From: Rhodoferax sp.
GTDB lineage: Bacteria; Pseudomonadota; Gammaproteobacteria; Burkholderiales; Burkholderiaceae_C
Reading direction: 5' to 3'
DNA length: 40,238 nucleotides
Assembly: GCA_013791765.1 (NCBI GenBank)
Contig: VMTC01000013.1
Span: 1-40,238 of the forward strand
Position numbers and translations under genes: made by a program. The notes below the pieces were generated by a model that saw nothing but the letters and a program-made list of their open reading frames with translations, was not told the origin of the DNA and made no database searches. Below are positions 1-40,238 of the stretch, piece by piece. Every line of letters begins with the position of its first letter. Position 1 is the first letter of the stretch.

Positions 1-2
1 GC

Positions 3-1604
3 GCCAAAACCGGGCAGGGTGCAGCGGCTGGCGCTGGCGCTGGCAGCAGCAACAGCACGCTGGAGTTTCTGCTGCGGCGCATGCGCCACAAAAGTGATTT
101 CCCGGCGCTGTCGGATGCGGTGCTGCGCATCCAGAGCATGGCCAGTTCTGAAAAAGAGAGTATCAACAGCGTTACCAATGAGATTTTGAAGGACGTGGCA
201 CTGACCAACAAGTTGCTGCGCCTGGTCAACAGCGCCCATTACGCCCGCGGCAGCAGCATCGGGACCGTGTCTAGGGCGGTCAGCCTGGTGGGTTTCAACG
301 GCATCCGCAACATGGCACTCAGCCTGGTCCTGTTGGAACACATGCAGGACAAAGCCCATGCGCAGGTATTGAGAGAAGAATTTCTGCGCTCACTGATGGC
401 GGGCTCGATTGCCAGTGAACTGTGCCCAGGCATGCAAGGCACAGAAGAATCCTTTATTGGCGCCATGTTTCATAACCTGGGGCGTTTGCTGGCCTCGTTT
501 TATTTTCCGGAAGAAGCGCGCACGGTGCGCGGCCTCCTGCAAGCCAGCCGCCAGCCGGTGAGCGAGGCGACGGCGTCTGCCAGCGTGCTCGGCTTGAGCT
601 ATGAGGCGCTGGGCGTGGGGGTGGCCAAAGCCTGGGGCTTGCCCGAGGGCTTGCAGCGCTGCATGCATAAACCCAGCGGCGACCCGCCGGCGCGCGCGCC
701 GACCGATGCGCTGGAGCGTCAGCGCTGGATGGCTCTGGCCGCCAACGAGATGGCCGATGTGATGCTGCATGCCGAATCCGGGGCAGTCGACGGGCAACTG
801 GCGCAGATTGGCAAACGTTATGCCAAGACGCTGGGTATCAGTACCGGCGCGGTGCAGGTGGCGACCGCGGTGGCTCGCAAAAAATTGATCGAGATGGCCG
901 CTGTGATGGACATCAAGGTGTTGCCCGGCTCGGCTGCCGCCAAGTTGTTGAAGGCGCCGGCTGAACCGGAGGGTGCCCTGCGCGGCCCGGGTCAAGAAGT
1001 CCCTGACACCTTGACACAGCTGACGTTAGAGGCGACCCAGGCGGTCCAACTGCCGGCGCAAGCGTCGGGCTCGCGCGACGAGACCCAGCAGGTGGCCCAG
1101 ATACTGGCGGCGGGTATTCAGGACATCACCAACACGCTGGTGGAAGACTTTAATTTGAGTGATGTGCTGCGCATGATTCTGGAGACCATGTTCCGCGCCA
1201 TGGGCTTTCAGCGCATCGTGTTTTGCCTGCGCGACGCCAAGACCGACACCCTGACGGGTCGTTTTGGTTTGGGGCAGGGTGTTGAGACGGTGGTCAAACG
1301 GTTTAACGTGTCGTTCAAGGCCACGCCGCCCGACCTGTTTGCGGTGGTCTGCGGCAAGGGCGTTGACACCATGATCCGGGACGCCAGCGAAGCAACGATC
1401 GCCGCGCGCCTGCCCGCCTGGTATCACGAATTGTTCAATGCGCCAGCCTTTTTGCTGCTGCCGGTGAATATCAAGGGCCGACCTTTGGGCTTGATTTATG
1501 CCGACAAAGCAGAAAAGGGCGGCATGGTGATTGATGAGAAAGAGTTGGCCCTGCTCAGAACACTGCGCAACCAGGCCGTGATGGCGTTCAAGCAGTCAGC
1601 CTGA
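3..1604 (+). CDS. HDOD-GAF signalling protein, 5'-truncated by the window edge
   Basis: The reading frame is open from base 3 with no stop, so the gene begins outside the window; the ATG at 81 is internal. The visible part starts with a short Ala/Gly/Ser linker, then an HDOD domain (about residues 1-200 counted from the ATG at 81; the segments NSAHYARG, GFNGIRNMAL and GAMFHNLGRLL are typical). A low-complexity linker follows, then a C-terminal GAF-like domain (about 335-505; FRAMGFQRIVFCLRD, LLLPVNIKGRPLGLIYADK). HDOD domains are non-catalytic HD-like signalling modules. In related bacteria similar proteins carry an N-terminal Ser/Thr kinase domain, which would lie upstream here; that part is inference. 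A hairpin follows the stop codon, and argF converges from the other side. Confidence 0.85.
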   Translation, partial: AKTGQGAAAGAGAGSSNSTLEFLLRRMRHKSDFPALSDAVLRIQSMASSEKESINSVTNEILKDVALTNKLLRLVNSAHYARGSSIGTVSRAVSLVGFNGIRNMALSLVLLEHMQDKAHAQVLREEFLRSLMAGSIASELCPGMQGTEESFIGAMFHNLGRLLASFYFPEEARTVRGLLQASRQPVSEATASASVLGLSYEALGVGVAKAWGLPEGLQRCMHKPSGDPPARAPTDALERQRWMALAANEMADVMLHAESGAVDGQLAQIGKRYAKTLGISTGAVQVATAVARKKLIEMAAVMDIKVLPGSAAAKLLKAPAEPEGALRGPGQEVPDTLTQLTLEATQAVQLPAQASGSRDETQQVAQILAAGIQDITNTLVEDFNLSDVLRMILETMFRAMGFQRIVFCLRDAKTDTLTGRFGLGQGVETVVKRFNVSFKATPPDLFAVVCGKGVDTMIRDASEATIAARLPAWYHELFNAPAFLLLPVNIKGRPLGLIYADKAEKGGMVIDEKELALLRTLRNQAVMAFKQSA

Positions 1605-1640
1605 CGCAGCCACCACGGGCGGCCTGCCTGTGAAGTAGAC

Positions 1641-1660
1641 ACGGGCCCAAAAGGGCCCGT
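1641..1660. terminator. Hairpin between convergent genes
   Basis: A perfect 8-bp inverted repeat, ACGGGCCC and GGGCCCGT around an AAAA loop, lies between the stop of the HDOD gene and the 3' end of argF. There is no clear T-tract on either side, so a shared bidirectional terminator is likely from position rather than proven by sequence. Confidence 0.55.
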
Positions 1661-1689
1661 ATGTCATGCTGGCATTGCTGAGTGCCCGC

Positions 1690-2598
1690 TCATAGGCGGC
1701 CCAGCAGCAAATACTCCATCAACGCCTTTTGCACATGCATGCGGTTTTCGGCCTCTTCCCACACCACCGATTGCAAGCCGTCAATCACTTCAGCCTGCAC
1801 TTCCTCGCCCCGGTGCGCTGGCAGGCAGTGCATGAACAGCGCATCGGGCTTGGCGGCGCGCATCATGTCCAGGTCGACGCACCAGTCGGTAAAAGCCACT
1901 TTGCGGGCTTCGTTTTCAGCTTCAAAACCCATGCTGGTCCAGACATCGGTCGTGACCAGATCGGCGTCGGCGCAGGCCTGCATCGGATCCTGAAATACCT
2001 GGTAGCTGTCGCTTGAACGCAGGCCCGCGATTGACTGATCCACTTCATAACCGGTGGGGGTGCTGACATGCACCTTGAAGCCGAGGATTTCGCTGGCTTG
2101 CAGCCAGGTGTTGGCCATGTTGTTGCCGTCCCCCACCCAGGCCACGGTCTTGCCTGCAATCGAGCCGCGGTGCTCGATGAAAGTGAAGATGTCGGCCAGA
2201 ATCTGGCAGGGGTGAAATTCGTTGGTCAGACCGTTGATCACCGGCACGCGGGAGTGCTGGGCAAAGCGCTCGATCTTGGTTTGCTCGAAGGTGCGGATCA
2301 TCACCAGATCGACCATGCGGCTGATCACCTTGGCGCTGTCTTCAATTGGCTCGGCGCGACCGAGCTGGCTGTCGCCGGTGGTCAGGTTCACCACGCTGCC
2401 TCCTAACTGGTACATGCCAGCCTCAAAGCTCACCCGCGTGCGGGTGGAGGCTTTCTCGAAAATCATGGCAAGGGTGCGGTCGACCAGCGGTTGATGTTTT
2501 TCGTAGTTTTTGAATTTTTTCTTGATCAGGGCGGCGCGCTCAAACAGGTAGGCGTAGTCGGGGGCAGTCAGATCACTAAATTGCAGGTAATGTTGCAT
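1690..2598 (-). CDS. argF: Ornithine carbamoyltransferase
   Basis: Transfers the carbamoyl group from carbamoyl phosphate to ornithine, giving citrulline, in cytoplasmic arginine synthesis. With the start at 2598 the protein has 302 aa, normal for the family. Visible signatures are the carbamoyl-phosphate loop STRTR (51-55), HPCQ (129-132), DVWTSMG (218-224) and HCLPAHRGEE (257-266). The frame stays open to an ATG at 2649, but that would overlap argD and add 17 residues unlike the conserved N-terminus, so the internal ATG, which begins MQHYLQFSDL, is preferred; neither start has a good ribosome binding site. It lies 40 bp downstream of argD on the same strand, so the two probably form an operon for neighbouring arginine steps. 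Confidence 0.95.
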   Translation of the reverse strand: MQHYLQFSDLTAPDYAYLFERAALIKKKFKNYEKHQPLVDRTLAMIFEKASTRTRVSFEAGMYQLGGSVVNLTTGDSQLGRAEPIEDSAKVISRMVDLVMIRTFEQTKIERFAQHSRVPVINGLTNEFHPCQILADIFTFIEHRGSIAGKTVAWVGDGNNMANTWLQASEILGFKVHVSTPTGYEVDQSIAGLRSSDSYQVFQDPMQACADADLVTTDVWTSMGFEAENEARKVAFTDWCVDLDMMRAAKPDALFMHCLPAHRGEEVQAEVIDGLQSVVWEEAENRMHVQKALMEYLLLGRL

Positions 2599-2638
2599 GG
2601 CGGATGCTCGCAGGGCAAGGGTTTGTTGGCAAAGTTCT

Positions 2639-3853
2639 TCAGCTAGCATTGAGCAGCTGCTTGATCAGCGGGCACAGTATGCTGACCACTTCGTCGGCTT
2701 CGGTTTTGTTCATGATCAGCGGCGGTACCAGGCGAATGACGGTCTCGGCGGTGACGCTGATCAGCAGACCCTTGTCGGCAGACTGCTGTACCAGGGCTGA
2801 GCAGGGCTTGGCCAGCTCAACGCCGATCATCAGGCCCATGCCACGAATTTCCTTGACGCTGCCTGCGGCCAGTTCTGCCGCCAATGCCTGCTCAAACGCA
2901 GCGCTCAAGTGCTTGCCCACGCGCGCCGCGTTCTCCAGCAGGCCCTCTTCTTCGATGATGCGAATGGTCTCGACCCCGGCCCGCATCGCCAGCGGGTTGC
3001 CGCCAAAGGTGGTGCCGTGATTGCCGGGCTGAAAGATGGAAGCGGCCCTCGGACCCGCCACCACGGCCCCCACCGGCACGCCCGAGCCCAGGCCCTTGGC
3101 CAGGGGCATGACGTCCGGTATGACGCCCGCCCATTGATGGGCAAACCATTTGCCGGTGCGGCCCATACCGCATTGCACCTCGTCAATCATCAGCAACCAG
3201 TCACGCTCGTCGCACAGCTGTCGCACCGCCTTGAGGTAGTCCATGTGCATGGGGTTGACGCCGCCTTCGCCCTGAATGGCCTCCAGAAATACCGCCACCA
3301 CATGGGGGTTGCCGTCGGTCGCAGCCAGAAGACTGTCCATGCTGTTGATCGGCACCCGGATGAAGCCTTCCACCAGCGGGCCAAAGCCAGCCTGCACCTT
3401 GGGGTTGCCGGTAGCGCTCAAGGTGGCAATGGAGCGGCCATGAAAGGCCTTCTCATACACCACGATCTCGGGCCGGTCGATGCCCTTGTCGTGGCCGAAT
3501 TTGCGCGCCAGCTTTAAGGCGGCCTCGTTGGCTTCCAGGCCGGTGGAGCAGAAAAAGACGTTGCTCATGCCCGACAGCTCGGCCAGTTTTTTGGCCAGCA
3601 GCTCCTGGTTGGGCACGTGGTAGTAGTTGCAGCTGTGGATGATTTTTCCAATCTGATCCTGCAGCGCCGGCACCAGCTTGGGATGGTTGTGGCCCAGGGT
3701 GTTGACCGCGATGCCACCGAGCGCGTCCAGATACGACTTGCCATTGACATCCCACACGCGGCAACCCTGGCCATGCGACAGGGCGATCGGCAAACGACCG
3801 TAGGTGTTCATGACGTGGGGCGATGCGGCTTCAATTAACGGGGTGGCAGTCAT
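2639..3853 (-). CDS. argD: Acetylornithine aminotransferase
   Basis: PLP-dependent class-III aminotransferase that converts N-acetylglutamate semialdehyde and glutamate to N-acetylornithine and 2-oxoglutarate. The 404 aa match the usual length. Visible are the cofactor phosphate segment STGLEANEAA (about 103-112), the acidic motif LMIDEVQCGMGRTGK (221-235) and the Schiff-base lysine in LAKGLGSG (K253). Some ArgD enzymes also act on succinyldiaminopimelate in lysine synthesis; this cannot be told from sequence. It is the first gene of an argD-argF unit; upstream are two tandem minus-strand terminators that end the rpsT transcript, so argD should have its own promoter between about 3854 and 3923. 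Confidence 0.94.
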   Translation of the reverse strand: MTATPLIEAASPHVMNTYGRLPIALSHGQGCRVWDVNGKSYLDALGGIAVNTLGHNHPKLVPALQDQIGKIIHSCNYYHVPNQELLAKKLAELSGMSNVFFCSTGLEANEAALKLARKFGHDKGIDRPEIVVYEKAFHGRSIATLSATGNPKVQAGFGPLVEGFIRVPINSMDSLLAATDGNPHVVAVFLEAIQGEGGVNPMHMDYLKAVRQLCDERDWLLMIDEVQCGMGRTGKWFAHQWAGVIPDVMPLAKGLGSGVPVGAVVAGPRAASIFQPGNHGTTFGGNPLAMRAGVETIRIIEEEGLLENAARVGKHLSAAFEQALAAELAAGSVKEIRGMGLMIGVELAKPCSALVQQSADKGLLISVTAETVIRLVPPLIMNKTEADEVVSILCPLIKQLLNAS

Positions 3854-3922
3854 GAATGGGGCTCCAGTGGGTCAGTCGGGGATGGCGCCTGGTCGCTCTG
3901 CGTCGCAGCACACGGTTCCCAA

Positions 3923-3953
3923 GAAAACAAAAAGGCCCGTTCAATGGCGGGCC
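3923..3953 (-). terminator. Intrinsic terminator, second after rpsT
   Basis: On the minus strand a 6-bp GC stem (GGCCCG with CGGGCC, 3934-3939 and 3948-3953, 8-nt loop) is followed by TTTTTGTTTT. It lies downstream of the stronger hairpin at 3980-4007 and probably acts as backup for rpsT transcripts, keeping them out of argD. Confidence 0.6.
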
Positions 3954-3979
3954 GTTGAAGAGCGATTCTAGGCGCACAC

Positions 3980-4007
3980 AAAAAAGCCGTCCTAAGACGG
4001 CTTTTTT
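3980..4007. terminator. Bidirectional intrinsic terminator after rpsT
   Basis: A perfect 12-bp stem (AAAAAAGCCGTC with GACGGCTTTTTT, loop CTAA) gives a U-run in either direction. It lies about 80 bp after the rpsT stop codon. Confidence 0.85.
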
Positions 4008-4085
4008 GCTTTGCTTGAGCAGCGCACCCGTTACAAACGGCGCATTCTCAATTAGCTTGGGAATGCGTGCGAGTTGCCTGAAAAA

Positions 4086-4388
4086 TCAGGCGGCTACGGC
4101 GGCCAGGGCTTTCACCTTGGTCGACAGGCGGCTCTTGTCGCGAGCTGCCTTGTTTTTGTGGAAGATGCCTTTGTCAGCCACGGTGTCAACCACGGCTTGC
4201 ATCTTGGCAAACAACTCGGTTGCCTTGGCCTTGTCGCCAGCGACCACTGCTTTTTCCACGTTCTTGACCGCCGTGCGGTATTTCGAGCGCAGCGAGGTGT
4301 TTGCAGCGTTGATTTTGACGTCCTGACGGACGCGTTTGCGGCCCGACGCCAGGCGCGGGTTCTTTTTCTTGGGTTTGGTAGATGCCAT
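4086..4388 (-). CDS. rpsT: 30S ribosomal protein S20
   Basis: Primary 16S rRNA-binding protein of the small subunit body. The 100-aa product is very basic and almost wholly helical, with the family start [19 protein letters not shown], the central [17 protein letters not shown] and the [15 protein letters not shown] segment near the end. It is transcribed divergently from murJ, with 86 bp between the two start codons, and ends at a strong terminator. In E. coli S20 represses its own translation; nothing in this leader lets me claim the same here. Confidence 0.95.
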
Positions 4389-4474
4389 ATTGATAGTTCC
4401 TTGTGTCTGAGGATGTTGCCAGCAAAGCCTGCGATTCTAACAGGTGCTGTTCTGGCGCAGCTACACTTCGGCCG

Positions 4475-6040
4475 GTGAGTCTCCTTAAATCTGCTTCCAT
4501 TGTTTCCCTGCTGACCCTGGTATCGCGCGTCACCGGTTTGGTGCGCGAACTCCTGATTGCATCGACCTTTGGCGCCAACGCCACCACGGACGCCTTCAAT
4601 GTGGCGTTTCGCATTCCCAATCTGTTTCGCCGTTTTTTTGCTGAAGGCGCCTTCAGCCAAGCTTTTGTGCCCGTATTGGCCGCCTCCAAGGCGCAGCACG
4701 GCGAGGTGGCCACGCAAGCCGTGATCAACCATGCAGCCACGGTGCTGAGCTGGGCGTTGCTGGTTCTCAGTGTCATCGGCGTGGCGGCCGCCCCGGCCTT
4801 GGTGTGGGCCATGGCCAGTGGCCTGCAGCAGGACCCGCGTGGCTTTGAGATCGCTGTCGTCATGACGCGCTGGATGTTTCCGTACGTTGCCTTCATGTCG
4901 CTGGTGGCGCTGGGGGCAGGTGTGCTCAACACCTGGAAGCGTTTTGCCGTTCCGGCCGCCACGCCGGTCCTGTTGAACCTGTGCATGATCGTGGCGGCCT
5001 GGCTGGGGGCGCCTTGGTTCAAGAGTCTGGGGCTCGAGCCGATCTATGCGCTGGCGGGTGGCGTGCTCGCGGGCGGCGTGCTGCAACTGGGGGTGCAGTG
5101 GCTGGCGTTGAAAAAGCTCGGTCTTGCCCCGGCTGTGGGTCTGCGCTGGCGGGCGCTGCGCGCGGCATGGAACGACCCGGCCACCAAAAACATCCTGCGC
5201 CTGATGGGGCCGGCCTTGCTGGGGGTGAGCGTGGCGCATATCTCAATGTTGATCAACACGCAAATCGCCTCGCATCTGGCGAGCGGCAGCGTGAGCTGGA
5301 TCACCTACGCTGACCGCCTGATGGAATTCCCCACCGCCATGCTCGGCGTCGCCATGGGGGTGGTGCTGATGCCGCAACTCGCCGGTGCGCGCGCTGCGGG
5401 CGACCCGGCCAAATACTCGGCCATGCTGGACTGGGGCCTGCGCCTGGTGGTGCTGCTGGCCGTGCCGTGCGCGGTGGCGCTGCTTGTGTTTCCGAAGCCA
5501 CTGGTGGCCGTGCTGTACCACTACGGCGCCATGACCGACTTTGACGTGCAGCAAATTACTTACGCCCTGATGGGCTGGGGTGTCGGCCTGGTCGGCATCG
5601 TCGCGATCAAGGTGCTGGCGCCGGGCTATTACGCCAACCAGGACACCAAAACCCCCGTCACCATCGCCGTTGCCGTGCTGGTGATCACGCAGTTGCTCAA
5701 CTTGGCGTTGGTGCCGGTGTTTGCCCATGCGGCGTTGACCTTGTCGATTGGCATCGGCGCCATGATCAATGCCATTTGGCTGCTGGTGGGGCTGCTTAGG
5801 CGGGGCAGCTACAAGCCCGAGCCAGGTTGGGGTGTCTTTGTGTTGCAGGTGATTGCGGCTTGCGCCTTACTGGCGGTCTTTTTGATGTGGGCCAACAACG
5901 CTGTGTCCTGGACCCAGTTGCGTAGCGAGAGTTTTAAACGAGTTTGGCTTCTAGCCCTCGTCCTTATTGGCTCAGGTGCTATTTATTTTGTAGCTATCTG
6001 GGCGACAGGCCTGAAGCTGCGGCAGTTCTTGCGGCGCTGA
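4475..6040 (+). CDS. murJ: Lipid II flippase MurJ (MviN)
   Basis: Inner-membrane MOP-superfamily flippase that moves lipid II to the periplasmic face for peptidoglycan synthesis. The GTG at 4475 gives 521 aa starting (M)SLLKSAS, the conserved family start; the frame runs open upstream to 4403 but those residues (rich in C, D, N) look like readthrough of the leader. Visible family signatures are RVTGLVRELLIAS and TDAFNVAFRIPNLFRRFFAEG, followed by many hydrophobic helices consistent with 13-14 TM segments. The last ~25 residues (SFKRVWLLALVLIGSGAIYF) are encoded by a copy of an interspersed repeat (5944-5998), so the final TM helix is partly repeat-derived. A strong hairpin follows the stop codon. 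Confidence 0.93.
   Translation: MSLLKSASIVSLLTLVSRVTGLVRELLIASTFGANATTDAFNVAFRIPNLFRRFFAEGAFSQAFVPVLAASKAQHGEVATQAVINHAATVLSWALLVLSVIGVAAAPALVWAMASGLQQDPRGFEIAVVMTRWMFPYVAFMSLVALGAGVLNTWKRFAVPAATPVLLNLCMIVAAWLGAPWFKSLGLEPIYALAGGVLAGGVLQLGVQWLALKKLGLAPAVGLRWRALRAAWNDPATKNILRLMGPALLGVSVAHISMLINTQIASHLASGSVSWITYADRLMEFPTAMLGVAMGVVLMPQLAGARAAGDPAKYSAMLDWGLRLVVLLAVPCAVALLVFPKPLVAVLYHYGAMTDFDVQQITYALMGWGVGLVGIVAIKVLAPGYYANQDTKTPVTIAVAVLVITQLLNLALVPVFAHAALTLSIGIGAMINAIWLLVGLLRRGSYKPEPGWGVFVLQVIAACALLAVFLMWANNAVSWTQLRSESFKRVWLLALVLIGSGAIYFVAIWATGLKLRQFLRR
5944..5998 (+). repeat. Interspersed repeat, copy A, inside murJ
   Basis: Shares the core TGGCtnCTAGCCCnCGT, then TAT, then GCTATnnAnnnTGTAG, with copies at 20009, 28232, 35855 and 38596. 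This copy reads in frame and encodes part of the last hydrophobic helix of MurJ. Confidence 0.65.
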
Positions 6041-6073
6041 AATAGTCTTCACTGGCTTACTCACCGCGTTAAA

Positions 6074-6106
6074 AAGCCGTCGCGCCCTGTCGGGGCGCGA
6101 CGGCTT
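6074..6106. terminator. Strong bidirectional hairpin between murJ and qmcA
   Basis: A perfect 14-bp inverted repeat (AAGCCGTCGCGCCC with its complement, loop TGTCG) lies between the convergent genes murJ and the SPFH gene. A-rich on the left and T-rich (CTTCTTGTTCT) on the right, it suits termination in both directions. Confidence 0.85.
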
Positions 6107-6124
6107 CTTGTTCTCGGTAGTGGC

Positions 6125-7036
6125 TTAACTGCGCTGGGCTTGCACCATCTTCATGGCCGATGAGATCAGCGCTGACACCTCGGTCATGTTGCTGGGCACG
6201 ATCAGGGTGGTGGTGGCATTGGTGGCAACCCTGGAATAGGCGTCCACGGCCTTTTCAGCCACCTTGAGCTGCACCGCGTCAGAGCCACCGGGCTGGTTGA
6301 TGGCGGCCGCGATCCGTTCAATCGCCTGGGCGGTGGCTTCAGCGACGGCCAAAATGGATTGCGCGTCGCCTTGGGCCTTGTTGATGACCGCCTGCTTTTC
6401 GCCCTCAGAACGGGCAATAAAGGCTTCACGTTCACCGGTGGCAATATTGATCTGCTCCTGACGCCTGCCTTCTGAGGCGGCAATCAGCGCGCGCTTTTCA
6501 CGTTCGGCCGTGATTTGCTGCTGCATCGCATGCAGAATTTCTTTGGGCGGGGTCAAGTCCTTGATTTCATAACGCAGCACCTTGACACCCCAATTCAGCG
6601 CCGCTTCATCAATGGCTTGCACCACCTGGGCATTGATGATGTCGCGCTCTTCAAAGGTCTTGTCGAGTTCGAGCTTGCCGATGACGGAGCGCAGCGAGGT
6701 CTGCGCCAGTTGTGAGATCGCCATGATGTAGTTGCTCGAGCCGTAGCTGGCGCGCATCGCATCGGTCACCTGAAAATACAAGATGCCATCGACCTGCAGT
6801 TGCGTGTTGTCACGCGTGATGCAGACCTGGCTGGGAATGTCCAGCGGCACTTCCTTGAGCAGATGCTTGTATGCCACCTTGTCGACAAAGGGCACCAAAA
6901 AGTTCAGACCCGGCATCAGCGTGCCGTTGTACTTGCCCAGTCGCTCGACGACCCAGGCATGTTGTTGGGGAACGACCTTGACCGACTGCGTGACAAATAT
7001 CACCGCAATGACGAACAGGATGACTGCAACTTCCAT
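6125..7036 (-). CDS. qmcA: SPFH/stomatin-like membrane protein (QmcA family)
   Basis: Membrane-anchored SPFH (band 7) protein of 303 aa. One N-terminal TM helix (about 1-18) is followed by the SPFH domain (about 20-190; VVERLGKYNGTLMPGLNFLVPF and ITRDNTQLQVDGILYFQVTD are classic, here given in part), a coiled-coil Ala/Glu-rich stretch (about 185-245; ATGEREAFIARSEGEKQA) and a C-terminal hydrophobic oligomerisation segment. Such proteins form large ring or cage assemblies and often associate with FtsH-type proteases; the exact role in this organism is unknown. It follows the NfeD gene by 27 bp on the same strand, and SPFH-NfeD pairing is a recurrent functional link. Confidence 0.9.
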   Translation of the reverse strand: MEVAVILFVIAVIFVTQSVKVVPQQHAWVVERLGKYNGTLMPGLNFLVPFVDKVAYKHLLKEVPLDIPSQVCITRDNTQLQVDGILYFQVTDAMRASYGSSNYIMAISQLAQTSLRSVIGKLELDKTFEERDIINAQVVQAIDEAALNWGVKVLRYEIKDLTPPKEILHAMQQQITAEREKRALIAASEGRRQEQINIATGEREAFIARSEGEKQAVINKAQGDAQSILAVAEATAQAIERIAAAINQPGGSDAVQLKVAEKAVDAYSRVATNATTTLIVPSNMTEVSALISSAMKMVQAQRS

Positions 7037-7063
7037 ACTTAACTCTCCAAAAAATAAAAAAAC

Positions 7064-7489
7064 CTACAATTTCTCGACCACCAGACGGCTGCCGACCACT
7101 TCCACAATGCGGTGCAGACCCGGCGCTGAGACAGCGCCGGGACGCAGCGACACGGTCCACGCAGCACCGCGGTATTTTGCGGTGCTGGTACCGTCCTCGT
7201 CCCACACCTCGACCTGCAGAGTTTCCCCAACGTCCAGATTGACATCCCGGTTGGCTCCTGCGGGCAAGGCCGGCGGTTGGTGCTTCTTGTAGCTGCGCCA
7301 GGCTACGACCAAACCACCGCCCAGCACGGCGGCCACCACCAATTGAACCGGCACCGTGGCACCCAGATGGGCGGCGATGGCCCCGCCCGCAAGGCCCAGC
7401 GACAACATCAGCAAATAGAAGGTGCCGGTCAGAAGTTCGACGGCGATGAACGCCCCTGTTAACAGCCACCAGATCGTCGAATCAGCCAT
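7064..7489 (-). CDS. NfeD-like membrane protein partnered with SPFH protein
   Basis: Short NfeD-family protein (141 aa) with three or four hydrophobic segments in the first ~75 residues (WWLLTGAFIAVELLTGTFYL opens the first) and a C-terminal OB-fold-like beta domain (about 85-141; LDVGETLQVEVWDEDGTS, AAWTVSLRP). The start at 7489 gives MADSTIWW; an upstream ATG at 7531 would add 14 polar residues and is less likely. It lies directly upstream of the SPFH gene in one transcript. Known pairs of this kind work in membrane organisation or protein quality control; no catalytic serine-protease domain is present in this short form. Confidence 0.85.
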   Translation of the reverse strand: MADSTIWWLLTGAFIAVELLTGTFYLLMLSLGLAGGAIAAHLGATVPVQLVVAAVLGGGLVVAWRSYKKHQPPALPAGANRDVNLDVGETLQVEVWDEDGTSTAKYRGAAWTVSLRPGAVSAPGLHRIVEVVGSRLVVEKL

Positions 7490-7621
7490 GTTTGTTTCCA
7501 ATTGTGTTGCCCTTGCCACATTCTGGGGCAAAAGTCGGCGCGTGCAAGGGTCGCGACTTGATAAGTCCTTACACTTCGCGCCTTATTCGTGAAATTGTTT
7601 TGTATGCGGCTGGAGTTATCC

Positions 7622-9910
7622 ATGAAATTTCGTTTTCCCATTGTCATCATTGACGAAGATTTTCGTTCTGAAAACACCTCCGGCCTGGGTATCCGGGCCC
7701 TGGCCCAAGCCATCGAGTCAGAAGGCCTGGAAGTGCTGGGTGTCACGAGCTACGGCGACTTGAGCCAGTTTGCGCAGCAGCAAAGCCGGGCCAGTTCATT
7801 TATTTTGTCGATCGACGATGAAGAATTCACGCCGGGCCCGGACCTGGATCCGGCGGTAGTGAATTTGCGTCACTTCATTGAAGAGGTGCGTCGCAAGAAT
7901 CTGGACGTGCCGATCTATATTTATGGCGAGACCAAGACCTCGCGCCACTTGCCCAATGACATTCTGCGCGAGCTGCACGGTTTCATTCACATGTTTGAGG
8001 ACACACCCGAATTTGTGGCGAGGCACATCATTCACGAAGCCAAAAACTACCTGGAAGGCGTGCAGCCGCCGTTCTTCAAGGCCTTGCTGGACTACGCCGA
8101 GAACGGTTCCTACTCATGGCATTGTCCCGGCCACTCGGGTGGCGTGGCGTTTCTGAAAAGCCCAGTGGGGCAGATGTACCACCAGTTCTATGGTGAAAAC
8201 ATGCTGCGGGCGGACGTCTGCAACGCGGTGGAAGAACTCGGCCAACTGCTGGACCATGACGGTGCCATCGGCAAGAGCGAGCGCAATGCCGCGCGCATCT
8301 TCAACGCCGACCATTGCTTTTTTGTCACCAACGGCACCAGTACCAGCAACAAAATGGTGTGGCACCACACGGTGGCGCCCAACGATGTGGTGGTGGTCGA
8401 CCGTAATTGCCACGTTTCCATCTTGCACGCGATCATCATGACCGGGGCCATTCCGGTGTTTTTGAAACCCACGCGCAACCACTTCGGCATCATCGGGCCG
8501 ATCCCCAAAAGCGAGTTCGAACCAGCCGCCATCAAGGCAAAGATCAAGGCCAACCCGCTGATCAAGGAACATCTCCCCGACACAGACCTCAGCCAGATCA
8601 AGCCACGCGTGCTCACGCTGACCCAATCCACCTATGACGGTGTGCTGTACAACACGGAAACCGTCAAAAACATGCTCGACGGCTATGTGGAGAACATCCA
8701 CTTTGACGAGGCCTGGTTGCCTCATGCCGCGTTTCACCCTTTTTACGGCACTTACCATGCGATGGGAAAAAAGCGGGCGCGCCCGAAACACGCCATGGTG
8801 TACGCCACGCAGTCGATTCACAAGCTGTTGGCCGGCATCAGCCAGGCTAGTCAGGTGCTGGTGCAGGATTCGCAAACGGTCAAGCTCGACAAGCACCTGT
8901 TCAACGATGCGTACCTGATGCACACCAGTACCAGCCCGCAGTACAGCATCATTGCAAGTTGTGATGTGGCCGCGGCCATGATGGAGCCCCCCGGTGGCAC
9001 CGCGCTGGTGGAGGAAAGCATTGCGGAAGCGCTTGATTTTCGGCGCGCCATGCGCAAGATTGACGAAGAGTACGGCGCAGACTGGTGGTTCAAGGTCTGG
9101 GGACCCGACAAACTGGTGGATGAAGGCATTGGCCGCGCCGATGCCTGGGTGATCAAAGGGGAGTCCGCCAAAGCCAAGGTCGGTGTCAACTGGCACGGCT
9201 TTGGGAAGATGGCCACCGGTTTCAACATGCTTGACCCGATCAAATCCACGGTGGTCACGCCCGGCATGGACTTGAACGGCAAGTTTGCCAAAACTGGCAT
9301 ACCTGCCAGCGTGGTCAACAAGTTCCTGGCCGAACACGGCGTGGTGGTCGAGAAGACTGGGCTCTACAGCTTTTTCATCATGTTCACCATCGGCATCACC
9401 AAGGGCCGTTGGAACAGCATGTTGACGGCCTTGCAGCAGTTCAAGGATGACTACGACAAGAATCAGCCGATGTGGCGCATCTTGCCGGCGTTTTGCCAGA
9501 AACACCCCAAATACGAAACCATGGGCCTGGCCGACTTGTGCCAGTACATCCATCAGCTTTATGCCAAGTACGACATCGCCCGCCTGACCACCGACATGTA
9601 TTTAAGCGACCTGACGCCGGCCATGAAGCCCAGCGATGCCTATGCCCACATTGCGCTGCGCAAAACCGAGCGCGTGCCGATTGACGAACTGGAGGGCCGC
9701 ATCACGGTCGGTCTGGTCACGCCTTACCCACCCGGCATTCCCTTGTTGATTCCGGGTGAAGTGTTCAACAAGAAGATCGTTGACTACCTGAAGTTTGCGC
9801 GCGAGTTCAACACCCAGTGCCCCGGTTTTGAAACCGATATTCACGGGCTGGTGGAAGAGCAGGAGGCTGATGGGCATCGGCACTACTACGCCGATTGCGT
9901 CAAGTCCTGA
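7622..9910 (+). CDS. Orn/Lys/Arg decarboxylase, class I (PLP-dependent)
   Basis: Large fold-type-I amino-acid decarboxylase (762 aa) with the inducible Lys/Arg/Orn decarboxylase layout: an N-terminal response-regulator-like wing domain (about 1-140; FPIVIIDEDFRSENTSGLG), a PLP-binding core (GHSGGVAF, TNGTSTSNK 236-244, HFDEAWLPHA 360-369, and the Schiff-base lysine K401 in ATQSIHKLLAG) and a C-terminal domain containing LVTPYPPGIPLLIPGE. The length suits biodegradative arginine decarboxylases, but substrate (Arg, Lys or Orn) cannot be assigned safely. The product would be a polyamine or diamine, and the reaction consumes a proton. The ATG at 7622 has TGGAG nearby upstream; an ATG at 7589 would add 11 atypical residues. 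It is monocistronic and faces fabI. Confidence 0.9.
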   Translation: MKFRFPIVIIDEDFRSENTSGLGIRALAQAIESEGLEVLGVTSYGDLSQFAQQQSRASSFILSIDDEEFTPGPDLDPAVVNLRHFIEEVRRKNLDVPIYIYGETKTSRHLPNDILRELHGFIHMFEDTPEFVARHIIHEAKNYLEGVQPPFFKALLDYAENGSYSWHCPGHSGGVAFLKSPVGQMYHQFYGENMLRADVCNAVEELGQLLDHDGAIGKSERNAARIFNADHCFFVTNGTSTSNKMVWHHTVAPNDVVVVDRNCHVSILHAIIMTGAIPVFLKPTRNHFGIIGPIPKSEFEPAAIKAKIKANPLIKEHLPDTDLSQIKPRVLTLTQSTYDGVLYNTETVKNMLDGYVENIHFDEAWLPHAAFHPFYGTYHAMGKKRARPKHAMVYATQSIHKLLAGISQASQVLVQDSQTVKLDKHLFNDAYLMHTSTSPQYSIIASCDVAAAMMEPPGGTALVEESIAEALDFRRAMRKIDEEYGADWWFKVWGPDKLVDEGIGRADAWVIKGESAKAKVGVNWHGFGKMATGFNMLDPIKSTVVTPGMDLNGKFAKTGIPASVVNKFLAEHGVVVEKTGLYSFFIMFTIGITKGRWNSMLTALQQFKDDYDKNQPMWRILPAFCQKHPKYETMGLADLCQYIHQLYAKYDIARLTTDMYLSDLTPAMKPSDAYAHIALRKTERVPIDELEGRITVGLVTPYPPGIPLLIPGEVFNKKIVDYLKFAREFNTQCPGFETDIHGLVEEQEADGHRHYYADCVKS

Positions 9911-9921
9911 ATAGTGACTGG

Positions 9922-9952
9922 CTAGGTAACTATTATTTAGATAGCTACCTAG
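9922..9952. other. AT-rich hairpin between convergent genes
   Basis: CTAGGTAACTA pairs with TAGCTACCTAG (10 of 11), with a 9-nt loop; a second palindrome, TACCTAGGTA, overlaps the right arm (9946-9955), so two folds compete. It lies between the decarboxylase and fabI 3' ends where terminators are expected, but no U-tract follows in either direction. Confidence 0.4.
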
Positions 9953-9984
9953 GTAGTATCGATGCGGGCTAAGACCCTATTTTA

Positions 9985-10770
9985 TCAAGATTCAACGACC
10001 GCCACGGCAGTCTGGCTGACGCCGCAATCGACATACGAGATTTGCCCGGTCATGCCCGAGGCCAAGTCGCTGAGCAAGAAGGCGGCCACGTTGCCGACCT
10101 CTTCAATTGTCACGTTGCGCTTCAACGGTGAGGCGCTGGCGGAAATGGCCAACAATCGGCCGAAATCCTTGATGCCACTGGCTGCCAGGGTCTTGACAGC
10201 GCCAGCGCTCAGACCATTCACGCGCATGCCGCGCGGGCCGATCGCGTCGGCCAGGTAACGCACCGAGGACTCCAGCGACGCCTTGGCCAGTCCCATGGTG
10301 TTGTAGCTGGGCACCACGCGCACGCCGCCGAGATAGGTAAGTGTGAGCAAAGACGACTTGTCGTTGAGGTAGGGTAGGGCAGCCTTGGCCATCGCCGGGA
10401 AACTGTAGGCGCTGATGTCATGCGCAATGCGGAAATTTTCACGCGTGAGGCCGTCCAGAAAATTGCCAGCAATAGCTTCTCGCGGCGCGAAGCCGATGCT
10501 GTGCACAAAGCCATCGAATTTGGGCCAGTGAGTGGCCAGGTCGGTGAACAGTTTTTCAATCTGGGCATCGTCTGCCACATCGCAGTCAAACACCAGCGTG
10601 GAGCCAAAATCCGCCGCAAACTCGGTGATGCGTTCCTTGAAGCGCTCGCCGACGTAGCTGAAGGCCAATTCCGCTCCCTGCGCGTGGCAGGCTTGCGCAA
10701 TGCCATAGGCAATGGAGCGTTTGGACAAAACACCCGTAATCAATAATTTTTTTCCTGTCAGGAATCCCAT
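9985..10770 (-). CDS. fabI: Enoyl-[acyl-carrier-protein] reductase (NADH)
   Basis: Last reductive step of each fatty-acid elongation cycle: reduces trans-2-enoyl-ACP with NADH in the cytoplasm. The 261-aa protein is the usual size. Visible are the divergent nucleotide-binding start GKKLLITGVLSKRSIAYGIA, the SIGFAPRE loop (91-98), and the catalytic residues Y146, Y156 and K163 in the Y-x6-K arrangement (SYNTMGLAKASLE), numbered as in E. coli FabI. SAGAVKTLAASGI, the flexible substrate loop, is also present. This is the triclosan-sensitive enzyme class. It is monocistronic, convergent with the decarboxylase and divergent from the M16 peptidase. The 285 bp upstream hold both promoters and a small hairpin near 10823-10840. 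Confidence 0.95.
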   Translation of the reverse strand: MGFLTGKKLLITGVLSKRSIAYGIAQACHAQGAELAFSYVGERFKERITEFAADFGSTLVFDCDVADDAQIEKLFTDLATHWPKFDGFVHSIGFAPREAIAGNFLDGLTRENFRIAHDISAYSFPAMAKAALPYLNDKSSLLTLTYLGGVRVVPSYNTMGLAKASLESSVRYLADAIGPRGMRVNGLSAGAVKTLAASGIKDFGRLLAISASASPLKRNVTIEEVGNVAAFLLSDLASGMTGQISYVDCGVSQTAVAVVES

Positions 10771-11055
10771 AGTGGCCTTTTCTCTGTGTTCTCTATGCTG
10801 TTAAAACGTCATCGTCTCGGCGACGGCTTGAAGCCGTTTTGACGGAATTTGCCGCGCTCGCCTGACGGCAGTGGTTATCGAGAGAGAATTGTCGCATGCA
10901 AGGTTGATTTTTTGCGCACTGTGACTTTGGGGGCTCCTTCAGGGTTGTTCTGTCGGTCAGTGCCAAGGCGGCGATGGACCAGCGTCCCAGATTGAGCTGC
11001 AACGGGGCGTTTTGGCTTGTGATATGGTCGCCAGCTTTATTGACGGGGCGACAAC

Positions 11056-11727
11056 ATGAGACGATGCATCTGGCTGGCTGGACTTCTTTGCTTGACTTTG
11101 ACCGCACAGGCGCGTGTTGTTGCTGAGGGCTTTACCCACGTCAAAACTGTGGGCAGCATCGACGAGTACACCCTCTCATCCAACGGTTTGCAGGTCTTGC
11201 TGCTGCCCGAGCATTCCAGCCCCACGTTGACGTTCATGGTGACCTACCGGGTTGGCTCAAAAAATGAAGTCACGGGTACCACAGGTGCGACCCATATTCT
11301 TGAGCATTTGATGTTCAAAGGCACAACGCAGCGGGACCGCAGCAAGGGCAATAACGTCGACCAGTTGCTGGAGCGCACCGGCGCCAGGTACAACGCGACC
11401 ACCTGGCTTGACCGCACCAATTATTACGAAAACCTGGCAAGTGAGCATCTTGCCGCCGTCGCCGACATGGAGGCGGACCGCATGCGCAACCTGCTCTTGC
11501 GGGAAGAAGATCGTCGAACTGAGATGACGGTCGTACGCAATGAATTTGAACGGGGCGAGAACTCGCCGATTCAGTCCCTGTACAAGGAAATCTACCAAAG
11601 CGCGTTTGTCGCTCACCCCTATCACCACAGCACCATTGGGCATCGCAGTGACATTGAGAAGGTGTCAATTGAAAAACTTCGTGAGTTCTACGACACTTTC
11701 TATTGGCCTGATAACGCCACTGTCTAA
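11056..11727 (+). CDS. M16 peptidase N-terminal fragment (up to the internal stop)
   Basis: If the TAA is real, this 223-aa secreted piece is the only part with the HILEH zinc site, and it ends in the middle of the first M16 domain, before its last beta-alpha units. It would probably not fold as an active enzyme alone. Confidence 0.55.
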   Translation: MRRCIWLAGLLCLTLTAQARVVAEGFTHVKTVGSIDEYTLSSNGLQVLLLPEHSSPTLTFMVTYRVGSKNEVTGTTGATHILEHLMFKGTTQRDRSKGNNVDQLLERTGARYNATTWLDRTNYYENLASEHLAAVADMEADRMRNLLLREEDRRTEMTVVRNEFERGENSPIQSLYKEIYQSAFVAHPYHHSTIGHRSDIEKVSIEKLREFYDTFYWPDNATV

Positions 11728-11817
11728 ATCGTTGGGGACTTTCAGCCAGCGCAAGCGCTGGCGATTGTCAAAAAATCATTTGGCGTTTATCCGCGCTCAC
11801 CGCAACCGATCCCCGCC

Positions 11818-13806
11818 ATGTATACCGAAGAGCCAGCACAAACCGGCGCCCGTCGGGTGACGGTGAAGCGTGCGGGCCAACTGGGTGTGGTGGCCATTGC
11901 CCATAAAATCCCGGCTGCAACCCACCCAGACTACCCGGCTGTCACCTTGCTCAGCGCCATTCTGGCAGACGGTAAAAACAGCCGCCTGTACAAGGCTGTG
12001 ACTGACAAAAATCTTTCGACCGGCGTTGAAGCCGATGCTGGATTCAACAGTGACCCCACGTTGCATATCATTTTTGCACCGCTGGCGCCCGGCGTGAAAC
12101 ATATCGATGTCGAGAACGCCATCGTGCAAGAAGTCGAAACACTGAAGCGGGATGGCGTTTCTGAGTCTGAACTGAAGGCGGCGATTGCAAAGACGCTGGC
12201 CGATTCCGCTTTTAAGCGCGATGGTTCATTTGCCGTTGCCGGCAACCTTAATGAGTGCATTGCAGCAGGGGACTGGTCGTTGTTCTATTCCTTGGACGCT
12301 GCGGCACAGAAGGTCTCTGTCGCCGACATCAAGCGTGTCGCCCAACATTACCTGAATGAAGATCAAAGCACTACCGGCTGGTTTCTACCGACTGCAGCGG
12401 GTGGCTTAGCTGCCCTGAGCACGTCCAAATCGAACTTTATCCCGGCGGGTGGCCCAAGCTATTACCGAGATCCTGGCGTAGATGCGCCGGGCCTGGCGCA
12501 AGTTGCTGCGCCAGGGGTCGGCGGCGCTTCAGGTGCAATGATTACGTCCAATGTTCGGCGCAGCAAAATTGCCGGCATCGACGTGATTGCGTACCCGACT
12601 GGCGTGAAAAATGTCATCACCGTGCGTGCCTCGTTGCCGGCAGGTCGGGCGCTGGGGGGCAAAGGCAACCCCAGCATCCCGATGCTGACCGGCATGCTGC
12701 TTGACCAAGGCACTCAAAAACGAGACAAGTTTGCCATTGCTGAAGAGCTTGAAGCCGTTGGCGCAAGCATTGACTTTAGGGTCGGTGTCGACCTCCTAGA
12801 AATCAGTGCCAAATCACTCAAAAAAGATGCGCCCCTGCTGTTGAGCGTGATTGCCGAACAACTGCGCACGCCAGCCTTCTCGGAAGATGAGTTTGCCAAG
12901 GCAAAGCAGCAATACGCCGGAGCCCTGCAGCGGCGGCTTGAGAGTACCGATTTCCGCGCCTCGGATGCCTTTACCCGTGCCGTCTATTCAGAGACACACC
13001 CCAACCGCAACCCTGCGCCTGAGGCTTTGCTGGCCGCCATTGGTACGGCCACACTGGACGATGTAAAAGCCTTTTACAAAGCCCACTACGGACCGGCGCA
13101 CATGACGCTAGTGATGACGGGTGACCTTGACATAAGTACCCTGCACGCGACCATCAGGCAGTCGTTTTCCGGGTGGTCGGGTGGCGCCAGTGTTGCACGC
13201 ATTGCCAAGGCAGAAGTAACCCAGGCGCCACAGGAGCAACTGGTCGCCATGGCTGACAAGACCAGCGTATCCGTCATCTTGGGCCAAGCCAGTGGCCTGC
13301 GCTACAGTGACCCCGACTACCAGGCGTTGCGAATTGCCACTGCCATTTTGGGCAGCGGATTTACCGGGCGATTGATGGCCAACGTGCGCGACAAGGAGGG
13401 CTTGACGTATGGCATCGACGCGAACCTGGCCAATGACATGTTCCGCGCCGGAGATTGGAAGATTTCCGCCAGTTTTTCCCCCGCTTTGCTCGACAAAGGC
13501 ATCGCCTCGACCAAACACCAGCTTGAGCGGTGGTATGAGGCCGGTGCCACGGCCGAGGAAATCGAGTCCCGCAAAAGCAATCTGATTGGCTCCTTCAAGG
13601 TCAACCTTGCCACGACGGGCGGCATGGCAGACGCTTTGTTGGCCGCTGTTAATCGGGGCTACGATGTTCGATGGCTGGATGAGTTCCCGGTGAAAATCAA
13701 TGCCATCAGCGACAAACAGGTCAACGGCGTCATCAAGAAATATCTCAAACCTGACCACTTGGTGCTCATCAAGGCTGGCACTTTGCCGACAGCCAAGCAA
13801 CAGTAA
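11818..13806 (+). CDS. M16 peptidase C-terminal portion (after the internal stop)
   Basis: The first ATG after the stop is at 11818 (MYTEEPAQTGARR), giving 662 aa with the rest of domain 1 and the whole of domain 2. There is no ribosome binding site before this ATG and no signal peptide, so independent production of an exported protein is unlikely. It is best read as the distal part of the broken gene. Confidence 0.5.
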   Translation: MYTEEPAQTGARRVTVKRAGQLGVVAIAHKIPAATHPDYPAVTLLSAILADGKNSRLYKAVTDKNLSTGVEADAGFNSDPTLHIIFAPLAPGVKHIDVENAIVQEVETLKRDGVSESELKAAIAKTLADSAFKRDGSFAVAGNLNECIAAGDWSLFYSLDAAAQKVSVADIKRVAQHYLNEDQSTTGWFLPTAAGGLAALSTSKSNFIPAGGPSYYRDPGVDAPGLAQVAAPGVGGASGAMITSNVRRSKIAGIDVIAYPTGVKNVITVRASLPAGRALGGKGNPSIPMLTGMLLDQGTQKRDKFAIAEELEAVGASIDFRVGVDLLEISAKSLKKDAPLLLSVIAEQLRTPAFSEDEFAKAKQQYAGALQRRLESTDFRASDAFTRAVYSETHPNRNPAPEALLAAIGTATLDDVKAFYKAHYGPAHMTLVMTGDLDISTLHATIRQSFSGWSGGASVARIAKAEVTQAPQEQLVAMADKTSVSVILGQASGLRYSDPDYQALRIATAILGSGFTGRLMANVRDKEGLTYGIDANLANDMFRAGDWKISASFSPALLDKGIASTKHQLERWYEAGATAEEIESRKSNLIGSFKVNLATTGGMADALLAAVNRGYDVRWLDEFPVKINAISDKQVNGVIKKYLKPDHLVLIKAGTLPTAKQQ

Positions 13807-13855
13807 AACTCTTGAAAATCAAGGCACTTAGGCCAAATTCCTTGGGCCGAAAGAG

Positions 13856-13883
13856 TTGAGATCGAAGTTTTTTAGGCTATAAT
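13856..13883 (+). promoter_or_regulatory. Sigma-70-type promoter of the rimP-nusA-infB operon
   Basis: TTGAGA (13856-13861) and a consensus TATAAT (13878-13883) are separated by 16 bp. Transcription would begin near 13890, about 75 nt before the rimP start codon and just before the leader terminator. Confidence 0.75.
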
Positions 13884-13899
13884 TTGCCCCTTCACGACC

Positions 13900-13931
13900 A
13901 AACGGGCGGGTTACTACCGCCCGTTTTTTTT
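13900..13931 (+). terminator. Leader terminator (possible attenuator) before rimP
   Basis: A 10-bp stem (AAACGGGCGG with CCGCCCGTTT, loop about 7 nt) followed by a T-run to 13931 is a textbook intrinsic terminator. It lies within ~20 nt of the predicted start site and 35 bp before rimP. The flanks CGACC (13895-13899) and GGTCG (13932-13936) can pair to extend it. It may stop transcripts from the peptidase gene, but its place after the promoter means operon transcripts must also pass it. Confidence 0.75.
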
Positions 13932-13965
13932 GGTCGATTGTTTTATACAGGGCATTTGAACTCTC

Positions 13966-14580
13966 GTGGCGTTGAAAGAAATTGTTGATCAAACCGTGGC
14001 CGGGCTAGGCTACGACCTGGTGGAAACCGATCGTTCCGCGGGCGGTTTGCTGCGCATCACAATTGATTTGCCTTGGGAGTCGGCGTCGGCTGGTGTTAGA
14101 GCGGAACAGTTCATTACGGTCGAAGACTGCGAGAAAGTCACGCGACAGTTGTTGTTTGCGCTGGAAGTGGATGGTGTTGATTACAAGCGGCTGGAGGTCT
14201 CCTCGCCCGGTATTGATCGCCCCTTGCGCCATGAGAAAGACTTTGAACGCTTTGTTGGGCAAGAGATTGATGTCACGCTGAAGGCGCCTATTGGCGCTGC
14301 AGCCGCTGGTCAGGTGAGTGCCACGCGCAAGAAGTTTCGCGGTACCTTGGAGTGTGCGCCACGCGACGCTGGCGAGTCAGGCGTTGCGCCGGGCTGGCAA
14401 ATCGTCTGGAGCGATGCGCCCGCAGTCAAGCCCGGCCAAAGAATCAGTAAAAAGAGGTTGCCCGCACCGCTGCAGGCCTTGGGTTTTACGCTTGATGAGT
14501 TGAAGGAGGCGCGCCTGGCGCCCATTGTCAGTTTTAAAGGCCGCGGTGCCAAGGCTGACACAGAGTCGAATTTGGATTGA
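13966..14580 (+). CDS. rimP: Ribosome maturation factor RimP
   Basis: Cytoplasmic factor needed for 30S subunit maturation. The GTG at 13966 gives 204 aa beginning (M)[19 protein letters not shown]. The N-terminal domain (1-90) has the family segment [20 protein letters not shown] (76-95), followed by a C-terminal SH3-like domain (about 95-190) that ends [15 protein letters not shown]. There is an insertion in the C-terminal domain (about 108-140, [17 protein letters not shown]), a bit longer than in E. coli RimP (150 aa). It is the first gene of the translation operon, 22 bp before nusA, in the arrangement seen across proteobacteria. Confidence 0.93.
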
Positions 14581-14602
14581 ATTGAAACAGGAGAGTCATG
14601 GC

Positions 14603-16099
14603 ATGAATCGCGAAATGTTAATGCTGGTAGAAGCCATATCACGTGAAAAGAACGTGGAGCTTGATGTGGTGTTTGGCGCCGTTGAAGCGGCGCTGGCCCA
14701 GGCCACAAGAAAGATTTACCAGGGTGATGTTGATATCCGGGTGGCGCTTGACCGCGACAGTGGCAACTACGAAACCTTTAGGCGCTGGCATGTGGTGCCC
14801 GACGAAGCCGGTTTGCAGTTGCCCGATCAGGAAATCCTGTTGTTTGAAGCCAAAGAGCAGATTCCCGACATCGAGGTCGACGAATACATCGAAGAGACGG
14901 TCGAATCGTTGCCGATTGGTCGCATTGGCGCCATGGCGGCCAAGCAGGTCATTCTGCAGAAAATTCGCGATGCCGAGCGTGAGATGCTGCTCAACGACTT
15001 CATGTCGCGCGGTGACAATATTTTTGTCGGTACCGTCAAACGTCTGGATAAGGGCGATCTGATCGTCGAGTCCGGCCGGGTCGAGGGCCGCCTGCGCCGC
15101 ACCGAGATGATCCCGAAAGAAAACTTGCGCGTGGGTGACCGGGTTCGCGCCATGATCATGGAAGTCGATCTGACCTTGCGCGGTGCGCCGATCATTTTGT
15201 CGCGTTCTGCGCCTGAATTCATGATCGAGCTGTTCCGCCAGGAAGTCCCCGAGATTGAACAGGGCTTGCTGGAGATCAAATCCTGCGCCCGCGATGTCGG
15301 TTCCCGCGCCAAGATCGCCGTGTTGTCGCATGACAAGCGGGTTGACCCGATCGGCACCTGCGTTGGCGTGCGCGGTACCCGGGTCAATGGGGTAACCAAC
15401 GAGTTGGCCGGCGAGCGCGTCGATATCGTGCTGTGGAGCGAAGACCCGGCGCAGTTTGTGATTGGTGCGCTGGCGCCTGCCAATGTCAGCAGCATCGTGG
15501 TCGACGAAGAGCGCCATGCCATGGATGTGGTGGTCGACGAAGAAAACTTGGCGATCGCGATCGGCCGTGGCGGCCAGAACGTGCGCCTGGCCTCCGAGCT
15601 GACCGGTTGGAAGATCAACATCCTGGATGCGGCCGAGTCGGCCCAGAAGCAGGCCAGCGAGACCGATTCGGGTCGCAAGTTGTTCATGGAATACCTCGAC
15701 GTCGATGAAGAAATTGCCGATCTTCTGATTGCCGAAGGCTTCACCAGCCTGGAGCAGGTGGCCTATGTGCCGCTCGAAGAAATGCTCGAAATCGAGAGTT
15801 TCGACGAAGACACCGCCAACGAATTGCGCACCCGGGCCAAGGATGCGTTGTTGACCATGGAAATCGCGCACGAAGAGAGTGTGCAGGCGGTTTCGCTGGA
15901 TCTGAACGATTTTCAGGGTCTCAGCCCTGAGCTGATCGCCAAGCTGGCAACAAGCGGCGTTAACAACCTGGACGACCTGGCTGACCTGGCCGTTGACGAA
16001 TTGACAGAAATCACCGGCCAGTCTGCGGACGAGGCCAAGACCTTGATCATGAAGGCGCGCGAACATTGGTTTACCAATGACGCCGCTTCTCAAGAGTAA
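14603..16099 (+). CDS. nusA: Transcription termination/antitermination factor NusA
   Basis: RNA polymerase-associated factor that modulates pausing, intrinsic termination and antitermination. The 498-aa protein starts [23 protein letters not shown] at 14589-14593 supports this ATG. Domains in order: N-terminal polymerase-binding domain (1-~125), S1 domain (~135-200; [16 protein letters not shown]), two KH domains (~230-345; [19 protein letters not shown] and [17 protein letters not shown] motifs) and two C-terminal acidic helix-hairpin-helix repeats (~365-498), as in E. coli. The frame continues upstream into rimP, but that is readthrough. An out-of-frame two-codon ORF (ATG GCA TGA, 14598-14606) overlaps the start. 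NusA could feed back on the leader terminator at 13900. Confidence 0.95.
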
Positions 16100-16123
16100 T
16101 GGTCATGAAAGGTTACCCAACAA

Positions 16124-19054
16124 ATGTTCAGTACGACAGTCGCCGAGTTTGCAAACGAACTCAAGAAATCAACCGCTACGCTGCTTGAGCAGCTCAAATC
16201 GGCGGGCGTTGCCAAAACGGCACCGACCGACAAACTCGATGACGCTGACAAGCAGCGCCTGCTGAGTTATCTGCAGTCTACCCATGGCGCTGCAGGCGCA
16301 GAGCGCAAGAAAATTACCTTGGTCAAGAAGTCGACCACTGAAATCAAGCAGGCGGACGCCAGCGGCAAGGCGCGCACCATTCAGGTCGAAGTGCGCAAGA
16401 AGCGCACCTTCATCCGACGCGAGGACGGCATTGATGTGAGCGCGCAGGCGCCTGCGCCTGAGCACGAACAGGAATTCGATGCGGTGCCTGCCGTCGACCA
16501 CGTTGAGTTGGCGCGTCGCGAAGAAGAAGCACGTACTCAGGCCGAGTTGATTCGCCGTCAGGAAGAAGAGCTGACTTTGCGCAGGCGTGAGCGTGAAGAG
16601 CAGGAAACGCGCTCGCGTGAAGCCTCTGAAAAGGCCGCCGCCATCGCCTCTGAGGCGGCCGCGGCTGCCGCGGCTGCACAGGCGCTGATTGAAAAGAACA
16701 GGCCGCAAGAGCCCGCGCAAACAAAACCGGATGCGACTGAAATTGAAGCCGCCAAAGTGTTGGCTGCGGCGCAAAAAGAACAGGACCTGGCCAGAGAAAA
16801 AAGCGCGACACGCGAGAAGGAATTGGCAGATTCGAAAGCGCGCGCGGCTGAAGATCTGGCCCGTGCGGCTGATCTGGGTGATCGTCGCCGCAAGGCGGAA
16901 AACGAAGCCGCTGCCATTCGCCTGATGATGGCTTCGCCCGCCAAAAAGGCGCCGCCACCGCCCAAGAAGCCGGAAGAAGTGAAGCCGGCCATGAAGGGCA
17001 CGCTGCACAAGCCAGCTGTGGGCGCCGTGGCCGCGAAACCAGTCAAGCCCGGGGCGCCCGGCGCACCGGTCGCTGGTGCCGCCGCGGGCGCTGGCAAAGA
17101 AGTCAAGTCAGCCAAGCTGTCGAGCAGTTGGGCGGGCGATCCGGCCAAGAAGAAGGGCATTCCCACCCGTGGCGCCACGGCGGCACCGGGCGCAGGTCGT
17201 AGCACCAACTGGCGCGCTCCAGCCCGAGGTGGTCGGCGTGGCAGCAGTGATCGCGACCGTGATGACCATCGTGCGCAAGCCGCACCCGTTGAGCAGCGCG
17301 TGATTGAAGTGCACGTGCCCGAAACCATCACCGTGGCCGAATTGGCGCACAAGATGGCCGTGAAGGCGTCCGAGGTGATCAAGCATTTGATGAAGCTCGG
17401 CCAGATGGTGACCATCAACCAGCCGCTGGACCAGGACACCGCCATGATTTTGGTGGAAGAAATGGGTCACAAAGCGATTGTGGCGGCGCTGGACGACCCC
17501 GAAGCCTTTACCGACGACGAAGTGTCGCAGCAGCAGTCCGAGTCGCTGCCGCGCGCACCCGTTGTTACCGTCATGGGCCACGTGGACCATGGCAAGACCT
17601 CCTTGCTCGATTACATTCGTCGCGCCAAGGTGGCCACGGGCGAAGCCGGTGGCATTACCCAGCACATTGGCGCGTACCACGTGGAAACACCGCGCGGCAT
17701 GATTTCCTTCCTGGATACCCCAGGTCACGAAGCCTTTACCGCGATGCGTGCCCGGGGCGCCCAGGCAACCGACATCGTGATTTTGGTGGTGGCAGCGGAC
17801 GACGGCGTGATGCCGCAAACCAAAGAGGCCATCAAGCATGCCAAGGCTGCGGGTGTTCCTATCGTGGTTGCCATCAACAAGATCGACAAGCCCGATGCCA
17901 ACCCAGAGCGCGTCAAGAACGAACTGGTGGTCGAAGAAGTCGTGCCTGAGGAATTTGGCGGCGAGTCCCCCTTCGTGCCTGTGTCCGCCAAGACCGGCGT
18001 TGGCATTGACGCCTTGCTGGAACAGGTATTGCTGCAGGCCGAGGTGCTGGAGCTCAGGGCGCCAGTGGACGCCATGGCCAAGGGCCTGGTGATTGAAGCC
18101 CGTCTTGACAAGGGTCGTGGCCCGGTAGCGACCATTTTGGTTCAATCTGGCACGCTCAAGACGGGTGACGTTGTGCTGGCGGGTTCCACCTTTGGCCGCG
18201 TGCGCGCCATGTTGGATGAGAACGGCAAAAACATCAAAACGGCAGGCCCGTCGATTCCAGTCGAAATCCAGGGCCTGACGGAAGTTCCGCAAGCCGGTGA
18301 CGAGTTCATGGTGATGTCCGACGAGCGCCGGGCCCGTGAAATTGCGACCTACCGCGCTGGCAAGTTCCGCCACACCAAGCTGGCCAAGCAGCAAGCCGCC
18401 AAACTGGAGAACATGTTTACCGACATGGCTGCCGGCGAAGTCAAACTGGTTCCGATCATCATCAAGGCTGATGTGCAGGGTTCGCAGGAAGCACTGGCGC
18501 AGTCGCTGCTCAAGCTCTCGACCGACGAGGTCAAGGTCCAACTGGTTTACACCGCCGTCGGCGCCATCAGCGAGTCGGACGTGAATCTGGCGATTGCTTC
18601 CAAGGCCGTCATCATCGGTTTCAACACCCGCGCCGATGCCGGTGCGCGCAAGTTGGCCGAGAACAACGGTGTCGACATCCGTTACTACGACATCATCTAT
18701 GACGCTGTGGATGAGCTCAAACTCGCCATGTCGGGCATGTTGACGCCGGACAAGAAAGAAGAAGTCATCGGCACCGCCGAAATTCGCCAGATTTTCAAGG
18801 TGTCCAAGATCGGCACGATCGCTGGCTGTATGGTCACCGCCGGTGTGGTGCGACGCACCGCACGGCTGCGTTTGCTGCGCGACAACATGGTCATCTTCAC
18901 GGGTGAACTCGACTCGCTCAAGCGCTTCAAGGACGATGCCAAGGAAGTGCGTGAAGGCTTTGATTGCGGTTTGAACATCAAGAACTACAACGACATCCAA
19001 GAGGGCGACGTGTTGGAATTCTTTGAAATCCGCGAAGTGGCGCGCACGCTTTGA
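16124..19054 (+). CDS. infB: Translation initiation factor IF-2
   Basis: Ribosome-bound GTPase that places fMet-tRNA in the P site. The 976-aa product has the long form: an N-terminal IF2N module (1-~55; [14 protein letters not shown]), a Lys/Glu/Ala-rich coiled linker (about 100-280), a Pro/Ala/Gly-rich stretch (~270-385), a second IF2N module (~390-440; [17 protein letters not shown]), then the G domain with GHVDHGKTS (about 484-492), DTPGHEAF, and NKIDKPD (about 584), and the C-terminal domains II-IV. It lies 24 bp after nusA, with AAAGG upstream. Nothing unusual; the linker's composition explains several long antisense frames. Confidence 0.96.
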
Positions 19055-19071
19055 TGAAATCACTGTAAATC

Positions 19072-19440
19072 GTGCGAAAAAAATCAAAAACTCCGAATCG
19101 CGCCTTCAAAGTGGCCGATCAGATCCAGCGTGATCTGACCGAGCTCATTGCGCGTGAGCTCAAAGATCCCCGGGTGGGCATGGTCACGATCCAGGGCGTG
19201 GAGGTCACGCCCGATTACGCGCACGCCAAGGTGTTCTTCAGTCTCCTGGCCGGCGATTCGAAGCTGTGTACTGAAGGTCTGAATCAGGCGGCCGGCTTTT
19301 TGCGGGCCGGTCTGTTCAAGCGCCTGCACATCCATACCGTGCCAACGCTGCACTTTGTTTTTGACCAGACGACCGAACATGCCGCGGACATGAATGCCTT
19401 GATAGCGCGAGCGGTGGCATCCCGGGCTAAAGAGGACTAA
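19072..19440 (+). CDS. rbfA: Ribosome-binding factor A
   Basis: Small KH-like protein (122 aa) that binds free 30S subunits and helps mature the 16S rRNA 5' end; needed for cold growth in E. coli. The start is a GTG at 19072, 17 bp after infB, giving (M)[18 protein letters not shown]; typical segments are [18 protein letters not shown] and YAHAKVFFS, and the [19 protein letters not shown] tail. It is followed after 2 bp by truB, which suggests translational coupling. Confidence 0.94.
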
Positions 19441-19442
19441 CG

Positions 19443-20561
19443 ATGAGCACCGCCGGGCCGCCCCAAGGTGCGAAGGCCCCCTTGGGGGGTAGCGACGTAC
19501 ACGAAGTGATCAAGCGTGGGGGCAACAGCTCTGCGCCGTGTGCACGGGTTGCCAGGCGCCCCGTACACGGGGTGCTGTTGCTAGACAAGCCTTTGGGTTG
19601 GTCCAGCAACGATGCGCTGCAAAAAGTCAAGTGGCTCATGCGGGCTGAGAAAGCCGGCCATACGGGCACGCTTGATCCATTGGCCACGGGGTTGTTGCCG
19701 TTGTGCTTTGGTGCTGCCACCAAGTTCAGCCAGCTTCAGTTGGATGCGGACAAAACGTACGAGGCGGTGGCGCGCCTGGGTGTGAAAACCACCACCGGCG
19801 ATGCCGAGGGCGAGGTTATTGCAGAGCGGCCTGTCAAGGTGACAGCGGAGGAGATCAATGATGTGGCGCCACGGTTTACCGGGTTGATTCGGCAGATACC
19901 GCCGATGCACAGTGCCTTGAAGAAGGATGGCAAAGCCCTGTACGAATACGCACGGGCCGGTATCGAGGTAGAGCGGCAAGCTCGTGAAGTGACAATTTAT
20001 GAGCTAAATTTGGCGCTAGCCCACGTGGATATTGAATATGAAGCTATTAAAATAGTAGTTAAATGCAGCAAGGGAACCTACATAAGGACCTTGGCAGAGG
20101 ATATTGGTGAAGCCTTGGGTTGCGGCGCGCATTTGACCCAATTGCGCCGGATTGAGACGGGTGGCTTTGATGTCGCGCAGTGCGTGACGCTGGCGGCCCT
20201 GGAGGCCATGACGGACGAAGAAAGATGGAGCCAGTTGCTGCCGGTGGAGTCGCTCTTGCGCGAGCACACGGTGGTTTCGCTGGACGATGAAAATGCAGGG
20301 CGTTTTCTCAGTGGCGTGCGGCGCCGGGGCAGGTGGCCCGATAGTGGGCAGGTCGCTGTGTATGGCCCTTTGATCGGCGCGTGGCAGGCACAACGCGTCT
20401 TGATGGGCACTGCCCATGTGGTCGCGGGTGAGTTGATACCGGGGCGGCTGCTGAGTCCGCTTGAGATTGAGCAAATAGCGGGAGATGGCGGATCGGGGTC
20501 AGGCGAACTGTGCGCCGTCCCGCCTTCAACCCCTCAGAAAACAGATTTTGACCAGATTTAA
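19443..20561 (+). CDS. truB: tRNA pseudouridine(55) synthase
   Basis: Makes pseudouridine 55 in the T-loop of tRNAs. The catalytic aspartate is D78 in [32 protein letters not shown], the [20 protein letters not shown] segment and [20 protein letters not shown] are also diagnostic. Two oddities: residues 1-38 ([15 protein letters not shown] onward) are not family sequence but are encoded by a GC-rich repeat with a hairpin (19461-19487), and residues about 190-206, in a variable loop before the CSKGTYIRT strand, are encoded by interspersed repeat copy E. The core starts near [13 protein letters not shown]. No in-frame start close to the core is visible, so the ATG at 19443 is kept. The 372 aa also include a C-terminal tail of low conservation. 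Confidence 0.93.
19461..19487 (+). repeat. GC-rich hairpin repeat at the truB 5' end
   Basis: CCCCAAGG (19461-19468) pairs with CCTTGGGG (19480-19487) around an 11-nt loop, 18 nt inside the truB reading frame. The neighbourhood (to about 19530) resembles a GC-rich intergenic repeat I recall from Comamonadaceae genomes; that resemblance is from memory. Confidence 0.5.
20009..20060 (+). repeat. Interspersed repeat, copy E, inside truB
   Basis: Carries TTTGGCGCTAGCCCACGTGG followed by ATA and GAAGCTATTAAAATAGTAG, matching copies A-D. It reads through truB in frame at a variable loop, adding no stop codon. Confidence 0.7.
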
Positions 20562-20574
20562 GAGAAAGTGAACC

Positions 20575-22398
20575 ATGTCGCATAAACAGATCCGAAACAT
20601 CGCCATCATCGCCCACGTCGACCATGGCAAGACCACCATGGTCGACCAATTGCTGCGCCAGTCCGGCACCTTTGCCGACCACGAAAAAGTGGTCGACACT
20701 GTGATGGACAACAACGCCATTGAAAAAGAGCGTGGCATCACCATTCTGGCCAAGAACTGCGCCGTGACTTGGCAAGGCACGCACATCAACATCGTTGACA
20801 CCCCCGGCCACGCCGACTTCGGCGGCGAAGTCGAACGCGCGCTCTCCATGGTCGATGGCGTGGTGCTGCTGATCGACGCACAAGAAGGCCCGATGCCGCA
20901 GACCCGTTTTGTGACCAAGAAGGCCCTGGCCCTGGGGTTGAAGCCGATTTTGGTGGTGAACAAGGTGGACAAGCCAGGTGCGCGTCCCCAATGGGTGGTC
21001 AACGCAGCGTTCGACCTGTTCGACAAGTTAGGCGCCACCGATGAGCAGCTCGATTTCCCCGTGGTCTACGCTTCGGGTATCAACGGCTGGTCATCCATGG
21101 AGGAGGGTGAGCAGGGTGAACAGTGGGGCCCCGACATGTCGGCCCTGTTCAACACCGTGCTAGAGCATGTGCCACACCAGCAGGGCGACCCTGCAGCGCC
21201 ACTGCAACTGCAAATTTCAGCGCTCGACTTTTCGACCTTTGTTGGCCGGATTGGCGTCGGGCGCATCAGCCAGGGCACGATCAGGCCCATGATGGACGTC
21301 GTGGTCATGGAAGGGCCCGATGGCAAGGCGGTCAAAGGCCGTGTCAACCAGGTTCTCACCTTCCAGGGGCTGGAACGCGTTCAGACCACCGATGCCGGTC
21401 CTGGCGAAATCGTGCTGATCAACGGCCTGACCGACATCGGCATTGGTGTGACCATTACCGATCCGCTCAATCCCATGCCGCTGCCCATGCTCAAGGTCGA
21501 CGAGCCGACCCTGACCATGAACTTCTGCGTCAACACCAGCCCACTGGCCGGGCGTGAAGGCAAGTACGTCACCAGCCGTCAGATCTGGGACCGCCTGCAA
21601 AAAGAACTGCAACACAACGTCGCCTTGCGCGTCAAGGAAACCGACGAAGAAGGCATCTTTGAAGTCATGGGTCGTGGCGAGCTGCACCTGACGATTTTGC
21701 TGGAGAACATGCGCCGCGAAGGTTTTGAGATGGCCGTCTCCAAGCCGCGCGTCGTGATGAAGGACGTCAATGGCGAGAAGCACGAGCCGATCGAGTTGGT
21801 CACGGCCGACATCGAAGAGCAGCACCAAGGTGGTGTGATGCAGGCTTTGGGTGAGCGCAAGGGCGACTTGGTCAACATGGAGCCGGACGGCCGTGGCCGC
21901 GTGCGCCTGGAATACCGCATCCCGGCGCGGGGCCTGATTGGTTTCACCAACGAGTTCCTGAATTTGACGCGTGGCACCGGCCTGATCTCCAACATTTTCG
22001 ACAGCTACGAGCCGCACAAGGGCGATATCGGTGGCCGCAAAAACGGCGTGTTGATTTCCATGGATGCGGGTGAAATCTTCACCTACGCCCTGGGTAAGCT
22101 CGACGACCGTGGCCGCATGTTTGTGCGTCCCAATGACCCGGTCTATGAAGGCATGATCGTGGGCATCCACAGTCGTGACAACGATCTGGTGGTGAACGCC
22201 ACGCGTACCAAGCAGCTGACCAACTTCCGTGTGTCGGGTAAGGAAGACGTTGCCAAGATCACGCCACCGATTGAATGCACGCTCGAATACGGTGTGGAGT
22301 TCATTGAAGACGACGAGCTGGTCGAAATCACGCCCAAGTCGATTCGCTTGCGCAAGCGCTACCTGACCGAGAGCGAGCGCAAGCGCGCGGGTCGTTAA
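20575..22398 (+). CDS. typA: Ribosome-associated GTPase TypA/BipA
   Basis: Translational GTPase related to EF-G and LepA, involved in 50S assembly and stress or low-temperature growth. The 607 aa match the family. G motifs are visible: AHVDHGKTT (13-21), the switch [16 protein letters not shown], and [10 protein letters not shown]; the C-terminal domain has the typical [20 protein letters not shown] and ends in [19 protein letters not shown]. It lies 13 bp after truB on the same strand, with AGAGAAAG before the ATG, so it may be cotranscribed with the translation operon. Confidence 0.96.
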
Positions 22399-22471
22399 TT
22401 TTCAATTTCTTGTGGGACAGACCGCAGCGCCGCGAGGTGAAGCAGCTCTGTCCCCAATTGATTGAAGACGT

Positions 22472-23347
22472 GTGAAGCTCAACCACAACCGGGCGGTTCT
22501 CCTGATGGTGGCGGTGACCCTGATGTGGTCCATCGCTGGCGTCGTGACGCGCCATCTGGAGCAGGCCCGCAGCTTTGAGGTGACCTTCTGGCGTAGCTTC
22601 TTCACGGTGCTGTCCTTGCTGGTGATCCTGCCGATTTTTTTAGGACGCGGTGTTTTTTGCCGCATGCGCAGCGGCGGTTTCGCGCTGTGGATTTCCGGCG
22701 CTTGCTGGGCTGGCATGTTCACTTTCTTCATGCTGGCGATCATGCTCACCAGTGTCGCCAATGTGCTAATTACCATGGCGCTGGGACCTTTGTTCACTGC
22801 CCTGGCCGCACGTGCGTTCATTGGGCACCGAATACCCGCCCGAACCTGGTTTGCCATCGTTGCGGCTGGTGGCGGCATTGTCTACATGTACGGCAACCAC
22901 ATCACGCAGGGCGGCAGTCTGCTCGGGACGATGGTGGCCCTGTGCGTGCCGATCGCTGGCGCCGCCAACTGGACCGTGACGCAGCATGCCCACGCGCAGG
23001 GGCACGACGTCGATCTGGTCCCGGCGGTTCTGATTGGCGCCGTGCTGTCGTGCCTGGTGACTTTGCCCATGGCCTTACCGTTTCAGGCCTCAGCGCATGA
23101 TTTGGTGCTGCTGGCCGGCCTGGGCCTGGTGCAGCTGGCGATTCCCTCCGCGCTGGCGGTTCTGTGCACCCGGGTGCTGCTGGCGCCCGAGGTGTCCTTG
23201 CTCGGCTTGCTCGAAGTCATTTTTGGCATTTTTCTGGCCTGGGTCGGCGCCAATGAAGTGCCTGGCCCCAATGTGCTTCTGGGTGGCGCGCTGGTGATCG
23301 GGGCCCTTGCACTTAATGAACTGATTGGATGGAGAAACCGAGCATGA
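22472..23347 (+). CDS. DMT-superfamily EamA transporter
   Basis: Inner-membrane drug/metabolite transporter (291 aa) with ten predicted helices in two EamA repeats (about 8-140 and 150-285; starts with LLMVAVTLMWSIAGVVTRHL, second half ends with EVSLLGLLEVIFGIFLAWVG). The ligand is unknown; family members export amino acids, metabolites or drugs. The start is a GTG at 22472, 73 bp after typA. The gene overlaps the next by ATGA (23344-23347), so the two are probably translated together. Confidence 0.85.
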   Translation: MKLNHNRAVLLMVAVTLMWSIAGVVTRHLEQARSFEVTFWRSFFTVLSLLVILPIFLGRGVFCRMRSGGFALWISGACWAGMFTFFMLAIMLTSVANVLITMALGPLFTALAARAFIGHRIPARTWFAIVAAGGGIVYMYGNHITQGGSLLGTMVALCVPIAGAANWTVTQHAHAQGHDVDLVPAVLIGAVLSCLVTLPMALPFQASAHDLVLLAGLGLVQLAIPSALAVLCTRVLLAPEVSLLGLLEVIFGIFLAWVGANEVPGPNVLLGGALVIGALALNELIGWRNRA

Positions 23348-24486
23348 CGACTATTGCGGCCGACACACCACTGCCTATGCCAGGCGATGAGCCCGCGCAC
23401 GTGCTGAGTGAGGTGCGCGGCCAGCTCGGCTGCATCACTTTGAGCCGACCCAAAGCCCTGAACGCCTTGTCCCTGGACATGATCCGTGCCTTGACCCAGC
23501 GTCTGCTGGCCTGGCGCGATGACGCCCAGATCAAGGCGGTGGCGATTCGTGGCAGCAGCAAGACCGGCCCCTTTGGCGCTTTTTGCGCTGGCGGCGACAT
23601 CCGATTTTTTCACCAAGCCGCGCTGGCGGGCGACCCGGCGCTGGAGGATTTCTTCACCGAGGAATACGCGCTCAATCACTTGATTCACAGCTACCCCAAG
23701 CCCTTCATCGCGTTCATGGATGGCATCGTCATGGGCGGTGGCATGGGCCTGGCGCAAGGCGCCCAGATTCGCGTCGTCACCGAGCGCACCCGCATGGCCA
23801 TGCCGGAAACGAATATTGGTTTGTTTCCGGACGTGGGGGGCGGTTATTTTTTGAGTCGCTGCCCTGGGCACAGCGGTGAATGGCTGGCCTTGACCGGCGA
23901 CACCCTGGGCGCCGCTGCAGCGCTGGCGCTGGGTCTGGCTGACCATTGTTTTGACGCGAGTCGCTTGCCCTTGGCCTGGAATGCCTTGGCGCTGCTCGAC
24001 TTTGATCAGCAGTCTGCGGTGGATGCCTGGCTTGTCGACTTTGAAATGACCTGCTTTGGTGATTTTTCAGAAACCGCCAACCAGATTGACCATTATTTTG
24101 GTTTGGATTGCGTGCCTGCCATGGTGCGCGCATTGGAAGCGTCTGACGACGCCTGGGCGCTGCGCTGCGCAGCCACCTTGCGTCGGCGCTCCCCGCTGAT
24201 GCTGCAGGTGACGCTGGAACAAATTCGCCGCGCCCGCGCCTTGAGCCTGGCCGATGAGCTGCGCATGGAGCGCGACATGGTGCACCATTGCTTTGATCCC
24301 CGGCACCTTGGGCGCAGCGCCAGCCAGAGCGAGACGGTTGAGGGCATCCGCGCGCTGGCGGTGGACAAAGACAACACACCGCACTGGCACCCCAGCCGGA
24401 TTGAAGATGTGACTTGCGAGATGGTGGCGCCGTTCTTCAGCAGCCCATGGACACCCCAGACGCATCCGCTGCGGGCGCTTGTGTAA
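23344..24486 (+). CDS. 3-hydroxyisobutyryl-CoA hydrolase-like (crotonase fold)
   Basis: Crotonase-superfamily protein of 380 aa, in the size range of 3-hydroxyisobutyryl-CoA hydrolase (valine breakdown) rather than of ordinary enoyl-CoA hydratases (~260 aa). Diagnostic are the oxyanion segment FCAGGDIRFF, the loop DGIVMGGGMGLAQGAQIRVV and MAMPETNIGLFPDVGGGYF with the general acid/base region. C-terminal sequence (about 260-340) matches the HIBCH-type extension, including SLADELRMERDMVHHCF. The ATG at 23344 shares ATGA with the transporter's stop and has GGAG upstream; an ATG at 23329 would overlap more. The gene ends one base before the convergent anti-sigma gene. Confidence 0.85.
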   Translation: MTTIAADTPLPMPGDEPAHVLSEVRGQLGCITLSRPKALNALSLDMIRALTQRLLAWRDDAQIKAVAIRGSSKTGPFGAFCAGGDIRFFHQAALAGDPALEDFFTEEYALNHLIHSYPKPFIAFMDGIVMGGGMGLAQGAQIRVVTERTRMAMPETNIGLFPDVGGGYFLSRCPGHSGEWLALTGDTLGAAAALALGLADHCFDASRLPLAWNALALLDFDQQSAVDAWLVDFEMTCFGDFSETANQIDHYFGLDCVPAMVRALEASDDAWALRCAATLRRRSPLMLQVTLEQIRRARALSLADELRMERDMVHHCFDPRHLGRSASQSETVEGIRALAVDKDNTPHWHPSRIEDVTCEMVAPFFSSPWTPQTHPLRALV

Positions 24487-24487
24487 A

Positions 24488-25354
24488 TCAAAGCTGGCGA
24501 TACACCGCTTCGGCCAGCTTCATGAGGGTCTCTCGCGGCACTGGTCCGGCCAGCGCATAGCCAAAGCCCTGGTCGACCCAGTAAAAACTTGGAACCGGGC
24601 CATCCGCGCGAAACTGGAAGCCGGTCTCGCGGATGTCCGCACCAACTCCAGCACCAGCGCCTATGGCCGTCCTGTCTACGGCGCCAAGGTAAAGCGTGAT
24701 GCGGGTACCTGCCGTGTTCTGGTACATAAATTGCGCCCGCGCACCGGCTTCACCGGGTAGCAGACGGCCCCCCACCAGTTCAAAACCTTGCGTCTGCAGA
24801 TGGGGCACCTTAAGCGGCTTACCGACGCGCTTGGACAGCCATTGCACCAGATGCTCCTGCTCGGTGGCGCCCACTTCCACCGGGTGGCGGATTTCCGGGG
24901 CGTAGACCGCGTGCGCAAAACTGGCCTGGCGTGCAAATTCCGGCGCTCCCCCGGTGTACGCCAGCGTGGAAGAGGACGGCGGGAAGTGCCCCGCACCGAG
25001 CCAGGCCGTGTGGGAGAACCAGCCCACACCAAAAGCCAACATCACCCCGGCGGCCATGCCGCCCCAGCGCCACCGCTGATGAATGTCCTGCTGCGCGGCT
25101 GCGGTCTGCTGCCCTGCCGCCATCAATGGGGCCGGAACGGGCTCGTCCAAAATGTGCTGGTGCAGGCGTCGCAGCGCGTCGCGATGCTGTTGCCACTGCG
25201 CAATCGTGGACTGCGCGGCCGGGTCGTGGGCCAAGCGCTTGTGCACGGCGGCCAGCGCGTCTGGCGTCAACCGTTCATCCACCAGGGCGTGGATTTCGTC
25301 TTCGGTCAATGGTTGCTGCGCAGTCCTGTCCATGGTGTTCTTCCGGTGGCTCAT
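24488..25354 (-). CDS. Anti-sigma factor, membrane-anchored
   Basis: Predicted single-pass membrane regulator of 288 aa. The cytoplasmic N-terminus (1-~95) contains the typical helical anti-sigma segment LTEDEIHALVDERLTPD and a following helical stretch, but lacks the HxxxCxxC zinc motif. One TM helix (about 98-117, GGMAAGVMLAFGVGWF) is followed by a periplasmic domain that ends FGYALAGPVPRETLMKLAEAVY. The start overlaps the sigma-factor stop by ATGA (25351-25354), the usual sign of a sigma/anti-sigma pair. It should bind and hold its sigma factor at the membrane until a periplasmic signal is received; the signal is unknown. Confidence 0.8.
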   Translation of the reverse strand: MSHRKNTMDRTAQQPLTEDEIHALVDERLTPDALAAVHKRLAHDPAAQSTIAQWQQHRDALRRLHQHILDEPVPAPLMAAGQQTAAAQQDIHQRWRWGGMAAGVMLAFGVGWFSHTAWLGAGHFPPSSSTLAYTGGAPEFARQASFAHAVYAPEIRHPVEVGATEQEHLVQWLSKRVGKPLKVPHLQTQGFELVGGRLLPGEAGARAQFMYQNTAGTRITLYLGAVDRTAIGAGAGVGADIRETGFQFRADGPVPSFYWVDQGFGYALAGPVPRETLMKLAEAVYRQL

Positions 25355-25899
25355 TTCACACGTCGAAGCGGGGTGACGGAGCCGGTTGGTTTGCCCGTTG
25401 CAGACGCAGGCTGGGCAGTGCGCGCCGGCTCATCCAGCAGTTCCTGCAGGTGGCGGCGCGCGCGCGACAGACGAGACATGACCGTGCCCATGGGCACTGC
25501 GGTGATTCGGGCCACATCGGCATAACTCATGTCCTCCAGGCTCACCAGCAGCAGCACCGCGCGCTGGTCCATTGGCAGCCGCAGCAAGCAGCGCTGCAAA
25601 TCAATGGCCTGGTCGACACCCGGGTCGGCGGCATGGAACTCGTGGGCCACATCGTCAATATCGACTGTGCCGTCCGGCGACTGCCGCTTGGCTGTGCGCA
25701 CTGAGTTCGCAAACAGGTTGTGCATCAGGGTGAACAACCACGCTCGCAGGTTTGAGCCCACAGCCCACAAGCGCCACTTGCTGCAAGCGCGCTCCAGCGT
25801 GTCCTGCACCAGATCATCGGCCGCCCAAGCGTCACCCGTCAACGCACGTGCGTAACGGCGCAAAGCCGGGATCTGATCGACGATGGATTGAGAATTCAT
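25351..25899 (-). CDS. ECF-type RNA polymerase sigma factor
   Basis: Extracytoplasmic-function sigma-70 factor of 182 aa when started at 25899 (MNSQSIVDQIPALRRYAR). Region 2 spans about 9-75 with the polymerase-binding DDLVQDTLERA and a -10-reading helix; region 4 (about 115-165) has MSYADVARITAVPMGTVMSR, the -35-reading helix-turn-helix. The frame is open upstream to 26115 but that sequence is low in conservation and would cover a second gene. It lies 70 bp after the lipoprotein gene and overlaps the anti-sigma gene, so lipoprotein-sigma-anti-sigma probably form one autoregulated unit. Confidence 0.9.
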   Translation of the reverse strand: MNSQSIVDQIPALRRYARALTGDAWAADDLVQDTLERACSKWRLWAVGSNLRAWLFTLMHNLFANSVRTAKRQSPDGTVDIDDVAHEFHAADPGVDQAIDLQRCLLRLPMDQRAVLLLVSLEDMSYADVARITAVPMGTVMSRLSRARRHLQELLDEPARTAQPASATGKPTGSVTPLRRVK

Positions 25900-25969
25900 T
25901 GGACCGCCTGGGCACAGCGCTTGCTCGCTTCGCGAAGCGCCGCTCTGCTGCGCAAAGGCTAAAGCCAGC

Positions 25970-26353
25970 TTAGGGCTTGGCGGTCTGCCACACCTTATTG
26001 ACGCCATCACCGGTTTTGTCGCCTGGCTTGGCATCCTTGACCCAGAAGTACACGGGCTTGCCTTTGACCGCCCATTGCTTGGTGCCGTCGTCGCGTGTGA
26101 TGATGCTGTATTCACCGGCGGCTTGGTCAGTTGCCGTGGCCATCAAGGGCGGCCAGTTGGTGGCGCAAGGGCCGTTGCAGGCCGATTTTCCGCTGGCGGC
26201 GACGTCTTTGTCGAAGGTGTAGAGCGTCATGCCGTTTGAGCCAACCAGTACGCCATCTGCCACCATGGGCGGGGCGGCATACAGGGAGCCGCAAGCGGCC
26301 AAAAGGGCGATTGTCAGAGGCCTTGACAGGGCGGCGCGAGATGTGAATTTCAT
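25970..26353 (-). CDS. Secreted lipoprotein with YxFxxD repeats (COG4315 type)
   Basis: Small exported protein (127 aa) beginning MKFTSRAALSRPLTIALLAAC, with a likely lipobox L-A-A-C (C21) after the hydrophobic stretch; cleavage after LYA is an alternative. The mature part has two short repeats with aromatic-rich motifs, NGMTLYTFDKD and GKPVYFWVKD, and the conserved CNGPCATNWPPL, as in the COG4315 lipoprotein family of unknown function. The ATG at 26353 has AGGAG upstream. It lies just before the sigma factor with a candidate ECF promoter in front, so it may be the main target or the reporter of that system. Confidence 0.85.
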   Translation of the reverse strand: MKFTSRAALSRPLTIALLAACGSLYAAPPMVADGVLVGSNGMTLYTFDKDVAASGKSACNGPCATNWPPLMATATDQAAGEYSIITRDDGTKQWAVKGKPVYFWVKDAKPGDKTGDGVNKVWQTAKP

Positions 26354-26399
26354 GGTGAACTCCTGAGTTGATGAACGCAAACAAGCGTTTGCACAGAGA

Positions 26400-26428
26400 T
26401 AAACACCCGAAGTGGCCCATTTATTCCC
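26400..26428 (-). promoter_or_regulatory. Candidate ECF-sigma promoter before the lipoprotein gene
   Basis: On the minus strand GGGAAT(AAA) at 26428-26423 is 17 bp from TGTTTA at 26405-26400, an arrangement similar to ECF promoters with a GGGAATA-type -35 element. The 5' UTR would be about 40 nt. It is consistent with autoregulation of the lipoprotein-sigma-anti-sigma unit but untested. Confidence 0.4.
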
Positions 26429-26443
26429 GATGCCGGAAAAATA

Positions 26444-26626
26444 TTTAACCGAGATTGTTCATGAGGGTTTGAGATGATGGCGAGTGGATTTGCGAGGCAG
26501 TTTGTGTGGCTGGGAGGCGTTCATAGCACCGCTATGGACACCGAGCAGACGCGCAAAATGACCGCAAAGCCGCCGCCAGCGCTCAAACAGGTACGAAGCA
26601 CCGCCTCATGGACAATCTCGGTTTAA
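26444..26626. repeat. 183-bp imperfect palindromic element
   Basis: The outer 23-bp arms (26444-26466 and 26604-26626) pair at 21 of 23 positions. Further internal segments (GTTTGAG/CTCAAAC, GCAAAT-like/TTTGCG-like) also pair, and the apex is CATAGC ACC GCTATG (26522-26536). The whole stretch between the lipoprotein gene and smpB can fold into a long interrupted hairpin; the right arm reaches the smpB stop codon. Confidence 0.75.
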
Positions 26627-27096
26627 CGGTGGTGGGTCTTCATCGCGCGCTCCACCTCGCGCTTGCCTTCGCGGTCCTTGATGGTGTCGCGCTTATCGTG
26701 CTCGGCCTTGCCCTTGGCCAGCGCGATTTCGCATTTGATCTTGCCGGCCTTCCAGTGCAGATTCAGCGGCACCAGGGTGTAGCCTTTTTGCTCAACCTTG
26801 CCAATTAAACGTTTGATTTCTTCCTTGTGCATCAAGAGCTTCTTGGTGCGCTGCTTGTCCGGGCTGATGTGGGTCGAGGCGGTGCCCAGCGGCTGAATCT
26901 GCACGCCAATGACAAACAGCTCGCCATTGCGAATGACCACGTAGCCGTCGGTAATCTGCACCTTGCCCTCGCGCAGCGACTTGACCTCCCAGCCCTCTAA
27001 CACCAGGCCGGCTTCAAAGCGCTCCTCGAAAAAATAGTTGTAGGCCGCCTTCTTGTTGTCGGCAATGCGGGAGGCGGTGTCAGGTTTCTTGGCCAT
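26623..27096 (-). CDS. smpB: SsrA-binding protein SmpB
   Basis: Partner of tmRNA in trans-translation: binds the tRNA-like part of SsrA and brings it to stalled ribosomes. The 157-aa protein contains the conserved [40 protein letters not shown] and [20 protein letters not shown] segments and ends with the basic tail needed on the ribosome. It follows mltB by 21 bp on the same strand. The stop codon lies in the right arm of the palindromic element. No tmRNA gene was seen in this window. Confidence 0.95.
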
Positions 27097-27117
27097 AAGG
27101 TAAGTATCAGGTGGTAA

Positions 27118-28305
27118 TCAGGGGCGGGCCATGGCTTGCGCCACTTCTTGGCCGAGTTCAATCACGGCCATCGCATAGTAGCTGCTCCAGTTGTAGCGCG
27201 TGATGGCATAGAAGTTGCCGGTTCCAGCCACGTAGCTGGGGGGCGCCTCGCCATTTTGCAACTCCACCAGTGCCAGCGGGCCGGGATGCTGCAAGGCGGC
27301 GCCATCGAGTACGGCGCCATGCGCCACAAACTGCTCGGCGCTGAAGGTGGGCAGGATATCGGGTGCCATGAGCGCCGGCAGGTTCAGCGTTGGGCTGTCA
27401 AAACGCACAGCGTAATGGGTCGGCAGGCCAGGTTGCCAGTTGAAGGCCTTGAAATAGTTGGCGACTGAACCAATGGCGTCGGCGGCGCTGTTGAACAAGT
27501 CCACCCGGTTGTCGCCGTCGAAGTCAATGGCGTACTTCACCCAGCTCGATGGCATGAATTGCGCCATGCCCATGGCCCCGGCAAAGCTGCCCAGCGGTGC
27601 CAGCGGGTCCACGCCCGTGCGGTGCGTCAAGCTCAAGAACTGCTCCAGTTCGGCCAGGAAGAACGCGCTGCGGGCGTCAGCGCGAGGGTGACTGGCCGGA
27701 AAGTCAAAAGCCAGCGTCGTCAACGCGTCGATAACCCGAAAGCTGCCCATTTGCTGGCCGTAGATCGTCTCCACCCCGATGATGCCGACGATGATCTCGG
27801 CGGGCACGCCGGTCTGTGCTTGCGCCCGCGCCAGCGTCTGCCGGTTGTCTTGCCAGAACTGGACGCCGGCCCGGATGCGCACCGGATCGATGAAGCGGCT
27901 GCGGTAAACCTGCCAGTTCTTGGGCGTTCCCGGTGGCGGTGGCTGGATGTATTTGGCCACTTGCGGCAAGTAGCGGGCCGCCCCAATGGCCTGGCGCACC
28001 CAGTCAGGCGGAAAATCGCGCCGGGCTGCGATGTCATCGGCCGCCAGCATGGCGTCAGTGCGCTGCGCGTAGATCGGCCCGGGTAGCGCAGGCTGCCTAT
28101 TGGGTGTCTGGCTCAGCGCCAGGCGGCGCTGGTGGACGGCCCGCTTCGATGGCTTGGTCTTGTGTGTCGATTTGACGAGTTTGGGCGTTGGCGCTGCGGC
28201 CAGGATGATCGCTTGAGAATTTGAGCCATTTAGGGCTCTGGCCCCCGTGGATAGGGCGTAAACAGCTATAAAAAATGTAGTGTAAAGAAGAAGCTTTGAA
28301 GTCAC
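27118..28305 (-). CDS. mltB: Lytic murein transglycosylase B
   Basis: Periplasmic enzyme that cuts the MurNAc-GlcNAc bond of peptidoglycan. The core has the catalytic glutamate in IIGVETIYGQQMG, plus FAGAMGMAQFMPSSW, DFDGDNRVDLF, the SVANYFKAFNWQPG segment and a final YNWSSYYAMAVIELGQ. The GTG at 28305, giving about 395 aa, is chosen because it overlaps the relic tgpA stop (GTGA) and starts VTSKLLLYTTFF, directly followed by a hydrophobic signal peptide; a GTG at 28359 would add 18 residues that are relic tgpA sequence. The signal peptide is itself encoded by interspersed repeat copy B. No good ribosome binding site is seen. Downstream it is coupled to smpB. Confidence 0.88.
   Translation of the reverse strand: MTSKLLLYTTFFIAVYALSTGARALNGSNSQAIILAAAPTPKLVKSTHKTKPSKRAVHQRRLALSQTPNRQPALPGPIYAQRTDAMLAADDIAARRDFPPDWVRQAIGAARYLPQVAKYIQPPPPGTPKNWQVYRSRFIDPVRIRAGVQFWQDNRQTLARAQAQTGVPAEIIVGIIGVETIYGQQMGSFRVIDALTTLAFDFPASHPRADARSAFFLAELEQFLSLTHRTGVDPLAPLGSFAGAMGMAQFMPSSWVKYAIDFDGDNRVDLFNSAADAIGSVANYFKAFNWQPGLPTHYAVRFDSPTLNLPALMAPDILPTFSAEQFVAHGAVLDGAALQHPGPLALVELQNGEAPPSYVAGTGNFYAITRYNWSSYYAMAVIELGQEVAQAMARP
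28232..28282 (+). repeat. Interspersed repeat, copy B, in the mltB signal peptide
   Basis: Contains AGGGCTCTGGCCCCCGTGGA, TAGGGC and CAGCTATAAAAAATGTAG, matching copies A, C, D and E. On the minus strand it encodes FFIAVYALSTGARAL, the hydrophobic core and likely cleavage region of the MltB signal peptide. Confidence 0.7.
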
Positions 28306-28342
28306 GTGAGCCAGTGCAGTAGTTTGAGTTCGCGTTCCAGTG
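28293..28342 (-). pseudogene. Relic of the tgpA C-terminus beside mltB
   Basis: This 50-bp stretch matches the true 3' end of tgpA (35909-35958) at 42 of 50 positions and keeps the ending LERELKLLHWLT then TGA, against LQREFKRLHWPR then TGA in the intact gene. An in-frame TGA lies 14 codons upstream, so it is not a working gene. It shows that a tgpA copy once stood directly upstream of mltB. Confidence 0.75.
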
Positions 28343-28903
28343 TAGCGAGGTGTGATCACTGCACCTGGCGCGAGCGGTGGTTCAAAAAACGACGCTCAAA
28401 TTTCACCGGATCGATGGAGCGATGCCACGGGTTCACGGCTCAGTTCGCGAGCGCCAGCAAGCTGTGCTGCAAGGGCCAAGCGTTGGTGCATCCGACGCGC
28501 GCGAGCGGTAGAGTCTCCCTCAAAAAACGCCTCGCTGCCGGAGTTGGCCGCTTATCTTAAGTCCTACTCCCGCGCTAGGGATGCTCTGCATAACTCTGGC
28601 GAGGATGTGGTAGTGCGGATCGGGATGGGATACAAAGGCGCTTTTTGCAGCCAATAGCCGTCTCTATTGGCAAGAAAAGCAACGCAGTAGACCGCCCGAG
28701 GCCGTGCTGCCACAGACCGCAGGGAGTTATGCAGAGCGTCCCTTGGGTGGCCTCCATCAATCTCTGCGACCGCGCAAACTCAGACGGAATGTCTGTGCGC
28801 TGTCAAACCAAGGTGTGCGTTCGGCACCGCACAGACGCTTCTGGGGCGGCTGCGTATGCTCGATCTCTCAAGCCTTTCACGGACCAAACCCAGGAAAAAC
28901 ACC
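28306..28903. other. Gene-poor stretch with relics
   Basis: No convincing gene. It holds the tgpA relic (to 28342), a MITE-like inverted-repeat element (28579-28741) and a short hairpin. A minus-strand frame from about 28555 to 28395 (contains ARARRMHQRLALAAQL) has no clear start and might be more diverged tgpA-tail sequence; I could not prove this. Confidence 0.5.
28579..28741. mobile_element. MITE-like element or internally deleted IS remnant
   Basis: 19-bp terminal inverted repeats (GGATGCTCTGCATAACTCT left; right arm reads GGACGCTCTGCATAACTCC on the other strand) agree at 17 of 19 positions. They bound 163 bp with no coding capacity. Flanks are CTAG and CTTG, similar to the 4-bp YTAR duplications of IS5-type transposons. 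An internal 8-bp hairpin (28650-28671) lies near the middle. Confidence 0.6.
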
Positions 28904-29047
28904 ATGAACATTGAAATGCCATCACCTTCACCAGAACCGATGCCGCCTGTGCCGATGCCACCATCGCCCATGCCGCCGCCACAACAGGCACCGTTTCCCT
29001 CGCCACCGCCTTCACCATTGCCCACGCCGCTGCCGATGAAGGTCTGA
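28904..29047 (+). CDS. Small proline/methionine-rich protein, unknown
   Basis: A 47-codon ORF starting MNIEMPSPSPEPMPPVPMPP and ending LPTPLPMKV: about half the residues are proline, with regular PMPP, PSPEP and PPPSP units. AGGA lies 8 nt before the ATG, a good ribosome binding site. It ends 27 bp before the cardiolipin-synthase relic on the same strand, so the two would be cotranscribed. The Pro-rich composition suggests an extended, disordered peptide. I do not recognise a family; the ORF could also be a fortuitous frame in repetitive sequence, though the placement of the binding site argues for translation. Confidence 0.5.
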   Translation: MNIEMPSPSPEPMPPVPMPPSPMPPPQQAPFPSPPPSPLPTPLPMKV

Positions 29048-29074
29048 GTGGTGCGATGACCGACTGAGAACACC

Positions 29075-29712
29075 ATGCCTGACTTTCCGCGTTGGGTTTT
29101 TGTTGTGGCGGGCGTGACCAGCCTCGCACTGATCGCCGGGCTGCTGATGTCGAATTTCAGCGGCGGAGAAACAAAAATTGAGCGTCGCATCGAACGCCTT
29201 TATGCGCTCGATGATCCACGCTTCACGAACGAACTGGGCGTGCTGCTGGGCCCGCCGTTTCTGACCGGAAACAAAATCAGTGCGCTGTTGAATGGCGACG
29301 AAATTTTTCCCCCAATGCTCGCGGCCATCCGCGGCGCAAAGGTGTCCATCACCTTCGAGACCTACATCTATTGGTCAGGCGACATCGGTCAGGCGTTCGC
29401 CGATGCCCTGTCCGAGCGGGCGCGCCAGGGCGTGAAGGTCCATGTGCTGCTCGATTGGGTCGGGAGCGCCAAGATGGAAGACAGCATGCTCGCCGCCATG
29501 CGGGATGCAGGCGTGCAGGTGCGCAAGTTTCATCCGCCGCACTGGTCCCATCTGGGGCGCTTGAACAACCGGACCCACCGCAAGTTGCTGGTGGTTGACG
29601 GACGCATCGGATTCACGGGCGGCGTGGGCGTCGCGCCGCAGTGGACCGGTCGCGCTCAAAACCCGGCGCACTAGCGCGACACGCATTTTCAGGTTGAGGG
29701 CCACCCTCCCTA
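29075..29712 (+). pseudogene. Cardiolipin synthase / phospholipase D family, truncated
   Basis: The first 199 codons encode an N-terminal TM helix (about 8-26) and the first PLD domain of a Cls-type phosphatidyltransferase, with ITFETYIYWSGDIGQAFADA and an intact HKD motif, H168-x-K170-x4-D175 in THRKLLVVDGRIGF. Then TAG (29672-29674) stands where a tryptophan codon (TGG) is expected: after it the frame continues as RDTHFQVEG, exactly the family sequence, before losing similarity at about 29700 and stopping at 29712. The second HKD domain is absent, so the gene is both nonsense-mutated and 3'-deleted. Intact members make cardiolipin at the inner membrane. Confidence 0.8.
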
Positions 29713-29852
29713 TCGGGAGCCGCAAGAGCCGCATTGATGTTCAATGTGGCAGTATAAGGAGGGGCGCCAGTGCTGACAAATACATTTGACACAGCATGTT
29801 GATGCGGGCTTTCAGCGCGATCAGGCCCGCAAAAAAAGGAAAGCCATTCTTT

Positions 29853-31187
29853 CTAGCTCGAGTCAAGCTGTTTCTTTCTTGTCAGCGTCAATTTCGCCTC
29901 CAGTCCACCCTCGGGTCGCTGAAGCAACTCGAACGAACCGCCGAAGCGCTCGGCAATCGCTGCCACGATGGACAAGCCCAGTCCGCTGCCCCGACCTGAT
30001 CCGCGTCGCCAGAAACGTTGCGTGGCTAGCACCAACTCCTTATCGCTGAGACCCGGCCCGCGATCGAGAACGTGGAACCTTATCGTTTCCGGCGAGCGGC
30101 GTATCTCCAGCCTGATGCTGTTTTCTGCGGGGGAGTGACGCAAGGCGTTATCAAGCAGATTACGCAGTGCGGTGACTGCCAGCGCTTGGGGCAGTGAAAG
30201 TTCGGCACGGTTGCCATCGCTGTCCAACACGATGCGCTCAGTCGCGTCGGGTGCCGCGTCGCGTATCGCGAGGCGGGCTACTTCGTTGGCCTCTGCGACG
30301 CGCCCGTCATCCCAGGAAAAGTCGCCCTCTACTTGTGACAGCGTCAACAACTGCGAGAGCGAGTGCTGCAACCGCGCCACGCCTTCTTCTGCGTAATCCA
30401 TGGCCACAACGGCCTCCTGGGCGTGCGTGATGCGGGCGACCTGAAGATGGATCTTGATGGCGGTGAGGGGTGTGCGCAACTCATGGGCCGCATCGCTGGT
30501 AAAGCGACGTTCGCGGCTGAATGTCTCGCTCACCCGCGCCAGCAAATGATTCAGGGTGTTGACCAAGGGCCGCAAGTCGCGCGATATGGGCGCATTTTCA
30601 ATCGGGGTCAAGGAATCTGGCGTGCGGCTGGCCAGGACCTGGCGCAGGCGCTCCAGTGGTCGCAACCCACTGCCTACACCGAACCACAGCACCAGCAGGC
30701 TGCCCAGCAGGGCGACGACAAAGGGTACGACAGCGGCCACCATGACATTGCGCAACAGTGTGCTGCGCTCGCTCAGACGATCTGACGTAGTAACGCGCAA
30801 ACCCAGTTTATCCAGGGTGTAGCTGCGCCAGTCTTCACCCTTGATGTTTCGATCAGAAAACCCCGGCGTGGCGAGGTCAATGGCCTGCGGTGCCGCGCCT
30901 GGCGTGCGCGCAATGACCTCGCCGCGCAGCGAGACCTGACACGCCAAACCTTTCACCGTCTCCGGCATGCTCAAGGTGGAGACGCCGGCTTTGCCGCTGC
31001 TGCCATCCCACGCAGCCGGGTTCTGCGACATCAGTCCGGCCACCATATGGGCTGACATTTCAAGGCGCTGATCCAGGGTGCGCTGCATTTCCTGCTCCAG
31101 GCCGTGCAGCATCCAGATCGCGACCCCACCCCAGAGCAGCAGCATCGACACGCCGATCATCAGCAGCAAGCGCACGCGAAGTGTCAT
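29853..31187 (-). CDS. Sensor histidine kinase (DsbS/QseC-like)
   Basis: Membrane sensor kinase of 444 aa: TM1 (about 7-27), a periplasmic sensor of ~120 residues (28-~148), TM2 (about 149-170), a HAMP-like linker, a DHp domain with phospho-acceptor H235 in SDAAHELRTPLTAIK, and an ATPase domain with LRNLLDNALRHSP, DRGPGLSD and GRGSGLGLSIVAAIAE. The start is the ATG at 31187, sharing ATGA with the regulator's stop; an ATG at 31205 overlaps more. The sensor domain holds a single cysteine, C83 (GLACQVSLRGE). In Pseudomonas aeruginosa, as I recall, the orthologous kinase DsbS binds Cu(I) through one cysteine at nearly this position and lies beside dsbDEG; the same order here makes a copper or thiol-stress signal plausible. 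Confidence 0.85.
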   Translation of the reverse strand: MTLRVRLLLMIGVSMLLLWGGVAIWMLHGLEQEMQRTLDQRLEMSAHMVAGLMSQNPAAWDGSSGKAGVSTLSMPETVKGLACQVSLRGEVIARTPGAAPQAIDLATPGFSDRNIKGEDWRSYTLDKLGLRVTTSDRLSERSTLLRNVMVAAVVPFVVALLGSLLVLWFGVGSGLRPLERLRQVLASRTPDSLTPIENAPISRDLRPLVNTLNHLLARVSETFSRERRFTSDAAHELRTPLTAIKIHLQVARITHAQEAVVAMDYAEEGVARLQHSLSQLLTLSQVEGDFSWDDGRVAEANEVARLAIRDAAPDATERIVLDSDGNRAELSLPQALAVTALRNLLDNALRHSPAENSIRLEIRRSPETIRFHVLDRGPGLSDKELVLATQRFWRRGSGRGSGLGLSIVAAIAERFGGSFELLQRPEGGLEAKLTLTRKKQLDSS

Positions 31188-31849
31188 GCGCTCACCATGC
31201 TGCATCGGTAGCCCACCCCACGTACCGTTTCGATCACATCGGCCCCCAGTTTGCGCCGTATGTGATGGATATGCACGTTGAGGGCATTGCTTTCGATTTC
31301 TTCACTGAAATCGTAAAGGCTGTCTTTGAGCTGATCGGGGCTCAGGATGCGGCCACGCGCCTGCAGCAGGGCAACCAGCAGCGCCAGTTCGCGCCGTGAC
31401 AAATCGATGGGCCGTCCGTGCAAAAAGACTTCACCCCTGGCCGGGTCAAGGCGCAACGGGCCGTGCTCAATGACATCAACACTGCGGCCAGCGGCGCGGC
31501 GCAGCAAGGCATGCAGTCGGGCCACCAGTTCGTCCAGATCGAAGGGCTTGAGAAGATAGTCGTCGGCGCCGGCACGCAAGCCGGCAACGCGGTCTTGCAC
31601 GGCGTCGCGGGCGCTCAAGATCAGCACCGGCAGCGCCATGTCGCGCGCCCGCAAGCGTCCCAACAAACGCATACCGTCCTCGTCGGGCAAGCCGAGGTCA
31701 AGGATCACCACATCACAATGCACCGCCGACAACGTGGCTTCGGCCTGCGCCGCAGTGTGCACAGCATCGACCGTCAGGCCGTGCGCGCGCAATCCGACCA
31801 GGATGCCGTGAGCAATCAGTTCATCGTCTTCAATCAGTAAAACGCGCAT
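31184..31849 (-). CDS. OmpR/PhoB-family response regulator (DsbR-like)
   Basis: Two-domain response regulator of 221 aa. The receiver domain (1-~118) has the acidic pocket EDD (7-9), phospho-acceptor D51 in VVILDLGLPDEDG, S79 and K101 (LLKPFDLDEL). The C-terminal winged helix (about 125-221) ends SNALNVHIHHIRRKLGADVIETVRGVGYRC-like sequence, typical of QseB/PmrA-type regulators (motif spread over ~188-217). It overlaps the kinase gene by ATGA. Direct repeats and TTAA-type half sites lie in the 204-bp leader, possible autoregulatory sites. With dsbD-tlpA-dsbG directly upstream on the same strand, it most likely controls those genes. Confidence 0.88.
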   Translation of the reverse strand: MRVLLIEDDELIAHGILVGLRAHGLTVDAVHTAAQAEATLSAVHCDVVILDLGLPDEDGMRLLGRLRARDMALPVLILSARDAVQDRVAGLRAGADDYLLKPFDLDELVARLHALLRRAAGRSVDVIEHGPLRLDPARGEVFLHGRPIDLSRRELALLVALLQARGRILSPDQLKDSLYDFSEEIESNALNVHIHHIRRKLGADVIETVRGVGYRCSMVSA

Positions 31850-31860
31850 AGTGGTTCTGC

Positions 31861-32006
31861 AAGTTGCCGCATCACGTGCAAACGAGGCTTGCTCAACGGC
31901 AGGCGAAGTCGCCGCATGAATAATCGCACCAAAGAATGCGGCGAGGCAATGCGGAAGTGGCAGCGCAACCGTTGGGTCGCGCTGGATTAAATAAGTTCCA
32001 ACTAAT
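31861..32006 (-). promoter_or_regulatory. Leader of the response regulator with repeated motifs
   Basis: The 204 bp between dsbG and the regulator hold AAGTTGCCGCAT (31861-31872) and AAGTCGCCGCAT (31906-31917), 45 bp apart, and an inverted partner ATGCGGCGAGG (31936-31946). Farther up, on the minus strand, ATTAG-N6-CTTAT then TTAAT (32006-31986) gives TTA half sites 11 bp apart, as in QseB/PmrA-type boxes. These are candidate regulator sites only. Confidence 0.4.
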
Positions 32007-32053
32007 GTTCAATCTCCAGAAAGTACCGACGTCAGGGCTTTGCTGGCCGTGCC

Positions 32054-32821
32054 TCAGCGCGGACCCATGATTTTGACCAGCATCTCCGGCGGTGGCGCAC
32101 CCTGCATCTTTTGCAGATTGCCGCTGGCCTCCTTGTAGAAGATCGTGGGGGTAGCCGAGGCGCCGAGTTGCTGCATTAATTTGTAGTTGGCGTCGAGCTG
32201 AGCACGTATTTTTTCCGACACCTGGCCCAGGGGCTTGACGCCACCACTGGCGTGCTGCTGTTCGTGCTGGGTCAGGGCGGCTTGCGCATCCTGTGCCGAG
32301 AGCAGGGCTGCGGCTTTGCCCGCGCTGGTGTCTCTCAGGATGGCCACGATGACGTGGCGCAACTGTACTTTGCCGGCACTGACCCAGGGCCGGGCATCAT
32401 TCCAGAATTTGTTGCAGTAAGGGCAATTCGGGTCGGTAAAAGTGTAGATGACGCGCGGTGCTGTCTTACTGCCATCTGCAATCCAGGTGCTGCTCTCAAG
32501 CTGTTTCCAGATCTTCCCGGTCATGGGTTTGCTGACCAGTTTGTCCAGCGGCTCCTGGCTCAGGTTGGCCCCTTTGGCGTCCATCATTGGGCCGACTATG
32601 GCTTGTTTGCCGTCGGCGGTGAGATAGATGGACAGCGGCTGCTGGTCGACGATGCCTGCATAGCCGGTCAGTCCGCCTGGCGCGGCAAAAGTCCCGATCA
32701 CCTCAACGCCCTGCGCTTCGAGCGCCTTGATTGGTGCGGGCCAGTCTTTCGCCTGCGCCGCCAGCGTGAGGCCGAGCCATGTGAACAGAACTGCAAACGC
32801 AGCGAGTGATTTCTTAAGCAT
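32054..32821 (-). CDS. dsbG: Thiol:disulfide isomerase/chaperone DsbG
   Basis: Periplasmic V-shaped dimeric isomerase that repairs wrong disulfides and reduces sulfenylated cysteines. The 255 aa start with a signal peptide (MLKKSLAAFAVLFTWLGLTL, cleavage near AQA-KDW), followed by the dimerisation domain (~27-85) and a thioredoxin-fold domain with the active site CPYC (133-136) in FTDPNCPYCNKFW, ARPWVSAGKVQLRHVIVAIL, and the cis-proline segment ASATPTIFY. FWNDARPWVSAGKVQLR resembles DsbG rather than DsbC. AGGAG before the ATG overlaps the stop of the upstream gene (13-bp gap), so dsbD, the TlpA-type gene and dsbG are one operon. Its reducing power should come from DsbD. Confidence 0.92.
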   Translation of the reverse strand: MLKKSLAAFAVLFTWLGLTLAAQAKDWPAPIKALEAQGVEVIGTFAAPGGLTGYAGIVDQQPLSIYLTADGKQAIVGPMMDAKGANLSQEPLDKLVSKPMTGKIWKQLESSTWIADGSKTAPRVIYTFTDPNCPYCNKFWNDARPWVSAGKVQLRHVIVAILRDTSAGKAAALLSAQDAQAALTQHEQQHASGGVKPLGQVSEKIRAQLDANYKLMQQLGASATPTIFYKEASGNLQKMQGAPPPEMLVKIMGPR

Positions 32822-32834
32822 GGGGGATTTACTC

Positions 32835-33656
32835 CTAATTTGAGAGATTTGAGGGCGAACGGAACTGGTCTAATTTGCTCGCCAGCGAGGCGGCCGATAG
32901 GGGGCCCAAATGGGTATCTACTAGCCGCCCGCTGGCGTTGTAGAAAAGGGTGGTTGGCAACGCCCCGGAGCCAACTTCGCGGCCAAGGGCGGTGCCGGGG
33001 TCGATCACCACGTTGGCGAGATCAAGTCCGGCGCCAGTGAGATAGCGCTGGACCGTCGCTGCATCCTCGCCCTGGTTGACAAAGACAAAGCGCACTGCGG
33101 TTTCCTGCTTTTGCGCGGCGGCGAGCACCGGCATTTCACGCCGGCAAGGGGGGCACCAACTGGCCCACAAATTGACAACCATGGGCTTTCCCTGTGCCAA
33201 CGCGGCAAGGTTCGTTGGCTCACCCGCCAGCGTCGTCACAGAGGCTTGGGGCACAGTCGTCTTGTCCATCAGGCGTATTGCGCCAAACAGCCCTCCCCAG
33301 GCGAGCGCCCCAGCCGCCAGGCCGAAGGCCAGTGGTCTGCGCAACGCCGGGCGGCGCCAGGCCCGCCAGAATGCCACCAGCAGAGCCGCCATCATCCCGG
33401 CCCAGGGTGTAAACCCGCCGTCGCGGATATCAAGCATGGACCAGGGTGCGTTGCGGTAAGTGTCATACCAGATGGAAACAAAAGCGATGCGCGCCACCAG
33501 TACAGCGGCGACCAACATATCGATCGCGATATTGCCGACGCCGATCCGCTGACTACCTCCGACCAGGCGGCCTACGCCCGCCGCAACCAGCAAAGCCACC
33601 AGCAACAAAAGAAAAGTGATTGGCAAGGGGAGGGGGCCGATATTAAATGTCAGCAT
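32835..33656 (-). CDS. TlpA/DsbE-like membrane thioredoxin with N-terminal TM domain
   Basis: A 273-aa protein with an unusual N-terminal membrane part (about 12-130, four hydrophobic stretches; LPITFLLLLVALLVAAGVGR is the first) and a C-terminal periplasmic TlpA/ResA-type thioredoxin domain (~137-265), active site WCPPC (167-171) in NLWASWCPPCRREMPVL and cis-proline region SGALPTTLFYN. The TM part loosely recalls prolipoprotein diacylglyceryl transferase-like membrane domains and is found in TlpA proteins beside DsbD. It starts 2 bp after the dsbD stop with AGAAAGG upstream, so translation is coupled. It probably receives electrons from DsbD and reduces specific periplasmic thiols; the target is unknown. 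Confidence 0.85.
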   Translation of the reverse strand: MLTFNIGPLPLPITFLLLLVALLVAAGVGRLVGGSQRIGVGNIAIDMLVAAVLVARIAFVSIWYDTYRNAPWSMLDIRDGGFTPWAGMMAALLVAFWRAWRRPALRRPLAFGLAAGALAWGGLFGAIRLMDKTTVPQASVTTLAGEPTNLAALAQGKPMVVNLWASWCPPCRREMPVLAAAQKQETAVRFVFVNQGEDAATVQRYLTGAGLDLANVVIDPGTALGREVGSGALPTTLFYNASGRLVDTHLGPLSAASLASKLDQFRSPSNLSN

Positions 33657-33658
33657 GC

Positions 33659-35446
33659 TCAGCCTTTCTCTCTTGCACGCGCCACACGGGCGAGAAATTC
33701 GTCGGCACTGAGTTCGCCGATGATGCGTTCGCCGCGGCGCTCTTTGCCATCGGGACCGACTAACAGCATAGTGGGCGGACCAAGAATCTGGTGGGTGCGC
33801 ATCAGGGCCTGGTCATCGGCATTGTTGGCGGTGACGTCCGGGCGCAGCAGTTGCATGTCGTTCAAGGCCTGCTGCACGCGCGGGTCGCCAAACACCTCGC
33901 GTTCGATCACGCCGCACGACACGCACCAGTCGGCGTAGAAATCCACCAGCGTCCACTGGCCGCGCTGGCCCGCTGCGCCAGCCAGCACCTCAAGCGCTTG
34001 CGGTGTCTTGACCGGTCCGAAGCGGCTCATGAAATTATTCGTGACGGAAGCAGGCGCGAGCGGGCTGGCACTGGCGCCAATGTTCAGCGGCTGCAGCGGG
34101 TCATGGGCGCCACCGGCCGCACCGATTACCATGGAGCCGCCCCACAGGCCCAGCAGCAATGCCAGAAAGCGCGAGACTAAGCGGCCCCTGTCGGTACCGA
34201 GCTTGTGCACCAGTGACAGCAAACTGAGGGCGATGGCCAGCAACCAGGCGCCCCACAGGCCCAGCGTCAGTGCCGCAGGCAAGACACGCGCCACAAAAAA
34301 GATGCCGGTGCCCAACAGGATAAATCCGAACAATGCCTTGACCCGGTTCATCCAGTCACCGGGGCGCGGCAACAGCCGGGCTCCGAGGGTTCCGACCAGC
34401 AGCAGTGGCACCCCCATGCCCAGCCCCATGGCGAACAAGACCAGGGCGCCGGTCAGCACATCGCCGGTATTGCCGATGTAAAGCAGGGCGCCGGCCAGTG
34501 GCGCGGTCATGCACGGGCCAACCAGCAGCGCAGACAGCACTCCCATCGTCGCAGCACCTGTCATGGTGCCGCCGCGCTGCCCCTGGCTGGCGTCGTTCAC
34601 GCGGTTGCGCAGCACGGCCGGCAGTTGCAGTTCATAGAAACCAAACATGGACAGTGCAAGCACGACAAATAGCAGCCCGAAGCTGCCGAGCACCCAGGGG
34701 TTTTGTAATACGGCTTGCAGATTGGCGCCTGCCAGCGCCGCCGCCGCGCCAACTCCGGCATAAACAAGCGCCATCGGCAGCACAAAAGCCAACGACAGCA
34801 CAAAGCCGCGCTTGGCACTCGCGCCGCTACCCGCGACCAGGCTGGAGAGAATCGGCACCATCGGCAAGACACAGGGTGTGAACGTCATCAGCAAGCCCAA
34901 TCCGAAGAACACCAGCAGCATCCAGCCCAGGTTCAGGCGTGACAGGCGGTCGGCCAGGTCCTGATCCGCGCCGAGTGCGCCCGATGCAGTCCTACTCAGG
35001 CTGGCAGCCGCCACGGCCGGGCTGGCAGACTGTGCTGCGGCGACATCGGCCAAATTCACGCGTCGGGTTTGCGGCGGGTAGCAAAGACCCGCATCGGCAC
35101 AACCCTGCCAGCCAATCGTCAGTGCCTGGGCATCAGGTGCCACCAGTGAGGCTGTTACCTGGTCGTGGTAGACCTCGCTTTCGCCGTAGGTCTCATCGGT
35201 CTTGAGGGTGCCAGCTGGCCACTGAACCTTGAGCGCACTTCCGACGGGGTCCACTTTGACCTTCATCTGCTGGCGATAGAGGTAATAGCCCTGGCTGATG
35301 TCCCAGTTCAGGCGCAGCTGACCATCGGCCTGCTTGCTGACGTTCAGGCGAAAAGCCTGTTCCGGTTGCAAAAAATCTTGCTGTGCTTGCGCCGGCAGTG
35401 CCCACGACACTGCCAACAACACGACCAACCATAACAAACGCAGCAT
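33659..35446 (-). CDS. dsbD: Thiol:disulfide interchange protein DsbD
   Basis: Inner-membrane reductase that carries electrons from cytoplasmic thioredoxin to periplasmic DsbC/DsbG and TlpA-type proteins. With the ATG at 35446 it has 595 aa and a signal peptide (MLRLLWLVVLLAVSWALPAQ). All three modules are present: alpha domain with GCADAGLCYPP (C116, C122), the eight-TM beta domain with MTFTPCVLPMVP (C192) and VGPCMTAPLAGAL, and the gamma thioredoxin domain with YADWCVSCG (C508, C511). AGGA lies 6 nt before this ATG; upstream ATGs at 35485 and 35482 would bury the signal peptide. First gene of the dsbD-tlpA-dsbG operon. Confidence 0.93.
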   Translation of the reverse strand: MLRLLWLVVLLAVSWALPAQAQQDFLQPEQAFRLNVSKQADGQLRLNWDISQGYYLYRQQMKVKVDPVGSALKVQWPAGTLKTDETYGESEVYHDQVTASLVAPDAQALTIGWQGCADAGLCYPPQTRRVNLADVAAAQSASPAVAAASLSRTASGALGADQDLADRLSRLNLGWMLLVFFGLGLLMTFTPCVLPMVPILSSLVAGSGASAKRGFVLSLAFVLPMALVYAGVGAAAALAGANLQAVLQNPWVLGSFGLLFVVLALSMFGFYELQLPAVLRNRVNDASQGQRGGTMTGAATMGVLSALLVGPCMTAPLAGALLYIGNTGDVLTGALVLFAMGLGMGVPLLLVGTLGARLLPRPGDWMNRVKALFGFILLGTGIFFVARVLPAALTLGLWGAWLLAIALSLLSLVHKLGTDRGRLVSRFLALLLGLWGGSMVIGAAGGAHDPLQPLNIGASASPLAPASVTNNFMSRFGPVKTPQALEVLAGAAGQRGQWTLVDFYADWCVSCGVIEREVFGDPRVQQALNDMQLLRPDVTANNADDQALMRTHQILGPPTMLLVGPDGKERRGERIIGELSADEFLARVARAREKG

Positions 35447-35496
35447 CAGTGTTCCTATACCTAGATCAAATGGAACACGCATCATTGCGTGGTCGG

Positions 35497-35513
35497 ATTA
35501 AGGCTGCGTTAAC
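35497..35513. promoter_or_regulatory. Candidate operator upstream of dsbD
   Basis: ATTAAG-N5-GTTAAC has two TTAA half sites at an 11-bp repeat, as in boxes of PmrA/QseB-type regulators, about 50-67 bp before the dsbD start codon. A similar 11-bp-spaced pattern lies in the leader of the adjacent response regulator (31986-32006), which suggests both are its sites. Confidence 0.4.
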
Positions 35514-35854
35514 AGAAAAAAATACATGCGACGAGTCGGCCTTCTGTATCTGTCCCGGCCTATGAGCACCATAGTTCCGACTTTTCAACACCAAGCGCCA
35601 ACTCTGAGTTACCCAGTTAGGAGCACCTTGCTGGCCGCCACGGAAGACTGTTGAATGTGCGAGCACAAGTTTGAAATTGAATATTTAGGACGTCGGTGGG
35701 CTACGCCCGTTCGCCGCGTTGCGGGTGCAGGCCGCTTGCCACAGCAGCTCATCACAATCTCCAGTCCGCCCCGTTTTTGCTTTGCCAGCGGCAGTTTGAA
35801 CCTGCATTTAAAAAGTGCGTTGATCATCAAACTTGAGCATAAATTTGACTGATA

Positions 35855-35908
35855 TTGGCTCTAGCCCCTGTAGATAGGGCTTAATGTGCTCTCAAAAATG
35901 CAGTAATG
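35855..35908 (+). repeat. Interspersed repeat, copy C, after tgpA
   Basis: Contains TTGGCTCTAGCCCCTGTAGA, TAGGGC and CTCAAAAATGCAGTA. Together with the following 50 bp it forms a direct repeat with 28232-28342, spanning the former tgpA/mltB junction. Confidence 0.7.
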
Positions 35909-35917
35909 GCTTTGACG

Positions 35918-37939
35918 TCACCGGGGCCAGTGCAGCCGTTTGAATTCGCGTTGCAGTGGTGCCAGACCGCTGTGCTGCGCTGCGGGCGGTGCGTAGCGCA
36001 GTGCTTCCAGGCGCAACAGCCAGTCGCCGATGCCTTGGGCTGCCGGATGGGCGGGGCCGAGCTGGGCGCGCAGCTGCTCGGCCATGCGCCGCGGCGGGCT
36101 GTTTGGGGATAATTTGATGCCCGCTTGTTGCAGTCGCTTGGAAGCCCTTGCCAGCAGCCGCAGCCATGGGTCGTGGCGGGTGCGCTCCCACAGGGTCCAG
36201 GCCGTGCCTCCCAGGCTGGCCAGCACCACGATGCCGATCAGCAAGTAAATCAGGTCTTCCCAGCTTGGCGACGCAAAGCCCAGGTCTTTGAGCAGGTTGA
36301 GCTGCTTGCGCTGGGTGTAGTTCAGCACCGACTGGTTCCAGCGGTTGTTGACGGCGTCCCACACCGCGCGCAGGTTCAAGGCCAGCGCCGGGTTGACGTT
36401 GCCGAGCAAGGCCTCGGTGATGACGCCGCGCGGCGCCTGCAGGCGCTGCAGGCTGCCCACGCGCCCCGGTGCCACGGCGGCGGTGGGGTCCACACGCACC
36501 CAGCCGCGCCCGTTTAGCCAGACTTCGGTCCAGGCATGCGCGTCGCTTTGGCGCACAGTCCAGAAACCGTCGACGGAATTCTGCTCGCCGCCCTGGTAGC
36601 CGGTGACGACGCGTGCGGGCAGATCGAGAGCTCGCAGCAGGATGACGAAGCTCGATGCGATGTGTTCACAAAAGCCTTGCTTGCGGTCAAACCAGAACTC
36701 GTCAGCGCTGTCACGGCCATACACGCCGGGGTCCAGGGTGTAGACGTAGCCGCCCGTGCGCAGCCGCTCGAGCAGCGCCGCGACGAGCTCGGTGCCGTCG
36801 TCGCCCGCGTAGCGTGGGTCGCGCCGCAGCTCGGCGGCCAGTTGCAGCGTGCGCGGGTTGAAGCCGGTGGGCAGTGCCAGGTACTCCTGCAGACCCGCCA
36901 CCGGGCGCAACGGGCCGTGGCTGAAGTCGGAATAGCTGCGCGCGGTGTAGCGCACTAGGTCGGTGACCGGGCGATCTACCAGCCATTGCAGCTCGGCTGT
37001 CATGCGGGCCTCGAAGCCCTTCACCACAGGAGCCTCGGGCGTGGCGTCGAGCAGCAGCAGCCAGGGGCGTTGGTTCGGCTCCAGCGTCACCTGGTAGTTG
37101 ACCGGAGCACCGCGCACCTGCAGATTGGGCAGTGGCTGCATGCGCGCTGGCAGCCCGGAGCGCAGCGGCTGCCAGCTGCGCCCGTCAAAGCTGGAGAGTA
37201 CCGGCCCGCGAAAGTACAGATCCGATTGGCGCGGCGGCGTGCCCTCAAAACGGATGCGCATCGCCACGCTGTCATCGAGCGCCAGGCTGGCGATGGTGCC
37301 GACCTGCATCGTGGCCGACAGGCCGCTGCGTCCACTCATGGCGTCACTGGGCACCCCCCACAGCGGCGCCATGCGTGGAAACAACAAGAACAGAACCACC
37401 ATGATCGGTGCGCCCAGCAGGGTCATGGAGGCCGCCATGCGGGCCGACTGCAGCAAGGGCGGTCGGCCCACGGGCATGTGGGCATTGACCAGCGCCGTCA
37501 GCAGACCCAGCAGCGCGATCAGCATGGCGCCTGCGGTCAAGAGCGACTGCGAGAAGAAAAAGTTGCTCAGCATCATGAAGAAGCTCAGGAAAAACACCAC
37601 AAAGGCATCACGACGAGCGCGTAGCTCCAGCGTCTTCAGGGCCAACAGCACCATGATCAGGGTCAGGCCCGCGTCGCGCCCGAGCAGGGTCCTGTGGGTG
37701 AACAGCGTGGCGCCAATGGTCAGCACCAGCAGCACCCACAACCACCAGGGCGCAGGCAGTGGCCGAAGCGCCACGGCGAGCCAGCCGCGCCAGAGAATGA
37801 TCGCTGCGCTTAGCAGGCTGCACCACAGCGGCAAATGACTCACCTGTGGCAGCGCGACCCAGGCGATTACCCCCAACATGAACAAGGTGTCGCGGCTGTC
37901 GCGCGGCAGCAGGTACAGGCGATGCAGTGGGTTTAGCAT
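35918..37939 (-). CDS. tgpA: TgpA-like membrane transglutaminase (DUF3488)
   Basis: Membrane protein of 673 aa: six or seven N-terminal TM helices (about 15-190; DUF3488), a periplasmic transglutaminase-core domain (about 240-490), one TM helix near 550-570 and a C-terminal cytoplasmic tail. The catalytic triad is visible: C424 in KQGFCEHIASS, H468 in SDAHAWTEVW, and D484 in WVRVDPTAA. In P. aeruginosa TgpA is essential; the substrate is unknown. It is third in the moxR-DUF58-tgpA operon. Its last 14 codons and stop are duplicated at 28293-28342 beside mltB, which suggests mltB once followed directly (GTGA overlap is still visible after this gene's stop). Confidence 0.9.
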   Translation of the reverse strand: MLNPLHRLYLLPRDSRDTLFMLGVIAWVALPQVSHLPLWCSLLSAAIILWRGWLAVALRPLPAPWWLWVLLVLTIGATLFTHRTLLGRDAGLTLIMVLLALKTLELRARRDAFVVFFLSFFMMLSNFFFSQSLLTAGAMLIALLGLLTALVNAHMPVGRPPLLQSARMAASMTLLGAPIMVVLFLLFPRMAPLWGVPSDAMSGRSGLSATMQVGTIASLALDDSVAMRIRFEGTPPRQSDLYFRGPVLSSFDGRSWQPLRSGLPARMQPLPNLQVRGAPVNYQVTLEPNQRPWLLLLDATPEAPVVKGFEARMTAELQWLVDRPVTDLVRYTARSYSDFSHGPLRPVAGLQEYLALPTGFNPRTLQLAAELRRDPRYAGDDGTELVAALLERLRTGGYVYTLDPGVYGRDSADEFWFDRKQGFCEHIASSFVILLRALDLPARVVTGYQGGEQNSVDGFWTVRQSDAHAWTEVWLNGRGWVRVDPTAAVAPGRVGSLQRLQAPRGVITEALLGNVNPALALNLRAVWDAVNNRWNQSVLNYTQRKQLNLLKDLGFASPSWEDLIYLLIGIVVLASLGGTAWTLWERTRHDPWLRLLARASKRLQQAGIKLSPNSPPRRMAEQLRAQLGPAHPAAQGIGDWLLRLEALRYAPPAAQHSGLAPLQREFKRLHWPR

Positions 37940-37951
37940 GGCAGTGGGTCC

Positions 37952-38938
37952 TTAATGCACTGCCAGCGCTTGCAGGCAGTGCCGCTTATGCGCCTCACCA
38001 TGGGCGGGTTTGATTTCCAGACCCCCCAAGCGCAGGCCGTAGTCGAGCCCCTGCTGCTCGGCTTGCAGTACCCAGGCGCACAGACGCGAGAGCTGCTGTT
38101 CAGTTTGTGAAATTCCGGTTTGCTGCGGCTCCAGCCACAGCTCACGGCGTTGTACTTGCTGCGTGTCGCGGCTGACCAGCTCATCGGCCTTGGCGGCTTT
38201 TTTCCAGACCACAAGTTTGAGCGGGTCGCCACGGCGGTAGGCGCGAATGCCGTCGTAGTCACCGCTGCCCGGTCCTGGCGCCACGGCGGCGTCGCCTGCG
38301 CGGGGCTCACCCAGGGGCAAGGCGGGTGCCTGCGCTTCAGGCGCCGGATAGACCAGCACCTGCGCGGCCGGGCGCCACACCGTCCAGACCCTAAAGGTGC
38401 CCAGCGGAAAGCGGGTCTCAGCGGTCAGCGCCGGCACGCGGTGCAGGCCGCGGCGCGTTGGCTGGAAGGCCACATGCACCGTGGCGTTCGCTTGTGCGGG
38501 TACATCGGTCCAGCTCCAGTGCTGCGAGCCCAGCAAGGCCAGCCCGATGCCGAAACGGGTGCTGTTGCGCTTGTTCTCCAAATTTATAGAAATAATGGCG
38601 GTAGCCCCCGCGAATACTGGGTCAGTAGCTATCAAATGAAGAGTAAGTCCGCGCAAGGTGGCGTGGCACACATGCATCGCCACCAGGCTGCAACCGGCCA
38701 GCAAGAAGGTCAGCAGGTAGCCCAGGTTGAGCTGGTAGTTGATGGAGGCCACCAGCAGCACCAGCAGCGTGAGGGCCAGCATGAAGCCCGGGCGCGTGGG
38801 CAAGATGTAGACGTTGCGCTGCGTCAGTGTAAAAATGTCGATCAGCGGCAGCCGGGCCTGCCACCAGCGCTGGAACATCGCGCGCACGTACGCCACCGGG
38901 TGCAGCAGCGGGTGGGGCAAGGGTGGCGCGACTGGCAT
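37952..38938 (-). CDS. DUF58 domain protein
   Basis: Protein of 328 aa when started at 38938 (MPVAPPLPHPLLHP), 13 bp after moxR. Two N-terminal TM helices (about 42-90; GFMLALTLLVLLVASINYQL) precede a beta-rich stretch and the DUF58 core with the signature GDYDGIRAYRRGDPLKLVVWK. The frame is open upstream through moxR but that sequence is not conserved. DUF58 proteins accompany MoxR AAA+ ATPases and membrane transglutaminases; a chaperone or assembly role at the cell envelope is inferred. Repeat copy D is embedded in the reading frame (LHLIATDPVFAGATAI). Confidence 0.85.
   Translation of the reverse strand: MPVAPPLPHPLLHPVAYVRAMFQRWWQARLPLIDIFTLTQRNVYILPTRPGFMLALTLLVLLVASINYQLNLGYLLTFLLAGCSLVAMHVCHATLRGLTLHLIATDPVFAGATAIISINLENKRNSTRFGIGLALLGSQHWSWTDVPAQANATVHVAFQPTRRGLHRVPALTAETRFPLGTFRVWTVWRPAAQVLVYPAPEAQAPALPLGEPRAGDAAVAPGPGSGDYDGIRAYRRGDPLKLVVWKKAAKADELVSRDTQQVQRRELWLEPQQTGISQTEQQLSRLCAWVLQAEQQGLDYGLRLGGLEIKPAHGEAHKRHCLQALAVH
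38596..38638 (+). repeat. Interspersed repeat, copy D, inside the DUF58 gene
   Basis: Contains TGGCGGTAGCCCCCGCGAAT, ACTGGG and CAGTAGCTATCAAATG, matching the core shared by copies A, B, C and E. It keeps the minus-strand frame open. Confidence 0.6.
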
Positions 38939-38951
38939 CGGGCGTTTGCGC

Positions 38952-39872
38952 TCAGGGCAGCGGCACGGCATCGAGCATGGCGCGCACCTGCTCGACCGCG
39001 CCGCGACCCGCATCGCCCAAGGGCAGCAGGCGGTGCGCCACGGTTTGCGCCAGGATGGCCTGCACGTCATCGGGTGCCACGTAATCGCGCCCGCTCAGCA
39101 AAGCCTGCGCCTTGGCCGCGCGCACCAAGGCAATGCTGGCACGCGGGCTCAGACCCTGCAAAAACCACTGGCCCGAGCGTGTGGCGGCCACCAGGTCCTG
39201 CACATAGTCCAAGAGCGGCGTAGCCGCATGGATCGCCAACACCTGCTGCTGTAGCATTTGCAGTTCGGCTGCACTGAGCAGGCTCGGCAGTGCCTCCACC
39301 ATGTCGCGCCGGTCGCGCCCGGCGAGCAGCTCGCGCTCGGTGGCTCGGTCCGGGTAACCCAGCGAGATGCGCATCAGGAAGCGGTCCAGCTGCGACTCCG
39401 GCAGCGCATAAGTGCCGAGCTGGTCATGCGGGTTTTGCGTGGCAATCACAAAGAATGGTGCGGGCAGCGCGCGCGTGTCGCCGTCCACGGTGACCTGCTT
39501 TTCTTCCATCGCCTCCAGCAGCGCGCTCTGGGTCTTGGGGCTGGCACGGTTGATTTCGTCCGCCAGCAGCACCTGCGCAAACAGCGGGCCAGGGTGAAAG
39601 ACAAAGCTCTCTTTGGCGCGCTCATAAACGCTGACCCCCGTGAGGTCGCTGGGCATCAGGTCGGCGGTGAACTGCACACGGGAGAACTGCAGCCCAAAGG
39701 TCTTGGCCAGCGCCAGCGCCAGCGTGGTCTTGCCCACACCGGGCACGTCTTCAATCAGTAAGTGGCCCCCGGCCAGCAGGCAGGCAACACAGTCTTGCGT
39801 TTGCGCCGGCTTGCCAACGATCACCGTGTTAAGCTGTTCGAGTATAGATTTAAGTTTTATTTGTGCATCCAT
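38952..39872 (-). CDS. MoxR-family AAA+ ATPase
   Basis: Cytoplasmic AAA+ ATPase of 306 aa. Walker A is GVGKTT (45-50) in EDVPGVGKTTLALALAK, Walker B is VLLADEINRAS (101-111), followed by sensor 1 (FFVIATQNPHDQLGTYALPE) and the C-terminal lid domain. MoxR ATPases usually act as chaperones for maturation of neighbouring protein complexes, and the DUF58 and TgpA genes directly downstream are the likely partners. It is divergent from the histone-deacetylase-like gene, with 41 bp between start codons. Confidence 0.93.
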   Translation of the reverse strand: MDAQIKLKSILEQLNTVIVGKPAQTQDCVACLLAGGHLLIEDVPGVGKTTLALALAKTFGLQFSRVQFTADLMPSDLTGVSVYERAKESFVFHPGPLFAQVLLADEINRASPKTQSALLEAMEEKQVTVDGDTRALPAPFFVIATQNPHDQLGTYALPESQLDRFLMRISLGYPDRATERELLAGRDRRDMVEALPSLLSAAELQMLQQQVLAIHAATPLLDYVQDLVAATRSGQWFLQGLSPRASIALVRAAKAQALLSGRDYVAPDDVQAILAQTVAHRLLPLGDAGRGAVEQVRAMLDAVPLP

Positions 39873-39913
39873 AGCACGACGTTACCAAAATAATTCCAGA
39901 GGCAGAACACACC

Positions 39914-40133
39914 GTGACAATGACCGGTTATTACACCCACCCCGATTGCCGTAAACATGAAATGGGGCCTGGCCACCCCGAGTGTCCCGAGCGCCTTGAT
40001 GCCATTGAGGACCGGCTATTGATGTCCGGCCTGGGCCCGGCACTGGCGCGGCGTGAGGCCCCGCCGGCATCGCTGGCAGACATTGAGTTGGCGCACAGCC
40101 GCCTCCACGTCACGGCCCTGCGCGGGCTGCTCG
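39914..40133 (+). CDS. Histone-deacetylase-like amidohydrolase, start only
   Basis: About 74 codons of a class-II histone-deacetylase-family protein (YTHPDCRKHEMGPGHPECPE is the typical opening, with the ERLDAIEDRL helix) are seen. Family members deacetylate acetylpolyamines or other N-acetyl compounds with a zinc ion; the zinc ligands lie beyond this fragment. The start is a GTG at 39914 or the ATG at 39920. The bacterial sequence ends at about 40126-40133 where human satellite-like DNA begins; the apparent ORF to 40186 runs on into the foreign part, so its last ~16 residues (NNHSTESNGII) are not real. Confidence 0.8.
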
Positions 40134-40238
40134 AATGGAATAATCATTCAACGGAATCGAATGGAATCATCATCGGATGGAAATGAATTGAATCATCATC
40201 CAACGGAAGCTAATGGAATCAACATCGAATGAATCAAA
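40127..40238. repeat. Human satellite II/III-like DNA (chimeric end)
   Basis: The last ~105-112 bases are built of diverged GGAAT/CATCATC units (AATGGAATCATCATCGGATG, AACGGAATCGAATGG, CATCGAATGAATC), the pattern of human satellite II/III. Codon structure and base composition change abruptly from GC-rich bacterial sequence. TCGAATGG at the junction may be microhomology. This is best read as contamination or a chimeric assembly. Confidence 0.9.

Follow-up and report, generated by a model that had tools for sequence, protein, structure and literature searches.

A duplicated tgpA-mltB junction in Rhodoferax: a gene tail of probable dual use, probably copied by an insertion whose cargo was later replaced in each species

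In a 40,238-nt stretch of a Rhodoferax sp. genome (hereafter the window), the end of tgpA and the start of mltB occur twice, about 7.5 kb apart. The reading we favour, with a probability of roughly 0.68, is that a dual-use tgpA tail was copied by an insertion, that its two roles were split between the copies, and that the cargo was then replaced in each species. In this genus the 3' end of tgpA would both encode the C-terminus (...LATLQREFKxL..) and carry the promoter and leader of mltB-smpB, a dual role that we infer, as to the promoter, from conservation at the DNA level. In the ancestor of four species, DNA would have entered the junction in such a way that the tgpA tail came to stand on either side of it, so that tgpA kept its protein end and mltB its promoter. 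Thereafter the TACACT site would have been lost from the tgpA-side copy, which continued to encode the protein end, and retained in the mltB-side copy, whose role as a protein end was no longer needed. The space between the copies would have become a tolerated landing zone. Its gene content would have been replaced in each species, probably through homologous exchange in the flanking DNA or through joining at short homologies, as the ORFs scanned show no recombinase. The features are listed in Table 1.

Table 1 Features of the junction copies and of the cargo between them in the window.
Feature	Position	Strand	Basis or remark
smpB	26623..27096	-	Pfam SmpB; 21 bp downstream of mltB, same strand
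mltB	27118..28305	-	Pfam SLT_2; 1188 nt; GTG start (28305-28303) overlaps stop of tgpA-tail copy
mltB-side tgpA-tail copy, probable mltB promoter/leader	28302..28350	-	alignments; conserved in four species
TACACT, candidate -10 element of mltB	28339..28344	-	pattern match 28322-28346; codon test
Two remnants of DUF748 gene and leader (28343-28427, 28432-28571)	28343..28571	.	match G047 cargo gene
MITE-like element	28573..28747	.	three further genome copies, 91-95%
Broken cls (PLD domain) with upstream part	28773..29703	+	Pfam; genome comparison
dsbD-tlpA-dsbG-response regulator-histidine kinase unit	29776..35619	-	contiguous elsewhere in G047 (92% and 88%)
Decayed start of first mltB copy, beside tgpA	35855..35921	-	edge alignments
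tgpA with complete C-terminus	35918..37939	-	Pfam TgpA_N, Transglut_core
ACCACT, equivalent of 28339-28344, lost in tgpA copy	35955..35960	-	pattern match 35938-35962

An earlier note on this DNA had described a direct repeat of the two edges, and local alignment bears it out: the tgpA-tail part is identical at 42 of 50 bases and scores 60. Compared with 4854 random window segments, this stretch reaches 25 at best, so the match is not due to chance. It is also independent of the interspersed repeat, which lies outside the tgpA-tail part. With up to 3 mismatches allowed, that repeat block forms a single pair within the window (28234-28256 and 35857-35879), and other members of its dispersed family lie elsewhere in the genome. 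Taken together, the edge alignment and the random-segment control rule out both a chance match and a match through the dispersed repeat only. The frames VTSKLLL and VTSKPLL follow the two stops as claimed. On the mltB side, tgpA-like sequence runs a few bases past the limit of 28342 given for it, to about 28350.

The gene order in relatives agrees with an insertion into an ancestral contiguous junction with a GTGA overlap, which is also supported by the alignments. Outside the clade of the window, mltB directly follows tgpA in 83 of the 86 distinct tgpA genes examined, and the insertion idea is therefore right. The same dsb block at the same place in relatives, an outcome that would have spoken against it, was not seen: in G047 the dsb block sits on another contig, and dsbD finds no match in G044 and only weak matches in G061.

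These three genomes are the nearest relatives of the window's genome (G000). The four form one clade with 100/100 support, and each has an insertion at tgpA-mltB. Between the same core genes, as in a hotspot, gene content differs in the four genomes and also in G068 (R. ferrireducens OTU1). The four cargos are the dsb genes, DUF748 with carbonic anhydrase, umuC/cho/umuD-like genes, and a stretch of about 13.6 kb with a GGDEF gene at its end. The mltB-side tails agree in their left edge pair by pair, G044 with G061 and G000 with G047, and the clade's repeat extends into mltB. Since the mltB-side tail is common to four species with different cargos, it predates the dsb genes of the window, and so does the duplication. 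G047 still carries a DUF748 gene beside mltB. The DUF748 scraps beside mltB in the window match this cargo, which shows that the window's cargo was swapped.

In G044, the order is tgpA, about 600 bp of mltB, cargo, tgpA tail and full mltB. Its mltB remnant beside tgpA is 85.2% like its own mltB and 75-79% like those of others, a sign of gene conversion or of a second event. R. ferrireducens OTU1 carries a fresh 1.4-kb insert at the junction with a 64-bp repeat (61/64 identical), apparently independent of the clade's insertion, and the left edge of this repeat lies within a few bases of that in G044/G061. When 89 genomes across the genus were searched for the pattern with up to 2 mismatches, two matches within 20 kb were found only in G000, G044, G061 and G068; as chance matches occur at about the reversed-control rate, only match pairs and tgpA-tail positions were used. 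G021 also has an insertion at the junction, where a direct repeat was looked for and none was found. Insertions are seen in a fresh (G068), an intermediate (G044) and an old state (G000 and G047).

The codons of the tgpA tail speak for a second role. Contiguous relatives in the genus use rare codons that preserve TA(C/A)ACT, which stands 33 nt before mltB in the window. In non-clade tails matching the protein motif, the Thr codon is ACA in 38 of 41 (versus 7.9% of 3100 background Thr codons) and the Ala codon is GCT in 29 of 30 (versus 5.6% of 6896). Where the Ala is replaced in non-clade tails, Val is GTT (5/5), Thr is ACT (1/1) and Gly is GGT (2) or GGC (3); tails with Lys for Thr use AAA. 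That is, synonymous constraint preserves a DNA word across amino-acid changes, as would be the case for an intragenic promoter. Among the contiguous non-clade genes, 39 of 83 have the site, or 34 of 41 at 67% identity or more; it is lacking in the contiguous L045 and L057 and in many more distant relatives. In G014, most of mltB is gone and the site is lost as well (CACCTT).

After the duplication, TA(C/A)ACT is kept in the mltB-side copy in 4/4 species and lost from the tgpA-side copy in 4/4, while the tgpA-side copies retain a similar protein end. TANNCT is kept in 16 of 17 tails (contiguous, non-clade, tgpA protein identity at least 69.5%) versus none of the four clade tgpA-side copies (Fisher p 0.0008, kinship ignored), and the four losses, all in one clade, may be one relaxation. 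Over 39 aligned nt in the four species, the tgpA-side copies show 14 variable sites, 10 of them at third codon positions, versus 5 in the mltB-side copies, with one at a third position and none in the first 12. The mltB-side tail had been called a relic, but it does not look dead. As the word was kept on the mltB side and lost on the tgpA side, this tail is probably the mltB promoter, with TACACT as candidate -10 element.

It is, though, possible that the TACACT block is kept not as a -10 element but as a leader for the translation of mltB, as another site of protein binding or for an RNA feature, a reading to which we give somewhat under one chance in three. Around the site, conservation spans -5 to about +28 (in sequences picked by the hexamer, hence circular at its own positions), and codons are rich in A on the side of the mltB start. 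The site is -10-like only, with no conserved -35 hexamer to form a pair with it, and an E. coli-type scan found no promoter there. Against this, T1, A2, C5 and T6 of the site stay while position 3 varies, and the key positions of a -10 hexamer are T1, A2 and T6. In addition, the shortest mltB-side copies (G000/G047) have their upstream edge just before the site. Upstream of moxR, a TAACGT/TAAGGT-like box is present and TACACT is absent in 62 sequences, an outcome compatible with either view of the promoter.

As to how the junction was duplicated, the earlier note had put forward a diverged donor that brought the dsb block together with its own tgpA/mltB junction, and the 16% difference between the copies fits this. 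Of the two meanings then given to that difference, an old event stands and a donor copy does not: the mltB-side tail also occurs in species with other cargos and no dsb block at the site, and DUF748 remnants stand between the tail and the dsb block in the window. A donor origin of junction and dsb block is therefore rejected, with a very low residual probability. Unlikely, if less so, is an old integrative element at the tgpA 3' end which left an att-like repeat, whose integrase then disappeared and whose place was taken by other genes. The direct repeat does sit at a gene 3' end and restore the target gene (42/50 in the window, 61/64 in G068), with left edges within a few bases in G068 and G044/G061, and the tree needs three insertion-label changes, at least two of them forced by well-supported branches. 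But no integrase, transposase or relaxase domain was found by Pfam in the 6 window and 19 other cargo ORFs scanned, and no recombinase gene stands beside the repeat among the ORFs scanned. Even the fresh G068 insert has, as its two longest ORFs, only an HTH regulator and a small protein with no Pfam match, and the clade's repeat, running into mltB, exceeds the typical att core site, which is shorter. A Campbell-type single crossover of a circle carrying a tgpA tail and mltB front is a doubtful but better candidate. It predicts tgpA, truncated mltB, cargo, tgpA tail and mltB, the very layout of G044; yet a tandem duplication followed by deletion and insertion gives an equal layout, and the G044 mltB remnant looks young while the tail copy is old. 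It is possible that such an integration was the first step of the dual-use scenario rather than its opposite.

A wider extension of the dual-use scenario, which we hold tentatively and consider somewhat short of even odds, is that the junction is a recurrent, self-insulating landing site, where a copied dual-use stretch lets insertions persist and roles evolve apart. At least two such events would apparently have taken place, one in the four-species clade and one in R. ferrireducens OTU1, their left edges almost coinciding. Both roles would be freed each time to evolve apart, a regulatory subfunctionalisation in a bacterial chromosome.

Insertion-duplication (Campbell) integration is a known route, and the G044 layout of full gene, truncated downstream gene, cargo, gene tail and full downstream gene is alike, but the cargo ORFs scanned include no plasmid or replication gene. 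Promoters that lie within the end of an upstream gene are also of a known kind. The tgpA tail resembles them in having a promoter-like site in the coding end of the upstream gene, seen as synonymous constraint, and differs in that duplication would here have separated the coding and regulatory roles into two copies. Our literature search found no direct parallel to such a split and no paper naming both tgpA and mltB. For hotspots of horizontal gene transfer that lack mobility genes, recombination between homologous flanks has been proposed (Oliveira et al. 2017, PMC5635113). Like them, the present junction has variable cargo between core genes and turnover, with no mobility gene found among the ORFs scanned. 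Unlike them, its edges are a duplicated gene junction whose copies diverged in role, and our comparison is between species, with one genome each, and not between strains.

This case is a natural experiment on overlapping information in DNA, in which 40-odd bases are apparently under coding and regulatory constraint in relatives, and duplication separates the constraints so that each copy sheds the one no longer needed. It also offers a concrete example of cargo turnover in which no mobility gene came to light, with fresh, intermediate and old insertions that make the mechanism testable, and it suggests a reason why certain junctions can accept foreign DNA.

For the window's cargo, Pfam confirms the intervening genes as a cls fragment, a histidine kinase, a response regulator, DsbG, a TlpA-like protein and DsbD; the dsb-regulator-kinase unit is only one of several pieces between the junction copies. 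Scs-like or DsbD-DsbG-TlpA thiol-redox clusters are known, and the gene content of the cargo is like theirs, with DsbD and DsbG above the NCBIfam cut-offs. The kinase and regulator, in contrast, score under the cut-off in all 25 NCBIfam models listed for them, and the disulfide-stress role suggested for the cargo is putative. The GC comparison that the earlier note proposed sets the block apart at most slightly, below the tgpA side (block 0.56 to 0.64, mltB side 0.58-0.66, tgpA side 0.61-0.68). When the flanks of the G047 dsb unit were searched for, both were found in G044, on different contigs; G061 and G032 matched left-flank genes only, and the window's genome has a single left-flank gene (74%) and a piece of 133 bases.

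A second copy of the tgpA end, joined to the opening bases of mltB, lies directly before mltB, about 7.5 kb off. The two tgpA-tail copies are identical at 42/50 bases with an alignment score of 60, while the best score of this stretch against 4854 random window segments is 25. The duplicated tgpA/mltB junction claimed in the earlier note is thus real, and it is also old; its edges are of more interest than the cargo between them. The coordinates are collected in the table, where the names of the putative moxR and DUF58 genes are our assumption and not from a domain scan.

Features of the window and of the compared loci (G, genus genomes; L, fetched loci)
Feature	Position	Strand	Remark
moxR, DUF58, tgpA, dsbD, tlpA-like, dsbG, response regulator, histidine kinase (in this order)		-	
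ACCACT in the tgpA-side tail copy	35955-35960		
Broken cls	29075-29674	+	after histidine kinase; ends early after 199 codons, partial PLD domain; related to G047 and G078 sequences
MITE-like element	28573-28747		next after DUF748 remnants; three more genomic copies, 91-95%
DUF748 remnant, inner part	28432-28571		79% to G047 gene
DUF748 remnant, leader	28343-28427		76% to G047 gene
mltB-side tail copy	28302-28350		
TACACT	28339-28344	-	candidate -10 of mltB
mltB start region	28232-28300		member of a ~45 bp dispersed repeat family
mltB, smpB		-	after broken cls; 21 bp apart
mltB scrap, G014	L119:14055-14192		C-terminal, beside tgpA
Insertion, G021	L118:12984-15183		between tgpA and mltB
dsbD match, G047	L133:10772-12589		TAG stop near end (603-aa ORF)
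Insertion, Burkholderiales MAG	L059:2120-4100		between DUF58 and tgpA

We cut 90 distinct tgpA genes from the fetched loci (the 30 top matches from each genus search plus the top 80 from the collection scan, with the more distant genus genomes under-sampled), and 86 of them are outside the clade of the window. In 83 of these 86, mltB is directly downstream of tgpA, mostly overlapping it. The three exceptions are R. ferrireducens OTU1 (G068, 1.4-kb insert), G021 (1.9-kb insert), and G014, where most of mltB is gone. In G021 the tgpA tail is shorter, and no direct repeat was found around the insertion. Another insertion among the same genes, a regulator/kinase pair, was observed in one MAG.

In the contiguous relatives, the tgpA tail codes L-A-T-L using unusual codons. 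Thr is ACA in 38/41 non-clade tails that fit the protein motif (background 7.9% of 3100), and Ala is GCT in 29/30 (background 5.6% of 6896). Where other residues occupy the Ala position, the codons are GTT for Val (5/5), ACT for Thr (1/1), and GGT (2) or GGC (3) for Gly; tails with Thr replaced by Lys use AAA. Across these residue changes, the word TA(C/A)ACT thus persists in the DNA. In the window, the word ends 33 nt upstream of the mltB start codon. The form TANNCT is kept in 16/17 contiguous non-clade tails at tgpA identity of at least 69.5%, in 34/41 at 67% or more, and in 39/83 of all contiguous genes, those without it being mainly more distant relatives.

After the duplication, the two copies look to have parted, with the tgpA-side copy conserved as protein and the mltB-side copy as DNA. 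In the four clade genomes, where the tgpA-side copy does not adjoin a working mltB, its word reads ACCACT, GACGCT, GACACT, and CACCCT, i.e., it is kept in 0/4, and the protein end stays similar (LAPL, LVTL, LATL, and IATL). In the mltB-side copy, CTCGCTACACTG is kept in 4/4. Of 39 aligned bases, 14 are variable among the tgpA-side copies (10 third codon positions, 7 within the 12-base word) and 5 among the mltB-side copies (1 third position, none within the word). This speaks against the mltB-side copy being a dead relic, as had been supposed. The word is lost in G014 together with most of mltB, and is still in both copies of the young G068 case.

The likeliest reading is that the word would be a -10 promoter element of the mltB-smpB unit, since it keeps T1, A2, and T6, which matter most in a -10 hexamer, while position 3 is variable, and its distance from the start codon suits a short leader. 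Against this reading, no conserved -35 was found upstream of the word, an E. coli-type promoter scan found no promoter there, TACACT is absent from moxR upstream regions, and a word enrichment test gave no usable signal. The word may instead serve as a leader for translation or as a binding site of another kind.

Among 89 genus genomes, the nearest relatives of the window's genome (G000) are G047, G061, and G044 (tgpA protein 88–91%), and the four form one clade (support 100/100). All four carry an insertion between tgpA and mltB, with different content in each. G047 has a DUF748 protein, a carbonic anhydrase, and a 211-aa ORF without Pfam match; in G044, some 600 bp of a first mltB precede UmuC, Cho, and a UmuD-like peptidase. 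G061, assembled as two contigs, has about 13.6 kb encoding DUF6639, a LysR regulator, an F420-type oxidoreductase, a LigB-type dioxygenase, an esterase-like hydrolase, a potassium transporter, a two-component pair, a sodium/proton exchanger, and a GGDEF protein. Scans of 6 window cargo ORFs and 19 ORFs of the other cargos, a subset that lacks small ORFs and several others, revealed no mobility domain. Part of the G061 cargo is 90–92% identical to G064 against only 81% for tgpA, which suggests transfer of this part. The locus works like the gene-transfer hotspots of Oliveira et al. 2017 (PMC5635113), a study that proposes homologous recombination in the flanking DNA; our comparison is between species, and the definition of that paper is within-species. 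In the literature searched, we found no description of a hotspot edged by a duplicated dual-use junction whose roles are parted between the copies.

The mltB-side copies of the clade have CTCGCTACACTG...AAACTACTGCAC in common, which is absent from all four tgpA-side copies, and their left edges are paired, one common to G044/G061 and another to G000/G047. These shared features date the duplication most plausibly to an ancestor shared by all four species, earlier than their present cargos. The insertion into the tgpA-mltB junction proposed in the earlier note is right in outline, but a junction brought by a diverged donor is not supported on this evidence, since the mltB-side tails are common to four species with different cargos. 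The first mltB of G044 is 85.2% identical to its own second copy and 75–79% to mltB of the other species, so that gene conversion or a later event has to be assumed. The insertion in G068 appears to be independent and fresh: its repeat of 64 bases matches at 61/64, the first 55 being identical, and the left edge is nearly as in the clade, at a weakly supported tree position (81/42). Counting G021, the tree takes three changes of the insertion label, of which well-supported branches force at least two, with gain and loss not distinguishable. In a genus-wide pattern search of the 89 genomes, only G000, G044, G061, and G068 gave two matches within 20 kb; the tgpA-side copy of G047 has decayed beyond 2 mismatches.

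The window cargo itself is a mosaic. Two stretches match the leader and inner part of the G047 DUF748 gene, so the G000/G047 ancestor most likely had DUF748 adjoining mltB, most of it since lost in G000; the G061 DUF748 (88%) is at a different place. One MITE-like copy gives a further match to the opposite strand (71%), the pattern expected of a fold-back element. The dsbD-tlpA-dsbG-regulator-kinase unit is contiguous at another place of G047 (92% and 88%), where dsbD may end slightly early. The mltB start, a signal peptide as judged by eye, belongs to a repeat that also occurs at other G000 loci (L002-L005) and in G061 (L178); the dispersed repeat may have been recruited as the mltB signal peptide, or the reverse.
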